From Gordonia sp. KTR9 (GTDB taxonomy: Bacteria; Actinomycetota; Actinomycetes; Mycobacteriales; Mycobacteriaceae), in assembly GCF_000143885.2 (NCBI RefSeq), contig NC_018581.1:3782001-3846000 (forward strand): 64,000 nucleotides of DNA, in the 5' to 3' direction. The translations under genes and the position numbers were made by a program. Numbering within the stretch: position 1 is the stretch's first letter; each line of letters starts with the position of its first letter. Positions 1 through 64,000 of this stretch are shown here, piece after piece. A model generated the notes under the pieces. That model was not told the origin of the DNA, made no database searches, and saw only the letters and a list, made by a program, of their open reading frames with translations.

Positions 1-80
1 ACATTGCCGCCGAAGGCACCCTGAAGCCGCGCAACCAGGAACGCCTGCAGCCCCCAGAGTACGAATCCGAGTGCCGACAT
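1..80 (-). CDS. possible membrane protein, N-terminal fragment at window edge
   Basis: An ATG at 80-78 (minus strand) opens a reading frame that stays open to the window edge, about 26 codons. It begins MSALGFVLWG and is rich in hydrophobic residues, which would suit a membrane segment or signal. It starts 9 nt after the stop of the next gene upstream, as expected for a co-transcribed gene. No family can be recognised from so short a piece, and the upstream ribosome-binding site is weak. Confidence 0.35.
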   Translation of the reverse strand, partial: MSALGFVLWGLQAFLVARLQGAFGGN

Positions 81-89
81 CTGTGCCGG

Positions 90-1319
90 TCAATCCGGGA
101 CTATGAAGAGGTTCTCGGAGAACGACTCGTTGAGTATCACGTTTCTGAGCTCTTCGGTACGGCCGCTGCTCTCGGCTCGCAGCGGGATGCCGGTGTTGGC
201 GTCGAACGCAACCGCCACCGGGCCGAAGATATAGGGAGGAAATACGAACTCCCACGCTCGGCGCCCGCCTACCTCGGTGACCGTTCCAAGACCGGTGGGA
301 TCGATCACCAAACGAAACGAGGTCAACTGATCCCAGCGACGATGAATCGCGACCAGCTGATCGGGCCACGTACTGGGTGCATAAGGCCCGCGGTGCCAGA
401 GGCGCCCCGAGGAATCGCTCACCGAGAGCAACCCGTCGTCGTCGGCCTGCCTCACTCCCTCGAACGGCGAGTACCAGAACTCCACCTCGAGGCGCTCCTC
501 GCTACCGCCCTGATCCTCGGAGAGCACCATGGTCGCGTGGACGGTCGACTCGCCGGCCGACCGATACAGCTGGTGCACCTCGCTCCAGGTCGCTCGCTCC
601 CCCAGCAGCGGAACTCGGGGCGGCATCTCGTGGGCGTAGGGCGCCTGAGGCTCCGTGGTGGTGGGCACCAGAGCGACGGTGAACTCCGCGGACTCGATCA
701 GCTCCTTGGTGACAGCAATCCCGGTGCGCCGCTCGGCAAGTGCGAAACTGGCCTCGATGTGGAAGAACTCGTCTCGGGGTTCGTCGGTCTCCTCGAGCTC
801 GAATCCGCCGACTTCGGACATCAGGTCGAACACTGACGACGATCCGGTGGTCGTAATCGACCTGGCCCGGTCGAGATCCCGGGAAGGGAACATCGGCTCA
901 AACGAAATCTGTTGCCGCCCATCGCGCCACCACACAAAGCGTGAGTTTGCGTTGACGTTGCTGAAGTGGCTGACGATCTCATGGTTGTCGATGACGGACT
1001 TGTACAGGTCATCTGTGACGCCGAGGTACTCACTGTTGTGCTGAATCAGCAGCACCCACCCGCCGCCGATGTCGGCAACCCCCACGGTTTGCACGGCCTG
1101 CGACATCATGGGAGCCAGGCCCAACAGTTCGAACTCCGTCGACCGTTTACCGAACCCCTCCAAGCCGACCCCGTGGGGACGTCGGCTGTAGGCGGACAGA
1201 GCATCAAGGACACCGTCAGCAGTGGCATCGCGAATCAGGCTGACAACGTGGCCGTTCGCTCGCCAGCCGGCGAACTCTTCATCGTTGAACCACAGAAAGT
1301 CCCGGTAGGTTGCCGCCAC
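90..1319 (-). CDS. hypothetical protein, DUF6461-like N-terminus with LolA-like C-terminus
   Basis: 409 residues from a GTG start. The first half resembles the DUF6461 family: a conserved GGGWVLL strand, then SNVNANSRFVWWRDG and a following SFEPMFPSRD, the usual end of that domain. The last about 180 residues (YSPFEG, WEFVFPP, VAVAFDANTGIPLRAES) look like a lipoprotein-carrier (LolA/LppX-type) beta sheet, although I see no signal peptide. Function is unknown. Other DUF6461 proteins I recall are single-domain, so this looks like a two-domain fusion. Family assignment is by eye and the second half is the less certain. Confidence 0.6.
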   Translation of the reverse strand: MAATYRDFLWFNDEEFAGWRANGHVVSLIRDATADGVLDALSAYSRRPHGVGLEGFGKRSTEFELLGLAPMMSQAVQTVGVADIGGGWVLLIQHNSEYLGVTDDLYKSVIDNHEIVSHFSNVNANSRFVWWRDGRQQISFEPMFPSRDLDRARSITTTGSSSVFDLMSEVGGFELEETDEPRDEFFHIEASFALAERRTGIAVTKELIESAEFTVALVPTTTEPQAPYAHEMPPRVPLLGERATWSEVHQLYRSAGESTVHATMVLSEDQGGSEERLEVEFWYSPFEGVRQADDDGLLSVSDSSGRLWHRGPYAPSTWPDQLVAIHRRWDQLTSFRLVIDPTGLGTVTEVGGRRAWEFVFPPYIFGPVAVAFDANTGIPLRAESSGRTEELRNVILNESFSENLFIVPD

Positions 1320-1369
1320 TGTTCCACCATCTCAGGAATCGCTCTTGCTGATCGAGAGGACTGTCCGCT

Positions 1370-1756
1370 TCACAAGGAATCGAGCTTGGCCAGCGACCGC
1401 TTCGGTGCGATCTGGCGGTAGCTCGTGTCGAGGAGTTCGGCGACCTCGTCCCAGTCGGTGTCGTCGTCGAGGATCAGGCCCACCCAGCCGGCGGGGCCGA
1501 GGTAGGCGGGCAGGAAGAATCGCGGATCGTCCAGCAGGGCGGGCCGTTCGGAATCGTCGGCGAGGACCAGGATCGACTGGTCGTGACGGATCTTGCTGCC
1601 CTTGACCCCGCCGCCGTAGTTGCCGAACATCTTGCCGCAGCGGAAGGTCGGGCGGCCGTGCGCGACGACCTCGGTCGCGTCGGGCAGCGCGAGCGCGATC
1701 GTCCGTACGCGGACCAGGTAGGGGTCCGCGTCGTCGAACATGATCGGGTGCGGCAT
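1370..1756 (-). CDS. MmcQ/YjbR-like DNA-binding protein
   Basis: 128 residues from ATG 1756. The pattern of the YjbR/MmcQ (DUF419) fold is visible: ALPDATEVVAHGRPTFRCGKMFG near the N-terminus, a central WVGLILDDD segment and a C-terminal SYRQIAPKR. These proteins adopt a double-wing DNA-binding-like fold but have no firm biochemical role. It lies 41 nt downstream of the MetE-like gene on the same strand, so it probably ends that operon. An internal ATG six codons in is an alternative start. Confidence 0.7.
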   Translation of the reverse strand: MPHPIMFDDADPYLVRVRTIALALPDATEVVAHGRPTFRCGKMFGNYGGGVKGSKIRHDQSILVLADDSERPALLDDPRFFLPAYLGPAGWVGLILDDDTDWDEVAELLDTSYRQIAPKRSLAKLDSL

Positions 1757-1797
1757 ACCGACGAGGATAGGTCTGCGAGGTCGGGCCTGCAGGGGTT

Positions 1798-2817
1798 TCA
1801 GAGTGCCGACGGATCGCTGCCGAGTAGCTGACCGGCTTTCGCGGTGACCGCAAGCGCCGTCTTGGCCCAGCTCGTCGACGCGCCGGCCAGACCGCAGGTC
1901 GGGGTCACGATGATGTTGTCCGACAACACTTTCCGGCTCAGACCGATGCGATCGGTGAGCGCGGCGAGTTCGGTCGCCACGTGTTCGGCGGCCAACGGGC
2001 GATCGGGTGCGGTCGACGGCACGCGTCCCGCGAGCAGCACGCCGCCGCGATCGACGAGCATGCCGATGCCGTCGAGATCGGCCGGGGAGGGCTTGGTCAG
2101 GTCGATCGAATAGCCGACGCCGGGAAGGTGTTCGATCAGTTCCCATCGCGGTCTGCCGCAGTCGTGCAGGATCACCGGTGCGCCGACATGGTCGATGAGT
2201 TCGGTGAGTGCACGGGCCACCTCGACCACCGGTATCGCCCGGATGGGGTCGAAGCGCGTCAGCGGCTTCACCGTGCCGTCGATGACCTGACCGATCATCG
2301 GCTCGTCGAGCTGGACCACCACGCGCGCGCCGAGCCGGCGTTGTACCTCGGCGACGTGCGCGCGCACGCCCTCGGCCGTCGACTCGACGATGTCGCGGAC
2401 CGCGCCATGATCCTTGAGGACTCGCTGCCCGTTTGCCAGCTCGACCGACGCCGACGTGGTGAACGGACCGGCGACCTGCACCTTGAACGGGCGTCCGGTG
2501 CCGACGAAACCCGCGGTCTCCCAGAGCTCCTCGACGACGTCGAGGTCCTCGGCGAGGAGGTCGGATGCACGCCGTGCCAGGCGGGAGTGGCGTTGCGCGA
2601 GACGGTATCCCCACGTCGCGGTATCCATCGGCAGATCGACGAGGATCGCCGCCATCCGGCCGATCAGATCCGAGCCGATACCTCGGCCGGGGAGTTCGAC
2701 GAGGTGTGTGAGGTCGAGTTCGCCGTTGACCACCTCGGCCGCGGCTCGCGCGTCGGTGCCCGGCATCGATCCCACACCGGTGCCCACACCGGTGGGCAGA
2801 GCCGATGATCCGGTCAC
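1798..2817 (-). CDS. MetE-like methionine synthase C-terminal domain protein
   Basis: 339 residues. It matches only the C-terminal catalytic half of cobalamin-independent methionine synthase; the long N-terminal half of classical MetE is absent. Zinc ligands appear kept: HDC in the middle (residues about 225) and a late Cys in TPTCGLAG. The mycobacterial counterpart by order is Rv3015c. The GTG start at 2817 overlaps the mnmA stop as GTGA, indicating translational coupling. The substrate is unknown; proteins of this short class may act in methyl transfer or methylcobalamin-dependent steps rather than main methionine synthesis. Confidence 0.75.
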
Positions 2818-3932
2818 GGAGTCGGCACGACAGTCGGCTGCGACGAGGTGGTGGCGATCCGCCCGCACCCGACGACCTGGTCGCCGCGCCGGGCATCGGG
2901 CAGGTACAGCACCGCGGCCTGACCGCGGGCGACGCCGGTGAGTGGCTCCTGCAGGACGATCTCGATACCTGGTCCCCCGTCGATCGTGGTCGCGGTCGCG
3001 CGCACCGGCGCGAGTCCGCCGTGGGCGCGGACCTGCACCATCGCGTCGAAGGGCTCGCCGGGAGTGACACCCGAGGTCCAGACCGCGCGGGTGGCGGTGA
3101 TCCCCCAGACCTGCAGGTCGGCTGCCGTCCCGACGGTGACCGTCCCCGAATCGGGATCGATCTCGGTGACATAGCGCGGCTTGCCGTCGGCGGCGGGCGC
3201 CTCGACCCCGAGGCCCTTGCGCTGACCGATGGTGAAACCGTGGACTCCGTCGTGCTCGGCGAGACGCTCACCCGACGCCGCGTCCACGATCGCCCCCGGC
3301 CGAACACCGATGCGGGCACCGAGGAACGCGCGGGTGTCGCCGCTCGGGATGAAGCAGATGTCGTGGGAGTCCGGCTTGTCCGCGATGGCCAGCCCGCGGC
3401 GGGCCGCCTCGGCTCGGATTTCGGTCTTCGGGGTGTCGCCGATCGGGAACATCGCCCGCGACAACTGATCACGCGTCAGGACGGCGAGCACATACGACTG
3501 GTCCTTGTCGGCGTCGACCGCACGCCGTAGCTCCCCGTCGACGAGCTGGGCATAGTGGCCGGTGGCCAGCGCGTCGAAACCGAGGGCGACCGCCTTGTCG
3601 GCGAGGGCCGCGAACTTGATCTTCTCGTTGCACGTCAGGCACGGGTTCGGTGTGCGTCCGGCCGCGTAGGCCTCGACGAACTCGTCGATCACATCGTCTT
3701 TGAAGCGGTCGGCGAAATCCCAGACGTAGAACGGGATTCCGAGGACATCGGCCGCCCGGCGGGCGTCGGAGGCGTCCTCACGTGAACAGCATCCGCGCGA
3801 CCCCGTGCGCAGCGCACCCGGAGCCGTTGACAGCGCCAGATGAACACCGACCACCTCGTGACCGGCCTCGACCGCTCGTGCCGCGGCGACCGCCGAGTCG
3901 ACGCCGCCACTCATCGCCGCCAGTACTCGCAT
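2814..3932 (-). CDS. mnmA: tRNA-specific 2-thiouridylase MnmA
   Basis: 372 residues. MnmA activates U34 of Lys/Glu/Gln tRNAs with ATP and inserts sulfur. Visible are the PP-loop SGGVDS (residues 8-13), the first catalytic Cys in [18 protein letters not shown], the second catalytic Cys in DICFIPSGD, and the TIGQRKGLG segment. Sulfur is probably supplied by the upstream cysteine desulfurase: its stop and this ATG (3932) share one base (TGATG). The C-terminal beta-barrel is full length. Confidence 0.93.
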
Positions 3933-5152
3933 CAGGAGATCCTTCCGCCGGGGACCGATACCAGGCCCGCGGCTCGTGCCCGGTCGACGACCCCGTCGAT
4001 GACCGCGGCGACCGCGTCGATGTCGGCGTCGGTGGTGGTGTGGCCGAGGGAGAACCGCAACGACGACCGTGCGTCGGCCATGTCCAGCCCCATCGCGAGG
4101 AGCACATGACTGGCCTGCGCCACCCCGGCGGTGCAGGCCGATCCGGTCGAGCATTCGACACCCTTGGCGTCGAGGAGCATCAGCAACGAGTCACCCTCGC
4201 ATCCGGCGAACGACACGTGCACGTTGCCCGGGAGGCGGCCGGCACCGTCGGCCCCGTTGCGCACCGCTCCGTCCACGCCGAGCAGGACCTCGGTCAACCG
4301 GGTCTGCAGCGCCCGCAGGTGGGCGGTGTTGGTGTCCAGGTTCTGCACGCACCACGACAGCGCGGCGGCCATGCCGACCGCGCCGGCGACGTCCTGCGTT
4401 CCCGACCGGACGTCGCGTTCGTGGCCGCCGCCGTGCAGCAGCGGCACACACCCGACGTCCCGACCGAGCAGCAGGGCGCCGACACCCTGCGGCCCGCCGA
4501 ACTTGTGGGCGGCCAGGCTGAGCGCCGAGAGGCCGCTGGCCGCGAAATCGACCGGCAGATGGCCGACGGCCTGGATCGCGTCGGAATGCACGGGGATGCC
4601 GAACTCGGACCCGAGCGCGGCGATCTCGGTGATCGGCTGGATCGTGCCGACCTCGTTGTTGGCCCACATGACCGAGATGAGAGCGGTCTCGTCCGCGTGC
4701 GCCTCGAGCTCAGCACGCAGGTCGGCCGGCGAGATCACACCGTCGGCGTCGACGGGTAGCAGTACGAGATCGGCGCCGGCCTCGTCGGCGAGCCACTGAG
4801 CGGGGTCGAGGACGGCATGGTGTTCGACCGCGGAGGTGATGATCCGGCGACGGCGCGGGTCGGCGTTCCGCCGGGACCAGTAGATGCCCTTGACCGCCAG
4901 GTTGTCGGACTCCGTCCCGCCCCCGGTGAACACGACCTCGGACGGCCGGGCGCCGACAGCCGCGGCGATGGCCTCGCGCGCCTCCTCGAGCCGACGGCGC
5001 GCGGTGCGGCCGGATCCGTGCAGCGACGAGGCGTTACCCGGTTGGGCGAAGACGGCCGTCATCGCCTCGACGGCTTCGGGCAGCATCTGCGTCGAAGCGG
5101 CGTGATCGAGGTAGACAGGCGCCTTCACGGGCGGTCGGCTTGGCACGGGCAT
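3932..5152 (-). CDS. iscS: cysteine desulfurase, IscS/NifS family
   Basis: 406 residues from ATG 5152; a TTG three codons upstream (5161) is an alternative. PLP enzyme that removes sulfur from cysteine as a protein persulfide. Counted from the TTG, it shows YLDHAAST near the N-terminus, EHHAVLDP around 113-120, PLP lysine in [10 protein letters not shown] at about 220 and the catalytic cysteine in STGSACTAG at about 343. It heads the operon iscS-mnmA-metE-like-yjbR, so tRNA thiolation is a likely main outlet. The order matches Rv3025c/Rv3024c in mycobacteria. Confidence 0.92.
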
Positions 5153-5193
5153 CGCTAGCAAGGATAAACGCGCTTAGGTCGCCGACAAATTCC

Positions 5194-5213
5194 GCGATCG
5201 GGCCGCCGATCGC
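5194..5213. terminator. short hairpin between DUF4334 gene and iscS
   Basis: A perfect 8-bp inverted repeat (GCGATCGG / CCGATCGC) with a 4-nt loop lies between the stop of the 5296-5775 gene and the start of iscS, both minus strand. It has no T-run, so it is only a weak terminator candidate. Confidence 0.35.
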
Positions 5214-5295
5214 CGGCCTGCCGACCCGGTAGCGGCCGCACGACGCCGAACGCGCACGTCGGGAGGTGTGAGGCCACTCCGGCGACCGGTCGCGG

Positions 5296-5775
5296 TCAGA
5301 CCCGCTCGAGATAGAAGTACAGGTGACGGCCGTCGATGACGCCGCCCTTACCGTTCATGATCCCCATCACCGTGGTGTCGTCGACCCGCTTGAAGTGGTC
5401 GATGACCGGCTGGCCGTCGTAGACCATCGACGCGGTGATCTCGCCGCGGAACTCGATCGCCCACAGGCTCGCCTCGCCCTTGCCGAGCTTGGTGTTGGAG
5501 AAGAGGTTGCCGTTGTCGTCACGGCACACCAGAGGCTGGACGTCGCTGCGCGAGGTGAAGGTCTTGCCGAACCAGTTGGCCTTGGCGAGCGTGCCGTTGA
5601 TGGCGTGTCCGGTGGTGAACTCGCCACCCTTCCAGGCGCCGAGCATCTCCTCGGGCCGGAGCGTCGACAATCCGGCCCAGACGGTGTCGAGATCGGCGTC
5701 GTCGACCCGGCCGTCGACATCGCGGAGTTCGAAGAACTTGGTGCGCGCGGCTTCTCGGGTTCGGGTGGACGTCAT
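5296..5775 (-). CDS. DUF4334/GXWXG domain protein
   Basis: 159 residues. The N-terminal GXWXG signature is seen as EMLGAWKGGEF (about 41-51), followed by the DUF4334 core with VQPLVCRDDNGNLFSN, AIEFRGEITASMVYDGQPVIDHF and a C-terminal HLYFYLERV. This family is common in actinobacteria and is thought to be a small beta-barrel, possibly lipid or ligand binding; no reaction is established. It stands alone between iscS and the acyltransferase gene with its own ribosome-binding site (GGAGG region upstream of ATG 5775). Confidence 0.85.
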   Translation of the reverse strand: MTSTRTREAARTKFFELRDVDGRVDDADLDTVWAGLSTLRPEEMLGAWKGGEFTTGHAINGTLAKANWFGKTFTSRSDVQPLVCRDDNGNLFSNTKLGKGEASLWAIEFRGEITASMVYDGQPVIDHFKRVDDTTVMGIMNGKGGVIDGRHLYFYLERV

Positions 5776-5836
5776 CGTCGCCTCCTGGAGGTACGCGGTT
5801 ATCGTCCACAGACCTGCGGACGGCTACCGGTGAAAC

Positions 5837-6781
5837 CTATATGAGAGAACGGGTGATGTCACTTTCCGCGGCGGCGGGAAGGCCCGCCACGACGCGCTCG
5901 CATCGACCCGCCAGCTCGCGACGATCCCGGCCGGGCGCCTCGGGTGGGTGGATGACCATCGTGACGGCCAGGCCACGTGCCCGCAGAACCCGCCGGAGGG
6001 TGTCGGCCGGGGTGTCGGCGCCGATGAAACTCGGCGCCGTCGCGGTGGTCCCGTCGGTGCCGACGAATCGCAGCTTCACCGGCACCACCGGGACATCCGC
6101 GTCGATCGCGGCCTGGAAGAACGCCGGGCGGAACGCGCCGCCGGATCGACCGCAGTAGGTGGTGCCCTCGGGGAACACGATCACCGACGAGTCGCGGTGC
6201 AGGCGTCCGGCGACCTCGCCGACCGTCTCCGGTAACCCGCGGAGTGTGCCGCGGTCGACGGCGATGACGCCGAACCTGCGCGCAAGGGAGGACACCACCG
6301 GCATCCCGACGACATCGGATTTGGCCACCACGTGCGCGGGGCTGATCAGCGCGAGTGCGAGCACGTCGAGGAAGGAGATGTGATTGGCGACCACCAGCCC
6401 CGCTCGGGCAGGGTCTGCTCGGCGGTCCTCGACGTCGACGGAGATCCCCAGGGCCGCCAACAGTGCACTCGATGCAGGGGCGCGGAGCGAACGTGGCGGT
6501 CGTCGACGCAGACCCGCCACCGCCCGAGCGGTCAGGACGGCCCAGACGATCCACATCGCGACCGCCGCGAGCCGGCACAGGCGCCACCCGACGATCGTCG
6601 CGTCGGCGATCGCGTCGAAGCGCCGCGCCACCGTCGGGCCGAGGCATCCTTCGCCGCAGGTGCTGATCGGGAACCACGGATGCGTGAGCGCGCCGGACGG
6701 GCGGGCCGGCGGACACTGTGAGTGGCCGCGTCGCGGACCAGCCGTGCGCGGTGAGACCGGACCGGCCAGCAGCGCGGTCAT
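5837..6781 (-). CDS. 1-acylglycerol-3-phosphate acyltransferase (PlsC family)
   Basis: 314 residues. It transfers an acyl chain to a lysophospholipid-type acceptor at the membrane. The four PlsC blocks are present: NHISFLDV (H-x4-D), a middle GVIAVDRG, FPEGTTYCG and VVPVKLRF. A hydrophobic stretch (LAAVAMWIVWAVLTARAVAG) precedes the catalytic part. The N-terminal 60 residues include CGEGCLG, an unusual cysteine pair. ATG 6781 overlaps the stop of the GNAT gene as ATGA. The paired arrangement is that of Rv3026c/Rv3027c and of OlsB-OlsA lipid acyltransferases, suggesting successive acylations of one lipid. Confidence 0.88.
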   Translation of the reverse strand: MTALLAGPVSPRTAGPRRGHSQCPPARPSGALTHPWFPISTCGEGCLGPTVARRFDAIADATIVGWRLCRLAAVAMWIVWAVLTARAVAGLRRRPPRSLRAPASSALLAALGISVDVEDRRADPARAGLVVANHISFLDVLALALISPAHVVAKSDVVGMPVVSSLARRFGVIAVDRGTLRGLPETVGEVAGRLHRDSSVIVFPEGTTYCGRSGGAFRPAFFQAAIDADVPVVPVKLRFVGTDGTTATAPSFIGADTPADTLRRVLRARGLAVTMVIHPPEAPGRDRRELAGRCERVVAGLPAAAESDITRSLI

Positions 6782-7764
6782 CGTGCCGCGCCCCCGGGCT
6801 CCGGCGCGGCATCCATGCGGGGCGAGCCGAGCCGTCTGGCACTCGATCGCAGCCGGTCCAGGTAGCGCTTGTTCGCGCCCTCGCGGTCGAGCAGGGTGAG
6901 GAAGTCCGCGACGTCGAAGACGTCGTCGACCGCCGGTTCGCCGCAGATCCGGGCACCGAGGCGCAGGTATCCGCGCATCAGCGGCGGCATCGCGACCGTG
7001 TCCGAGGGCACGATGTCGTCGAGCAGGCGTCCGCCCACGCGTGCCGGCACGAGCGGGTGGGCCTGACGCAGTGCATCCCGATGCTCGTCGCGCAGTCGAT
7101 CCCGCAGGGCGCGCAGCGACGACCCCGGCAGCCACTCCCCCGGACTGTGCAGCGGCACCGACACGCACCCCATCAGGTAGCGCAGGTCGGCGTCGTCCAT
7201 GTACTGGAGCAGCGCCGCCCACATCAGCGCGGTCACCGAGCCGTCGCGGTACCCGGAATGCACGCAGGCACGCCCCAATTCGACTGTGGCGGAGACGATG
7301 TCGTTCATCTCTCGAAGATCGAACTCGGTCGCCGAGTACCACCCGCCGGCGGCGATGGCCCGGGCCGGGGCGAGGACTCGCGCGCATCCGACGACACCGT
7401 CGTCGGTGTGGCGGACGATGAGGTGCTCGCAGAAGGCGTCGAAGCGGTCGGCGTCGCGACCGGTGGCCGAGTCACCGATGCGATCGGAGAAACCGGGTTC
7501 GTCGGCGAAGACGCGGTACCGCAACTCTTGTGCGGCGACGATGTCGGCGGGGTCGTCGGACACGAGGACGCGGATGGGCCCCGCGGTGAGCAGGGTCCTC
7601 GGCTCGGCTCGCGTGAACGGTGCGCGCGAGACGTGGCTGGTGCGGACTGGCGACTGCATGGCGTTCATGACTCGAATGAAAGCCAGACCGGGCATCGGCG
7701 GGACCACCGCAGTGTGTCGTGTCGGTGCGGGTTCGGTGAACTCGGGCCGCCACCGGGTGAACAT
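6778..7764 (-). CDS. GNAT family N-acyltransferase, OlsB/hemolysin-like
   Basis: 328 residues as drawn. The core (from about residue 62) reads IRVLVSDDPADIVAAQELRYRVF, then LIVRHTDDGVVGCARVL, VELGRACVHSGYRDG and ALMWAALLQY, the pattern of the Acetyltransf_5 (ornithine acyl-ACP N-acyltransferase) family. C-terminal MPPLMRGYLRLGA is typical. The substrate is inferred to be an amino-lipid precursor because a PlsC-type enzyme follows with an ATGA overlap. The start is uncertain: no good ribosome-binding site precedes ATG 7764, and ATGs at about 7668 and 7659 would remove a non-conserved N-terminus. Confidence 0.82.
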   Translation of the reverse strand: MFTRWRPEFTEPAPTRHTAVVPPMPGLAFIRVMNAMQSPVRTSHVSRAPFTRAEPRTLLTAGPIRVLVSDDPADIVAAQELRYRVFADEPGFSDRIGDSATGRDADRFDAFCEHLIVRHTDDGVVGCARVLAPARAIAAGGWYSATEFDLREMNDIVSATVELGRACVHSGYRDGSVTALMWAALLQYMDDADLRYLMGCVSVPLHSPGEWLPGSSLRALRDRLRDEHRDALRQAHPLVPARVGGRLLDDIVPSDTVAMPPLMRGYLRLGARICGEPAVDDVFDVADFLTLLDREGANKRYLDRLRSSARRLGSPRMDAAPEPGGAAR

Positions 7765-7807
7765 GACCCGCGACGGCCACGAGCGGGTGAACGACCCCCG
7801 AACGCAC

Positions 7808-7838
7808 GGTGACCCCCGACGCGGGGTCGGGGGTCACC
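7808..7838. terminator. strong hairpin downstream of etfA
   Basis: Perfect 13-bp arms (GGTGACCCCCGAC and its complement) with a 5-nt loop, starting 27 nt after the etfA stop. No T-tract follows, which is common in high-GC actinobacteria. It probably ends the etfB-etfA transcript before the GNAT-plsC unit. Confidence 0.6.
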
Positions 7839-7864
7839 GGGTTTCTGAGCGGATCAGCGCATGA

Positions 7865-8821
7865 TCACTTGCGCTTCTTGACCTCTTCGGTCAGCTGCGG
7901 CGCGACGTTGAACAGGTCACCGACGATGCCGTAGTCGGCGATCTCGAAGATCGGAGCCTCTTCGTCCTTGTTGACGGCGACGATCGTCTTCGAGGTCTGC
8001 ATGCCGGCGCGGTGCTGGATGGCGCCCGAGATGCCCAGGGCGACGTACAGCTGCGGCGACACGGTCTTGCCGGTCTGGCCGACCTGGAACTGGCCCGGGT
8101 AGTAGCCGGAGTCGACGGCCGCACGCGAGGCGCCCACAGCGGCACCGAGCACGTCGGCGAGTTCCTCGACGACCGAGAACTTCTCGGCGCTGCCGACACC
8201 GCGGCCACCCGAGACGACGATCGACGCCTCGGTCAGCTCCGGGCGGTCGCCGCCGACGTTCGGCTCGACCTTGGTGATCTTGACCGCACCCTCGCCCTGA
8301 GCGGGGACCTCGACGTCGACACGCTCGCCGGCGCCGGCCTGCGGAGCCGCCTCGACACCACCGGGGCGGATCGAGAAGACGGGCACGTCTCCCTTGGCCT
8401 GCGCGTCGACGGTGAAGGCGCCACCGAAGATGGAGTGGACGCCCACGCCACCCTCCTTGACGTCGACGATGTCGGCGAGGACGCCGGAGCCGAGACGCAC
8501 GGCCAACCGGCCGGCGATCTCCTTGCCGTCGGCGGTCGCCGCGACCAGGATCCCGGCCGGCGAGGCCGACTCGGCGATCGAGGCCAGCACGTCGACCTGC
8601 GGGGTGATGAGGTAGTTGCCCGCGTCGTCGGACTCGGCGACGTAGACCTTTTCCGCGCCGGCCTCCTTGAGGCCGTCGAGGATGCCGTCGGCCGAGCCGG
8701 GCTTGCCGACCACGACTGCCGACGGGGTGCCGAGAGCGCGGGCGGCGGTGATGAGCTCGCTGGTGACCTTCTTCAGGGCGCCTTCGGCGTCCTGCTCCAC
8801 GAGCACGAGTACTTCTGACAT
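7865..8821 (-). CDS. etfA: electron transfer flavoprotein subunit alpha
   Basis: 318 residues. EtfA binds FAD and, with EtfB, carries electrons from acyl-CoA and similar dehydrogenases to the respiratory chain. The C-terminal FAD domain shows [48 protein letters not shown] and [22 protein letters not shown], the classic ETF-alpha signature. It follows etfB by 53 nt. The pair corresponds to fixB/fixA (Rv3028c/Rv3029c). Confidence 0.95.
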
Positions 8822-8874
8822 GGTGGTTCTCTCCTGAATGTCTGGGGGTTCGCCGGTGGTCTGCGTCGAGAAGG

Positions 8875-9660
8875 TCAGATGATCTTCTGGCCGACCAGGT
8901 ACTCGGCGACCTTGGTGCCGCCGTCGCCTTCGTCGGTGACGCGCTCACCCGCGGTCTTCGGCGGCTTCGGGGTGTTCGCCGTCACGACCGAGCCGGCGTT
9001 CTCCAGGCCCACGTCGCTCGCCTCGACGTCGATCTCGGCGAGGGTGAGGACGGTGACTTCCTTCTTCTTGGCGGCCATGATGCCCTTGAAGGACGGGAAG
9101 CGCGGCTCGTTGATCTTCTCGTTGACGCTGACGATGGCCGGCAGGGTGGCCTCGACGTGGAAGATGCCGTCGTCGGTCTCGCGCTCGCCCTTGAGGGTCT
9201 CGCCCTCGAGGGTCAGCTTGCGCAGGTGCGTCAGGTGCGGGAGCTCGAGGTACTCGGCGATCATGGCCGGGATGGCGCCGACGCGACCGTCGGTGGCCTC
9301 GTTGCCGGCGATGACCAGCTCGACACCCTCGACCGTGCCGAGTGCCCGCGCGAGCACGTATGCGGTCTGGACCGCGTCCGAGCCGTGCATGAGGTCGTCC
9401 TTGATGTGGATCGCCTTGTCCGCACCCATCGACAGCGCCTTGCGGATGGCGTCGGTCGCGCGCTCGGGTCCCGCAGTCAGGATGGTGACTTCACCGCCGT
9501 CTGCCTCCTTGATCTTCAGCGCTTCCTCGACGGCGCGCTCGTTGATCTCGTCCAGGACGGCGTCAGCGGCTTCACGGTCCAGGGTGTAGTCGTCGTCGGA
9601 CAACTTGCGCTCGGACCACGTGTCGGGAACCTGCTTGATCAGTACGACAATGTTTGTCAT
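8875..9660 (-). CDS. etfB: electron transfer flavoprotein subunit beta
   Basis: 261 residues. The AMP-binding subunit of the ETF heterodimer. It begins TNIVVLIKQVPDTWSE and shows the adenine-nucleotide-binding type domain with LSMGADKAIHI, LVIAGNEATDGRVGAIPAMIAEYL and LPAIVSVNEKINEPRFPSFKGIMAAKKK, the ETF-beta signature. First gene of the etfB-etfA operon; a 185-bp gap separates it from a divergent methyltransferase gene and should hold both promoters. Confidence 0.95.
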   Translation of the reverse strand: MTNIVVLIKQVPDTWSERKLSDDDYTLDREAADAVLDEINERAVEEALKIKEADGGEVTILTAGPERATDAIRKALSMGADKAIHIKDDLMHGSDAVQTAYVLARALGTVEGVELVIAGNEATDGRVGAIPAMIAEYLELPHLTHLRKLTLEGETLKGERETDDGIFHVEATLPAIVSVNEKINEPRFPSFKGIMAAKKKEVTVLTLAEIDVEASDVGLENAGSVVTANTPKPPKTAGERVTDEGDGGTKVAEYLVGQKII

Positions 9661-9845
9661 GGGTCTTCGTCGACCTCCTGCATCGGGTTCGGCAACTTAC
9701 CGGCGGGTAAGGCCATGGGTCCCCACCACTTTAGCGTCTCCTATCCTCTCACTAAACATCGACTACCTCACACAATGCGGCGACCGTTCGCTCGCTCGGT
9801 ACGACGGACCCGGTGACCGGCGGGGCATGCCCTAGTCTCTCTCAG

Positions 9846-10664
9846 ATGACTGACGCAGACCTCGGATCGTCGCGCGGGACGGCAACCACTGGTCTCGAGG
9901 CGCTCGACACCGACGAGCAGCTCGCGCTCACCGGCGAGCGCACGGTCCCGGGGATCCCCGCCGAGAACTACTGGTTCCGGCGCCACGAGATCGCCTATCG
10001 CCACATCGCCGACCGGTGCGCGGGCCGTGACGTCCTCGAAGCCGGGTCCGGCGAGGGTTACGGCGCCGCGATGATCGCCGACGCCGGGGCGTCGTCGGTG
10101 GTCTGCGTCGACTACGACACCGTCGCGGTCGAGCACACCCGTCGCCGCTACCCCGAACTCGTCGTCCACCAGGGCAATCTCGTCGACCTCCCGCTCGACG
10201 ACGCCTCGGTCGACGTGGTGGTCAACTTCCAGGTGATCGAGCACCTCTGGGATCAGCCACGTTTCGTCGCCGAGTGCCACCGCGTGCTGCGCCCCGGCGG
10301 GCTGTTGCTGATGTCGACGCCCAACCGCATCACCTTCTCCCCCGGTCGCGACACACCGCTCAACCCGTTCCACACCCGTGAGCTCGACGCGGCCGAACTC
10401 ACCGACCTGCTTCTCGGCGGGGACTTCGTGGTCGACGCGATGCTGGGCGTCGTGCACGGTCCGCGGCTGCGGGCGCTCGACACCAAGTGGGGCGGTTCAC
10501 TCATCGACGCCCAGATCGAGCGCGCGCTCGCCGGCGAGCCGTGGCCGGACGAGCTGACCGCGGATGTCGCCGGCGTGGTCGCCGAGGACTTCGAGGTCGT
10601 CGACTCGGGCGAGTGCGACATCGACGCCTCCCTCGACCTGTTCGCGGTCGCGTTGCGGGGCTGA
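9846..10664 (+). CDS. SAM-dependent methyltransferase of the MGLP locus (Rv3030-like)
   Basis: 272 residues from ATG 9846. A class I methyltransferase: motif I VLEAGSGEGYGAAMIAD, then acidic VCVDYD, NLVDLPLDDASVDVVVNFQVIEHLW and LRPGGLLLMSTPN. In mycobacteria the gene at this position (Rv3030) has been assigned as the 1-O-methyltransferase that caps the first glucose of 6-O-methylglucose lipopolysaccharide; that role is inferred here from order. It is followed after 3 nt by the GH57 gene and is divergent from etfB. Confidence 0.85.
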   Translation: MTDADLGSSRGTATTGLEALDTDEQLALTGERTVPGIPAENYWFRRHEIAYRHIADRCAGRDVLEAGSGEGYGAAMIADAGASSVVCVDYDTVAVEHTRRRYPELVVHQGNLVDLPLDDASVDVVVNFQVIEHLWDQPRFVAECHRVLRPGGLLLMSTPNRITFSPGRDTPLNPFHTRELDAAELTDLLLGGDFVVDAMLGVVHGPRLRALDTKWGGSLIDAQIERALAGEPWPDELTADVAGVVAEDFEVVDSGECDIDASLDLFAVALRG

Positions 10665-10667
10665 GGG

Positions 10668-12302
10668 GTGGCCACCGGTACCGCGCCCGTTCCCGGCCAG
10701 TTCACGCTGGTCCTGCATTCGCATCTGCCGTGGCTGGCCAATCACGGCCGCTGGCCGGTCGGCGAGGAGTGGCTGTATCAGTCGTGGGCGGCGTCGTATC
10801 TGCCGTTGGTCGACATGCTCGAGCGTCTGGCCGCCGACGGCTTCACCGATCAGCTCTCCCTGGGCATCACGCCGGTACTGGCCGCGCAGCTCGACGACCC
10901 GCACTGCGCGTCGTCGATGTACGAGTGGCTCGCGGACTGGCAACTGCGGGCCACCCAGGCCGCGATGTCCCGGGACGCCGACCGTGCGGCGGCCGGACGC
11001 CGCGAGTACCTCGACGCCCAGCGCGCTCTCGACACCTTCGCGAGCCGATGGCGTCACGGTGCGTCGCCGCTGATCCGCGGGCTGGCCTCGAGCGGCGTCG
11101 CCGAGATCCTGGGCGGTCCGCTCGCCCACCCGTTCGCGCCGCTGCTCGATCCGCGATTACGCCGCTTCTCGCTCGATGAGGGGCTCGCGGACGCGCACGC
11201 GCGCTGGGGTCTCGACCCGTCCGGCATCTGGGCGCCCGAATGTGCCTTCGCGCCGGGGATGGAGACCGAGTACGACCGCGCGGGCGTGCGTCACTTCCTG
11301 GTCGACGGACCGGCATTGCAGGGCGACACCGCGCTCGGGCGCCCCGTCGGTGATGCCGCCGTCATCGCCTACGGGCGTGACCTGACGGTGAGTTACCGCG
11401 TCTGGTCACCCAAGTCGGGCTATCCGGGCCACGCCGCCTACCGCGACTTCCACACGTACGACCACGAGACCGGGCTCAAGCGGTTCCGCGTCACCGGCCG
11501 GACCGTGTCGGGCGAGGACAAGAAGCCCTATGACCCGGCACGGGTCGACGCGGTCCTCGACCGGCACGTCGAGGACTTCGTCGCGCACGTGCGCACCCGC
11601 CTCGTCGACGAGTCCGACCGGATCGGCCGCCCGGCGCTGGTCGTCGCGGCGTTCGACACCGAGCTGTTCGGCCACTGGTGGCACGAGGGGCCGGTCTGGC
11701 TCGAACGCGTGCTCCGCCGCCTGCCCGAGGTCGGGGTCACCGTCGGAACACTCGCGGGCGCGACACGAGCCGGGTTCGTCGGTGCACCGTTCGACCTTCC
11801 CCGGTCGTCGTGGGGGTCGGGCAAGGACTGGCGGGTGTGGAACGGCCCGGCCGTGCAACACCTGGTCGACCTGAACGCCGAGGTCACCGAGACGGCCCTC
11901 GACGCCGTCGCCAAGCTGCGGCACCGGGGCGGCGAGCGCAGTCGCGTGGCCGATCAGATCGTGCGGGAGGCGCTGCTGACCGTGTCGTCGGACTGGCCGT
12001 TCATGGTGTCGAAGGACACTGCCGCGCAGTACGCTGTGTCGCGAGCTCACACGCATGCGCACGCCACCCGCGAGATCAGCGACGCGGCGATGCGAGGCCG
12101 CGACGACGCTGCCGAGACGCTCGCCGCGAACTGGTCGCGCGCCGACAATCTGTTCCCCGCTCTCGATGCGCGCCGTCTGCAGACCACGCTGACCGCCGAC
12201 GGGATCGGCACCGAGACCGGCGATGCCGGAACCGGCGCCGAGACCGGCCGTCCAGCGGACATCGGCCCAGGGGGGATCGACACCGAGGGGGAAATCGGAT
12301 GA
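10668..12302 (+). CDS. GH57 1,4-alpha-glucan branching enzyme (Rv3031-like)
   Basis: 544 residues from GTG 10668. Glycoside hydrolase family 57: opening LVLHSHLPWLANHGRWPVGEEWLYQS, the nucleophile region GIWAPECAFAPGMETEY, and AFDTELFGHWWHEGPVWLERVL, which carries the second acidic catalytic residue. The C-terminal helical domain ends with SSDWPFMVSKDTAAQYA. In mycobacteria the enzyme branches the methylglucose polysaccharide precursor. The C-terminal about 45 residues are low-complexity, rich in Gly and Thr. Its stop overlaps the next start as ATGA. Confidence 0.9.
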   Translation: MATGTAPVPGQFTLVLHSHLPWLANHGRWPVGEEWLYQSWAASYLPLVDMLERLAADGFTDQLSLGITPVLAAQLDDPHCASSMYEWLADWQLRATQAAMSRDADRAAAGRREYLDAQRALDTFASRWRHGASPLIRGLASSGVAEILGGPLAHPFAPLLDPRLRRFSLDEGLADAHARWGLDPSGIWAPECAFAPGMETEYDRAGVRHFLVDGPALQGDTALGRPVGDAAVIAYGRDLTVSYRVWSPKSGYPGHAAYRDFHTYDHETGLKRFRVTGRTVSGEDKKPYDPARVDAVLDRHVEDFVAHVRTRLVDESDRIGRPALVVAAFDTELFGHWWHEGPVWLERVLRRLPEVGVTVGTLAGATRAGFVGAPFDLPRSSWGSGKDWRVWNGPAVQHLVDLNAEVTETALDAVAKLRHRGGERSRVADQIVREALLTVSSDWPFMVSKDTAAQYAVSRAHTHAHATREISDAAMRGRDDAAETLAANWSRADNLFPALDARRLQTTLTADGIGTETGDAGTGAETGRPADIGPGGIDTEGEIG

Positions 12303-13639
12303 GGGTGTTGTTCGTGTCGTGGGAGTACCCGCCGGTGGTGGTGGGCGGACTCGGCCGGCACGTGCATCACCTGGCGACCGAGATGGCGGCCGCGGGTCAC
12401 GACGTGGTGGTCCTGACGCGTCGACCGTCGGGAACCGATGCGGTCAGTCATCCCACGACGGACACCGTCGTCGAGGGTGTGCGCGTCGTGGCGGTCGCCG
12501 AGGATCCGCCGGAGTTCGAATTCGGGCAGGACATGATGGCCTGGACGCTCGCGATGGGGCATGCGTTCGTTCGGGCGGGGCTGCGGATTCTGCACGGCGC
12601 CGGGAGCGGAGCGAGCGGGCCGGATCCACACGGCGCCGGGAGCGAAGCGAGCGGGCCGAATCTGCACGGCGCCGGGAGCGGATCGGCATCGCGGTGGGTG
12701 CCCGACGTGGTGCACGCGCATGATTGGCTGGTCGCCCATCCCTCCATCGCACTGGCCGAATTCTTCGATGTGCCTTTGGTTTCCACGATCCACGCGACCG
12801 AGGCGGGGCGGCACAGCGGCTGGGTGAGCGGCCGGACGAACCGTCAGGTGCATTCGGTGGAGTGGTGGCTGGTGTCGGAGTCCGATGCTCTCATCACGTG
12901 TTCGGCGTCGATGCGCGACGAGGTGAACCGGTTGTTCGGGTACGACGCCGCCGACATCACGGTGATCCACAACGGCATCGACATCCGGACGTGGCCGTTC
13001 GCCGAGCGTCCGCGGACGGGCGGACCGGCCGAGTTGTTGTTCGCGGGACGGCTCGAATACGAGAAGGGCGTGCAGGATCTGCTGGCCGCGCTCCCCCGTA
13101 TCCGGCGCAGCCATCCGGGTACGACGCTGACCGTCGCCGGTGACGGCACCCAGCGAGACTGGCTGATGGAGCAGGCGCGCAGGCACCGGGTCAGCAAGGC
13201 GGTGACCTTCGTCGGCCCGGTCGACCACGGTGAGCTGGTGACGCTGATGCACCGATGCGACGCCATCGTTCTGCCCAGCCGATACGAGCCGTTCGGGATC
13301 GTGGCGCTGGAGGCGGCGGCGACCGGCGCGCCGCTGATCGTGTCGACCGCGGGCGGTCTGGGTGAGGCGGTCCGCGAGCCCGACACCGGACTGACCTTCG
13401 AGCCTGCCGATGTCGCCGGTCTGGCGGCAGCGGTCCGTGCGACCCTGTCCGATCCGGGCGCGGCGGCGCAACGGGCGCTGCGGGCCCGGGCGCGGCTCAC
13501 CGCGGAGTTCTCCTGGGCCGAGGTCGCCGAGCGGACCGCGAGCGTGCACCTCGCGGCGAAGCGTCGGGTCCGGCATGCAATCGGACGTCCCGACATTCCC
13601 GAACGTCCTCTGCCGGAACGGGACCCGGGCCAGGCGTAG
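12299..13639 (+). CDS. GT4 glycosyltransferase of the MGLP locus (Rv3032-like)
   Basis: 446 residues. Two-Rossmann-fold alpha-glucosyltransferase: N-terminal FVSWEYPPVVVGGLGRHVHHL, VVHAHDWLVAHPSIALA, then LLFAGRLEYEKGVQDLL, VTFVGPVDHGELVTL and the GT4 acidic motif PSRYEPFGIVALEAAATGAP. In mycobacteria Rv3032 elongates the alpha-1,4-glucan of MGLP from a nucleotide sugar. Residues about 99-128 are an unusual insert of 12-residue repeats encoded by 36-bp DNA repeats (see repeat entry); this makes the protein longer than the about 414 residues I recall for Rv3032. Translationally coupled to the GH57 gene. Confidence 0.9.
   Translation: MRVLFVSWEYPPVVVGGLGRHVHHLATEMAAAGHDVVVLTRRPSGTDAVSHPTTDTVVEGVRVVAVAEDPPEFEFGQDMMAWTLAMGHAFVRAGLRILHGAGSGASGPDPHGAGSEASGPNLHGAGSGSASRWVPDVVHAHDWLVAHPSIALAEFFDVPLVSTIHATEAGRHSGWVSGRTNRQVHSVEWWLVSESDALITCSASMRDEVNRLFGYDAADITVIHNGIDIRTWPFAERPRTGGPAELLFAGRLEYEKGVQDLLAALPRIRRSHPGTTLTVAGDGTQRDWLMEQARRHRVSKAVTFVGPVDHGELVTLMHRCDAIVLPSRYEPFGIVALEAAATGAPLIVSTAGGLGEAVREPDTGLTFEPADVAGLAAAVRATLSDPGAAAQRALRARARLTAEFSWAEVAERTASVHLAAKRRVRHAIGRPDIPERPLPERDPGQA
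12593..12684 (+). repeat. in-frame 36-bp tandem repeat inside the glycosyltransferase gene
   Basis: Two full units (12593-12628 and 12629-12664) and a 20-nt partial third unit, each beginning CACGGCGCCGGGAGCG. Because 36 is divisible by 3 the frame is kept and the protein gains repeats of the type HGAGSGASGPDP. The second unit carries GAGCGAAGCGAGC, which is the reverse complement of the core of the dispersed repeat at 13640-13672. Confidence 0.85.
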
Positions 13640-13672
13640 CCCTTCGAGGCTCGCTTCGCTCGCACCTCAGGG
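13640..13672. repeat. dispersed GCTCGCTTCGCTCGC-type repeat
   Basis: Immediately after the glycosyltransferase stop lies a segment running from CCCTTCGAGG through GCTCGCTTCGCTCGC to CACCTCAGGG, with imperfectly complementary ends. Elements with this core are, from memory, scattered between genes in Gordonia and Rhodococcus genomes. Only this copy and the related coding copy at 12593-12684 were noticed in the window. Confidence 0.55.
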
Positions 13673-13719
13673 AACGGGCAGGCCGCACACCCGGAGCCTG
13701 CGGAGGGCGTCACGAAGGG

Positions 13720-14466
13720 TCACTCCCGTTCGGCCGCGGCCTTCTTTCGTTCGATGTCGGCGAGGGCGCGTTCGAGTTCGGCGCGCTCGGCCGCGTTCGA
13801 CGCCCAGTCGTCCATCCGGTTCTTGACCACCCGGGCGGGCGCGCCGACCGCGATGGCGTAGTCGGGGATCACGCCCTTGACCACCGCGTGCGAGCCGAGC
13901 ACGCATCCGCGGCCGACGATGGTGTTGCGCAGGACCGACACCTTGGCCGCGACCCAGGTGTCCGGGCCGATCCGAACCGGGCCCTTCACGATGCCCTGGT
14001 CTTTGATCGGCAGCGTGATGTCGTCCATCTTGTGGTCGAAGTCGCAGATGTAGCACCAGTCGGCGATGAGGGTGGACCCGCCGATCTCGAGGTCGAGGTA
14101 GGAGTTGACCACGTTGTTGCAGCCGAAGACGGTCTTGTCGCCGATGCGGAGGCTGCCTTCGTGACAGCGGATGGAGTTGCCGTCGCCGATGTGTACCCAG
14201 CGCCCGATCTCCATGCGGGCGAGTTCCGGTGTCGCGTGGATCTCGACATTGCGCCCGAGGAACACCATGCCCCGCAGCACGATGTGCGGATTGGCCAGGC
14301 GGAATCGGGCGAGACGGTAGTAGCGCACGAGGTACCACGGTGTGTACGCGCGATTGCGTTTCACCCAGCGCAGCGAATCGAGGGTGAGGAAACGCGCCTG
14401 GTCGGGGTCGCGGCGTCGGCCTGCGCGCCGGCGGGACCGGTACGAGGCATTCCACATGGTGGTCAT
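13720..14466 (-). CDS. left-handed beta-helix acyltransferase of the MGLP locus (Rv3034c-like)
   Basis: 248 residues. Hexapeptide-repeat (LbH) acyltransferase: repeats are visible in IVLRGMVFLGRNVEIHATPELARMEIGRWVHIGDGNSIR and continue through VRIGPDTWVAAKVSVLRNTIVGRGCVLGSHAVVKGVIPDYAIAVGAPARVVKNR, the usual end of the fold. A C-terminal charged helix follows. By position it matches Rv3034c, proposed to acylate the methylglucose polysaccharide. It points against the upstream GH57-GT genes and is divergent from the PQQ-repeat lipoprotein gene. An ATG three codons in is an alternative start. Confidence 0.85.
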   Translation of the reverse strand: MTTMWNASYRSRRRAGRRRDPDQARFLTLDSLRWVKRNRAYTPWYLVRYYRLARFRLANPHIVLRGMVFLGRNVEIHATPELARMEIGRWVHIGDGNSIRCHEGSLRIGDKTVFGCNNVVNSYLDLEIGGSTLIADWCYICDFDHKMDDITLPIKDQGIVKGPVRIGPDTWVAAKVSVLRNTIVGRGCVLGSHAVVKGVIPDYAIAVGAPARVVKNRMDDWASNAAERAELERALADIERKKAAAERE

Positions 14467-14595
14467 GACGAGAAACCCTAATCGACGCGATTTTCGCGCA
14501 CGATAGGCTCACTGCTGGCACGTCGGGTGCCGGTTCGATGGCATGTCCGGTGCCTTGGTTCGACGACGACTCCGGACACGACGACGAGGAGCAGG

Positions 14596-15933
14596 ATGGC
14601 TTTCGCACGACCGCAGGTGTCTCGACGCCGCCGATCTGCGCTGACCCGCCTGCTCGTCGCGCTCACGGCCGTGTGCTCGCTGGTCCTCGCCGCCTGCTCG
14701 GACGGCCACATCGATGTGCGTTCCGTCCCGAGCGTCGGCTGGCCCAGTTACGGCGGTGTCCCGGGGAACGCCAACTTCGCGTATGCCGATGTGCCGGAAG
14801 ATCTGACGCTGAGCTGGACACGCCCGACCGGGGGTCCGGTCACCGCGCCGGTGACCATCTCGGGCAAGGGCAACGTGGGTGTGACGTCCAATGCGGCCGA
14901 GGGTTGCAACGTCCTCGTGCTCGACAGCCGGTCGGGACGGAAGAACTTCTGCAAGGACATGCGCGCCGGTGTCGAGATCAGCGCGATGCTCGTCGACCAG
15001 TACGACCAGCCCTATCTCGGTGAGGAGACGACCTTCCTCGCCTTCAACGCCGGCGGCGCCATCCGTTGGCGCGCGGGCGTGATCGGCGTGCCGCTCTCGG
15101 CGAAGTTCGCGGCCCCCAGCGCGGTGCTGGTCGTCACCACCCAGGGACAGATCCTGCTGATCGACACCCAGCGCAACGAACTCCTCGCTCCCGAGGTGAA
15201 CCTGCGCGATGACGCCGATCCCGCGCAGCCGCTCCGTGGCTTCGGAGACTGCGTGCGCAACGGGCCGCAGTGCGCGATTCCCGCTCCCGCCGCCGTCGAC
15301 ACCGAACGAGAACGTTTCTACCTCAACTTCTTTCCCGAAGGCGCCGCGACCTCACAGATCCGCGCCATGAAATACGGCGAGGTCGCCGGCGCGCGCGAGG
15401 TCCGCACCGCCTGGCAGGCCGACGTCCCGAGCGGCGTCGTCGGGACCCCGACGCTGTCAGCCGACGGCGCGACCGTCTACGCATTCTCACGCGACGGCAA
15501 GATCGTCGCGCTGAACGCCGAGGACGGATCGACGCGGTGGACCTACGACATCGGCGGGCACGGTTTTGCGACGATGACCGTCTCACCGGACGGCCTGATC
15601 ATCCCCACCGGCTCACTGGGCGCCCCGCTGACCCTGCTGCGCGACCAGGGCGACCGAGCCGAACAGGTCTGGCAGCGTACCGATCTGGCGACGGTGAGCC
15701 TGTCGGCGCTGACCCAGCAGCAGACCGCGTGGACGGTGGCGCGCGATCCGGGCAAGGACACCCTGTCCCTGGTCGAGGTGTCCACCGCCGACGGCGCGAC
15801 GAAACGCACTCTCCCGCTGCCTGAATCGCGCGGCTTCGCGACCGGGGTCGCGGTGTCCTACTCCGGACAGATCGCCACCGCGACCAACCTCGGAGAGGTC
15901 TACTTCTTCGACAGCAAGGCCAACCTCGAATAG
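14596..15933 (+). CDS. PQQ-repeat beta-propeller lipoprotein (Rv3035-like)
   Basis: 445 residues from ATG 14596, chosen because GAGGAGCAGG precedes it and because it gives a clean lipoprotein signal: Arg-rich start, hydrophobic LTRLLVALTAVCSLVLAAC with the lipobox LAAC. Repeats such as GTPTLSADGATVYAFSRDGKIVALNAEDGSTRWTY are the PQQ-binding-like blades of a beta-propeller. Probably exported and anchored to the membrane. No enzyme activity can be read. It sits with the MGLP genes as in mycobacteria, but a role there is unproven. Confidence 0.85.
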   Translation: MAFARPQVSRRRRSALTRLLVALTAVCSLVLAACSDGHIDVRSVPSVGWPSYGGVPGNANFAYADVPEDLTLSWTRPTGGPVTAPVTISGKGNVGVTSNAAEGCNVLVLDSRSGRKNFCKDMRAGVEISAMLVDQYDQPYLGEETTFLAFNAGGAIRWRAGVIGVPLSAKFAAPSAVLVVTTQGQILLIDTQRNELLAPEVNLRDDADPAQPLRGFGDCVRNGPQCAIPAPAAVDTERERFYLNFFPEGAATSQIRAMKYGEVAGAREVRTAWQADVPSGVVGTPTLSADGATVYAFSRDGKIVALNAEDGSTRWTYDIGGHGFATMTVSPDGLIIPTGSLGAPLTLLRDQGDRAEQVWQRTDLATVSLSALTQQQTAWTVARDPGKDTLSLVEVSTADGATKRTLPLPESRGFATGVAVSYSGQIATATNLGEVYFFDSKANLE

Positions 15934-15958
15934 TCGCCGGTAGACCGGCGAAAGCGGT

Positions 15959-17158
15959 CTAGAACCGGACTCCCGGCTCACAGATGAACGCGACGCCCTT
16001 GCGTCCGATCCGGGTCAGCACCACCGACAGCGAGCGGGAGCCCCTGGGCTTGAGCTTCTTTCGCAGCCGATCGGGGTCGACGTCGAGTCCGCGGACAAGG
16101 ATCTCGAGCGAGCCGCAGTCCAGCGCGGCGAGCGCCTTGCGGAGCGACTTCTCGGTCACCCCCGTCTGCTCGATCACCCGGAATCCGCGCGCTCCTTCGG
16201 GGACGGAAGTGCCGGTCAGGTAAGCGATCTGCGGATCGAGCTGCCATAGTCCGAACCGGTGGGCGTAGTGCCTGACCAGCCCCGCCCGCACGATCGCCCC
16301 GTCCGGGTCGACGATCCATTCCCCGACCTCACCGGCGGGCACGTCGTCGTCTTCGCGATCGGTGATCTCGACCTCGGCGACCGTACCGTCAGGCCTGGTC
16401 CGCAGGACGGTGGCCCGGCGACCGGGCTCCACACCCGGCCCCGACCACAGGCACGCCTCCCGCACGCCGCCGTCGAGCGAGGTGACCTGGACCTCGCCGT
16501 CGAAGCCGAAGCGGTTCCGCAGCATCTGATGATCCAGTCCGGGAGCGCATTTCACGATCATCAGGCGGCCCGGATAGGTGGTCAGCAGCTCGAAGAGCGG
16601 TGGCGTCAGCTGATCGAGCCGGAAGGTCCGGCCCGCGTCCGACCGCCGTGCCGGGTCCGCGAGGAGCACGTCCGCGGTCGATGTCGGGGTGAGCGCATCC
16701 GCGATCAGCAACGTGGCGTCGGGCACGTTCGCCCGCGCCATCGCGAGCCGGACCCGATCGATGTCGCTGCCGATGACACCACGAATACCGCTGACAAGCA
16801 CCAGCTCTCGAAGTTCCGCGCCGATCGAGCAGGTCAGGTCGTGCACCACCGACCCCGGGAATCGTCCCGCGACCTCGGCGGCGCGGTACGCGGCGACCAC
16901 CGACGCGGTCGCCTGCTGTCCGGCGTCGTCGGTGAGCAAGAGGCCATCGGCGTCACGCAGCTTCGAGCGCGCTCGCCGGCGGCACCGCACCGTCTCGATG
17001 AGCGCGGCATCGTGCGGCGCGTACCGGCTGCGGACCTCGGTGATGTCGGACAGCATGGTCGACGGGGTGAGATCGAGTCCGGACACCGTCTCGAGCGCCT
17101 TCTCACCGTGCCGCGACCGCAGGAACGCGACGTCGTCGAGACTGAAGGAGTAGCCCAT
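15959..17158 (-). CDS. class I SAM methyltransferase with THUMP-like domain (Rv3037c-like)
   Basis: 399 residues. The central methyltransferase domain has motif I VVHDLTCSIGAELREL, an acidic GSDIDRVRLAMARAN and motif IV VLLADPARRSDAGRTF. The C-terminal 100 residues (VTEKSLRKALAALDCGSLEILVRGLDVDPDRLRKKLKPRG) match the THUMP-like region found in this family, suggesting an RNA substrate. Its 3' end converges on the PQQ lipoprotein gene with 25 bp between stops. The corresponding mycobacterial gene is uncharacterised. Confidence 0.85.
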   Translation of the reverse strand: MGYSFSLDDVAFLRSRHGEKALETVSGLDLTPSTMLSDITEVRSRYAPHDAALIETVRCRRRARSKLRDADGLLLTDDAGQQATASVVAAYRAAEVAGRFPGSVVHDLTCSIGAELRELVLVSGIRGVIGSDIDRVRLAMARANVPDATLLIADALTPTSTADVLLADPARRSDAGRTFRLDQLTPPLFELLTTYPGRLMIVKCAPGLDHQMLRNRFGFDGEVQVTSLDGGVREACLWSGPGVEPGRRATVLRTRPDGTVAEVEITDREDDDVPAGEVGEWIVDPDGAIVRAGLVRHYAHRFGLWQLDPQIAYLTGTSVPEGARGFRVIEQTGVTEKSLRKALAALDCGSLEILVRGLDVDPDRLRKKLKPRGSRSLSVVLTRIGRKGVAFICEPGVRF

Positions 17159-17241
17159 GATGCTTGCAGGCTACCGTCGGGCTCACGGCCGCGGTCACAC
17201 ACCATCTGGGCGACGTCCGACACATCTGCGACGATGGCGAT

Positions 17242-17808
17242 GTGAACGTCCACGACGACCTGCCGCACCCGCCGCGTCGGATCGCGGTGGCGGGCGTGTC
17301 CGGGGTCGGCAAGACGACCACCGCGCGTCGCATCGCCGCGGTCGTCGACGTCCCGCACGTCGAGATCGACGCGCTGCACCACGGACCCGGCTGGACTCGC
17401 AGACCCGAATTCCTCGACGACGTACGGACATTCATCGACGAGGGCGCCTGGGTGACCGAGTGGCAGTACGGCGACGCGCGACCACTGATCGCCGAGAACG
17501 CCGACATCATGGTCTGGCTCGACCTCCCGTATTGGACGACGACGTTCCCCCGCGTCGTCCGACGCACGATCCGCCGCCGTGTTCGCCGGGAACCGCTGTG
17601 GAACGGCAACACCGAGCCGCCGATGAGGACCATCCTCACCGACCCCGAACACATCATCCGATGGTCGGTGAGCCACCGGCACACGTATGCAGAACGGGTA
17701 CCGCGTCTCCGCAACACCCATCCCGACCTGCGGATCGTCCGGCTGCGAACACAGTCCGAGGTCGACGCCTGGATCGCCGGGCCGCTCGCCAGGGCCCGGC
17801 GGACCTGA
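17242..17808 (+). CDS. P-loop nucleoside/shikimate-kinase-like ATPase
   Basis: 188 residues from GTG 17242 (weak ribosome-binding site; start uncertain). Walker A is GVSGVGKTTTAR; then VPHVEIDALHHGPGW, a substrate-lid type Asp-His pair, and VWLDLPYWTTTFPRVVRRTIRRR. This is the pattern of the small FlaR/topology-modulation-like kinases, whose substrates are unknown. The gene ends 12 bp before what appears to be the original 3' end of the neighbouring methyltransferase gene, i.e. just outside the integrated element. Confidence 0.75.
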   Translation: MNVHDDLPHPPRRIAVAGVSGVGKTTTARRIAAVVDVPHVEIDALHHGPGWTRRPEFLDDVRTFIDEGAWVTEWQYGDARPLIAENADIMVWLDLPYWTTTFPRVVRRTIRRRVRREPLWNGNTEPPMRTILTDPEHIIRWSVSHRHTYAERVPRLRNTHPDLRIVRLRTQSEVDAWIAGPLARARRT

Positions 17809-17826
17809 CGGGGTTCCGCCTACTGC

Positions 17827-17861
17827 GGCTTCACACCCGTCACCACGACTTTGTAGAAGAA
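17827..17861. repeat. left attachment-site repeat (attL-like)
   Basis: 35 bp beginning GGCTTCACACCCGTC, matching 21354-21388 at 34 of 35 positions (T instead of G at the 24th). Read on the minus strand this copy encodes the same methyltransferase C-terminus, ending VTGVKPQ then TAG at 17822-17820. It therefore looks like the original 3' end of the target gene, left behind after integration. Confidence 0.8.
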
Positions 17862-17978
17862 TCCCGTCCTGCGGGTTTGCTTCATACGGTGGCGTTGGTT
17901 GGTTAGCATTCGTGCAGCTTATTTGCGTTGGCTAGCGCTGGGGCGAGTTGGGACTACTGCGGGCGCTACGCTCGATTC

Positions 17979-18254
17979 ATGGCTGAATGGGCGTGTCACT
18001 GGGTCAAGGGCGACACATACGAGATCGTCAACAACCTTGGCCGGACGGCCACAGGTGTGCGTCTCTCCACCCACGGTCCGATGGTTGCGGCGGGGACTCG
18101 TGACTGGTCGCGGGAGTACGGCGACATCGAGGCCGGTCGCGCGATTTCACAGAAGTTCAAGACTGGGATGGGCCGCCGCAGAGAGCAAGCGTTCGTTCTC
18201 GTCGAGTGGAACGACGACAAAGGGCGACACTCCCAGGAGATACCCTTCGACTAA
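17979..18254 (+). CDS. small hypothetical protein in the element
   Basis: 91 residues from ATG 17979. No family recognised. It reads like a small soluble beta-rich domain: ACHWVKGDTYEIVNNLGRTA, then VRLSTHG and a C-terminal AFVLVEWNDDKGRHSQEIPFD. The pattern of a Trp/Gly-rich start and a terminal strand recalls small proteins that accompany phage or plasmid genes, but no function can be assigned. It lies just inside the left repeat. Confidence 0.55.
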   Translation: MAEWACHWVKGDTYEIVNNLGRTATGVRLSTHGPMVAAGTRDWSREYGDIEAGRAISQKFKTGMGRRREQAFVLVEWNDDKGRHSQEIPFD

Positions 18255-18326
18255 GTTGCGACGGGCTCCGACAGTAACTCGCCCGGACGACAGCGCTGTG
18301 TCGGGTACGCCCGATATGATCCGCTG

Positions 18327-19076
18327 ATGTCACAGGCCCCTCCCCCTTGGCCGTCCACTCCTGGATGGCACCGCGACCCCGAGAACCCCGCAATGCTGCG
18401 GTGGTGGGACGGGTACCAGTGGACAGCCAACCGGCATCCGGTGCAGCCACCAACGGCACCCCTCCCGCCGTATCCACCAGCCCCGAAGTCGAGCGCCGCG
18501 AAGCCGCTCCTGATCATCGGCGGGTCACTCCTCGCGTTCTTCGTGCTTGTGGGGTCGTGCACTGCGCTCGTGTCAGCTGGAGGTAGTAGCAGCACCTCCT
18601 CGTCGTCCTCGTCGCGGACCTACGAACCGCCGCCGAACACGACTGCAGCAGCGGCCGCGTCGCGGTCCGCGGCGGCCGAGCGCCAGCGTCGCGACCAAGA
18701 GCGGCAACGCCTGACGAACAAGGCGTCCTACCGAACGGTCTCTTCTCGCGACTGGCAGCTCGTTGCGAAGAATCCAGACGCGCACAAGGGAGAGCTCTAC
18801 GTAGTCTATGGACGCGTCGTCCAGGCGGACGCGGCGACCGGGACGTTCCAGATCCGAGTCAACACCGACGGGCAACAAGTCGGCGTCTACGACTTCGACA
18901 TCAACACGATCGTGACTGCCGGCCTGGCATCGTTCAAAGAGGTGGTCGAAGACGACCTCGTGGCGTTGTGGGTGGGCGTCACCGGGTCGGAGACCTATGA
19001 CACAACCATGGGCGGTTCTGTCACAGCACCGAAGGTCGAGGCCAATATCGTCGAGGTCTACGGCAACGCCGGGTAG
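18327..19076 (+). CDS. DUF2510 membrane protein
   Basis: 249 residues. N-terminal DUF2510 motif: GWHRDPENPAMLRWWDGYQW. A Pro-rich linker leads to one membrane helix (LLIIGGSLLAFFVLVGSCTALV, about 54-75), then a Ser-rich linker, a short charged helix (SRSAAAERQRRDQERQR) and a C-terminal extracellular domain with YVVYGRVVQADAATGTFQIRV and VALWVGVTG, reading like an OB-type barrel. DUF2510 proteins are common in actinobacterial accessory regions and often carry a variable outer domain; function unknown. Followed by a hairpin terminator. Confidence 0.75.
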   Translation: MSQAPPPWPSTPGWHRDPENPAMLRWWDGYQWTANRHPVQPPTAPLPPYPPAPKSSAAKPLLIIGGSLLAFFVLVGSCTALVSAGGSSSTSSSSSSRTYEPPPNTTAAAAASRSAAAERQRRDQERQRLTNKASYRTVSSRDWQLVAKNPDAHKGELYVVYGRVVQADAATGTFQIRVNTDGQQVGVYDFDINTIVTAGLASFKEVVEDDLVALWVGVTGSETYDTTMGGSVTAPKVEANIVEVYGNAG

Positions 19077-19092
19077 CTCCGCGACACGGATG

Positions 19093-19124
19093 AAAGCGCC
19101 CCCACCCGTGATGAGTGGGGCTTT
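19093..19124 (+). terminator. terminator after the DUF2510 gene
   Basis: Inverted arms AAAGC...CCCAC and GTGGGGCTTT (5' arm bulged) 17 nt after the stop, followed by a short T-rich run (CTTTGTT). It separates the DUF2510 gene from the small-protein operon. Confidence 0.5.
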
Positions 19125-19152
19125 GTTCGTTGAGCGGTGACCGCCCCGAACT

Positions 19153-19190
19153 ACTTTGTCAACACTGTTGCACTTTGTCAGCACGGTTGC
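19153..19190 (+). promoter_or_regulatory. tandem 19-bp repeats at the promoter of the small-protein/excisionase operon
   Basis: Two adjoining 19-bp units, ACTTTGTCAACACTGTTGC (19153-19171) and ACTTTGTCAGCACGGTTGC (19172-19190), differ at two positions. Each contains TTGTCA, a good -35 hexamer, and small inverted repeats (CAAC/GTTG; CAGCA/TGCTG). A possible -10 (GATACA, 19200-19205) lies before the ATG at 19226. The layout suits an operator for a repressor of the mobile element. Confidence 0.5.
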
Positions 19191-19225
19191 TGTAGTTGAG
19201 ATACAACACCAGCGAAGAGGTGAGC

Positions 19226-19354
19226 ATGGACCCACCAAGTTGGACCGAGATCATCGGACTCCTAACCATCCTTCTGGGATGGGCGGAATTCTTCCGGAGG
19301 ATCTCAGAGGCCCGAAAGTCCGAGAAGCCGCGCAAGCGGAAGAAGGGCAAGTAG
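19226..19354 (+). CDS. 42-residue membrane protein, too short for routine gene finding
   Basis: ATG 19226 preceded by GAAGAGG at good spacing. The product starts MDPPSWTEIIG, has one hydrophobic helix (IIGLLTILLGWAEFF) and ends in a strongly basic tail (RKSEKPRKRKKGK). Small proteins of this type occur in phage lysis or membrane modules and in toxin families, but nothing identifies this one. It is followed 71 bp later by a second tiny membrane protein in the same direction. Confidence 0.5.
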   Translation: MDPPSWTEIIGLLTILLGWAEFFRRISEARKSEKPRKRKKGK

Positions 19355-19425
19355 GGAGGATGGCCCCGGGGCAGCCGGGGCCATCCGCCACCCAGTGTCC
19401 CACTATATGGAGGGTCCGAGAAGCC

Positions 19426-19578
19426 ATGAACAAACAGAACATGACGAGCGTGACCGTGTTCGCGATCGGCGCCGCAGCGCTAGCGGTGACGCAACAGCCG
19501 GCCGCGGTGTGGTTGGCGTTCGGGACCGCGGCGCTGGCCACGCTGATCGTCGCGACGAGGCAGCGGCGTCATGCCTGA
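19426..19578 (+). CDS. 50-residue membrane protein
   Basis: ATG 19426 with GGAGGG upstream. Two hydrophobic stretches (SVTVFAIGAAALAVTQ and AVWLAFGTAALATLIVA) separated by QPAA, with a basic end RQRRHA, so probably a two-helix hairpin in the membrane. Its stop overlaps the next start by 8 nt (ATG at 19571). Phage-like gene spacing; role unknown. Confidence 0.5.
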   Translation: MNKQNMTSVTVFAIGAAALAVTQQPAAVWLAFGTAALATLIVATRQRRHA

Positions 19579-19768
19579 GCCCGAACGGTTCATGGCGGCG
19601 TCGGAGGTGGCCGAGTGGTTGAGTATCGATCGCTCGGCCATCAGCCGGTACAAGATGCCCGAACCGGATGCGCTAATCGGGAAGACGCGAGGGTGGCGGC
19701 GCGAGACCATCGAGCGATGGAACGCGGAGCGGCCGGGTCGAGGTGCGCGCACCGACTTACACGACTAG
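19571..19768 (+). CDS. excisionase/AlpA-like helix-turn-helix protein
   Basis: 65 residues. Winged-HTH of the MerR/Xis type: FMAASEVAEWLSIDRSAISRY forms the HTH, then an acidic-Pro turn and RGWRRETIERWNAER as the wing and final helix. Such proteins direct excision or regulate element genes. It ends an apparent operon of three overlapping or close small genes and lies 1.3 kb from the integrase remnant. It appears intact. Confidence 0.65.
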   Translation: MPEPERFMAASEVAEWLSIDRSAISRYKMPEPDALIGKTRGWRRETIERWNAERPGRGARTDLHD

Positions 19769-19934
19769 GCGGGGGCTAGCCGCCCCGTGTCGGGCGGGCA
19801 GCCGGACGTTGCGATGATGCGAACGGACCGGACATCCATCTGACCGAACGGTTCGCTGCGAAGGGAGCGCAGACGGAGTCAGTCGATCGATGTGCTTCCC
19901 ACCCCGTAGTAGCCCAAGTGTTCGGAGTGTGAGC

Positions 19935-20176
19935 GTGAGTTCTGAGTCGTACCGTAGCAGCTAGACCAGAAGCGAAACAAGCTGGCGGAGGCCGAAGAGA
20001 AGGCGCGCAAGCTACAGAGCAAGGTCGCAACGGCCAGGACTAAGGCCGATAAGGCGCGCAGCGAAGCACAATCGACGAGATCCGACGCGACCCGCAAGAC
20101 AAAGCTGAGTCAAGCGACTCGGTACGACAAGGAATCAGCCAACGCAGCAAGGGACCTTGAGCGCGCCAACAAAGCC
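19935..20176 (+). pseudogene. 5' coiled-coil segment of the CHAT gene, split by a probable 1-nt deletion
   Basis: Upstream of the GTG at 20177 the CHAT reading frame stays open for 73 codons with no usable start, back to a TAG at 19955-19957. The open part encodes a highly charged helix (QLDQKRNKLAEAEEKARKL...) typical of the N-terminus of this CHAT family. A GTG at 19935 has GGAG seven bases upstream and encodes VSSESYR in the frame that would join QLDQKR if one base were restored at about 19956. So either the gene is frameshifted or one base is missing from the sequence. Confidence 0.6.
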
Positions 20177-20989
20177 GTGACAGCTGCCTCGAAGGCGGCC
20201 CAGACTGCGCAGGACCGTCTTAGCCGCGAGGAACGCACCGAGGAATCTCGACGGAAACGGCACGAGGAACGTGCGCAAAGGGCATCCGATCGTGATCGGC
20301 GGGAGCTCGATGATCGGTTATCAAGAGCAGAGTCCGCTATCGAGAACACTATTCGCGCTGTTCAACAGCCAAAACCAGAGAAATTGCGGGTCCTGTGGCT
20401 CGGGGCATCATCCCTCGGTGACCTCAGGGTCGGACGCGAGTTGAAGATCATTCGGAAAATGGTTCAATCCGCACAACACCGTGAATCGGTCGAGATCGAT
20501 TCACGGACAGCGGCGACTATCGATGACCTCCTCGACGGACTCACCGAATTTCGGCCGCATGTGGTTCATTTTTCCGGCCACAGCGATGACGACCTAATTG
20601 AGTTTGAGCGGGACGAGGACGTCATCCACGAGGGAACGGTCGTAAGTGCAGAAGCATTCGCGAATGCCGTCTCGTCGGTAGACGATCCCCCCAGTTTAGT
20701 TCTGCTGAATTCCTGCAATTCGGCGGCTCAGGCCGAGTTGCTCGTTGATGGTGTCGTTCCATTCGCGATCGGAATGACCGACGAGGTATTCGACGCGGAC
20801 GCGATCGCTTACGCCGGACGCTTCTACGGGACAGTAGCGAACGGTCAGTCGATCGCCGCAGCTCACAGGGTTGCAAAGTCGAAGCTCGAGATGGACGAGG
20901 ACCTTAGTGGTGATGAACTGCCTCAGCTGTTCGTTGCAGACGGCTTCGATGCAGAATCCACGCGACTCGTAGAACCACCGGATGCCTGA
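20177..20989 (+). CDS. CHAT-domain (caspase-like) protein, N-terminal coiled coil
   Basis: 270 residues if translation starts at GTG 20177. Residues 1-65 are a charged coiled coil; 69-260 are a CHAT (caspase HetF-associated with TPRs) domain: KLRVLWLGASSLGDLRVGRELKII, then the catalytic His in HFSGHSDDD (His135) and the catalytic Cys in LVLLNSCNSAAQ (Cys180), followed by AIGMTDEVFDADAIAYAGRFYG. Both catalytic residues are present. CHAT proteases are often linked to defence or cell-death systems, with the coiled coil serving for assembly. The natural N-terminus is probably longer (see 19935-20176), so expression of an active protein is uncertain. Lower GC than its surroundings. Confidence 0.75.
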   Translation: MTAASKAAQTAQDRLSREERTEESRRKRHEERAQRASDRDRRELDDRLSRAESAIENTIRAVQQPKPEKLRVLWLGASSLGDLRVGRELKIIRKMVQSAQHRESVEIDSRTAATIDDLLDGLTEFRPHVVHFSGHSDDDLIEFERDEDVIHEGTVVSAEAFANAVSSVDDPPSLVLLNSCNSAAQAELLVDGVVPFAIGMTDEVFDADAIAYAGRFYGTVANGQSIAAAHRVAKSKLEMDEDLSGDELPQLFVADGFDAESTRLVEPPDA

Positions 20990-21340
20990 GACGGATCGAA
21001 GATCGATCCGGTCCCCGGCGCTCTGCAGGTTCGATGGCTGTGGGCGAACAGCAACGGCGCCTGGACCGCCGATGTCGTGGGGCCGAGGTTCGCCCGACTC
21101 CGGGAGCGCGCCGCACTGACCTACTCGCTGCACGACCTCCGTCACTTCTACGCGAGCGGCCTGATCGCGGCCGGCTGCGACGTGGTGACCGTGCAACGCG
21201 CGATGGGCCATAAGGACGCCACCACGACGCTGAACACCGACAGCCGCCTTTGGCCGCGGGCCGAGGATCGGACCCGCAAGGCTGTGGCGAAGATGCTGAC
21301 TGAATCTACTGCGGGCGGTATCCGATGGCATCGGCTCTGA
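20990..21340 (+). pseudogene. tyrosine-recombinase (integrase) C-terminal remnant
   Basis: The frame runs on directly after the CHAT stop without its own start until GTG 21077. It encodes the end of a phage-type integrase: LHDLRHFYASGLIAAGCDVV supplies the H-x-x-R pair (His codon 21131), AMGHKDATTTLNT supplies the next His, and RLWPRAEDRTRKAV ends the domain. The usual active-site Tyr in NTYSHLWP is Asp here (GAC at 21239-21241). The N-terminal domains and first catalytic Arg are missing. It lies next to the right repeat, as integrases usually do. Confidence 0.75.
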
Positions 21341-21349
21341 ACAGCCTGT

Positions 21350-22321
21350 TTAGGGCTTCACACCCGTCACCACGACGTTGTAGAAGAACTTTGGCGGCAC
21401 GATCTTGCGCAGCACGTTCTCGTCGAGCCAGGTGAGGCGTTTCCATCCGCCGAAGGCGAACCGAGCCCAGCCCCACCCCAGCTTCTCCGGCGGCACCGCG
21501 GCTTCGAAGGTGCGCACCGGCCAGCCGAGCATCGCGGCGGCCAGTTCCTCGGTGGCGGTGTCCACCTTGTGCGCACCGGCGGCGCGGGCGATGCCGGCGA
21601 GCTCGTCGGGATCGAAGGTGTGGATGTCGACCACGGCCTCGAGCGCGGCCGCGCGGGAGGATTCGTCGAGTTCCTCCTGCGGGCGCCGCCATCCTTGCAG
21701 CGGGCCCAGCTTGGTGATTTTCGTCGTGGCGAACCACGTCGCGCGGCTCATCCAGCGTGCATAGAAGTCGCCGATCGTCGACGGCTCACCCGCGAAGATG
21801 AACCGACCGCCGGGCTTGAGCACCCGCAACACCTCACGAAGTGCCTGCTCGACGTCCGGGATATGGTGCAGCACAGCGTGTCCGACGACGAGATCGAAAG
21901 TGTCGTCGTCGTAGGGGATCTTCTCCGCGTCGGCGACGCGACCGTCGACGTCGAGCCCCAGGTTCTCCGCGTTGCGCAGCGCGACCTTGACCATGCCGGG
22001 CGAGAGGTCGGTCACCGATCCCTTCGCCGCGACCCCCGACTGCATCAGGTTCAGGAGGAAGAAGCCGGTGCCGCAACCGAGTTCCATCGCGCGGCCATAC
22101 GGGAGGGGCTCATCGGTGGCGACGGCGTCGAAACGGCCACGCGCGTAGTCGATGCACCGTTCGTCGAAGCTGATCGACCACTTCTCGTCGTAGGTCTCGG
22201 CCTCCCAGTCGTGGTAGAGCACCTGGGCGAGCTTCGTGTCGGTGAGTGCCGCCTTGACCTGCTCCTCGGTGGCGTGCGGGTTGGGAGCCGGATCAGTGCC
22301 CGGCGTGGCATCGGTGGTCAT
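21350..22321 (-). CDS. SAM-dependent methyltransferase (Rv3038c-like), integration target
   Basis: 323 residues. Class I methyltransferase: motif I AMELGCGTGFFLLNLM, SVTDLSPGMVKVALRNAE, IPYDDDTFDLVVGHAVLHHIPDVEQALREVLRVLKPGGRF. The N-terminus contains YHDWEAETYDEKWSISFDERC, typical of this family. Substrate unknown. The last 11 codons lie inside the 35-bp direct repeat; the present C-terminus reads VTGVKP, whereas the left copy of the repeat reads VTGVKPQ, so integration replaced the gene end with an equivalent one and left it functional. Confidence 0.85.
   Translation of the reverse strand: MTTDATPGTDPAPNPHATEEQVKAALTDTKLAQVLYHDWEAETYDEKWSISFDERCIDYARGRFDAVATDEPLPYGRAMELGCGTGFFLLNLMQSGVAAKGSVTDLSPGMVKVALRNAENLGLDVDGRVADAEKIPYDDDTFDLVVGHAVLHHIPDVEQALREVLRVLKPGGRFIFAGEPSTIGDFYARWMSRATWFATTKITKLGPLQGWRRPQEELDESSRAAALEAVVDIHTFDPDELAGIARAAGAHKVDTATEELAAAMLGWPVRTFEAAVPPEKLGWGWARFAFGGWKRLTWLDENVLRKIVPPKFFYNVVVTGVKP
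21354..21388. repeat. right attachment-site repeat (attR-like)
   Basis: 35 bp forming the 3' end of the methyltransferase coding sequence (stop TAA at 21352-21350 lies just outside). Same as 17827-17861 except G for T at the 24th base. The integrase remnant ends 13 bp away. Confidence 0.8.
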
Positions 22322-22384
22322 GATCGCTTCCTGTTGCGTGGTGGTGTCGGTGATGAAGTCGGGGATCGCGGTGACTCCGCCGGC

Positions 22385-23173
22385 TCAACGGCCGACGAAT
22401 TCCGCCTTCCCCGGGCCGTTCTCGGCGAACGACGCCATGCCGATGGCGCGGTCCTCGGTCGCGAACAGCGGGGCGAACAGCTGCTCCTCGATCTTGAGTC
22501 CGGTGTCGAGGTCGACGTCCAACCCCTGGTCGACGGCCTTCTTGATCGCCGCGAGCGCCACCGAGGCGGCGCCGGTGAACTGCCCGGCCCAGGCGAGCGC
22601 GGCGTTGTAGACCTCGTCGGGCGGGACGACCTCGTCGACGAGTCCGATGGCCAGCGCCTCCTCGGCGTCGACGAAGCGCCCGGTGTACATCAGGTCCTTG
22701 GCCTTCGACGGACCGATGAGACGTGCCAGCCGCTGGGTCCCGCCGCCGCCCGGGATCAGTCCGAGCAGCACCTCGGGCAGGCCGAGCTTCGCGTTGTCGC
22801 CGGCGATGCGACGGTCGGCACCCAGCGCGACTTCGAGCCCGCCGCCGAGCGCGTATCCGGTGATGGCGGCGACGGTCGGCTTGGGGATCGCGGCGATCGC
22901 GCCGAGATCGCGTTGCAGACGACCCGCCACCCGGCTCATCTCGGCGTAGCCGATGTCTCGCATCTCGGTGACGTCGGCGCCGGCCGCGAGGATCTTCGGG
23001 CCGCCGTAGACGACGACCGCGTTGATGTCCGTGCGCACGGCCGCCTCCTCGGCCGCGGCGGCCAGTTCGGCCTGCACCTGCCGGCTCAACGCGTTCATCG
23101 GTGGCCGCTGCAGCAGGATGGTGCCGACGCCCGGATGAGCGTCGGAGCACTCGAGGGTCACGAACTCAGGCAT
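22385..23173 (-). CDS. enoyl-CoA hydratase/isomerase (EchA17-like)
   Basis: 262 residues. Crotonase fold: VVVYGGPKILAAGADVTEM (first oxyanion-hole strand), AIPKPTVAAITGYALGGGLEVALGADRRIAG with the second oxyanion-hole Gly, then LGLPEVLLGLIPGGGGTQRLARLIG with a Glu at the usual catalytic position. Probably hydrates enoyl-CoA in fatty acid breakdown. Lies 63 bp upstream of the methyltransferase gene on the same strand, matching Rv3039c next to Rv3038c. Confidence 0.9.
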   Translation of the reverse strand: MPEFVTLECSDAHPGVGTILLQRPPMNALSRQVQAELAAAAEEAAVRTDINAVVVYGGPKILAAGADVTEMRDIGYAEMSRVAGRLQRDLGAIAAIPKPTVAAITGYALGGGLEVALGADRRIAGDNAKLGLPEVLLGLIPGGGGTQRLARLIGPSKAKDLMYTGRFVDAEEALAIGLVDEVVPPDEVYNAALAWAGQFTGAASVALAAIKKAVDQGLDVDLDTGLKIEEQLFAPLFATEDRAIGMASFAENGPGKAEFVGR

Positions 23174-23265
23174 GGTCGAAGGCTACCGGTTGGTAAGTCC
23201 CGTCGATGCCCCAGCCCGGAGACGCGGCCCGCAGAGTCCGCCGCCGCGGACGCCGGAGTCATACA

Positions 23266-24255
23266 GTGACGGTCATGGCGAAAACGTCGGCTTCCGCAGG
23301 TGATCCCATCGAACTCGAGGTCGGCGACCGCACCGTCCGGTTGTCGAGCCCGGACCGCGTCTACTTTCCCGAGCGCGGCGAGACCAAGCGCGATCTCGCC
23401 GAGTACTACCTGTCCGTGGGCGACGGGATCGTGCGCGCCCTGCGCGACCGCCCGTGCATGCTGCACCGGTTTCCCAAGGGCGTCAGCGGCAACAAGGTGC
23501 ACCAGAAACGCGTCCCGGCCGGCGCCCCCGACTGGCTGGAGACCACCGAGATCTACTTCCCGCGGTTCGGCCGCACCGCCGACGAACTGTGCGTCACCGA
23601 ATTGGCGTCGGTGATCTGGGCGGTGCAGATGTCGACCGTGGAGTTCCACCCCTGGAACTCGCGTCGCGCCGATCCCGAGACCCCCGATGAATGGCGAATC
23701 GACCTCGACCCGATGCCCGAGTGCACGTTTCCGCGGGTTCGCCGCGTGGCGCACGTCGTCGAAGAGGTGCTCGACGAGCTGGGCATGCGCGGGTTCCCGA
23801 AGACCTCGGGTGGTCGAGGCCTGCACATCTATGTCCGCATCGCACCGGAATGGGGCTTCCCCCAGGTCCGACGCGCGGCGCTGGCGTTCGCGCGGGAGGT
23901 CGAGCGCCGGGCGCCCGACGACGTGACGACGACGTGGTGGCGCAAGGACCGTGACCCCGCCGCGGTCTTCGTCGACTACAACCAGAACACCCGCGACCAC
24001 ACGATGGCCTCGGCCTACTCCGTGCGCGGCAACGAGCGAGCCACCGTGTCGACACCGATCACCTGGGCCGAGATCGACGACATCGAACCCGACGACTTCA
24101 CGATCGCCACCGTGCCGGCCCGCTTCGCCGAACTCGGGGACCTCCACGGCGAGATCGACGACGTCGCCCACCGCCTCGACACGCTCATCGACTGGGCCGA
24201 CCGTGACGACATCGGCGACGACGAGGGCGCCGAGGTCATCGATATGGATCGGTGA
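23266..24255 (+). CDS. LigD-type polymerase/primase (PolDom) protein
   Basis: 329 residues from GTG 23266, preferred over ATG 23275 because GGAG lies seven bases upstream. Archaeo-eukaryotic primase superfamily, LigD polymerase class: LSSPDRVYFPERGETKRDLAEYY at the start, the metal-binding EWRIDLDP, SGGRGLHIYVRI, and the late DYNQNTRDHTMASAYSVRG. Stand-alone PolDom proteins (e.g. the Rv3730c type) add nucleotides, often ribonucleotides, during break repair. No ligase or nuclease domain is attached. Its 3' end overlaps the convergent marR gene by 20 bp. Confidence 0.88.
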   Translation: MTVMAKTSASAGDPIELEVGDRTVRLSSPDRVYFPERGETKRDLAEYYLSVGDGIVRALRDRPCMLHRFPKGVSGNKVHQKRVPAGAPDWLETTEIYFPRFGRTADELCVTELASVIWAVQMSTVEFHPWNSRRADPETPDEWRIDLDPMPECTFPRVRRVAHVVEEVLDELGMRGFPKTSGGRGLHIYVRIAPEWGFPQVRRAALAFAREVERRAPDDVTTTWWRKDRDPAAVFVDYNQNTRDHTMASAYSVRGNERATVSTPITWAEIDDIEPDDFTIATVPARFAELGDLHGEIDDVAHRLDTLIDWADRDDIGDDEGAEVIDMDR

Positions 24256-24673
24256 CCTCGCGCAACGACCGCATCGCCGCCTCGAGGGCGGCGAACTGTT
24301 CGGCACCGAGATGCTCGCGCCACTCCTGCTCCTGCACCTCGACCTCGCGGGCAGCGACCTCACACAGCCGCACACCCCGATCACTCAGGGTCACCAGGCG
24401 GGCGCGGCGGTCGGTCGGGTCGGGCACCCGGGTGAGGTAGCCCGCGGCTTCCAGCTGGTCGACGATGCCGCCCGCGGTCTGTTTGGTGACACCCGCCTGC
24501 TCGGCGAGGTCGGTCAGCCGCATCGGCTCGGGCGCCAGCCGTTGCAGCACCCGGGACTGCGCCGGGGTGATGTCGCCGGCCCCTTCTTCGGCGATCCGTG
24601 CCAACACCCGACGCTCGGTCGCGCGGTGGGCGATGAACATCAGGACGGCGATCTGCGGCTGGTCGTCGGACAC
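24236..24673 (-). CDS. MarR family transcriptional regulator
   Basis: 145 residues from GTG 24673. Winged helix: ITPAQSRVLQRLAPEPMRLTDLAEQAGVTKQTAGGIVDQLEAAGYLTRVPDPTDRRARLVTLSDRG, with the DRRARLV wing typical of MarR. Short dimerising helices at both ends. It is divergent from the DinB-like gene; the gap holds a palindrome that it probably binds, repressing both genes. Confidence 0.9.
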   Translation of the reverse strand: MSDDQPQIAVLMFIAHRATERRVLARIAEEGAGDITPAQSRVLQRLAPEPMRLTDLAEQAGVTKQTAGGIVDQLEAAGYLTRVPDPTDRRARLVTLSDRGVRLCEVAAREVEVQEQEWREHLGAEQFAALEAAMRSLREVTDPYR

Positions 24674-24695
24674 CCCATTGACGTTAGTACGAAGA

Positions 24696-24725
24696 CCTGA
24701 CTAATATCAGTCAGGGAACCTGACT
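24696..24725. promoter_or_regulatory. probable MarR operator
   Basis: CCTGACTAATATCAGTCAGG (24696-24715) has perfect 7-bp arms CCTGACT/AGTCAGG, and a third CCTGACT follows at 24719-24725. It lies centrally between the divergent starts at 24673 and 24749, where it would cover both promoters. Confidence 0.7.
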
Positions 24726-24748
24726 ATCGATCCGTGGTGGGAGCGATC

Positions 24749-25348
24749 ATGGACACCGACCTCATCTGGCAACACATCGACGAGCAACGGCTCGAACTCG
24801 CCGCGCTGATCGAGACCCTCACCCCCGAACAACTCGCCACCCCGTCGCTCTGCGACGCGTGGACGGTGCGCGACGTCGCGGTCCACCTCACCCACTCACA
24901 CACCTCACCGATACGCGCGATGCTCGCTGCATGCCGGTACGGGTTCCGGTTCGACACGATGATCCGCGAACTCGCGTTGCGCGACCACACCTCGGCCGAC
25001 GAGGCGGCCGACACGTTGCGCGCCATGGTCGGGTCCCGCCGTCATCCGATCGGGACGACCCCGATGGCACCGCTCCTCGACTCGCTCCTGCACGGGCAGG
25101 ACATCACGGTGCCCCTCGCCATCGACCGGACGATGCCGCCCGACGCCGCGACGGCGTGTGCCGCCTACCTGTGGTCGACCGGATTTCCGTTCCATGCGCG
25201 GCGACGCAACGCCGGACGACGGTTCGTGGCCACCGACAGCGGGTTCGCGGTCGGCGAAGGTGAAGTCGTCGAGGCACCGATTCGCGACATCGTGATGCTG
25301 TTCGGCGGGCGGTCCGGCGCCGCCGGGGTGCTGGCGCCCTCCCCCTGA
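24749..25348 (+). CDS. TIGR03083/DinB-fold maleylpyruvate isomerase-like protein
   Basis: 199 residues from ATG 24749 (GGGAG upstream). N-terminal four-helix DinB-like domain: LTPEQLATPSLCDAWTVRDVAVHLTHSH, with the Trp-x-x-x-Asp-x-x-x-His pattern of the family, and a second HGQDITVPLAI giving another metal-ligand His. Members are metal-binding, and some use mycothiol. The substrate is unknown. Divergent from and probably controlled by the MarR regulator. Confidence 0.8.
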   Translation: MDTDLIWQHIDEQRLELAALIETLTPEQLATPSLCDAWTVRDVAVHLTHSHTSPIRAMLAACRYGFRFDTMIRELALRDHTSADEAADTLRAMVGSRRHPIGTTPMAPLLDSLLHGQDITVPLAIDRTMPPDAATACAAYLWSTGFPFHARRRNAGRRFVATDSGFAVGEGEVVEAPIRDIVMLFGGRSGAAGVLAPSP

Positions 25349-25359
25349 GAGCGCCTGCG

Positions 25360-26184
25360 TCAGAGCGTGATGTCCGGCGGCTTCTGATCGCCGAGCGTTC
25401 GGAAGTACTCGTCGGAGTTGGGGAAACCGAGGCCGGCGAGTCCCGCGCCGGGCGTGACGTCGGGCAGGACCGGTTCGATGACGCGCTCGGCGTCGAGCAG
25501 TTCGTCGATGCTCGAGAACCCGGAGACGTAGTTGAGCTGCGACCACGTCGGCGGCATGAGGAAATGCGCGCCCGCCGCCCATGAGTCGATCGCGACCCGG
25601 GCATTCACCCACCTCGCGACCTCGGCTTCGGTGGTCTCGGCGTCGGCATGCTGCCCGTCGGGCATCGCCGCCAGGAAGAACCGGGTGTCGTAGCGTCGCT
25701 TCTCGTTGACCGGGGTGATCCAGTGGGCGAGCGGCCGCAGCAGATCGGCACGCAGCGTGAGCCCGCGCGAGGTGAGGAACTGCGCGAACGACAACGACTT
25801 CTCGACGAGGCGTCGCCGATCGTCGGCCAGGCCGGCAGGGTCGGCGAACGCGCCGTCGGCGTCCGTCGCGAGCAGGACGCCGCACTCCTCGAAGGTCTCG
25901 CGGACCGCAGCGCACACCAGCGCCTGCGCGGTCTCGGCGTCACTGGCGAACTGCGTGGCCCACCAAGCTGCGTCGGGACCGGTCCACGCCAGGTCGGCGT
26001 CGGCGTCGCGCTGGTCCACCCCGCCGCCCGGGAACACCGTCATGCCGCCCGCGAAGGCCATCTGCTTGACGCGGCGTTGGAGGAACACCTCGATGCCCTC
26101 GGCGGCGTCGCGGACGAGCACGACCGTCGCGGCGTCCCGCAACGGCGCGGACACGACTCCCGGACCCGGTTCCGTCGACGTCAT
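25360..26184 (-). CDS. Nudix hydrolase (Rv3040c-like)
   Basis: 274 residues. The Nudix box is seen as GGGVDQRD...AAVRETFEECGVLL (G-x5-E replaced by Gly-Gly-Gly/Asp start, RETFEECG core intact), with a long insertion before the REx2EE helix, as in NUDT19/RNA-decapping-like enzymes. Preceding VFLQRRVKQMAFAGGMTVFPGGG is typical. It probably hydrolyses a CoA or nucleotide diphosphate derivative. ATG 26184 overlaps the ABC gene stop by one base (TGATG). Confidence 0.85.
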   Translation of the reverse strand: MTSTEPGPGVVSAPLRDAATVVLVRDAAEGIEVFLQRRVKQMAFAGGMTVFPGGGVDQRDADADLAWTGPDAAWWATQFASDAETAQALVCAAVRETFEECGVLLATDADGAFADPAGLADDRRRLVEKSLSFAQFLTSRGLTLRADLLRPLAHWITPVNEKRRYDTRFFLAAMPDGQHADAETTEAEVARWVNARVAIDSWAAGAHFLMPPTWSQLNYVSGFSSIDELLDAERVIEPVLPDVTPGAGLAGLGFPNSDEYFRTLGDQKPPDITL

Positions 26185-27020
26185 CAATTACCTCCTGCTG
26201 CTCGCCGATGGCCGCCCGCGCGGCGCCGTCGCCGCGCGAAGTACCGACCGTCGACCTTGTCCAGAACGATCTGCTGCCGAAAGGCGGCGGTGAGATTCTC
26301 ACTGGTCAGCACCTCTTCGAGCAGACCCTGTGCCACGACGCCACCCTCGGACAGGATGAGTGCGTGGGTGAAACCCTCGGGGATCTCCTCCACATGGTGG
26401 GTGATCAACACGATGGCCGGGGCGTCGGGATCGGCGGCCAGACGCGCGAGACGGTCGACGAGCTCTTCGCGTCCGCCGAGGTCGAGGCCCGCGGCGGGTT
26501 CGTCGAGCAGCAGGAGTTCGGGATCGGTCATCAGCGCGCGCGAGATCACGACGCGCTTGCGCTCACCTTCGGACAGCGTGCCGAAGCGGCGGTCGGCGAG
26601 GTGCTCGGCACCCATCGATTCCAGCGACTCGACGGCCTGCGCGCGGTCCATCGCGTCGTAACTCTCCCGCCAGCGGCCGAGGACCGCGTAGCCCGCCGAG
26701 ATCACGACGTCGCTCACGATCTCCTCCGGCGGCACCCGGTCGACCAGCGACGGACTGGAGACACCGATCCGGGTCGACAGTTCGCGGATCTCCACCCGGC
26801 CGAGCTTCTCGTTGAGCACGAAGGCGGTTCCCGAGGTCGGATGGATCTCCGCGCCGGCCAGCCGGATCAGCGTCGTCTTGCCTGCGCCGTTGGGTCCGAT
26901 GATCACCCATCGTTCGTCCAGTTCCACCTGCCAGGACAGCGGGCCGACGAGGGTCTTGCCGCCATGGACGACGGCGACATCGCGAAAATCGATCAGGAGG
27001 TCGGGATCGGAATCGGTCAC
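26184..27020 (-). CDS. ABC transporter ATP-binding protein (Rv3041c-like)
   Basis: 278 residues from GTG 27020, selected for the purine-rich GGGGGA just before it. Walker A GPNGAGKTTL, Q-loop region at IGVSSPSLVDRVPP, signature LSEGERKRVVISRALM, Walker B LLLLDEPAAGLDLGGRE, and the switch His in LITHHVEEIP. No permease gene is adjacent, so it may be a soluble ABC protein of the YlmA type or serve a distant permease. Translationally coupled to the Nudix gene. Confidence 0.87.
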   Translation of the reverse strand: MTDSDPDLLIDFRDVAVVHGGKTLVGPLSWQVELDERWVIIGPNGAGKTTLIRLAGAEIHPTSGTAFVLNEKLGRVEIRELSTRIGVSSPSLVDRVPPEEIVSDVVISAGYAVLGRWRESYDAMDRAQAVESLESMGAEHLADRRFGTLSEGERKRVVISRALMTDPELLLLDEPAAGLDLGGREELVDRLARLAADPDAPAIVLITHHVEEIPEGFTHALILSEGGVVAQGLLEEVLTSENLTAAFRQQIVLDKVDGRYFARRRRRAGGHRRAAGGN

Positions 27021-27142
27021 TCCCCCATCCTGCACCACGACCCCGCGTCCGGACGTGTCGACTCTCGGCGCCGTCGAGGTGATCGGGAAACCCCACAACC
27101 GCACGGGAATAGGAACGGGCGTGCTCACGGTTGACCTCATTC

Positions 27143-28147
27143 GTGACGTCTTCGAACCTCCCCTTGTCGATCCTCGACCTCGCGCAGATCGGTCCCGACG
27201 AGACGGCTCAGCAAAGCCTTTCCGCCAGTGTCGAACTCGCGCAGCGCGCGGAAGAGTGGGGCTACCGTCGGATCTGGTACGCCGAGCACCACAACATGCC
27301 GACGATCGCGTCGTCGGCGCCGGCCGTGCTGATCGCTCACGTGGCGGCGCACACCTCGACCATCCGCCTCGGAGCCGGTGGGGTCATGCTTCCCAACCAC
27401 GCCCCGCTCACCATCGCCGAACAGTTCGGCACACTGGCCGAGCTTCATCCCGGACGTATCGACCTCGGTCTCGGACGCGCCCCGGGCAGCGATCAGCAGA
27501 CCTTCACCGCGCTCCGACGGACACATGCCTCCGCCGAGCGTTTCCCGCACGATGTCCTGGAGCTGCAGGCGTTCCTCGGCGACGAGTCCCGCATCGAGGG
27601 CGTCCGCGCCACCCCCGGCGCCGGAACGCACGTCCCCCTCTACATCCTGGGCTCCTCGCTGTTCGGCGCCCAGCTGGCCGCCGCGCTCGGTCTCCCCTAT
27701 GCCTTTGCGTCCCACTTCGCACCGCAGGCCCTGACCGAGGCTGTTGCGCTGTACCGCCGCGAATTCCGGCCCTCCGAGGTCCTCGCAGAGCCGTACGTGA
27801 TCGCGGGTGTCGGGGCCATAGCGGACGACGACGGCGACCGCGCGAAGGAACTACTCCAGATCTCGAAACGCCAACGAGTGTCGCTGCTCTTCGGCCGCGG
27901 TCGCACCTTCACCGACGACGAGGCAGATGCCATCTTGTCGATGCCGCAGGGCCGCCAGATCGACGAGATGTCGACCTACACGGGCGTCGGCACACCCGAG
28001 CAGGTTCGCGAGTACCTGACCTGGTTCGCCGGCCATGCCGATGCCGACGAGCTGATCGTCGCGTCATTCGCACCCGACCGCGAGTCCTGGATGGCGACGT
28101 TCGGTCATCTGGCCCCGGTGAACACACCGTTGGCAGCTGCCCGGTAG
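27143..28147 (+). CDS. LLM class flavin-dependent oxidoreductase
   Basis: 334 residues from GTG 27143; a TTG four codons upstream is possible and neither has a clear ribosome-binding site. Luciferase-like TIM barrel: [81 protein letters not shown], which is the signature of the MsnO8-type LLM subfamily. The usual cofactor in this subfamily is FMN; F420 is possible but less likely. Divergent from the ABC gene. Confidence 0.88.
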
Positions 28148-28151
28148 TCGC

Positions 28152-28601
28152 TCAGGCCAGCCGAAAGTCCTCGAAGTCGAAGCCCGGCACCACGATACAG
28201 CTGACCAGCGACGGCTCGTCGCCGGCGGGCCGGGCCCGTTGCCACACACCCGGCGGCACGAGAGCCTGAGGATGCTGTCCAGATTCGATGTCGGGCCCGA
28301 CGAGAACGGTGGCCGGCTCGCCGGGGGCGTCGGCGTCGCCGCCGAGGTCCAGTTCGACCGGGGCGCCGCGATGGTGCAACCACAACTCTGCGCCGCGGAC
28401 CGTGTGCCACGCGGATTCGTCGCCCGGCATGAGGACGAAGTAGATCGCGGTCCCGGCGGCGCGGTCGCCGGTGTACGCCCCCGGCAGCGCGTCGCGCGGG
28501 ATCTCGACCTCGCTTCGCCAGGTCTGCCGGTACCAGCCCCCTTCGGGGTGGGGCTGCAGGTCTAGTTCACGCACCCAGTCGGGCAGTTCAGCCGAGCTCA
28601 T
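28152..28601 (-). CDS. cupin, DUF985 family
   Basis: 149 residues. The Cupin_5/DUF985 pattern is clear: LQPHPEGGWYRQTWRS, TAIYFVLMPGDESAWHTVRGAELWLHHRGAPVEL, LVPPGVWQRARP and a final SCIVVPGFDFEDF. Function unknown; the family is related to sugar epimerase-like cupins. ATG 28601 overlaps the Pth2 gene stop as ATGA. Its 3' end converges on the LLM gene 4 bp away. Confidence 0.85.
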   Translation of the reverse strand: MSSAELPDWVRELDLQPHPEGGWYRQTWRSEVEIPRDALPGAYTGDRAAGTAIYFVLMPGDESAWHTVRGAELWLHHRGAPVELDLGGDADAPGEPATVLVGPDIESGQHPQALVPPGVWQRARPAGDEPSLVSCIVVPGFDFEDFRLA

Positions 28602-29374
28602 CCGTGCTCTCCGTCCGTCTCCCCATCGTGACGCACGACCTCGGCGATCACGGTCACCGATCCGGGCGCTATCTCGGTGAAGCCGGCATCGCGCACGGCC
28701 ACCGCCGTCCCGTCCGCGTCTGCGGCGAGGAGCTCGCGCCAACGCTCGGAACCGGACTGGCGAACCACGAGCGGGCACTCGTCCGATCGCCATCGAATCG
28801 TTTCCTCGGTCGTCAGCAACTTCGCGGCGAGCATCGACGCGTGCCCGACCTGCGCGGCCAGTTTGCCGACGGTCATCTCCAGGTCCGGACTGGTCCACAG
28901 CACGACGCCGCGCCCGGGAGGTTCGCCGGACAGCGCCCCCTCGACGTCGGTCCCGCCGATCTGCAGCTTCGCGACACGGCGGTCGAGGTCGCCCACGCGT
29001 CCGGGTACGAAGGCGCGCGCCGATGCGCCGCCCTGGGTCGCGGTCACACCCCAGACCTCTTGCGCAGCAGCCCATTGCGCTCCACGCGCGCGCCGCGCGA
29101 TCTTCCGGATGCGCGCATTGCACCAGTCGTCCATCGCCGAGGCCCACGGCCCCTCGCCGGCACAGCGTTCGTCGAGGCACAGCAGCGCGACGGCTCGCGC
29201 CGCAGCGGTCAGCAGTTCGGTGCGGTCGGGAGGATCGTTCTTCTCGATCCGCAGCACCATCGCCATCGCCAGGACGTCAGCGGGATCGGACGGGTCGTCG
29301 CCGCCACCGACATAACCGGCCAGCCGGCGATGATCCGCGGCGATCGCCTCGACATCCATGGAGAGCGGACGCAC
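28598..29374 (-). CDS. peptidyl-tRNA hydrolase, Pth2-type
   Basis: 258 residues from GTG 29374 directly after the serB stop; ATG 29359 is an alternative. The Pth2 fold is in the C-terminal half: LEMTVGKLAAQVGHASMLAAKLL (catalytic Lys and the helix after it), VVRQSGSERWRELL, AVRDAGFTEIAPGSVTVIAEV. The N-terminal 130 residues are helical and typical of the actinobacterial version. It would release peptides from stalled peptidyl-tRNA. Probably co-transcribed with ctaD-serB. Confidence 0.8.
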   Translation of the reverse strand: MRPLSMDVEAIAADHRRLAGYVGGGDDPSDPADVLAMAMVLRIEKNDPPDRTELLTAAARAVALLCLDERCAGEGPWASAMDDWCNARIRKIARRARGAQWAAAQEVWGVTATQGGASARAFVPGRVGDLDRRVAKLQIGGTDVEGALSGEPPGRGVVLWTSPDLEMTVGKLAAQVGHASMLAAKLLTTEETIRWRSDECPLVVRQSGSERWRELLAADADGTAVAVRDAGFTEIAPGSVTVIAEVVRHDGETDGEHG

Positions 29375-30619
<1,245 letters not shown>

Positions 30620-32404
30620 TCAGCGCGGGTCGGGGTCCGGAGACCCCTCGTGCGTTCCCACGGTGAACGGCTCGCGGCGAGCCTCTTCCATCTGACGATC
30701 CTTGCCCGCTTCGTGTCCCGGACCCACGTGCGCCTCGGCACGCATCCGGTCGATCATGTGCGGGTAGTGCAGCTCGAACGCCGGACGCTCCGACCGGATG
30801 CGGGGCAGCTCGGTGAAGTTGTGGCGCGGCGGCGGGCAGGAGGTGGCCCATTCGAGCGAGTTGCCGAAGCCCCACGGGTCGTCGACGGTGACGACCTCGC
30901 CGTAGCGGTAGCTGCGGAAGACGTTCCACAGGAACGGCAGGGTCGACAGGCCGAGGATGAAGGCGCCTGCGGTCGAGATCATGTTCAGCGTCGTGAACCC
31001 GTCCGACGGCAGGTAGTCGGCGTAGCGGCGCGGCATGCCCTCGTTGCCCAGCCAGTGCTGGACGAGGAAGGTCATGTGGAAGCCGATGAACGTCAGCCAG
31101 AAGTGGATCTTGCCGAGGCGTTCGTCGAGCATGCGCCCGGTCATCTTGGGGAACCAGAAGTAGATGCCGGCGTAGGTGGCGAACACGATCGTGCCGAAGA
31201 GCACGTAGTGGAAGTGCGCGACCACGAAGTAGCTGTCGGACAGGTGGAAGTCCAGCGGCGGGCTCGCGAGCAGGACGCCGGTCAGACCGCCGAAGAGGAA
31301 CGTGACGATGAAGCCGACCGAGAACAGCATCGGTGTCTCGAACGTCATGTGACCTCGCCACATCGTTCCGATCCAGTTGAAGAACTTCACGCCGGTGGGC
31401 ACCGCGATCAGGAACGTCATGAAGGAGAAGAACGGCAGCAGCACGGCGCCGGTGACGTACATGTGGTGCGCCCACACCGCCGCCGAGAGTGCGGCGATGG
31501 CGAGGGTGGCGTAGATGAGGCCCGAGTAGCCGAAGATCGGCTTACGCGAGAAGACCGGGAAGACCTCCGACACGATGCCGAAGAACGGCAGGGCGATGAC
31601 GTAGACCTCGGGGTGTCCGAAGAACCAGAAGAGGTGCTGCCACAGGATGACACCGCCGTTGGCCGGGTCGTAGATGTGGGCGCCGAACTGGCGGTCGACC
31701 TCGAGACCCATCAGCGCCGCGGTCAGCAGCGGGAAGATCAGCAGGATCAGGACGCTGGTCACCAGGATGTTCCAGGTGAAGATCGGCATGCGGAACATCG
31801 TCATACCGGGTGCGCGCAGGCAGATCACCGTTGTGACCATGTTGACGCCACCGAGGATGGTGCCCAGACCGGAGACGGCCAGACCCATGATCCACAGGTC
31901 GGCGCCGATGCCGGGGCTGTGCACGGCGTCGGTGAGCGGCGTGTAAGCGGTCCACCCGAAGTCGGCCGCGCCACCGGGGGTGATGAAGCCGGCGACCGCG
32001 ATGGTCGAGCCGAAGACGAACAGCCAGAAGCCGAGTGCGTTGAGTCGCGGGAAGGCGACGTCGGGCGAGCCGATCTGCAGCGGCAGCACGAAGTTGGCGA
32101 AGCCGATCACGATCGGGGTCGCGTACATCAGCAGCATCACGGTGCCGTGCATCGTGAAGAGCTGGTTGAACTGCTCGGTGGACAGGAACTGCATGCCCGG
32201 CATCGCGAGCTCGCCACGCATCAGCAGGGCCATGAGGCCGCCGATGAGGAAGAACGCGAAGCAGGCGGTGATGTACATCATGCCGATCAACTTGTGATCG
32301 GTCGTCGTCAGCAACTTGTAGATGAACGAACCCTTGGGCTGATAGCGCTCCGGGAACGGACGCACTGGAGCCACTTGCGTGGTGGGTTGGTCTACCGCGG
32401 TCAC
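30620..32404 (-). CDS. ctaD: cytochrome c oxidase subunit I (aa3-type)
   Basis: 594 residues from GTG 32404 with AGGAGG eight bases upstream. Twelve membrane helices expected. Haem/copper ligands visible: [15 protein letters not shown] (haem a His), [19 protein letters not shown] (CuB His and cross-linked Tyr), [10 protein letters not shown] (two CuB His), and [13 protein letters not shown] (haem a3 and haem a His). The DHKLIGMMY start and HDMYV-type loops are typical of actinobacterial CtaD. It reduces oxygen and pumps protons in the plasma membrane. The other subunits are not in the window. Confidence 0.96.
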
Positions 32405-32695
32405 AGATCCTCCTCTTGCCCGAAACCCACTCCGAACCCCTTCGGACGTGGGTCGGCACATGAACAAACCGAGCGCTGGTTACTGATCCTAAACCCTCAC
32501 CGGTGCCCGAGCCGAACGGGTCCTACGATCTGTCGTATTCGATGCCGGAGCCGCCGGATCGGCAGTGCTCATCGGCGGTTTCTTCGACGACGCGCCAGGC
32601 TCTCGGAGCTGCCATCCGGGCGCCCTCGTCCGGTGCCTGGATGTGCCCGTCCGAGCCTACGCCGGAGGCCGCGGGGCCGGTGCTAGGTTGGGCGG

Positions 32696-33739
32696 GTGCA
32701 ACGCAGGGTCACGGTCGCGAACGAGGCTGACAGAAGTGTCGACGCCGCCACCGGCGGCACCCGCCTCTCCCTCGTCCGGCGCCTGGGCCTGGCGACGACG
32801 ATCGGGTTGACGGTGGTCGCGCTGGCCGCCTGTTCGGGCGAACAACCGCTGACCACCCCGGACGGCTCCCCCATCTCCACCGTCACCACCCGGGTGGCCG
32901 AGGTGAACATCGTCTCGGCCGACCGCGACTACGCGACGACCTGCCTCGCACCCACCGCGCCGGATCCCGGCCTGCCCGATGTCGAACGCATCGTGGTCAC
33001 CGACCCGGCCGTTCTCGACGCGCTGTGCGCGCTCGGCCTCGGCCCACAGGTCGTCGCGGTGGCGGCCGAGCCCGGATCCGTCCCGGCGTATCTCGGTCCG
33101 CAACTGACCTCGGTCCCGGCCATCGGGTCGGCCCCCGACGCCGCGGCGGTCGCCGACGCCGGCCTCGTGCTCACCACCGCCGACACCGCGGACTCGGCCC
33201 GCGCGTTCACCGGCGTCCGTGCCGTCACCATCCCGGCCGACGGCACGTGGCAGGAGAAGTTCCAGGCGGTCGCCGATGCGGTGAACCGCAGCGAGGCGGG
33301 TCGCAACCGGCTCGCCGAGTACACGACCGAGGCCACCAAGACGGGCAAGCGGATGGATGCCGCGCACACGCAGGTGTCGCTGGTGAGGTTCGGCGACGAC
33401 ACGGAGACCATCGCCGGCATGGACTCCTTCGCCGGGCAGGTCCTCGGCGACATCGGCGTCCAGCGCCCCGGCCCGCAACGCGTGCCCGACTCCTTCCCCG
33501 TCACCGACGAGAACTTCCGTGACGCCGACGCCGACCTCATCTACGTCAGCTTCGAAGGAGAACGGGGCCTCGCCCACGGGGAGGACGTCCTGCTGAGCGA
33601 CGAATGGCTCAGCCTCGGCGCCCCCGTGTGGAAGCGCGTCCTCGCCGTCGACGACACCCTCTGGTACGAGTCATCGGGGCTCGCCGCGGCGTGGCTGGTC
33701 CTCAACGACGTCAAGGGATCTCTCGACGGGAACTCCTGA
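32696..33739 (+). CDS. FecB-like siderophore/iron-binding lipoprotein
   Basis: 347 residues from GTG 32696. Signal with lipobox (LATTIGLTVVALAAC), so a membrane-anchored lipoprotein. The remainder is a class III substrate-binding fold: VERIVVTDPAVLDALCALGLGPQVVAVA, SAPDAAAVADAGLVLTT, WQEKFQAVADAVN, QVLGDIGVQRPG and a C-terminal WLSLGAPVWKRVLAVDDTLWYE. No permease or ATPase gene is adjacent. Its place beside ctaD matches Rv3044 (fecB). Confidence 0.85.
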   Translation: MQRRVTVANEADRSVDAATGGTRLSLVRRLGLATTIGLTVVALAACSGEQPLTTPDGSPISTVTTRVAEVNIVSADRDYATTCLAPTAPDPGLPDVERIVVTDPAVLDALCALGLGPQVVAVAAEPGSVPAYLGPQLTSVPAIGSAPDAAAVADAGLVLTTADTADSARAFTGVRAVTIPADGTWQEKFQAVADAVNRSEAGRNRLAEYTTEATKTGKRMDAAHTQVSLVRFGDDTETIAGMDSFAGQVLGDIGVQRPGPQRVPDSFPVTDENFRDADADLIYVSFEGERGLAHGEDVLLSDEWLSLGAPVWKRVLAVDDTLWYESSGLAAAWLVLNDVKGSLDGNS

Positions 33740-33876
33740 CCCGTTTGTCCTCAGGTATCGCAGTTCGTTGCGGCACGCGCTACGACTCGCTACATCTGCT
33801 GGGGTTGTCGCGGTCACTTCAGATCACCGGCGTCCAAACCCTCGCCGGGCCGACGGAGACACATCAGGATCGGCGC

Positions 33877-34365
33877 ATGAGTGTCACCGACGAATACCTC
33901 GCGAACAACGCCGACTACGCCAAGACCTTCACCGGCCCGCTGCCCCTGCCTCCGTCCAAGCATGTGGCGGTGGTCGCCTGTATGGACGCGCGCCTCGACG
34001 TGTACCGAATTCTCGGACTGAACGACGGCGAAGCCCACGTCATCCGCAACGCGGGAGGCGTGGTGACCGACGACGAGATCCGGTCGCTCGCCATCAGTCA
34101 GCAACTCCTCGGCACCACCGAGATCATCCTCATCCACCACACCGACTGCGGCATGCTGACCTTCACCGACGACGACTTCAAGCGGCAGATCCAGGACGAG
34201 ATCGGACAGAAGCCGGCCTGGTCGGCCGAGGCGTTCGGTGACCTCGACGAAGACGTCCGCCAGTCGCTCACCCGGATCCGGAACAGTCCGTTCGTCACCA
34301 AGACCACGTCGCTGCGCGGATTCGTCTTCGACGTGGCGACCGGACTCCTGCGCGAGGTGTCCTGA
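33877..34365 (+). CDS. beta-class carbonic anhydrase
   Basis: 162 residues from ATG 33877. Zinc ligands are present: Cys and the Asp-Arg dyad in VACMDARLD, and His-x-x-Cys in HHTDCGML. HVIRNAGGVVTDDEIRSLAISQQLLGTTEIILI is the family signature. It is the short type resembling Rv1284. It hydrates CO2 for carboxylation and pH balance. No close partner; the neighbouring 34375-34545 gene is convergent. Confidence 0.9.
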   Translation: MSVTDEYLANNADYAKTFTGPLPLPPSKHVAVVACMDARLDVYRILGLNDGEAHVIRNAGGVVTDDEIRSLAISQQLLGTTEIILIHHTDCGMLTFTDDDFKRQIQDEIGQKPAWSAEAFGDLDEDVRQSLTRIRNSPFVTKTTSLRGFVFDVATGLLREVS

Positions 34366-34374
34366 CCCGAGTAC

Positions 34375-34545
34375 CTAGTCGTCCGTCGAGTCGCCGCCCT
34401 CGGAGCGCTGAACCGCTTCGGGGGCGTTCTCACGGGTGGCCATCCCACCGTCGCGTCCGTGGTCACGCGGGCCGGGCGGATCCTTCTCCACTTCCTTGTC
34501 AGAAGCCTCTGACCCGGAGGTCTTGTTGCTCTCGGACTGTCCCAT
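34375..34545 (-). CDS. 56-residue hydrophilic protein
   Basis: ATG 34545 is preceded by GGAGG at five bases, an excellent ribosome-binding site, although the frame opens further upstream. The product is highly charged and probably disordered (SEASDKEVEKDPPGPRDHGRD). No family recognised. It is divergent from the helicase gene and ends 9 bp from the convergent carbonic anhydrase gene. Confidence 0.55.
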   Translation of the reverse strand: MGQSESNKTSGSEASDKEVEKDPPGPRDHGRDGGMATRENAPEAVQRSEGGDSTDD

Positions 34546-34726
34546 CGGTACCTCCGTGATCGTGCCGGCCGGCGTATCGGCTGCGAGGATCGTCGATACC
34601 CGGGACATCGTGGGGACAAACCACCGGCCGACCACTGTCCTGCCGACCACGGTCCGACCCGGACACCGTCGGTCCGCGACGGCGACCGGTGTCGGGGGCC
34701 GCGGCTAAACTGGCCGACGATCCTCG

Positions 34727-37700
34727 ATGCCATACGACTCCCCATCCAGCGGGCGGACTCCCCCGGACTCCGCCCCGAAGCCTCATCGCGCCGCGACCCT
34801 CCACGCCCTCTGGCGGCCGGGCGTCGGCATGGCGGTGTGGATCGACGGCGATCTGTCCGACCTGCCATCGTCGCTGCGCGACGTTCTCGACGGCCGGCGG
34901 TTCCGCAGCGAGATCCCCGTCGTCGACGCCGACGGTCGCCGGCGGTTCGTCCCCGCCGCGACGCTGGGCATGACGTCGGGGGTCACGCTGCTCGACTCGT
35001 CGCGTGCGGTCGCGGTGACCGGCGACGTCCGGTGGTACCGCTATCTCCTCGACGGCGTGCGGTCGTTCGTGCGGTCCGGCACGGTGGTGCCGTCGGTGCT
35101 GCAGGTCGCAGGGGAATGGATGGTCCGCTGGGTCGTCATCGCGACCCCGACGTGGCGCAGCTGGCATGCGGTCGTCGTGGGAAGCGCGCCGGACGCATTG
35201 CTGCACAACGGTTCCGCACCGGCCCTCGACGACTTCCTCGCCGAACTCGTCGACCACGAATGCCGTTCTGCCATCGCTCGTTCCGCACTTCGTCTCGGCG
35301 AACCCCGACCCGCGTCGCCGATCGTTCGGGCCCTTCTCCCCGACGCGGACCCCCGTCCGCCCAGCTCGCCCGAACGCCTTGCGGCCGCCGCGGGCGGCTG
35401 GTCGAGGTGGAACTCCGGCGCCCCACGAGACGACCGGTCGCTGATCTTCCGTCTGCACGAGCCGGAGTACGACGATCTCGCCGAGAACCAGTGGGACGAC
35501 GCGTGGGACGACGACTCCGTCCCCGAGCCGAGCCGAGCCGAGGTCGCCGAGAGCTCGCGGTGGCGACTGCAGGTCTGCCGTCGGAGCATCGACGGACAGG
35601 TCGAACCCGTCGCACCGCACCGGCTCGACGCCCACGAAATCGACGAGCTGACAACCGAACTGGCGACGGCCGTCCGTGAGTTCCCGGATCTCGGCCGGGC
35701 CGATCCCGACCGCGGCTCGCTCGACTTCCTGCTGCCGACCGAGGTCGCCGAAGAACTATTCGCCACCGGCGCGGCGGCACTGGGGGCGGTCGGCATCCCG
35801 GTTCTGCTCCCCCGGACCATCGCCGAGGTCCGTCCGAGCCTGACCCTGCGTGCGCTCGCGCCGCCCGGCGGCGGGGCGCCGGCGGCGATGGTCGGTCTGC
35901 GGGAGATCCAGGAGTTCGAGTGGCGCCTCGCCCTGGGCGACACATCCGACGCGATCACGCTCACCGACGCCGATCTGGACGAGCTGTCCGGGCAGAAGGG
36001 CGACCTGGTCCGGGTGCGCGGGGTGTGGATGCGCGCCGAGGGTGCCGCGCTCACCCGGGCGGCCGCGTTCGTCGCCGCCCAGCGCGCACTGGCCGCGACC
36101 GAACCACCGAGCGACTTCGGCGAGCTGTTCAACCTCGTCACCGGCGAATCGGATCGGCTGCCCGTTCCGGTCTCGCGCGTGGAGGGCCTCTCGTGGCTCG
36201 ACGACATCGCCGACAGCGGCGCCCTCCGTCCCGAATCCATCACGCCGCCGGCGGATCTGGCCGCCACCCTGCGCCCCTATCAGCAGCGCGGGTTGGACTG
36301 GCTCGCCCATCTGTCGGCGCTGGGCGTCGGGGGCGTACTCGCCGACGACATGGGTCTGGGCAAGACCCTGCAGGTCATCGCCCTCGAATGCCACGAGCGG
36401 ACCGGTTCGACCGGCTCGTCCGACGCCGACCCCACGAAGCCGACGCTCGTCGTCTGCCCGATGTCCCTGGTCGGCAACTGGGCGCGGGAGTTCGCGCGTT
36501 TCGCGCCGACGCTGCGGGTGGCGATCCACCACGGACCCTCCCGTGAGTCCGGGGCCGCCTTCGCCGGGATTCGCGACTCGGTCGACGTCGTTGTCACCAC
36601 CTTCGCCATCGCGGCACGCGACCACGAGCTGCTGTCGTCCCGGCCCTGGCATCGGATCGTGGTCGACGAGGCCCAGCACCTCAAGAACGTGAACACCATT
36701 GCGGCCAAGGCAGTTCGGACGGTGCCGGCCGATCACCGACTCGCCCTCACCGGCACCCCGGTCGAGAATCGACTGGAAGACCTCCGCGCGGTCATCGACC
36801 TGGTCAACCCCGGCCTGCTCGGATCGGCATCGGTCTTCCGGGCGCGCTACGCCGAACCGATCGAACGGGACCGCGATCCGTCGGCGCTCCGACGGCTGTC
36901 CGCGATCACCCGCCCCTTCATCCTGCGCCGCGAGAAGTCCGATCCGGCGATCGCCGCGGACCTCCCGGCGAAGGCCGACTTCGCCGTCCGCGCCAACCTC
37001 ACCGTCGAGCAGGCCGCGCTCTATCGCGCGGTGATCGACGAACTGATGGCGGCACTCCGGGACAAACAGCAGCGCACCCTGCGACGCCGCAACGTGCTGG
37101 CCGCACTGACCCGCCTCAAGCAGGTGTGCAACCACCCCGCGCATTATCTCGCCGACGGCACCGACCTCGTCCGCGACGGCGAACACCGTTCCGGCAAGGT
37201 CGAACTGCTGGCCGACATCGTTTCCACGGTCGCCGACGAGGGCGACCGCGCTCTGGTCTTCACCCAGTTCGCCGCCTTCGGCGACATGCTCTCGTCGTGG
37301 CTGAGTTCGGAATTCGGTACCGAGATCCCGCTGCTACACGGCGGTCTGGGCCGCACCGAGCGCGACCGCCTCGTCGCCGACTTCCAGTCCGACGACGGGC
37401 CGCCGGTCCTGCTGGCGACCTTGAAGGCCGGCGGCACCGGACTCAACCTCACCGCCGCCAACAACGTCATCCACGTCGACCGCTGGTGGAACCCGGCCGT
37501 CGAGGACCAGGCCACCGACCGCGCCTACCGGATCGGCCAGGAGCAGAAGGTGTCGGTGCACCGGTTCGTCTGTGTCGGCACCATCGAGGAGCGTATCGAC
37601 GACATGATCGCCAAGAAGCGCGAACTCTCCCGGCTGACGGTCGCGGCCGGCGAGAACTGGGTGTCCGACCTCGCCGATGACGAACTCTTCGAGCTGTTCC

Positions 37701-37729
37701 GGCTGCGAGAGGAGGCCGTCAGCGAATGA
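34727..37729 (+). CDS. SNF2/RapA-type ATP-dependent helicase (HelZ-like)
   Basis: 1000 residues. N-terminal half is the DUF3670-type accessory region; the ATPase motor starts near residue 520. Motifs: [16 protein letters not shown] (I), [15 protein letters not shown] (Ia), [10 protein letters not shown] (II), [13 protein letters not shown] (III), [19 protein letters not shown] (IV), [43 protein letters not shown] (V-VI). It translocates on duplex DNA, probably remodelling nucleoprotein. The stop overlaps the SWIM gene start as ATGA, so the two proteins are likely partners. Similar to Rv2101. Confidence 0.93.
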   Translation: [1000 protein letters not shown]

Positions 37730-38535
37730 CGGTGCGCAAGAAGGGCACGCAACGCCGGGGCGAACGGGGCACGATCGCGGTCCGCGGTTACGGCCTCACC
37801 TCGTGGTCGCGCGCCTTCGTCGACGTCGTGGAGGGACGCGGAGCCGACGGCGAGTCGGTCGCCGACAGCCGCCGCATCACCAAGGCGCGCAGGTATTTCC
37901 GTGATCGGCATGTGCGCGGTCTGCGGATCGGCGCCGGACAGGTGACGGCCTCGGTCGAGGGCACACAGCTCGAACCGTTCGATGTCATCCTGACCACCCG
38001 CACCGTCGACACCGCCACGCTCGCGACCCTTCTCCGCGAGCGGGCCGCCGTCGACGAACTCATGTTGCTGACACGCGGCGAGCAACCGCCGACGTTGGGC
38101 GAGCTGTTGGTGCCCACCGAGTCCGCCGACGTCGAGACCGACTGCACCTGCCCCGACGAGGCCCCGCGGTGCATCCACGCGCTCGTCACCTGCTACGAGG
38201 TCGCCGCCGAGATCGACCGCACCCCGCTGACCCTGCTCACCGTCATGGGCACCGACCTGCGGGCACTGCTGGCCGAGATCGATTCGCGCCCCGCGGAAGC
38301 ACGGACGTCGGACGACGCCGGATCGTCGGACTCCCTGCGACCCGACGACTACTACGGCACCACGTCGACGCTGCCGGCGCTCCCGTCGCCGTCGCGGATG
38401 AATCCGCTGACCGCGCTCGACGGCGGGGAGTTGCGCGCCGCGTTGCGCGCGACCGGCGTGGCGCCCGCCGACATCGCCGAGACGATCGACGAACTCGGCG
38501 ACCTCTACGACCGCCTCACCGCCGACGATTCGTAG
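37726..38535 (+). CDS. SWIM zinc-finger protein, partner of the SNF2 helicase
   Basis: 269 residues. The SWIM motif CxCx(n)CxH is TDCTCPDEAPRCIHALV (about 143-159). Preceding VTASVEGTQLEPFDVILTT is the usual first strand pair. The C-terminus is Asp-rich and helical. SWIM proteins bind DNA or protein and often accompany SNF2 motors; coupling by ATGA supports a complex. The TAG stop lies inside the 5' arm of a long hairpin. Confidence 0.88.
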   Translation: MTVRKKGTQRRGERGTIAVRGYGLTSWSRAFVDVVEGRGADGESVADSRRITKARRYFRDRHVRGLRIGAGQVTASVEGTQLEPFDVILTTRTVDTATLATLLRERAAVDELMLLTRGEQPPTLGELLVPTESADVETDCTCPDEAPRCIHALVTCYEVAAEIDRTPLTLLTVMGTDLRALLAEIDSRPAEARTSDDAGSSDSLRPDDYYGTTSTLPALPSPSRMNPLTALDGGELRAALRATGVAPADIAETIDELGDLYDRLTADDS

Positions 38536-38571
38536 CGTCAATGCGCGCCATGTGCGCATTGACGCTACGAA
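38529..38571. terminator. 18-bp perfect hairpin between the convergent SWIM and nrdF genes
   Basis: Arms TTCGTAGCGTCAATGCGC (38529-38546) and its exact complement (38554-38571) around a 7-nt loop. It is located 14 bp beyond the nrdF stop and includes the SWIM stop codon, so it can end transcription from both sides. It is unusually long and perfect for this genome. Confidence 0.7.
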
Positions 38572-38584
38572 ATCCCCAGGGGGA

Positions 38585-39610
<1,026 letters not shown>

Positions 39611-39656
39611 TCAATTTGAAGTCTGGAAGTCCTGAAAGGTGGCGCCTCGCAGCGGG

Positions 39657-41849
39657 TCACAACATGCAGCTGACGCAGCCCTCCACCTCGGTCCCCTCGA
39701 GCGCGATCTGACGCAGGCGGATGTAGTAGAGCGTCTTGATCCCCTTGCGCCATGCGTAGATCTGCGCCTTGTTGACGTCACGCGTCGTGGCGGTGTCCTT
39801 GAAGAAGAGCGTCAGGCTGAGACCCTGGTCGACGTGCTGCGTGGCCGCGGCGTAGGTGTCGATGATCTTCTCGTACCCGATCTCGTACGCGTCCTGGTAG
39901 TACTCCAGGTTGTCGTTCGTCATGTACGGCGCCGGGTAGTAGACGCGGCCGATCTTGCCTTCCTTGCGGATCTCGATCTTGGCGGCGACCGGGTGGATCG
40001 AGCTGGTCGAGTGGTTGATGTAGCTGATCGAGCCGGTCGGCGGGACTGCCTGGAGGTTCTGATTGTAGATACCGTCGCGCTGGACGGCGGCCTTCAGCTC
40101 ACGCCAGTCGTCCTGCGTGGGAATGTGGATTCCGGCCTGGCCGAACAGATCCCGCACCTTCTGGGTCTGCGGCTCCCACACCTTCTCGAGGTACTTGTCG
40201 AAGAACTCGCCGCTCGCGTACTTGGACTTCTCGAAGCCGGTGAAAGCCCGCCCTCGCTCCTTGGCGATCCTGTTCGACGCGCGCAGGGCGTGGAACAGCA
40301 CCGTGTAGAAGTAGATGTTCGTGAAGTCGATGCCTTCTTCGCTGCCGTAGAAGACGCGCTCGCGTGCCAGATACCCGTGCAGGTTCATCTGTCCGAGTCC
40401 GATGGCGTGCGAGTTGTTGTTGCCGTGCTCGATCGAGGGCACCGACGTGATCGAGGTCTGGTCGCTGACCGCGGTGAGTCCGCGGATCGCGGTCTCGATG
40501 GTCTGTCCGATGTCGGGCGAATCCATCGTCTTGGCGATGTTCAGCGACCCCAGGTTGCACGAGATGTCTTTGCCTACTTCGGCATACGACAGATCGTCGT
40601 TGAAGGTCGACGGCGTCGACACCTGCAGGATCTCCGAGCACAGATTCGAGTGGGTGATCTTACCGTCGATCGGGTTCGCCCGGTTCACCGTGTCCTCGAA
40701 CATGATGTACGGGTAACCCGACTCGAACTGCAGCTCGGCGAGGGTCTGGAAGAACTCGCGGGCCTTGATCTTGGTCTTACGGATGCGGCGATCCTCGACC
40801 ATCTCGTGGTACTTGTCCGTCACGTTGATGTCGGCGAAGGGAACGCCGTAGACACGTTCGACGTCGTACGGACTGAACAGGTACATGTCGTCGTTGGCCT
40901 TGGCCAGCTCGAACGTGATGTCCGGGATCACCACACCGAGCGAGAGCGTCTTGATGCGGATCTTCTCGTCCGCGTTCTCACGCTTGGTGTCGAGGAAGCG
41001 GTAGATGTCGGGGTGGTGCGCATGCAGGTACACCGCGCCCGCACCCTGCCGGGCGCCGAGCTGGTTGGCGTAGGAGAAGGAGTCCTCGAGCAGCTTCATG
41101 ATCGGGATGACACCCGAACTCTGGTTCTCGATCTTCTTGATCGGCGCACCATGCTCACGGATGTTGCTGAGCAGCAACGCAACTCCGCCGCCCCGCTTGG
41201 ACAGCTGCAGCGCGGAGTTGATCGACCGGCCGATCGACTCCATGTTGTCCTCGATACGCAGCAGGAAGCACGAGACCGGCTCACCACGCTGCTTCTTGCC
41301 CGAGTTGAGGAAGGTCGGCGTGGCCGGCTGGAAGCGCCCTTCGATGATCTCGTCGACGAGATTCCGGGCGAGGGTCGTGTCGCCGTCGGCCAGGGTCAGT
41401 GCCACCATGCACACGCGATCCTCGAACCGCTCGAGGTACCGCTTTCCGTCGAAGGTCTTGAGGGTGTAGCTCGTGTAGTACTTGAACGCGCCGAGGAAGG
41501 TCGGGAACCGGAACTTCTTGCCGTAGGCGTAGTCGAAGAGCTCGTTCACGAACGCGCGGTCGTACTTCGCGAGGACCTCGGGCTCGTAGTAGTTCTCCTC
41601 GATGAGGTAGTCGAGCTTCTCGTCGCGGTCGTGGAAGAAGACCGTGTTCTGGTTGACGTGCTGCAGGAAGTACTGGTTCGCGGCCTCGCGATCCTTGTCG
41701 AACTGGATCTTGCCGTCGGCGTCGTACAGGTTGAGCATCGCGTTGAGCGCGTGGTAGTCAAGCTCTCCGGGATCATGCCCCGCAGGTCCGGGGTGCACGC
41801 CCGACTTGCTGGCTGAAGTGGTGTCCGAGACTGCGGCGGTGGGCGACAC
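39657..41849 (-). CDS. nrdE: class Ib ribonucleotide reductase large subunit
   Basis: 730 residues from GTG 41849. R1E: finger-loop region and cysteines around [58 protein letters not shown], and the radical-transfer Tyr pair near the end (TLYYIRLRQ). The C-terminal GCVSCML carries the redox-active Cys pair re-reduced by NrdH. Reduces NDPs to dNDPs. Long reading frames on the opposite strand are shadows. Confidence 0.96.
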
Positions 41850-41934
41850 GACAGATGACTCCTGCGGGTAGTGGGCCGGTGAAGGCAGAGTAGCGATGGT
41901 GTACGACAGGCCTGGGAACGCGCGGAGCGCCAGG

Positions 41935-42402
41935 TCAGGCGGGCGAGGCGCTCAGCGACACATCGGCCGCGAACGCCGGACTCAGGGCGAACTCGGCGAG
42001 CCCCGCGCGCACGCGGTCGACGTCGTCGGTGGTGCCCATCAGTTCGAATCGGTACAGGTAGGGCACCCCGCACTTTCGTGCGATGACGTCGCCGGCGTAG
42101 CAGAACTCCTCACCGAAGTTCGTGTTGCCCGCCGCGATCACCCCCCTGATCGAGGATCGATTGTGTTCGTCGTTGAGGAAGCGGATGACCTGCTTGGGGA
42201 CGTAGCCGCCGGGTTGCCCCGTCGCCTTGCCCCCGCCGTAGGTCGGACAGACCAGGACGTACGGCTCGTCGACACGGAAAACACCGGTCCGATCGAGGAG
42301 CGGGATGCGCTCGGCGCGCATGTCCAGCTTCTGGACGAACCGGTGGGTGTTCTCCGATACGGAGGAGAAGTACACGATCAACGGCGATGTCGCTGCCGCC
42401 AT
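41935..42402 (-). CDS. nrdI: NrdI flavodoxin
   Basis: 155 residues from ATG 42402 with GGAGGA upstream. Flavodoxin-like fold: [19 protein letters not shown] (phosphate loop), [63 protein letters not shown]. It supplies the oxidant for assembling the manganese cofactor of NrdF. Lies between nrdH and nrdE. Confidence 0.95.
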
Positions 42403-42570
42403 GTCTCCTCCAACCTGGTCGTTCTCGGGATCTCGCCCGCCGGAGATCATCTCCGGCCGGGCACTGTCGGTATCAACGCCGTGACCGGCGTGACCATTTC
42501 CTCGATGACTTCTCGATGCGGCGCGATCCGGCTTCCCCGTCGGATCGCCTCTGCACCGCCAGTCGGGCGG

Positions 42571-42597
42571 CCGTCGTCACCGTCATGGTGACGACGG
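42571..42597 (-). terminator. intra-operon hairpin just after nrdH
   Basis: Perfect 11-bp arms (CCGTCGTCACC / GGTGACGACGG) with a 5-nt loop, beginning 1 nt after the nrdH stop and 169 bp before nrdI. No T-run. It may act as a partial terminator or stabilise the 3' end of an nrdH-only mRNA. Confidence 0.5.
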
Positions 42598-42598
42598 A

Positions 42599-42832
42599 TC
42601 AGGCAGCGGCAGTGGCGAGCGCCTTGATGCGGTCGGGGCGGAAGCCCGACCAGTGCGCGTCGCCGGCGACCACGACGGGCGCCTGCAGGTAACCGAGTGC
42701 CATGACGTAGTCACGCGCTTCGGCATCCTCACTGATGTCGACGATCTCGTAGGACAGACCCTGCTTGTCGAGGGCCTTGTAGGTGGCATTGCACTGGACG
42801 CAGGCCGGCTTCGTGTAGACGGTGATTGACAT
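42599..42832 (-). CDS. nrdH: NrdH glutaredoxin-like redoxin
   Basis: 77 residues. Redox motif CVQC in ITVYTKPACVQCNATYKALD; later LGYLQAPVVVAGDAHWSGFRPDRIKAL is the thioredoxin-type cis-Pro and C-terminal WSGFRPD signature of NrdH. It reduces NrdE. First gene of the nrdHIEF cluster, with a 140-nt leader. Ribosome-binding site GAGGAGCACC upstream of ATG 42832. Confidence 0.95.
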   Translation of the reverse strand: MSITVYTKPACVQCNATYKALDKQGLSYEIVDISEDAEARDYVMALGYLQAPVVVAGDAHWSGFRPDRIKALATAAA

Positions 42833-42889
42833 TCGGAGGTGCTCCTCGGGTCGTAGGAATCGCCAGTGACGTGCGGTTTTCCAGCGTGA

Positions 42890-42913
42890 AGATGGTGATC
42901 TGGATCACCATCT
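42890..42913. promoter_or_regulatory. 24-bp palindrome in the nrdH leader
   Basis: AGATGGTGATC (42890-42900) and GATCACCATCT (42903-42913) are perfect 11-bp arms around TG. It lies between the NrdR-like boxes and the nrdH start. It could be a protein-binding site or an RNA hairpin in the leader. Confidence 0.55.
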
Positions 42914-42971
42914 CGGCAGCTACGTCGAGGAGTCGAACCGCTTCTCGTCTTGTGCCTGACTGGTAACGCAA

Positions 42972-43019
42972 ACACTACACCTAGTGGCTGACATTTCTGG
43001 TCACCACAAGGGGTTGTGA
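42972..43019. promoter_or_regulatory. pair of NrdR-like boxes upstream of nrdHIEF
   Basis: Box 1 ACACTACACCTAGTGG (42972-42987) and box 2 CCACAAGGGGTTGTGA (43004-43019) each follow the NrdR pattern (ACAC-A/T-A ... T-A/T-GTGT; 12 and 10 of 16 positions by eye). Their start points are 32 bp apart, i.e. three helical turns, the usual spacing for the nucleotide-sensing repressor NrdR. Remaining parts of the 395-bp gap 42833-43227 hold the nrdH leader palindrome and the terminator listed next; I see no gene in it. Confidence 0.65.
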
Positions 43020-43178
43020 ATAACATTGATGGAAGACATGCAGGTCGGAGCGGTGCACGATCACAAATCCGGGCGTGTCCACCGCATGTTCGGCGTGTCG
43101 CTCACAGGTTGTCCCGAGGCGGTCCACAACGTGTCCACCGACCATCCACACCCGAGCCGGTCGCACCCCCGGACACGA

Positions 43179-43213
43179 CGACGCCGCGCCGGGCAGAGCC
43201 GGGCGCGGCGTCG
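43179..43213. terminator. hairpin terminator downstream of the FMN reductase gene
   Basis: 12-bp arms CGACGCCGCGCC / GGCGCGGCGTCG with an 11-nt loop that can pair further (GGG/CCG). It starts 15 bp beyond the 43228 stop and ends that transcript before the nrd promoter region. Confidence 0.65.
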
Positions 43214-43227
43214 GAGTCGGGAGAGGG

Positions 43228-43785
43228 TCAGGCGTTGACCGTGACCTCGTCGACGAGCCGGGAGACCGAGGCGACGATCTTCTCGACGACCGCCGGATCG
43301 CTCAGGCCCCCCTCGGGAAGAGCGGCGACCTGCAGGCCCAGGTCGGCCTCCTCGATCGCACGACCGCCGGCGATGCCGACCGACTTACGGGTGTCCTCCC
43401 GGGTCCACGCGCCGCCGTACTGCCCGAGAGCCGCGCTCAGCACCGCGACGGGCTTGCCGGTCAGCGCACCGGTGCCGTAGGGCCGCGACAGCCAGTCGAT
43501 GGCGTTCTTCAGCGCAGCGGGGATGGTGCCGTTGTACTCCGGGGTGGCGATGAGCACGCCGTCGGCCGAGCCGACCACCTGGCGCAGCTTAGCCACGCCC
43601 GCGTCGAGCTGATCCTCTACATCGACGTCCTCGCTGTAGAACGGCAGCGAGCCCAGGTCGTCGACGACCGTGATGGAGACTCCGGCGGGCGCGTTGTCCG
43701 CGGCCACGTGGGCGAGCTGGCGGTTCACCGACGCTGCGCGCAGGCTTCCGACCAGCGCGACCAATTCGACGACTCGTTCAGACAT
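43228..43785 (-). CDS. NAD(P)H-dependent FMN reductase
   Basis: 185 residues from ATG 43785 (GAGAGGA upstream). NADPH-dependent FMN reductase/flavodoxin-2 fold: VALVGSLRAASVNRQLAHVAAD (phosphate loop), LPFYSEDVD, VGSADGVLIATPEYNGTIPAALKNAIDWLSRP (FMN-binding signature), LTGKPVAVLSAALGQYGG. Probably a quinone or azo-dye type reductase. Divergent from a TetR gene with a palindrome between, so probably under TetR control. Confidence 0.9.
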   Translation of the reverse strand: MSERVVELVALVGSLRAASVNRQLAHVAADNAPAGVSITVVDDLGSLPFYSEDVDVEDQLDAGVAKLRQVVGSADGVLIATPEYNGTIPAALKNAIDWLSRPYGTGALTGKPVAVLSAALGQYGGAWTREDTRKSVGIAGGRAIEEADLGLQVAALPEGGLSDPAVVEKIVASVSRLVDEVTVNA

Positions 43786-43852
43786 GTGATTCCTCTCGAT
43801 GGCACAGGGGTCCACGGGCGTCCGCGGGACCTTGTCTACGACCTGCAGCAAC

Positions 43853-43866
43853 CGGACCAGGGTCCG
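43853..43866. promoter_or_regulatory. probable TetR operator
   Basis: CGGACCAGGGTCCG has perfect 6-bp arms around AG and lies midway between the divergent starts 43785 and 43904. Another TCCGGA follows at about 43874. Confidence 0.5.
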
Positions 43867-43903
43867 ATTCATTCCGGATCTGGTCAAGAGTTACGCTCAT
43901 CAC

Positions 43904-44530
43904 GTGCCGAATGGGCCCGACCACTCACCGCTCCACATCTCGCTCAACCCCTCGGGGACCGAACGTGCCGATGCCGCACGCAACCGGCGCCTGCTGCTGG
44001 CCGCCGCGAAGAACCTGATCGATCACCACGGCGCGGCCGCGGTGACGATGGAGGCGGTCGCGCGCGAGGCGGGTGTGGGCAAGGGCACAGTGTTTCGTCG
44101 CTTCGGCAGCCGGACCGGCCTCATGCTCGCCCTCCTCGACCACAGTGAGTCCGAGATCCAGCAGGCCTACCTGTCCGGCCCCGAGCCGCTGGGCCCCGGC
44201 GCGCCCCCGCTCGACCGCCTGCTCGCCTACGGCCGCGCGCGCCTCAAGCTGACCTCCGACCACCTGGACGTCCTGCTGGAGGCCGGCGCGGGCGCCGAGG
44301 ACTTCATGAGCCACCCGGTGGCCCGGACGTCCACCCAGCACGTGCAGATCTTGTTGCGTCAGTTGGGTTTCGACGACTCACTCGACTTCCTGGCGCTCAC
44401 CGTCCAGGCGCCGATGTCGGCGAGTTCGGTGCGTTACCTGCTCGTCGACGTCGGGCTCGACCTCGACACGATCACCCGCCAGTGGCAAGAGATGGTCACC
44501 GCGCTCGTCACCGGACACCACCGGGACTGA
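43904..44530 (+). CDS. TetR family transcriptional regulator
   Basis: 208 residues from GTG 43904. N-terminal HTH: RNRRLLLAAAKNLIDHHGAAAVTMEAVAREAGVGKGTVFRRFGSRTGLMLALLDH, a standard TetR domain. The C-terminal ligand domain resembles those that control small flavoproteins. Divergent from the FMN reductase gene. The frame is open upstream, so the start is chosen by HTH position. Confidence 0.9.
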   Translation: MPNGPDHSPLHISLNPSGTERADAARNRRLLLAAAKNLIDHHGAAAVTMEAVAREAGVGKGTVFRRFGSRTGLMLALLDHSESEIQQAYLSGPEPLGPGAPPLDRLLAYGRARLKLTSDHLDVLLEAGAGAEDFMSHPVARTSTQHVQILLRQLGFDDSLDFLALTVQAPMSASSVRYLLVDVGLDLDTITRQWQEMVTALVTGHHRD

Positions 44531-44639
44531 CCCGCGGGTTGCGCGCTGTCCACGACATCCGCCCGGTCCGGGCCGTCGCGGCCGGGGTCGGAGACACTCG
44601 TCGCGCGCCGGGACGCCGGGACACCTAGCCTGGGTTCCT

Positions 44640-45797
44640 GTGAAAGCAGTGATCATCGGCGCCGGTATGGGCGGAACCTCGGCGGCCATCGCGTTGCGAC
44701 AGCTCGGGCACGAGGTCGAAGTGTACGAACAGGTCACCGAGAACCGGCCGGTGGGCGCGGCGATCTCGGTGTGGTCCAACGGGGTGAAGTGCCTGAACCA
44801 CCTGGGCCTGGAGGCGGAGACGGCCGCACTCGGCGGCATCGTCGATTCGATGAGCTATGTCGACGCGTTCACCGGAGAGACGATGTGCCGCTTCAGCATG
44901 GCACCACTCATCGACGAGGTCGGCCAGCGACCATATCCGATCGCCCGCGCCGAACTACAGCTCATGCTGATGAACGCCTTCGGTCATGACGAGATCCGAT
45001 TCGGCAAGAAGATGGTCGCCGTCCACGACGGTCCGGAGCGCGCCACCGTCGAGTTCGCCGACGGCACCACCGCCGAAGGTGACGTCGTCATCGCCGCCGA
45101 CGGTGCGAAGTCGCTGGCCCGCGACCATGTGCTCGGCCACACCGTCGAACGCCGCTACGCGGGATATGTCAACTTCAACGGGCTGGTGCCGATCGACGAG
45201 GAGATCGGGCCGGCCACCGAATGGACCACCTACGTGGGTGATTCGCGCCGGGTGTCGGTGATGCCGGTCGCGGGCGACCGTTTCTACTTCTTCTTCGACG
45301 TCACCATGCCGGAAGGGGTCCCGTTCGAGCGCGGTACCGCACGCGACGTGCTCGCCGGGGAGTTCGCGGGTTGGGCGCCCGGGGTCCAGAAGCTGATCGC
45401 CACGCTGGATCCCACGACCACGAACCGGGTGGAGATCCTCGACATCGATCCGTTCCACACCTGGGTCAAAGGACGCATCGCGCTGCTCGGCGACGCCGCC
45501 CACAACACCACCCCGGACATCGGCCAGGGTGGTTGCTCGGCGATGGAGGATGCGATCGCGCTGCAGTTCGCCTTCCGCGACCACGCGGCCGATCCGGACG
45601 CGGCACTCGCGGCCTACGAGGCGTCACGCACCGAGCGGGCCGCCGACCTCGTGCTGCGCGCGCGCAAGCGGTGCGACGTCACGCACGGCAAAGACCCGGA
45701 GGCGACGGCGGCCTGGTACAAGGAACTTCGATCCGAGGACGGCACGAACGTCATCCGCGGCATCGTCGGCAACATCGTCGGCGGTCCGCTCACGTAG
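44640..45797 (+). CDS. FAD-dependent urate hydroxylase (HpxO-like)
   Basis: 385 residues from GTG 44640. PHBH-type flavoprotein monooxygenase: VIIGAGMGGTSAAIALRQLGHEVEVYE (FAD), VVIAADGAKSLARDHV (DG motif), RIALLGDAAHNTTPDIGQGGCSAMEDAIAL (GD motif). GHTVERRYAGYVNFNGLVP and the NTTPDIGQGG segment are close to HpxO urate hydroxylases. It would turn urate into 5-hydroxyisourate; the following purine-catabolism enzymes are not in the window, so the substrate is inferred. Confidence 0.8.
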   Translation: MKAVIIGAGMGGTSAAIALRQLGHEVEVYEQVTENRPVGAAISVWSNGVKCLNHLGLEAETAALGGIVDSMSYVDAFTGETMCRFSMAPLIDEVGQRPYPIARAELQLMLMNAFGHDEIRFGKKMVAVHDGPERATVEFADGTTAEGDVVIAADGAKSLARDHVLGHTVERRYAGYVNFNGLVPIDEEIGPATEWTTYVGDSRRVSVMPVAGDRFYFFFDVTMPEGVPFERGTARDVLAGEFAGWAPGVQKLIATLDPTTTNRVEILDIDPFHTWVKGRIALLGDAAHNTTPDIGQGGCSAMEDAIALQFAFRDHAADPDAALAAYEASRTERAADLVLRARKRCDVTHGKDPEATAAWYKELRSEDGTNVIRGIVGNIVGGPLT

Positions 45798-45803
45798 GGC
45801 CGA

Positions 45804-45833
45804 GCGGGAGGTTGCCCTCGGTCAGCCTCCCGC
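45804..45833. terminator. hairpin between convergent hpxO-like and eccB genes
   Basis: 8-bp arms GCGGGAGG / CCTCCCGC with a 14-nt loop, overlapping the last codons of eccB. Possible bidirectional terminator; no T-run. Confidence 0.4.
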
Positions 45834-47318
45834 CGACGGTCCCTCGGTGCGCTCCATGCCGGCCTCGAGTCCGACGGTCTCCAGGCCGTCGTGCGCGACG
45901 AGCGCGTTCTCGCGTGACAGGGTCGGCCCGGGCGCGAGCAGGGCCACCACCGACCACGGAGCGCGGGACGGTGAGTCCCCCACTCCGAGAATCCCGCCGG
46001 TCTCGAAGTCCGGGATGCCGAACCGAACGCCCGAATCATTGACGTAGAACAGGGATTCGGTGCGCGCGCTGTCCGCCTCGTTGCCGGTCACCTGCAGATA
46101 CTCGCCCGAGCCCGGCGGCAGGTAGACCGCGTCGAGGTTCGGCCCGGCACCGTCGGACGACGTCAATCGGACCGGCACCGCGTCCGAGTCGAGCGGGAGT
46201 CGGCGACCCGCGAGCAACGATGTCTGCGCCCGGGGTTCCCCGGAGCCACGGGTCCAGGTGCGGCACAGCGTCGGATCGCCACTCACGTCGAGCAGCTCCG
46301 GCGCGACCTCGGGAAAGTCCGAGACGGGTTCGGAACGCACGGTTCTCAGCGCGGCGAGCTGTCCCGGGGCAACGGTGGCGACGGGCGAGGCATCGGAGTC
46401 GGCCAGTCGCAGGAGCTCGGCGGTCGGCGCACTGATCTCCTGGACCCCGTCGCGCAGGACGAGATGGTAGGTGGTCGTGTCGTCGACACCGACCGATTTG
46501 ACGACGCTGCCGATGCTCGCCCCGTCGACCGCGCCCGGTTGCCCCGCACCCGGGATCTGCGGCACCGCAAGCGGATCGACCAGCGGGAAGGTGTTCAGCA
46601 GGCCGGTCGACATCTGTCGCGGCGTGACCCCGTCGAGCCCGAGGGCCCGCATGACCGGCGCGCTCCCGGTGTCGACCGAGGCGCGCACCGGGCTCCAGAC
46701 ACCGTCCCGGAACAGCTGATACACCAGGAAGGTCTCGTCACCGGCGTCGACGAGCACGGCATCGGCGGGACGCGCCGCGCCGATCGACTCGCCCAGGCGC
46801 GGGGTCTCGGCGATGACGGTCTGTTCGATCGCCTCGGTCGGCGCCTCCGACACCGTCGACGAATCGCACACCGTCCAGGTCGAGGAGTCCGGGTGGGCCG
46901 ACCGGGGCAGGGCGGCCGGCGCACCGGGGATGCCCAGCAGGGGCCCGCGTGGATAGGGCTTGAGCTTGTTGTCGCCGACCGATGTCGGCGACTCCGAACT
47001 TCCGGTCACCAGCCGCGCGGAGGCGAGGTTCAGCACGGGATGCAGAGTGTCCTCGATCAGGACGTAGGTGCTGCCGCTGTTCTTGCTGACGATGATCGTG
47101 GCATCCCCGACCGAGCCCTGGGGTCGGATCAGGCCCCAGATCCCGCACCCGCCGAGGACCAGCAGACCGAGGACCGTGCCGACCACGAGGGCCTGCAACT
47201 GGGAACGCATGGGATCGTGCAGCATCCGGACGTCGCGGCGCACCAGCGCGTGCTCGAGCCGCTTGATCAGGAAACGGTAGCCGTTGACCTGGGCTTTGGT
47301 CGTCAGCTGACGTGCCAC
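45822..47318 (-). CDS. eccB: type VII secretion protein EccB
   Basis: 498 residues from GTG 47318 (AGGGGGA upstream). Starts ARQLTTKAQVNGYRFLIKRLEHALVRRDVRMLHDPMRSQ, the conserved EccB cytosolic head, then one membrane helix (LQALVVGTVLGLLVLGGCGIW) and the long periplasmic repeat domain (YVLIEDTLHPVLNLASARLV, VYQLFRDGVW, VYLPPGSGEYLQV, YVNDSGVRFGIP). Core ESX membrane component with a proposed ATPase role. Divergent from eccE; no eccC, eccD, mycP or esx genes lie in the window. Confidence 0.93.
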   Translation of the reverse strand: MARQLTTKAQVNGYRFLIKRLEHALVRRDVRMLHDPMRSQLQALVVGTVLGLLVLGGCGIWGLIRPQGSVGDATIIVSKNSGSTYVLIEDTLHPVLNLASARLVTGSSESPTSVGDNKLKPYPRGPLLGIPGAPAALPRSAHPDSSTWTVCDSSTVSEAPTEAIEQTVIAETPRLGESIGAARPADAVLVDAGDETFLVYQLFRDGVWSPVRASVDTGSAPVMRALGLDGVTPRQMSTGLLNTFPLVDPLAVPQIPGAGQPGAVDGASIGSVVKSVGVDDTTTYHLVLRDGVQEISAPTAELLRLADSDASPVATVAPGQLAALRTVRSEPVSDFPEVAPELLDVSGDPTLCRTWTRGSGEPRAQTSLLAGRRLPLDSDAVPVRLTSSDGAGPNLDAVYLPPGSGEYLQVTGNEADSARTESLFYVNDSGVRFGIPDFETGGILGVGDSPSRAPWSVVALLAPGPTLSRENALVAHDGLETVGLEAGMERTEGPSAGG

Positions 47319-47521
47319 GACTCCCCCTGTCCGCACCCATTCCACGCCGTCGGTCCTGGTCCGGAGGCGGGCGGGTTGTGATCTCCTGCGGCATACCCCC
47401 TGCCGCGCGGTAGTAGCCTAACCGACAAACATGCCCCTGACGTGTGGGGCTCCACCGCTTGTGCACTCAGTCGGTGGGCGGCACGTGGCAGTCGGCAGCG
47501 GTGATCGAGGGGGTCGCAACC

Positions 47522-49258
47522 GTGGAACGCAACACGCGTGGGATGGCACTGCCCACACTCGTCGTGATCGAGGTGATCCTGGCAGCCGGGCTGATCATCT
47601 GGACCGTGTCCGGCAGCGTGTGGGGCGCAGGCGCGCTCGGTGTCGCCGTGATCGTCTCGGCAGGTCTGGTGCGGCTCGGCGGCCGGCCGTCGGTGTTCGG
47701 CCGGATCGTCGCGCACATCTCGTTCTCGTGGTCGCGGATGCGCCGCGACCACGCCGATCTGGCGCCGGCGCCCTTCGACATCCCGTTGCCGGCACCCGGC
47801 ACCCACGCCGCGGCACGACGTTCACCGGCTCCGACGACCATCGGCGCGCGGTGGGTCGGCGACACCCTCGTGACGGTGGTCCGGGTCGACCCGGGAGGTC
47901 CGGCCGTGACCTACCTGACCCCGGGGCACAACGAGATGGGCGACGAAGCGGGGCAGGTGATCCCCCTCGGGGTCCTGGCCGAGTGCATCAGCCCCTACGA
48001 CATCCGACTCAGCTCCATCGAGGTCATCAGCCACGGTGTGCGCGTGTGGGGTTCGGGCGTCGCGCCGGCCACCTACGACCGCACCCTGGGCCCGCTGTCG
48101 GCGACGGCCCAGCGGTCGGTGCTCGTCGTCCTGCGCCTCAACCCGCTCGACTGCGCCGACGCGGTCGCCCGTCGCGGCGGCGGCGCGACCGGCGCACTGC
48201 GCACCGCGACCGTGACCACCCGCCGCGTCGCCAAGCGGCTTGCCGGGCAGGGCTTGTCGACGACGATCCTGTCGGCGGCGCAGATCACCGCCATCGCCAC
48301 GCAGCTGACCGAGGGCGCGACCCTGGACTCACTGGCGGAGGAACGCGACTCGGTCGGCGTGGCCGGACTGCGGATGCGCAGCGCGGCCATCGAACCGGCC
48401 GCACTCACCGACGTACTACGTGGCATCTGGGTCAACTCCGCGGTCTCGACAACCGTCACCGTCCGGTTGCGTCCGCGAGCGACCGAGGGCAGGCGCCGCA
48501 GTGATCTCACGACGGTCGAGGTCTCCGGGATCGTCCGCTTCAACGAGTTCCCCGCCGCACGGCGCGCACTGACCGAGTGGCCCGCCGGGCTGATCCCTCT
48601 CGACGGACGCCAGTTCGACGCTCTCGCAGCCAGTCTCCCCATCTCGACCCCGACGCGCCTCGACCGGGCTGTCCCGGTGCTCGCGGGAGCCGAGGCGGAC
48701 GCGTTCCTCGCCTCGGCACGCCTTCCGGCCGGTGGTTGCGGACAGCTGATCGGGGCCGATCACGCCGGTCGCGCGGTCGCCACCCGGCTCGTCGGGCCCG
48801 GAATTCCGACGGTCACGGTCGCCGCGGGCATCCACGTCGTCGCCCAGATCGCCCTGCGGGCAGTCGCGGTCGGCGCCGCGGTGCGCGTGCACACCGACCG
48901 CCCGCACCGGTGGACCCCGGTGGTCACCGCCGTGGGCGATCCGAGTGCCCTGTCACTCTCTGGTGACCGTACCCCCGCGCGCCCGGGCCCGGCCCTGATC
49001 ATCGTCGACGGGGTCAGTCCCCCCTCGCCCCAGCCCGACACCACCCGGATGATCGTCGTCGCACCGGGACTCGGCGAGCCCGCCGACGGTGCCACGGTCG
49101 CGCTGCGTCAGAATCCGCGCACACCACAGGACATCTCACTGGACACCGGAGACCGGCCGACCCTGGTCACGATGGTCGCGACCCCCGATGAATGGACCCT
49201 GATCGGCGGCTACCCCGAACCCGCGGCCGCCGCGCCGGCGGTACCCGCCCGGGGCTGA
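47522..49258 (+). CDS. eccE: type VII secretion protein EccE
   Basis: 578 residues from GTG 47522 (GAGGGGG at good spacing; GTG 47501 is an alternative). Two N-terminal membrane helices (LPTLVVIEVILAAGLIIWTV and GALGVAVIVSAGLVRL) then the EccE soluble region: FDIPLP, GARWVGDTLVTVVRVD, LRGIWVNSAVSTTVTVRLRP, FNEFPAARRALTEWPAGLIPLDGRQFDALAASLPI. Residues 400-560 look like a degenerate P-loop-type domain. EccE stabilises the ESX membrane complex at its rim. Divergent pairing with eccB supports one shared apparatus. Confidence 0.88.
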   Translation: MERNTRGMALPTLVVIEVILAAGLIIWTVSGSVWGAGALGVAVIVSAGLVRLGGRPSVFGRIVAHISFSWSRMRRDHADLAPAPFDIPLPAPGTHAAARRSPAPTTIGARWVGDTLVTVVRVDPGGPAVTYLTPGHNEMGDEAGQVIPLGVLAECISPYDIRLSSIEVISHGVRVWGSGVAPATYDRTLGPLSATAQRSVLVVLRLNPLDCADAVARRGGGATGALRTATVTTRRVAKRLAGQGLSTTILSAAQITAIATQLTEGATLDSLAEERDSVGVAGLRMRSAAIEPAALTDVLRGIWVNSAVSTTVTVRLRPRATEGRRRSDLTTVEVSGIVRFNEFPAARRALTEWPAGLIPLDGRQFDALAASLPISTPTRLDRAVPVLAGAEADAFLASARLPAGGCGQLIGADHAGRAVATRLVGPGIPTVTVAAGIHVVAQIALRAVAVGAAVRVHTDRPHRWTPVVTAVGDPSALSLSGDRTPARPGPALIIVDGVSPPSPQPDTTRMIVVAPGLGEPADGATVALRQNPRTPQDISLDTGDRPTLVTMVATPDEWTLIGGYPEPAAAAPAVPARG

Positions 49259-49292
49259 TCTGCCCAGCGCCGAATCCCGCGCTGCGATCGGC

Positions 49293-50579
49293 TCATTCGG
49301 CCGCGGTCGCCACCGTCGAGGTCAGCCCGGGGTCTGCGGTGACCGCAGCCGGCACCAGCGCGCGGTAGAAGACCGCCCGGGCCGACGCCGCGCGGACGAT
49401 GACGTCCGGGTCGTCGTCGGTGATCCACATCGCCCGTCCGGCCGTCACGGTCAGCGGGGTCCCGCCCATGGGCCGGACCTCCACCGCACCGCTGAGCACG
49501 GCGAGGATCTGCGGACCCGGCATGTCGAAGCAGATCGACGACGCGTGATGAAGTCCGGTGCCGTCGAGCTCGACACGCGACAGCCGGAACTCGGGGGCGG
49601 GGGTGAGGTAGACCCGCTCGGCACCGATCGTCCGGACCTGAGGTGTCAGGTCGGCGACGTCGACGGGGGTGAAGTCGAGGACACGCAAGAGTTCGGGGAC
49701 GTCGATGTGTTTGGGCGTCAGACCGCCGCGCAACACGTTGTCGGAGTTCGCCATGATCTCCACACCCGCACCGCGGAGATACGCGTGGAGGTTGCCGGCG
49801 GCCAGATAGAGGCCCTGGCCGGGTTCGAGATGGATGTTGTTGAGCAGCAACGACGCCAGCACACCGGGATCGTTGGGGTACGCCTCGCCGAGTTCGCAGA
49901 CCGTCCGCAGTTCGGCGACGAACTCGGTCTCGCCCGCGCTGAGGACGGCGACCGCGCCGGCGAGCACCGCCGGGACGAGTTGGCGGAGCAGGGACTCAGG
50001 CAGGGTCAACCACGTCGTGAAGAGCGCCCGTAAGCCCTCGGAATCCGGTTGACCGGCCAGCATCCCGAGATAGGGGTCGAGTTCGCTCACCTGCAACGCA
50101 CGGAGCAACCGGATGGTGTCCTCCGGTCGGCGGAAACCGGCCAGGGCGTCGAACGGGGTCGTGGCGACTATCAATTCGGGTTTGTGCCACGGATCGCGAT
50201 AGTTGCGGTCGCGAGCCTCGAGGGCGACGCCGCGGGAGTTCTCGCGTTCGAACCCCGCGCGCGCCTGCTCGGCGGACGGGTGGGCCTGCAGGGACAACGG
50301 CTCCTCGGCGGCGAGCACCTTGAGGAGGAACGGCAGACGCTCGCCGAAGGCGGCGGTGCTCGCCGGGCCGAGTGTGCCGATCGGATCCGCGTCGATCACG
50401 TCGACGAGGTCTTGCTGGATACCGGCAACGTCCACACACCGGGCCGAGCCCGCGGGATGGGAACCGAACCACAGCTCTGCCTCGGGGTGCGCCGACGGCA
50501 CGGGCCTGCCCTGCATCGACGCGATCGCCGTCCGCGAACCCCACGCGTAGGGCCGCACCACACCGTCGATAATCCTCAT
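49293..50579 (-). CDS. manA: mannose-6-phosphate isomerase, class I
   Basis: 428 residues. Type I PMI: MRIIDGVVRPYAWGSRTAIAS, SHPEAELWFGSHPAGSAR, FLLKVLAAEEPLSLQAHPS (zinc ligands Gln-x-His), YRDPWHKPELIVA (zinc Glu/His), LNNIHLEPGQGLYLAAGNLHAYLRGAGVEIMANSDNVLRGGLTPKHIDVPELL (active site, zinc His). Interconverts fructose-6-P and mannose-6-P for GDP-mannose and lipomannan synthesis. ATG 50579 overlaps the TobH-like stop as ATGA. Confidence 0.94.
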   Translation of the reverse strand: MRIIDGVVRPYAWGSRTAIASMQGRPVPSAHPEAELWFGSHPAGSARCVDVAGIQQDLVDVIDADPIGTLGPASTAAFGERLPFLLKVLAAEEPLSLQAHPSAEQARAGFERENSRGVALEARDRNYRDPWHKPELIVATTPFDALAGFRRPEDTIRLLRALQVSELDPYLGMLAGQPDSEGLRALFTTWLTLPESLLRQLVPAVLAGAVAVLSAGETEFVAELRTVCELGEAYPNDPGVLASLLLNNIHLEPGQGLYLAAGNLHAYLRGAGVEIMANSDNVLRGGLTPKHIDVPELLRVLDFTPVDVADLTPQVRTIGAERVYLTPAPEFRLSRVELDGTGLHHASSICFDMPGPQILAVLSGAVEVRPMGGTPLTVTAGRAMWITDDDPDVIVRAASARAVFYRALVPAAVTADPGLTSTVATAAE

Positions 50580-51733
50580 TGCATCGCGTTCCCAACCAGG
50601 CGGAGGTACACCGCCGCCATCTCGACCCGAAGTGCCACGATCAGGAAGTCCAGTACATCCCCCGGGCCGTCGGCCACCGGATCCTCGCCCGGCGCCGGGC
50701 GCCGGTCGTCCCATTCCCGGCCGTCCGTGCCCCCGGCGGCCGAAGTCTGCTGTGCACGATCGGCTCCGACGAGCAGATCGATCTCGCCCAGGCCGGCGAC
50801 GCGCTGACGCGTGAACCACTCCCGCCGGCCGGTCGAGATGACCTGGACTCGCGGGGCGGGAGTCGGCGGAGGTCCGTCGAAGTCGGGATCGTAGAAGATG
50901 GAGTCCGCGGGTGGCCCGCTGTCCGGGCGCGCCCCGAGCAACTGCACCATCCGCGAGACATCGGTGAGTTCGGCTGCGGCGCTGACGATCCCGGACACGC
51001 CGACGAGACCGGCGACGGCGTGACGGGCGATGGCCGCACCGGCCGGGCTGTCCGCCGTCCAGACGGTGGGGCGCCCCTGGACACGCAGGGCCAGCGACTT
51101 CGCGCGGTTGTGGAAGGCATCGCGCGAGGGATGTCCGGTGGAGGCCTCGTCGTCGAGCGCGTCGGCGAGGTCGTCGAGCACGGGCACGGCTCCGGTGAAT
51201 CGGACCTGCGTCAACGCCCCGAACACCGCGAGCAGCGCTGCGGCGAAGCCGACGAACCGGAAGCGGGGTTCGATGTCGAAGCGGGGCGCGAGGTTGATCC
51301 CGTTGCCGCCCAGCGCATCCTGGAGTGGTCCGGCCACGGGCGCGACCACCACGACCTCTGCGCGCCGGCGCAATGCCCGCGCGGCGGCGTCGGCGAGCGC
51401 CATGTCCCCGGCGTCGTCGCCGGCGATGATCACGACGTCCAGCGGCCCGATCCACCCGGGCAACACCGGACCGCTGACCACCGGGACGTCCACCCGGGCG
51501 CCGAGCGTGGCCACCGCGAAGTCGGTGGCCCGATGGGACACCCCGCTGGACCCGTGGACCACGACCACGCTGCGCGGACGCAGATCGGCGAGCGGCGCGA
51601 GCACGCCTTCCCGAACTGCTTCGGCGACGGCGCGTATCTGAGCACCGGCGAGTGCGACCGATCTCAGCAAACCGTCGACATCAGCCGAGATCAGCTCCTC
51701 GGCGTTGTCGAGGTCGGGGGAACCGGTTCGCAT
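50576..51733 (-). CDS. TobH-like SIS-domain protein (Rv3256c-like)
   Basis: 385 residues from ATG 51733. The N-terminal part (RSVVVVHGSSGVSHRATDFAVATLG) and the middle (VVIIAGDDAGDMALADAAARALRRRAEVVVVAPVAGPLQDALGGNGINLAP) look like two sugar-isomerase (SIS) folds without the full catalytic set of phosphoglucose isomerases. The gene is always linked with manA in related genomes, so a role in mannose-phosphate metabolism is inferred. Translationally coupled to manA. Confidence 0.8.
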   Translation of the reverse strand: MRTGSPDLDNAEELISADVDGLLRSVALAGAQIRAVAEAVREGVLAPLADLRPRSVVVVHGSSGVSHRATDFAVATLGARVDVPVVSGPVLPGWIGPLDVVIIAGDDAGDMALADAAARALRRRAEVVVVAPVAGPLQDALGGNGINLAPRFDIEPRFRFVGFAAALLAVFGALTQVRFTGAVPVLDDLADALDDEASTGHPSRDAFHNRAKSLALRVQGRPTVWTADSPAGAAIARHAVAGLVGVSGIVSAAAELTDVSRMVQLLGARPDSGPPADSIFYDPDFDGPPPTPAPRVQVISTGRREWFTRQRVAGLGEIDLLVGADRAQQTSAAGGTDGREWDDRRPAPGEDPVADGPGDVLDFLIVALRVEMAAVYLRLVGNAMQ

Positions 51734-51876
51734 GCCACCAGGGTAGCCAGGTCGCGGAGTCGGCGCCCACGTACTCGGCACAGTCCGGGCAACACCGGAC
51801 TGGGTCGACGCCGAACAACGCCCGGTCGACGAGAAATGACGCCCAAGGTCCACGCCCCCCGCGCGGTGGTGACCGG

Positions 51877-52386
51877 TCAGTCGACCGGGTCCGGTAGTAC
51901 CCGGAGATGTCCGCGACGCCCCGGACGCGGCCGGGTCTGGTGCCGCGGCGCCCCGGCGGGCTGCGGCGGTGCGTCGACCGGGCCGGCACGATGACGCCCC
52001 GAACGACGGTCCTCGACGGCGTCCCGGTGAGCGTCGGCGAAGTGGGTGTCCTCAAAAGCATCGAGTGCGTCGATCGGACCGCGATCGACATAGCGCGGGC
52101 GTCCACCACCGGCGACGGCTCCGGCCTCCCGGACCGCCTCGGCCAGGGCGGTCAGCTCCTGATCCTCGGCCGGCGGTGCGGAGAAGCCACGCTCGCTGCG
52201 CAGCATCTCCCAGCCACGCGGGACGGTGATCCGTCGTGCGTGGTCGTCGCACAGGTCCCACGAGTGCGGCTCCTGCGACGTCGCGAGCGGACCGATCACC
52301 GCGGTCGACTCGGCATAGACGAAGGTCAGGGTAGCCACCGCGGATCGGGCGCAGCCGGGTCGGCAGCACAGTCGGGGAAGCTTCAC
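51877..52386 (-). CDS. DUF3499 protein (Rv3258c-like)
   Basis: 169 residues from GTG 52386. N-terminal zinc-ribbon-like part: RLCCRPGCARSAVATLTFVYAESTAVIGPL...SWDLCDDHARRITVPRGWEM, with Cys/Cys and Cys-x-x-His pairs. The C-terminal half is Arg/Pro-rich and not conserved. Function unknown; actinobacteria-specific. In mycobacteria it sits next to manB; here a 143-bp gap with no gene separates it from the TobH-like gene. Confidence 0.88.
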   Translation of the reverse strand: MKLPRLCCRPGCARSAVATLTFVYAESTAVIGPLATSQEPHSWDLCDDHARRITVPRGWEMLRSERGFSAPPAEDQELTALAEAVREAGAVAGGGRPRYVDRGPIDALDAFEDTHFADAHRDAVEDRRSGRHRAGPVDAPPQPAGAPRHQTRPRPGRRGHLRVLPDPVD

Positions 52387-52508
52387 GTGACGAGATTAGC
52401 CCTCGTCGCTCGCAACCACGTCGACGACACGCTCACCGCGCGGGCCGCCGGAGAACACACGGGCGGCCAGAGGAGACACGGGCTCGCCCGACCTCCTACA
52501 CTCTCGCC

Positions 52509-53030
52509 ATGCGTATCGACCCGAAGCCGACTCCACGTGGCTCCTCCGGCCTGCCGGAGGCGCGCCGCGGTCGGCGGCGGGTGGGCCGTCACCGAGACCG
52601 TCGCGGACGCGGACTGCGCTCGCCGTTGCTCCCGCAGGGTGTCCCCGCCCACAACAGCCGGTCCGACGAATTCGACGCGGTGGCGCTCGAGGCCTTCGCC
52701 GAGATCGACGCGCAATGGCACGACCAGATCGCCGGCCTCGACATCGCCGTCGACGAGATACCGAGGCTGCTGCCCCGCGACCCGGAGACCGTCGAGTGGC
52801 CCGACGAGGTGACCGCGGACGGCGCAGTCCCGCTCGCACGGCTGATCCCCGCCGGGATGGATGTGAACGGTGCGCCGACGCGTGCGCAGATCATCCTGTT
52901 CCGCCGGCCGCTGGAATCCCGCGCCAAGAAGGGCACCGAGTTGCTGGACCTCATCCACGAGGTCCTCGTCCAACAGGTGGCGACGCACCTGGGTGTCGAC
53001 GAGGACACGATCGACCGCGGACCAGAGTGA
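52509..53030 (+). CDS. zincin-like metallopeptidase-family protein (Rv3259-like)
   Basis: 173 residues. An Arg-rich N-terminal 45 residues leads to the PF06262-type domain: SRSDEFDAVALEAFAEIDAQW, VPLARLIPAGMDVNGAPTRAQIILFRRPLE, and the end DLIHEVLVQQVATHLGVDEDTID. The usual HExxH is altered here: HEVLV lacks the second His, and another His appears six residues later (ATHLG), so activity as a protease is doubtful. Divergent from the DUF3499 gene. Confidence 0.75.
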   Translation: MRIDPKPTPRGSSGLPEARRGRRRVGRHRDRRGRGLRSPLLPQGVPAHNSRSDEFDAVALEAFAEIDAQWHDQIAGLDIAVDEIPRLLPRDPETVEWPDEVTADGAVPLARLIPAGMDVNGAPTRAQIILFRRPLESRAKKGTELLDLIHEVLVQQVATHLGVDEDTIDRGPE

Positions 53031-53117
53031 TCCGCGGTCGAAGTGCCGCGGGGGCCGTTCGGCCGACCGCGGCGAGATGATCGGTGATGTCGAGCGATCC
53101 CCGTTCGGGGACCCGAC

Positions 53118-53579
53118 TCAGATGATGCCGCGCTTGAGGCGGCGGCGCTCACGCTCCGACAGGCCGCCCCAGATTCCGAAGCGCTCGTCGTTGTGCAGCG
53201 CGTACTCGAGGCATTCGGACTTCACCTCGCAGCCCTGGCAGATCCGTTTGGCCTCGCGCGTCGACCCACCCTTCTCGGGGAAGAACGCCTCGGGGTCGGT
53301 CTGCGCGCACAACGCACGGTCCTGCCACTGATCCTCGACGGCATCGAAGAGATCGTCGAAGTCGTTGGGCACCAACGAGAGATGGCGACGGCCCGGGTCC
53401 GTGTCGTCGACAACGGGCCCGAGTGGCGAGCCGGCATCGGTCCCGGCACCGACGGCCGACGAGGTGGCGGTGCCACCGATCATCGAATCGTCAACGGGGC
53501 CAAGGGTGTTGAATTCGGCGATGAATTGCGGGCGATTCTGTGGTTCAAGCGGATTGCCGATCGGGTTTTCCAAAGCCAT
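53118..53579 (-). CDS. whiB2: WhiB family iron-sulfur regulator, WhiB2/WhmD type
   Basis: 153 residues from ATG 53579 (AGGAGG at nine bases). The C-terminal 85 residues are the Wbl domain: WQDRALCAQTDPEAFFPEKGG, four cluster cysteines (ALCAQ, ICQGC, SEC), GIWGGLSERERRRLKR turn and basic tail. The N-terminal 68 residues are low-complexity. WhiB2 controls septation and division with WhiA-type partners. Assignment as WhiB2 follows from its place between the Rv3259-like gene and fbiA. Confidence 0.9.
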   Translation of the reverse strand: MALENPIGNPLEPQNRPQFIAEFNTLGPVDDSMIGGTATSSAVGAGTDAGSPLGPVVDDTDPGRRHLSLVPNDFDDLFDAVEDQWQDRALCAQTDPEAFFPEKGGSTREAKRICQGCEVKSECLEYALHNDERFGIWGGLSERERRRLKRGII

Positions 53580-54068
53580 CGTCGGCGCCTCCTAGCTCGG
53601 GATGTTGGTAGTTTCTGCGTCCTTTGCGAACACGGCCTGTGTGCCGCACCCACCACTGTTGCCACACCACTTGTACTACGGATGCGGAAACACCCACATC
53701 AGACGTACACACACAGCGCCCGAGCGACGGCCCGCGAAGTGCCGGAACCGACCCTCACCCGAGTTCGAACATACAATCGAATCCGTTGAAGTCCAGCGGT
53801 TTTCGATCCAGAGGTTCTCGATCTCAAACTCGGAATGACACTGATGTGATTACACACGCCCGGAGCGGTCGCGGTCAAGTTGAAGTCAAAGATTCTCTGT
53901 TTACCACCAGGATCCGACAACGGTGTGACTCGACACGACGTTGACCTCAACCCGACGTCAAAGTCACACCGACCCCGGCGCCGGTAGGACTCATCCCGAC
54001 CGCGCCGACAGCGCCTGACCGCCCTCTCACACCGCGCACTACAGTGGCGGTGTGAAGGAGTACCTGCT
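53580..54068. promoter_or_regulatory. 489-bp intergenic region between whiB2 and fbiA with a GGTGTGA array
   Basis: No convincing gene. It is less GC-rich than its surroundings and should hold the promoters of both divergent genes. Four copies of the heptamer GGTGTGA (53922-53928 plus strand; 53964-53970 and 54027-54033 minus; 54049-54055 plus) lie within 134 bp. They form two inverted repeats: GGTGTGACT/AGTCACACC with a 31-bp centre (including nested GTTGA/TCAAC), and TCACACCGC/GCGGTGTGA directly before the fbiA ribosome-binding site AGGAG. Confidence 0.5.
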
Positions 54069-55106
54069 GTGAAGGTGACCGTACTCGTCGGGGGCGTCGG
54101 AGGGGCACGATTCCTCCTCGGTCTGCGCGAATTGTTCGGCCCGACGGCGTTCCCCGTCCCCCAGGACGACGCGTCCGGCGCCCAGGCGAGCGAACACGAG
54201 ATCACCGCGATCGTGAACGTCGGCGACGACGCGTGGATGCACGGCGTCCGCATCTGCCCCGATCTCGACACGTGTATGTACACCCTCGGCGGCGGGATCG
54301 ATCCCGAGCGCGGATGGGGCCGGCGCGACGAATCCTGGCACGCGAAGGAGGAACTCGCCGCCTACGGCGCCGACCCGGACTGGTTCGGCCTCGGCGATCG
54401 CGATCTCGCCACGCACCTGATCCGCACCCAGATGCTCGATGCGGGATATCGGCTGTCCGATGTCACCGCCGCGCTGTCCCGGCGATGGAACCCCGGCGTG
54501 CGGCTCTTACCCGTGACCGATGACCGTCACGAGACGCACGTCGTCGTCGCCAAACCCGACGGCGAGGACGACGAACGGGTCGCGATCCACTTCCAGGAGT
54601 GGTGGGTGCGCCATCGCGCCCAGATCCCGACCTTCGGCTTCGCACAGGTCGGTTCGGACGACACCACTCCGGCTCCCGGCGTCCTCGACGCGATCGCCGA
54701 CGCCGACGTGGTGCTGCTCGCACCGTCGAACCCGGTCGTGAGCATCGGCGCGATCGTCAGCGTTCCCGGGATGCGCAGCGCGCTGCGCCAGACGAAGGCC
54801 CCGGTCGTCGGCATCTCACCGGTCATCGACAACCGCCCGCTGCGCGGCATGGCCGACGAATGCCTGTCGGTGATCGAGGTCGAGTCCTCGGCCGAGGGCA
54901 TCGCCGGACATTACGGCGCCCGCAGCGGCAACGGGATTCTGGACGGATGGCTGATCGCCGAGGGCGACCACGCGTCCGTCGACGGCATCGCCGTCGGCGC
55001 CGCCCCCCTCCTCATGACCGATCCCGCGGCCACCGCCCAGATGGTGCGCGCGGCGTGCGCACTCGTCGACGTCCCGCTCCCCGATTCGAACAAGGGCCGC
55101 GCGTGA
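54069..55106 (+). CDS. fbiA: 2-phospho-L-lactate transferase (F420 biosynthesis)
   Basis: 345 residues from GTG 54069 (GAAGGAG upstream). CofD family: [123 protein letters not shown]. Transfers the lactyl/enolpyruvyl phosphate to the deazaflavin Fo, giving (dehydro)F420-0. Its stop overlaps fbiB as GTGA. Confidence 0.95.
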
Positions 55107-56452
55107 CCGCTCGCCCCGACCATCGTGCCCCGGGCCACCTCGAGATCCGTCCGGTGACCGGCCTGCCCGAGTTCACCGCCGGCTCTGACGTCGCCCGCGA
55201 GATCCTCACCGCCGCACCGTGGCTCGAATCCGGTGACGTCCTGGTCGTCACCAGCAAGATCATCTCCAAGGCCGAAGGCCGGATGGTCGACGCGCCGAGC
55301 GACCCCGAGGCGCGGGACACGTTGCGCCGTCACCTCGTCGACCAAGAATCGGTACGCGTGCTGGCACGCAAGAACCGGACCCTGATCACCGAGAACCGCC
55401 TGGGCCTGGTGCAGGCCGCGGCCGGGATCGACGGCTCGAACGTGCGCAGCGACCAGCTCGCTCTGCTCCCGGAGAACCCCGACCGCAGCGCGGCGGAGCT
55501 CCGGCGAGCCGTCGCCGACGCCACCGGCCTCGACGTCGCGGTGATCATCACCGACACGATGGGCCGGGCCTGGCGGACCGGGCAGACCGACGTCGCCATC
55601 GGCGCCGCGGGTATCGCCGTCACCCATCCGTACGAGGGCGGAGTCGACGATTACGGAAACCCGTTGATCGTCACCGAGATCGCGGTGGCCGACGAGCTGG
55701 CCGCCGCGGCCGACCTCGTGAAGGGCAAACTCGCGGCCGTCCCCGTCGCGGTCGTCCGTGGTTTCGCACCGGCCGAGAACGGGACCACCGCCGCCGACCT
55801 GATCCGGCCCCACGACGAGGACCTGTTCCGTCTCGGTACCGACGAGGCGATCGCGCAGGGACGCCGCGAGGCCGTCCGCACCCGGCGGTCGGTGCGGACC
55901 TTCGCCGACCGGCCTGTCGACCCCGAAGAGCTGCGTGCTGCTCTCGGCGAGGCGCTCACCGCCCCGGCCCCCCACCACACGCATCCCGTTCGCTTCGTCT
56001 GGCTGCGGTCGGATTCGCGGCGCCGCGAGCTGCTCGACGCGATGGCGCACGAGTGGCGCACCGATCTCGAATCGGATTCCAAGACAGCCGAGTCCATCGA
56101 AAAGCGGCTGCGGCGCGGCCAGATCCTCTACGACGCACCGGAACTGGTGATCCCGTTCCTGGTTCCCGACGGCGTCCACGAGTACCGCGACGAACGACGC
56201 AACGCGGCCGAGCACACGATGTTCACCGTGGCAGCGGGCGGGGCGGTCGCCACCCTGCTCACCGCACTGTCGGTCCGCGACATCGGCAGCTGCTGGATCG
56301 GCTCGACCATCTTCGCCGCGCCGACGGTGCGCCGGGTCCTCGACCTCGACCCGGGCTGGGAACCACTCGGCGCGGTCGCCATCGGCCATCCCCTCGAGCC
56401 GTCGGGGCTGCGCGAGCCCGCCCCGACCGCGGACTGGGTCGTCGAGCTGTGA
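55103..56452 (+). CDS. fbiB: bifunctional F420-0:gamma-glutamyl ligase/reductase
   Basis: 449 residues from GTG 55103. Residues 1-245: CofE ligase ([52 protein letters not shown]), which adds the glutamate tail. Residues about 255-449: nitroreductase-like domain ([58 protein letters not shown]) that reduces dehydro-F420. This fusion is characteristic of actinobacteria. Coupled on both sides by GTGA overlaps. Confidence 0.95.
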
Positions 56453-57045
56453 CCGCCGAGTCGCTGCACGCATCCGCCGTCGAGGCCCTCACCCGGTGGG
56501 AGACACCCGATCCCGCGCAGGACACCCTCCGGCACACGTACCTCGCCTTCCTCGCGGCGTCCCCGGAGGGATGCCTGCGAGCCAGCGCTCCGGGACATCT
56601 GACGGGTTCGGCGATCGTCTTCGACGCCACGCGCCGCCACGTCCTGCTCACCCTGCACCCCCGGGTCGGGAAGTGGATTCAACTCGGCGGGCACTGCGAA
56701 CCGACCGACGACTCCATCGCCGACGCGGCGCTGCGTGAGGCGCGGGAGGAGTCGGGCATGCCCGAACTCGTGCTGGACACGCCAGACCCCGCGGATCCCG
56801 GCGGGGGGATCGTGCATCTCCACACCCACCCGATCACCTGCTCGCTGGGGGTCCCCACCCGCCACCTCGACGTCCGCTATCGCGTGGTCGCCGCTCCGAC
56901 GTCCGACGGCGGACTCCCACGCGTCGTGCGCAGCGACGAGTCGGTGGACCTGCGCTGGTGGCCGGTCGACGCCCTGCCGGACGACGCCGGAGACGACATC
57001 GCGACACTTATCGGCGCGGCCCTACGGGACGGACGGCCGCGCTAA
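56449..57045 (+). CDS. Nudix hydrolase
   Basis: 198 residues from GTG 56449, overlapping the fbiB stop as GTGA. Nudix box: [25 protein letters not shown] (G-x5-E with Asp/Ser, RE-x2-EE core present). Substrate unknown; co-transcription with fbiAB hints at clearing a damaged or intermediate nucleotide of F420 synthesis, which is inference. The 3' end overlaps the convergent glgC by 4 bp. Confidence 0.87.
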
Positions 57046-58256
57046 ACGCGGAGGTTCTTCCCCACCGTGACCACACCGCCCGCGCTCACCGAGAACCGCT
57101 CGCGGTCGGCGCTCACGTCGACACCGAGTTGCTCGCCGTCGCCGACCACGACGTTCTTGTCGAGGATCGCCTTGCGGACGACCGCGCCCTTGCCGACGCG
57201 CACGCCGGGCATCAGCACGCTGCCCTCGACCACCGCCCCGTCCTCGACGATGACGTTCGACGAGAGCACCGAATTGCGCACCGTGCCGGCCGAGATGATG
57301 CAGCCGGACCCGACCACGGAGTCCTCGGCGACGCCGCCCTGGACGAACTTGGCGGGCGGGAGGTTGTGCGTCTCACCGCGGATGGGCCAGCGGCCGTTGT
57401 ACAGGTTGAAGATGGGATGGACCGACACCAGGTCCATGTGCGCCTCGTAGAACGCATCGACGGTTCCGACGTCACGCCAGTACCCGGTGTCGCGCTCGGT
57501 GGCACCGGGGACCTGGTTGTCCTTGAAGTCGTAGACGAATGCGGTGTCGCGATTGACGAAGGCCGGGATGATGTCGCCGCCCATGTCGTGATCGGAGTCC
57601 GAGTCGGCGGCGTCGGCTCGCAGCGCGTCGACCAGCGCCTCGGTGGTGAACACGTAGTTGCCCATCGACGCGAACGTCGAGTCGGGATCATCGGGAGTGC
57701 CCGGCGGGTCGGTGGGCTTCTCCAGGAAGCGGGTGATCTTCCCGCTCTCGTCGGAGTCGATGCAGCCGAAAGCCGTGGCTTCCGCTCGCGGCACGCGGAT
57801 CCCGGCCACCGTGACGTCGGCGCCGGATTCGACGTGCGCGGCCACCATCTGCGACGGATCCATCCGGTACACGTGATCGGCGCCGAAGACGACGATGTAC
57901 TCGGGACGTTCGTCGGTGATGAGGTTCATCGACTGGAAGATCGCGTCGGCGCTGCCGGTGTACCAGCGCGGTCCTAGTCGCTGCTGGGCCGGGACCGGCG
58001 TGATGTACTCGCCGTGGAATCCAGACGTCCACCAGGTCTGCGAGATGTGCCGGTCCAGCGAATGCGACTTGTATTGTGTCAGCACGCAAATGCGTTCGTA
58101 ACCGGCATTGACCAGGTTGGACAACACGAAGTCGATTAGCCGGTAGGCGCCGCCGAAGGGCACCGCAGGTTTGGCACGGTCCATCGTCAGCGGGTACAGA
58201 CGCTTGCCTTCGCCGCCTGCGAGGACGATGCCGAGGACGTGCGGCTCAGATCTCAC
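57042..58256 (-). CDS. glgC: glucose-1-phosphate adenylyltransferase
   Basis: 404 residues. Nucleotidyltransferase: [45 protein letters not shown] (activator/ATP-binding), [45 protein letters not shown], then a C-terminal left-handed beta-helix ([62 protein letters not shown]). Makes ADP-glucose for alpha-glucan. Divergent from glgM. Confidence 0.96.
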
Positions 58257-58386
58257 TCCCCCAACTTAACCGCGATCGAACCCGTCGGCCAGATGACCGG
58301 GCGGGAAGAATGGGCGTGTCCCGGCCGCGGCCACCGTTTACCGGCACCGATGGCGAACTGCGCGCGATGGCACTAGCGTCGAGATC

Positions 58387-59553
58387 ATGCGGGTGGCGAT
58401 GATGACACGAGAATATCCACCTGAGGTCTACGGCGGTGCCGGTGTCCACGTCACCGAATTGGTCCGCCATCTCCGCGATCTCATCACCGTCGACGTGCAC
58501 TGCATGGGTGCCGAGCGGGAGACCGCCGCGGTGTACACCCCCGACCCGGGGCTGGCCGGGGCCAATGCGGCGATCACCACGCTCTCGGCCGACCTGCGGA
58601 TGGCTGTCGGCGCGGCCGACGCCGACGTCGTGCACTCCCACACCTGGTACACCGGTCTCGCCGGGCACCTGGCCGCCCAGCTCTACGACGTGCCGCATGT
58701 GCTCACCGCGCATTCGCTCGAACCGTCGCGTCCGTGGAAAGCCGAGCAACTCGGCGGCGGGTACCGGGTCTCGAGCTGGGTCGAACGCAACGCGGTCGAG
58801 TACGCCGACGCCGTCATCGCGGTCAGTTCGGGTATGCGTACCGAGATCTGCGACACCTACCCACGCCTGGACCCCGAGCGTGTCCACGTGGTGCGCAACG
58901 GGATCGACACCTCACAGTGGTATCCGGTCGACGACCCGTTCGGGCCCGATTCGACGCCCACCGCCCTCGGGCTCGACTCGACCCGGCCCATCGTCGCGTT
59001 CGTCGGCCGGATCACCCGGCAGAAGGGCGTGGCGCATCTCGTCGCCGCCGCCCACCGTTTCGACCCGGAGATCCAACTCGTCCTCTGCGCGGGCGCGCCG
59101 GACACCCCGGAGATCGGCGCCGAGATCGAGCGGGCCGTCGGTGAACTGTCCGCGTCACGCCCCGGCGTGCACTGGGTGCGCGAGATGCTGCCGCTCCCGC
59201 GTATTCGCGAGATCCTGACAGCGGCAACGGTCTTCGTGTGCCCGTCGGTGTACGAACCGCTGGGCATCGTCAACCTCGAGGCCATGGCCTGCGGTACCGC
59301 GGTGGTGGCGTCGGATGTCGGCGGCATCCCCGAGGTGGTGCGCGACAACGTCACCGGCCGCCTCGTGCGGTACGACCCCGTCGATCCGGCGGCCTTCGAA
59401 CACGATCTCGCCGAGACGGTGAACGCGGTCAGTTCCGATGCAGCCGCGGCCGCGGCGATGGGCGCGGCCGGCCGCGAGCGCGCCGGCGCCGAATTCTCCT
59501 GGGCGACGATCGCCGAGCAGACCTTGGGGATCTACGAGTCCGTCCGGCGCTGA
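58387..59553 (+). CDS. glgM: glycogen synthase/alpha-maltose-1-phosphate synthase, GT4
   Basis: 388 residues. GT4 fold: MTREYPPEVYGGAGVHVTELVRHLR, ADVVHSHTWYTGLAGHLAAQLY, FVGRITRQKGVAHLVAAAH and the C-terminal acidic PSVYEPLGIVNLEAMACGTAVVASDVGGIPEVV. In mycobacteria the enzyme uses ADP-glucose and glucose-1-phosphate to make maltose-1-phosphate, the building unit for GlgE. Pairing with divergent glgC supports this. The 3' end overlaps the convergent rRNA methyltransferase gene by 22 bp. Confidence 0.93.
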   Translation: MRVAMMTREYPPEVYGGAGVHVTELVRHLRDLITVDVHCMGAERETAAVYTPDPGLAGANAAITTLSADLRMAVGAADADVVHSHTWYTGLAGHLAAQLYDVPHVLTAHSLEPSRPWKAEQLGGGYRVSSWVERNAVEYADAVIAVSSGMRTEICDTYPRLDPERVHVVRNGIDTSQWYPVDDPFGPDSTPTALGLDSTRPIVAFVGRITRQKGVAHLVAAAHRFDPEIQLVLCAGAPDTPEIGAEIERAVGELSASRPGVHWVREMLPLPRIREILTAATVFVCPSVYEPLGIVNLEAMACGTAVVASDVGGIPEVVRDNVTGRLVRYDPVDPAAFEHDLAETVNAVSSDAAAAAAMGAAGRERAGAEFSWATIAEQTLGIYESVRR

Positions 59554-60503
59554 CCGGGGTGTCGCCCGCGGGCCGGCCGGCAGGTGGTCATCACGACCGA
59601 CACCGTCACCGGCACGCGTCCCGTCCCCGCGAAGGCATCTGCCCGCGAGCGGATGTCGGCCTCCTCGGAGTGAAATGCCGAGGGCCCCATGGCGACCAGG
59701 TCACCGACGGTAGCGGCGTCGACGCTCGCGGTGTACCGCAGGGGTGATTCGTCGACCAGCTCGAAACCGTCGTCGAGTGCGGCGTGGAGACGTGCGGATT
59801 TCGCGGAGTCCACCCGCAGCATCCCCATCGGTTCGATGAGCTCGGCGAGGTGGTCGGGTCCCGGACTCACGATGATCAGTGCGCCATCGGGCGCGAGCAC
59901 CCGGGCGAACTCGGGGGCGTTCCGGGGCGCGAACACCGAGAGCACCACCGAGACAGCGTCATCGACAACCGGCAGTCCTCGCCAGACGTCGGCGACGATC
60001 GCCGCGAGTGAGTGCGGGCCGCGGGCGATGGCCCGCGCGCAGTACTTGGACAGGTCGATGCCGATCCCGGCGACGGAGGAGCGTTCGACACCGCCCGCCG
60101 CTGCGCCCGCGTCGACCGCGGCGCGAAGATAGTGTCCGCCACCGGCGCCCGCGTCGAGAATCACGGGCCTGGCGAGTCCGCTCGCGAACTCGGCGGCGCG
60201 TCGGGCGACGGAATCCACCACGGCGCCGAAGAAACCGGCGTCATGCACCCGCGCCCGCGCGGCGACCATGGCCGCGGTGTCGGCGCGCAACGCGCCCGAC
60301 CGGCCGTCGAGCAGTGAGACATAGCCCTGCCGCGCGATGTCGAATGAGTGAGCGGCGGGACAACGCAACGAGGTGGCGTCGACCGAAAGGGGCCCGGCGC
60401 ACACCGGGCATCGTAGGATCTCGACGGTCGAGTTGAGGCCATGCGCCCGGTGCGGTGTCGGTGTGTCCGCCCGGGCCTCATGGGAACTGCCCTCGTGGGG
60501 CAT
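59532..60503 (-). CDS. RlmA-type 23S rRNA (guanine-N1) methyltransferase
   Basis: 323 residues. N-terminal zinc finger: LRCPVCAGPL and SLRCPAAHSFDIARQGYVSLL, the RrmA/RlmA signature. Methyltransferase motif I is VILDAGAGGGHYLRAAV. SAM-binding acidic IGIDLSKYCARAIARG, and SVVLSVFAPRNAPEFARVLAPDGALIIVSP. It resembles the actinobacterial TlrB/MyrA-type enzymes that methylate G748 or G745. Starts 2 nt after the DUF3117 stop, so likely co-transcribed. Confidence 0.88.
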   Translation of the reverse strand: MPHEGSSHEARADTPTPHRAHGLNSTVEILRCPVCAGPLSVDATSLRCPAAHSFDIARQGYVSLLDGRSGALRADTAAMVAARARVHDAGFFGAVVDSVARRAAEFASGLARPVILDAGAGGGHYLRAAVDAGAAAGGVERSSVAGIGIDLSKYCARAIARGPHSLAAIVADVWRGLPVVDDAVSVVLSVFAPRNAPEFARVLAPDGALIIVSPGPDHLAELIEPMGMLRVDSAKSARLHAALDDGFELVDESPLRYTASVDAATVGDLVAMGPSAFHSEEADIRSRADAFAGTGRVPVTVSVVMTTCRPARGRHPGQRRTDS

Positions 60504-60505
60504 GT

Positions 60506-60673
60506 TCAGCCGGTGACCCCGCGGAGTTCCTCGCCCAGCGCGGCTGCTTCGTCGGCGGTCAGCTCGACGACGAGTCGACCTCCACCCTCGATCGGAATCC
60601 GGACAACGATTCCACGCCCTTCTTTGGCCGCTTCGAGGGGGCCGTCCCCAGTACGTGGCTTCATTGCCGCCAT
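60506..60673 (-). CDS. DUF3117 small protein (Rv1211-like)
   Basis: 55 residues from ATG 60673, preceded by AAGGGAG. The sequence begins MAAMKPRTGDGPLEAAKEGR, continues RIPIEGGGRLVVELT and ends ALGEELRGVTG, a near-invariant actinobacterial protein. Function is unknown. It is too short for most gene finders. It lies 2 nt upstream of the rRNA methyltransferase gene. Confidence 0.9.
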   Translation of the reverse strand: MAAMKPRTGDGPLEAAKEGRGIVVRIPIEGGGRLVVELTADEAAALGEELRGVTG

Positions 60674-60776
60674 TCTCAAGCTCCCTTCAAGGTCCTTGCT
60701 CCGAACATGATACGTGCCCGCGTCTCACACGATTGCCAGTGCGCGACACGCGCGCCGCGCAGAACCCGGTGTGCGA

Positions 60777-61160
60777 CTACCCCGGGGCCGTCGGCGGGCC
60801 CGACCGCCAGGCTCCCGCGGCGTTCTCGGCGCCGTCGGCGGCCGGGTCGTCCGGATGCGTCCCGGGCACCGGCTCGCGGTCGCGCAGGCGCGCGATGACC
60901 GAGCGGAGATCGTCGACCTCATGCGCGAGACGCGCCAGCGCCCAGTCGACTTCGGCCTGCTTGTAGCCGCGCGGTGTCTGCGCGAAGCGCAACGCGCGGA
61001 CGTCGTCGCCGGTGATCCCCACCGACGGCAGTCTGGTGAGGGTCGTCTCGGGCTCGACCGGCGGCAGGTCTTCGCCACGTCCGAACACGAACCAGACAAC
61101 GGCGAACACGACCGCGACGACGAGCCCCATGATCAGCAGGTACAGCAGCAGCGTCTGCAT
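60777..61160 (-). CDS. membrane-anchored DivIVA-domain protein (Rv1209-like)
   Basis: 127 residues from ATG 61160 (AGGA upstream; ATG 61169 is possible). One N-terminal membrane helix (LLLYLLIMGLVVAVVFAVVWFVF), then ITGDDVRALRFAQTPRGYKQAEVDWALARLAHEVDDL, the first DivIVA helix with its GYxxxEVD motif, and a disordered Pro/Gly tail. Such proteins may mark membrane curvature or the septum. Lies 112 bp downstream of gpgS as in mycobacteria. Confidence 0.85.
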   Translation of the reverse strand: MQTLLLYLLIMGLVVAVVFAVVWFVFGRGEDLPPVEPETTLTRLPSVGITGDDVRALRFAQTPRGYKQAEVDWALARLAHEVDDLRSVIARLRDREPVPGTHPDDPAADGAENAAGAWRSGPPTAPG

Positions 61161-61272
61161 GAGATCCATCCTGACAGAAGCCGCCGGACGAGGGTCCGGC
61201 ACAGCACAGACCCGACGACGGCTCGCTCTCGGTGCAGGTGCGCGGCGTCGCCGGGTCGGCGTCTGGGACGCG

Positions 61273-62304
61273 TTAGGAGGCCATCTCCTCGGTCTTCGCG
61301 TCCAGGACCCGCACGGTGTTCATCGGCGGACGATCCTCGAGGTAGACCTCGGTGGTGTGCGGCGTGAACGACCCGTCGGGCTCGGCGGTGAACTGGGTCA
61401 GCCCGACGCCCGAGTCCCCGATACCGCATCGGCGCATGAGGGTTCCGACGATCTGCCGGCTCATGACCCCCAGTTCCACCAGCGGGCGGTTGCGGTGAGT
61501 CCGGACGCCGAGGTTCACCTGACCGATTCCGGCGAGGCCGTAGCGGTCGTAGGTGTCGATGAGCAGCCCGATCTCGACCCCGTACCCCGGCGCGAACGGT
61601 ACCGACGACAGCAACTCGCGGGTGCCGGCGTACTCGCCGCCCAACGGCTGCAGGACGGCGGTGAGGTCGGGTTTCTGGGAGGCAAGGAGGGGGCGGGCGA
61701 CGAGCTCGGTCACACGGCCGCCGCCGTTGGCGTCGTGCGTACCTCCGGTGCGCAGCGGACGCCGGTAGTAGCCCTTCACGAGCTGGATCTCGGGGTTGAC
61801 CAGAAGCGGGCCCAGCATCTTGGGCACGAACATCGGATCCGGGTCGATGAGGTCGGAGTCGACGAAGGCGATGATGTCGCCGGTCGCCACGGCGATCGAA
61901 CGCCACAGCACCTCACCCTTGCCCTTCACCGGGTCCAGCTCGGGCACCGCCTCCTCACGGGTGACCACCTGGGCGCCGGCGGCGAGCGCACGCTCGGCGG
62001 TGGCGTCGGTGGAGCCGGAGTCCAAGACGATGATCTCGTCGACGAGGGTTCCGTACAGCGGCATGATCGTGGCGATGACGTCGGCGACGGTCTCCTCCTC
62101 GTTCAGCGCGGGGAGCACGACCGAGATCGTCCGGCCGCGCTTCTCCTCCACGAGTTCGTCGATCGTCCACTCCGGCTGTTCCCAGGTGTGGGTTGCCGAC
62201 CAACGCTGCTCGGTTCCCGGGGCCTGTGCGACTGTCGGCCACACCGCGGCCTTGTCCCGGCTGCTGACGGTGCTGGGCTTACGTCGCTTCTGCTGCTTGG
62301 TCAT
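61273..62304 (-). CDS. gpgS: glucosyl-3-phosphoglycerate synthase
   Basis: 343 residues. GT-A fold, family GT81: ISVVLPALNEEETVADVIATI, IIVLDSGSTDATAERALAAGAQVV, GKGEVLWRSIAVATGDIIAFVDSDLIDPDPMFVPKMLGPLL (DSD metal motif) and VKGYYRRPLR. Makes glucosyl-3-phosphoglycerate from a nucleotide glucose and 3-phosphoglycerate, the first step of methylglucose lipopolysaccharide. ATG 62304 overlaps the folP2 stop as ATGA. Confidence 0.95.
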   Translation of the reverse strand: MTKQQKRRKPSTVSSRDKAAVWPTVAQAPGTEQRWSATHTWEQPEWTIDELVEEKRGRTISVVLPALNEEETVADVIATIMPLYGTLVDEIIVLDSGSTDATAERALAAGAQVVTREEAVPELDPVKGKGEVLWRSIAVATGDIIAFVDSDLIDPDPMFVPKMLGPLLVNPEIQLVKGYYRRPLRTGGTHDANGGGRVTELVARPLLASQKPDLTAVLQPLGGEYAGTRELLSSVPFAPGYGVEIGLLIDTYDRYGLAGIGQVNLGVRTHRNRPLVELGVMSRQIVGTLMRRCGIGDSGVGLTQFTAEPDGSFTPHTTEVYLEDRPPMNTVRVLDAKTEEMAS

Positions 62305-63200
62305 GCGAGTCCCCTGACTGTTCGGGCGGGTGGTCTCGTTCCCGCGATGGCAGCGACCATGTCGACCACACGACGAGTGGCTGCGACCTCGTGAACGCGG
62401 AAGATCCGGGCGCCTTGGGCGGCGGCCAGACTCGTCGCGGCCAGAGTCCCTTCCAATCGTTGCGCTAGGTCTGTACCCAGAGTCTCCCCTACGAAATCCT
62501 TGTTGCTCAGTGCCATCAGCACCGGCCAGCCCGTGTTAACAAGATCTTTCACACCGCGTAACAGAGCCAGCCCGTGGTGAGTGTTCTTGCCGAAATCGTG
62601 CGTCGGATCGATAACGATGGAGTCACGACGGACCCCGGCCGCGAGCGCCCGGTCGGCTGCGGAGGTCACCTCCCGGAGCACATCGGCCACCACGGCGTCG
62701 ACGGAATCCCCGTAGGAGACGCGGTGCGGCCGCGTACGCACCACCGCGCCGCCCGTGTGAGAGCAGACGATTCCCGCGCCGCGTTCGGCGGCGACGGCGA
62801 CCACCTCGGGATCGAACCCCGCCCAGGTGTCGTTGATCAGGTCGGCCCCGGCGGCGCAGGCCTGGTCGGCGACCTCGCTGCGCCACGTGTCGACGCTGAT
62901 CAGCACGTCCGGGTGGCGGTCGCGGATCCAGGAGATCATCCCGACGACCCGGGCTGCCTCCGTCGCGGCGTCGACTTCTCGACCGGGTCCGGCCTTGACC
63001 CCGCCGACGTCGATGATGTCGGCGCCCTCGGCGACCACCCGGTCGACGTGCGCCTGGGCGGCGGTGTCGTCGAAGCTCGCACCCCGGTCGTAGAACGAGT
63101 CGGGCGTGCGGTTGACGATCGCCATGACCAGCGCGCGATCGGTCGGCACCCGACGCCCGCACAGCGTCGGCGACACCGGCACGTCTGGGGTCGGACTCAC
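62301..63200 (-). CDS. folP2: dihydropteroate synthase-like protein FolP2
   Basis: 299 residues from GTG 63200, overlapping the fadD6 stop as GTGA. TIM-barrel pterin-binding enzyme: VMAIVNRTPDSFYDRGASFDDTAAQAHVDRVVAEGADIIDVGGVKAGPG, ISVDTWRSEVADQACAAGADLINDTWAGFD and IDPTHDFGKNTHHGLALL. In mycobacteria the FolP2 copy beside gpgS lacks clear dihydropteroate synthase activity, and VGGVKAGPG here likewise differs from the usual ESTRPG motif, so folate synthesis is doubtful. Confidence 0.9.
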   Translation of the reverse strand: MSPTPDVPVSPTLCGRRVPTDRALVMAIVNRTPDSFYDRGASFDDTAAQAHVDRVVAEGADIIDVGGVKAGPGREVDAATEAARVVGMISWIRDRHPDVLISVDTWRSEVADQACAAGADLINDTWAGFDPEVVAVAAERGAGIVCSHTGGAVVRTRPHRVSYGDSVDAVVADVLREVTSAADRALAAGVRRDSIVIDPTHDFGKNTHHGLALLRGVKDLVNTGWPVLMALSNKDFVGETLGTDLAQRLEGTLAATSLAAAQGARIFRVHEVAATRRVVDMVAAIAGTRPPARTVRGLA

Positions 63201-64000
63201 CCCTTGGGCACCTTGGCCGCGGCGACGTCGTCGGGGTAGCCGTCGTAGAAGTCGGTGTATCCCTTCTCCTTGCCGAGCAGCACGTAGAGCCGTTCGGCCT
63301 CGGCGTCGGTGTATCCCTCCTTGCGGAGCTCGACCTTGCGGTTCTTGAAGGTCGAGGTCTGCTCGAAGTCGTCGACGACCCGCACGAACAGCGGTACCGC
63401 GTAGGACGGCAGCGCGTCGTAGAGGTGCCGGGCGAACGCGCTCGGATCGAGCTCGGCACCCTCGCGCAGCTTGATCGCGATCATTCCGGCACGACCGTCG
63501 GTTCCCGGGACCTCGACGCCGTACGCCACCGACTGGGCGACGGCCTCGTAGGAGTCCACCGCACCTTCGACCTGGGTCGTGGCGACGTTCTCCCCCTTCC
63601 ATCGGAAGGTGTCGCCGAGCCGGTCGACGAAAGCGATGTGCGCGAACCCCTGATCGCGCACGAGGTCACCGGAGTTGAAGTAGGCGTCACCGTCCTTGAA
63701 GGCGTCGCGGATGATCTTCTTCTCGGTCTCCTCCGAGTCGGTGTATCCGTCGACGGGTACCCGGTCACTGATCTGGGCGAGCAGCAGACCGGTGCCGCCC
63801 CGGCCGACCTTCACGAGCCGACCGTCGTCGCCGCGCTTCGGGTTCCCCTCCTCGTCGTACTCCACGATCTTGTACGGGAGCGGGCAGAAGCCGGCGGTCT
63901 TGTCGACGCTGAACGCGTTGACGAAGGCGAGGTTGAGTTCGCTGGCCCCGTAGAACTCGACGACACGGTCGACGCCGAATCGTTCGCGGAACTCGTCCCA
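63197..64000 (-). CDS. fadD6: long-chain acyl-CoA synthetase FadD6-like, C-terminal part
   Basis: The frame is open to the window edge (268 codons seen); the N-terminal half lies outside. Adenylate-forming enzyme: FYGASELNLAFVN (near motif A5), GDAYFNSGDLVRDQGFAHIAFVDRLGDTFRWKGENVATTQVEGAV (motifs A7-A8, including the D-x6-G and KGEN hinge), FKNRKVELRKEGYTD with the late Lys. Activates long fatty acids. Operon order fadD6-folP2-gpgS is as in mycobacteria. Confidence 0.92.
   Translation of the reverse strand, partial: WDEFRERFGVDRVVEFYGASELNLAFVNAFSVDKTAGFCPLPYKIVEYDEEGNPKRGDDGRLVKVGRGGTGLLLAQISDRVPVDGYTDSEETEKKIIRDAFKDGDAYFNSGDLVRDQGFAHIAFVDRLGDTFRWKGENVATTQVEGAVDSYEAVAQSVAYGVEVPGTDGRAGMIAIKLREGAELDPSAFARHLYDALPSYAVPLFVRVVDDFEQTSTFKNRKVELRKEGYTDAEAERLYVLLGKEKGYTDFYDGYPDDVAAAKVPKG

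Follow-up and report, generated by a model that had tools for sequence, protein, structure and literature searches.

The stretch between positions 17827 and 21388 of the window (the 64,000 nucleotides of Gordonia sp. KTR9 DNA that we analyzed) is very probably a decayed genomic island, most likely a shrunken phage-derived element, whose tyrosine integrase recombined it site-specifically with the 3' end of a conserved methyltransferase (MTase) gene. The evidence that can be read in the DNA consists of the terminal repeats, an empty junction in a relative, an integrase relic, occupied sites in other genomes, and the coherence of the integrases as a clade.

A 35-bp direct repeat, identical at 34 of 35 positions, bounds 3.5 kb of accessory DNA, with copies at 17827-17861 and 21354-21388 as the first-pass annotation had reported. 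The right copy (attR core, minus strand) is the MTase 3' end now in use, closing an intact open reading frame at 21350..22321 on the minus strand (PF08241, E 4.1e-26) that ends ...VTGVKP* in a TAA supplied by the island. The left copy (attL core, also minus strand) is the displaced former 3' end and reads ...VTGVKPQ*, with the preinsertion stop TAG at 17820..17822 (minus strand), where the same CCGCAGTAGGCGG is found in the empty site of a relative, G015. The annotation had recognized this C terminus and its TAG but placed the latter 12 bp from the stop of the neighboring P-loop gene; the distance to that TGA (17806-17808) is 11 bp. The attL core carries one att mismatch, AAA for AAC, which is unexplained except as a later mutation. 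Allowing up to three mismatches, the 35-mer occurs at two places in the organism's own genome (5,885,710 bases), which are these two copies, so the pair is not a chance match; a many-copy repeat scattered over unrelated loci, which the annotation had named as grounds for refutation, is thereby ruled out. The absence of any tRNA gene from the 64-kb window rules out a tRNA attachment site. The GC content falls to a minimum of 0.56 inside the 3.5-kb stretch versus 0.63-0.72 in the surrounding windows.

On the host side, to the left of the island, lie the P-loop (AAA-like) gene (17164..17808, plus strand) and a THUMP-like gene (15959..17158, minus strand; PF18096, E 4.4e-20), and in many relatives the THUMP-like gene immediately follows the MTase. 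The MTase of G015 is 98% identical, and the junction in that genome reads GAAGCCGCAGTAGGCGG, an exact match to the left flank of the window; this is an empty junction, and the P-loop gene is absent there. The annotation had predicted an empty site of this kind, and its junction sequence is borne out, while the gene order it expected, in which the P-loop gene converges on the MTase at about 12 bp, was seen at none of 55 other loci of the genus, 29 of which extend just 1.5 kb downstream of the MTase. Its broader proposal, an integrated element at the MTase 3' end, holds on the integrase relic at the right repeat, the G015 junction, and the occupied sites in relatives. The P-loop gene was also considered as part of the island and rejected, as in G022 and G026 it adjoins the MTase with about 400 bp between them and no repeat; it is thus a host gene outside the island. 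In G022, an AlpA-like open reading frame lies between these two genes, which we do not take as proof of an old insertion.

These features fit the following history. The attP core of the element copied the last codons of the MTase, and insertion therefore left the gene complete, exchanging ...VTGVKPQ-TAG for ...VTGVKP-TAA, while the former 3' end was carried to the opposite end of the island as attL. The attP core was probably flanked by arm-type sites, about 100 bp inside attL on one side and inside the 3' coding end of the integrase gene on the other. Later, the integrase lost its N-terminal part and its tyrosine changed, so that the island can no longer move by its own means.

The integrase relic (21032..21340, plus strand; PF00589, E 5.3e-8; phrog_1) adjoins the right repeat and aligns with approximately residues 275 to 379 of a 390-residue integrase. 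Its N-terminal part is missing, and among the catalytic elements (Arg, Lys, H-x-x-R, His, and Tyr) the first Arg and the Lys region are absent and the nucleophilic Tyr is replaced by Asp, leaving it catalytically incomplete and making the island a relic. The remaining genes, all on the plus strand, comprise a cargo open reading frame with no family above the cutoff (17928..18254), a DUF2510 cargo protein (18327..19076; PF10708, E 1.2e-9), two small open reading frames of 42 codons (19226..19354; no family match) and 50 codons (19426..19578; a weak NCBIfam match below the cutoff), a 65-residue AlpA/excisionase-like DNA-binding protein (19571..19768; phrog_597, E 2.6e-22; phrog_66, E 8e-5), and a CHAT-domain gene (19935..20989; PF12770, E 2.3e-11). 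Judged against an 86% identical Gordonia lacunae protein (P0001), the frame of the CHAT-domain gene is broken in the first ten codons, and the longest stretch still open from a start codon spans 20177-20989. A defense-system scan of four open reading frames gave weak CHAT-type matches alone (best E 2.4e-6), and no relaxase or transfer family was found among the scanned open reading frames. The cargo DNA has matches, many of them short, in 16 of 58 other genomes of the genus. Since no phage structural or packaging gene is left among the seven open reading frames scanned, the class of this copy has to be read from its relatives.

In Williamsia sp. 1135 (G130, L096, and L120), an element occupies the same MTase 3' end between 36-bp repeats (33/36 identical) that are 15,653 bp apart, with an intact integrase of 390 residues whose reading frame overlaps that of the MTase by 4 bp. 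In the viral contig L119, terminase, portal, and major head genes are followed by attL at the same MTase codons and then by a host flank 98.6% identical over 2,298 bp to G011, another Gordonia genome, with an intact MTase and a single 3' end. It is conceivable, though we doubt it, that the elements using this site are phage satellites, small islands with few or no head genes, and not full prophages. The Williamsia element, at 15.65 kb, would suit a satellite, as the eight proteins scanned include a primase and a tape-measure protein but no head or terminase protein; it may also be a deleted prophage. The terminase, portal, and head genes of L119 end directly at attL, on a contig that is cut at its other end and does not carry the integrase side.

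Two more Gordonia genomes, G008 (82%) and G021, also have integrase relics next to the MTase end, the one in G021 being strongly decayed; one copy of the MTase 3' end is seen in each, so their attL is lost or unrecognized. The integrases of the window, G008, and Williamsia form one clade with support of 100/99. A second pattern searched among viral contigs gave nine, of which L119 alone combines the MTase tail with the arms; in the remaining eight there was no integrase or MTase match. G316 was not used as an occupied site, its two 3'-end copies being on different contigs, and the integrase fragments in G181 and G135 appear to adjoin a ychF end instead. A tblastn search of 50,697 phage records with the Williamsia integrase matched 781 records, all below 60% identity.

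Relatives of the integrase adjoin ychF, yajQ, menB, glnA, a DUF4185 gene, sigM, or rnpB, and most of the target genes that were tested retain a complete 3' end. The pattern GTTC-N5-C-(A/T)AC is common to several targets, a count that is partly circular because some targets had already suggested the core before it was counted. By this pattern, the recombination core would be GTTCTTCTACAAC at attR (21377..21389, minus strand), with ATTCTTCTACAAA (17850-17862) as its attL counterpart. Elements of this kind are known, and the MTase 3' end is a new address for them. We consider it somewhat more probable than not that the island is part of a widespread group of actinobacterial integrases for which this core, read in a single codon register where unrelated conserved genes end (ychF, yajQ, glnA, the DUF4185 gene, and the MTase), is the means of finding new attB sites, with arm sites formed by a tandem heptamer 11 bp apart, in two frames, in the last integrase codons (A-D-x-L-R-T), so that protein tail and attP arm would evolve as one sequence.

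Many integrase relatives carry this heptamer pair with 11-bp spacing inside the 3' coding end of the integrase gene and a counterpart about 100 bp inside attL. In the window, the 12-mer CTACTGCGGGCG occurs twice, at 17954..17965 (plus strand), where the heptamer starts 96 bp from the attL core, and at 21306..21317 (plus strand), inside the integrase coding end. There is thus one unit at each end and no pair, while Williamsia has a pair on either side of the core and L119 a left pair; in both of these, the heptamers lie 105 and 116 bp inside attL. Judging from their sequence and placement, we propose the heptamers as candidate arm-type sites for the integrase N-terminal domain. The residues A-D-x-L-R-T are conserved among the proteins, and the integrase end could instead be a protein motif and not a pair of DNA sites; we regard this as improbable, as the codons themselves are fixed (the Ala codon is GCG in 56/56 versus 36% in the rest of the gene), the two units change together in 57 of 57 pairs, a comparable pair occurs in none of 2,617 internal integrase windows, and the same heptamers recur in noncoding DNA inside attL. 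The exact pair is absent from 59 of 116 integrase loci, and its frequency varies by target (ychF, 12/27; yajQ, 7/10; DUF4185 gene, 4/5; unidentified loci, 18/48). A search for attL at 101 loci found a repeat at 21, and at seven of these, two or three spaced heptamers lie inside. One of the seven, L221, is a viral contig whose ends carry a 52-bp repeat; another, L144, adjoins an unidentified gene. We take most of the 14 repeats that lack spaced heptamers for short chance matches; L195, at ychF, has an attL repeat without heptamers.

Because both att cores and an open AlpA/Xis-like reading frame remain, with one arm unit per side, the island might still be mobilized in trans by the integrase of another element, and close intact integrases are present in other Gordonia strains. 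Close integrases include P0123 (Gordonia polyisoprenivorans), P0140 (G. terrae), P0148 and P0149 (G. paraffinivorans), and P0144, which is identical to the window fragment at 91 of 98 residues. Mobilization in trans is nevertheless very unlikely, since in its own genome the relic is the sole match to itself at E ≤ 1e-14, three others being weak (about 1e-4), the arms are reduced, and attL carries its mismatch. Another origin for the repeat, as a duplication of a target site or segment left by a transposon or by illegitimate recombination that happened to copy the gene end, with the integrase fragment an unrelated passenger, is hardly credible even with a broken integrase and nondiagnostic cargo: the repeat stops where the gene does and has a displaced stop codon, it is adjoined by the integrase relic, and both Williamsia and L119 carry independent elements of the same architecture at these codons.

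With this island, the known attachment sites gain one that is exactly placed, at the 3' end of the conserved MTase gene, and the intact Williamsia sp. 1135 integrase, with close relatives in other Gordonia strains, could serve as an integration vector for these bacteria. If true, the wider pattern would explain target switching within one integrase lineage, in which a short common core suffices and the arm sites travel in the integrase's own coding sequence.

The annotation held that sites in protein-coding genes are less common than tRNA sites; the TIGER/Islander survey points the other way, with coding sequences hosting 43.4% of islands and tRNA or tmRNA genes 33.8% (PMC12424338). Genomic islands and prophages at the 3' ends of protein-coding genes include SGI1 at trmE (PMC8409611) and the prophages in icd (PMC10111431). 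They resemble our island in using a tyrosine integrase, replacing the gene 3' end with attP sequence, and leaving the displaced fragment on the far side, whereas our island differs from them in target gene and integrase clade and is dead. A cited integrase lineage at several protein-gene sites is likewise roughly coherent in its sites by subclade, but it disrupts late phage genes without replacing them, whereas most tested targets of the present group are complete at the 3' end. Prophage integration beside ychF in Streptococcus pneumoniae also makes the ychF neighborhood an address, although the repeat there is 14 bp long and AT-rich and ychF is described as the downstream gene (PMC6375853). 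Mycobacteriophage attP sites have paired 11-bp arm-type repeats, short pairs that flank the core on each side with variants common to all units of one phage, as here; those phages use tRNA genes (PMC3203893), whereas in the present group one of the pairs falls within the coding end of the integrase gene.

The two ends of the island (17827-21388) carry direct repeats (17827-17861 and 21354-21388) identical at 34 of 35 positions. With up to three mismatches, the 35-mer occurs at two places in the 5,885,710 bases of the genome, these two copies, so the repeat proposed in the first-pass annotation is real. As also proposed there, the right copy forms the end of an intact methyltransferase (MTase) ORF at 21350-22321 on the minus strand (Methyltransf_11, E = 4.1e-26). 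The left copy does encode the same C-terminus, with one extra residue, followed by a TAG, although the distance between this displaced stop and that of the convergent P-loop gene (17164-17808, plus strand) is 11 bp, and not 12 bp. GC content is reduced within the island, with a minimum of 0.56.

At the right end of the island, a relic of the C-terminal part of a tyrosine integrase (21032-21340, plus strand; PF00589 positions 113-162 of 172) is its own sole match in the genome at E <= 1e-14. Aligned with residues 275-379 of the intact 390-residue integrase of Williamsia sp. 1135, it retains H-x-x-R and G-H but has TLNTDSRLW in place of TLNTYSHLW, and the nucleophile is therefore lost. The frame of the adjoining CHAT-domain gene (19935-20989) is broken within the first ten codons by comparison with a Gordonia lacunae protein of 86% identity, which is a second sign of decay. 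This gene has an N-terminal coiled-coil-like stretch, and its full-length relatives are numerous (569 proteins at E <= 1e-3); PADLOC, run on four ORFs, gave weak CHAT-type matches and nothing else. Beyond it lie a 65-residue AlpA/excisionase-like ORF and then two very small ORFs, and the island also encodes a DUF2510 protein and has one further ORF for which no family scored above its cut-off. The AlpA-like ORF has a closer relative (75%) in another Gordonia (L279, G045 contig 166, 9627-9803), within a stretch 72% alike to 19217-19737 of the window.

The full MTase is present in 57 of the 59 genomes of the genus, while G010 and G042 have weak paralogues only. The first-pass annotation predicted an empty site with the P-loop gene and the MTase convergent about 12 bp apart, an order seen in none of 55 other MTase loci, 29 of which extend just 1.5 kb downstream (excluding G031, which a contig end truncates). 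The P-loop gene lies beside the MTase in two of them, G022 and G026, at about 400 bp. In 23 of the 55, a THUMP-like gene on the MTase strand starts within 120 nt of where the MTase match ends, giving the pair the look of an operon; in the window (15959-22321), the P-loop gene and the island come between the two genes. An empty junction is seen in G015, whose MTase matches at 98%: it reads GAAGCCGCAGTAGGCGGTTCC, and the window's left flank at the same place is GAAGCCGCAGTAGGCGGAACC. In G022, the interval from the P-loop gene to the MTase end holds a lone AlpA-like ORF (L091:8283-8545; 45% to the window ORF at 19571), which may be all that is left of another island.

The same gene end is occupied elsewhere. 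In Williamsia sp. 1135, 36-bp repeats (33/36) spaced 15,653 bp apart bound an element encoding the intact integrase, whose ORF overlaps that of the MTase by 4 bp, together with a 1734-residue tape-measure protein, a D5-type primase, and an HTH repressor-like protein; we read the displaced MTase end as ...GTKPN* and the present one as ...GVKPG*. The island case is strengthened by the 8776-bp viral contig L119 (IMGVR_UViG_2541047556_000007), in which terminase (phrog_9, E = 1.8e-79), portal (phrog_104, E = 8.2e-107), and major head genes (phrog_10, E = 4.1e-40) are followed by the MTase tail at 6480 and then host flank, the other end lying beyond the contig. This flank is 98.6% identical over 2298 bp to that carried by G011, where the MTase is intact. 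Integrase relics also adjoin the MTase end in G008 (82% to the window relic) and, more decayed and containing stops, in G021. The G008 relic (L083:12400-12700) shares its reading frame with the end of a peptide resembling a membrane segment, PKKKRKKWPWVLGAIAVLVIVIAA, an arrangement that looks like the joining of a cargo gene to the integrase end by a deletion. The MTase 3'-end motif was found in 224 of 301 family genomes, with two copies in three: the window's own, Williamsia, and G316, where they lie on two contigs.

In a tree of 22 hand-chosen C-terminal pieces, the window, G008 (covering 46% of columns), and Williamsia sequences form one group (support 100/99), distinct from the integrases located at other genes. 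When 5.8 billion proteins were searched, the best 120 of 1109 matches included 28 proteins besides Williamsia's own at least 68% identical to its integrase, among them ones from Gordonia polyisoprenivorans, G. terrae, and G. paraffinivorans; one protein, P0144, agrees with the window fragment in 91 of 98 columns. Relatives at E <= 1e-60 occur in 19 of 401 family genomes. A contig scan confirmed 293 integrase loci, of which 80 were analyzed, and viral contigs added 36, giving 116; the MTase is within reach of the integrase gene (int) at one, that of Williamsia.

The gene converging on int varies among these relatives. Family searches, with one locus per target (two each for yajQ and RNase P RNA), named YchF, YajQ, MenB, type I GlnA, SigM, a carotenoid dioxygenase, a DUF4185 protein, and RNase P RNA. 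By C-terminal motif, 107 distinct loci (97 from the set of 116 and 10 from the family-genome search) were assigned to ychF (27), yajQ (10), the DUF4185 gene (5), rnpB (5), menB (4), glnA (3), a glnA-like gene (2), and the MTase (1), the remaining 50 having no target name. The glnA-like label is a guess; the one member searched had no NCBIfam match. In Prescottella equi DSM 20307 (L127:11194-11478, the L101 locus), the sequence adjoining the integrase corresponds to the N-terminal half of a sigma factor gene, matching positions 6-90 of the 204 in the SigM model, and L103, L105, L107, and L108 read similarly. Since only this half adjoins the integrase, sigM seems to be split by the element rather than restored, which may make it a case of regulated gene integrity. 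More distant relatives (∼38 to 41% identity; L111:2697-3115 and L113:2703-3108) adjoin a complete RNase P RNA gene.

Paired heptamers, TGCG(GA, TA or GG)C, stand 11 bp apart at the int 3' end in 57 of the 116 loci, both units always being the same variant (46, 10, and 1), and in none of 2617 windows inside the same genes. The two copies lie in different reading frames (A-D, then L-R-T), their Ala codon is GCG in 56 of 56 cases versus 36% elsewhere, and the residues covary (D with T in 95 of 120 listed proteins, G with A in 10, Y with T in 6, mixed in 1, and no motif in 8). Conservation is thus at the DNA level and not the protein level. Of 101 loci searched for the left repeat (attL), 21 gave one, and in 7 of these 21 such heptamers recur inside it. 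Williamsia and L119 both have them at distances of 105 and 116 bp from the core. The 64-kb window contains two copies of the 12-mer CTACTGCGGGCG, one at each end of the island. We take the heptamers, and with them this 12-mer, for candidate arm-type sites.

A putative core, GTTC-N5-C-(A/T)AC, is found at ychF (26/27), yajQ (7/10), the DUF4185 gene (4/5), glnA (2/3), the MTase (1/1), menB (2/4, one away from the gene end), and the unnamed targets (2/50), and is absent from rnpB (0/5) and the glnA-like gene (0/2). In total, 44 of 107 loci have it, compared with 89 of 4834 control stretches, a set drawn when three duplicate loci were still included; the test is nonindependent because the pattern was first noticed in some of the same genes.

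The island is real but dead, and the integrase group behind it is the part worth following. The island's target gene, unfamiliar as an attachment site to the first-pass annotation, was likewise not found reported as one in searches of the open-access literature, nor were arm sites within int coding ends; in the accessible portion of an account of Mycobacterium abscessus, none of 29 attB sites was seen to be this gene (PMC10654092). Of the 1.76 million islands in TIGER/Islander, 43.4% were assigned to coding sequences (PMC12424338), so that a coding-sequence attachment site is of an ordinary kind, and mycobacteriophages have paired 11-bp arm-type repeats (PMC3203893).
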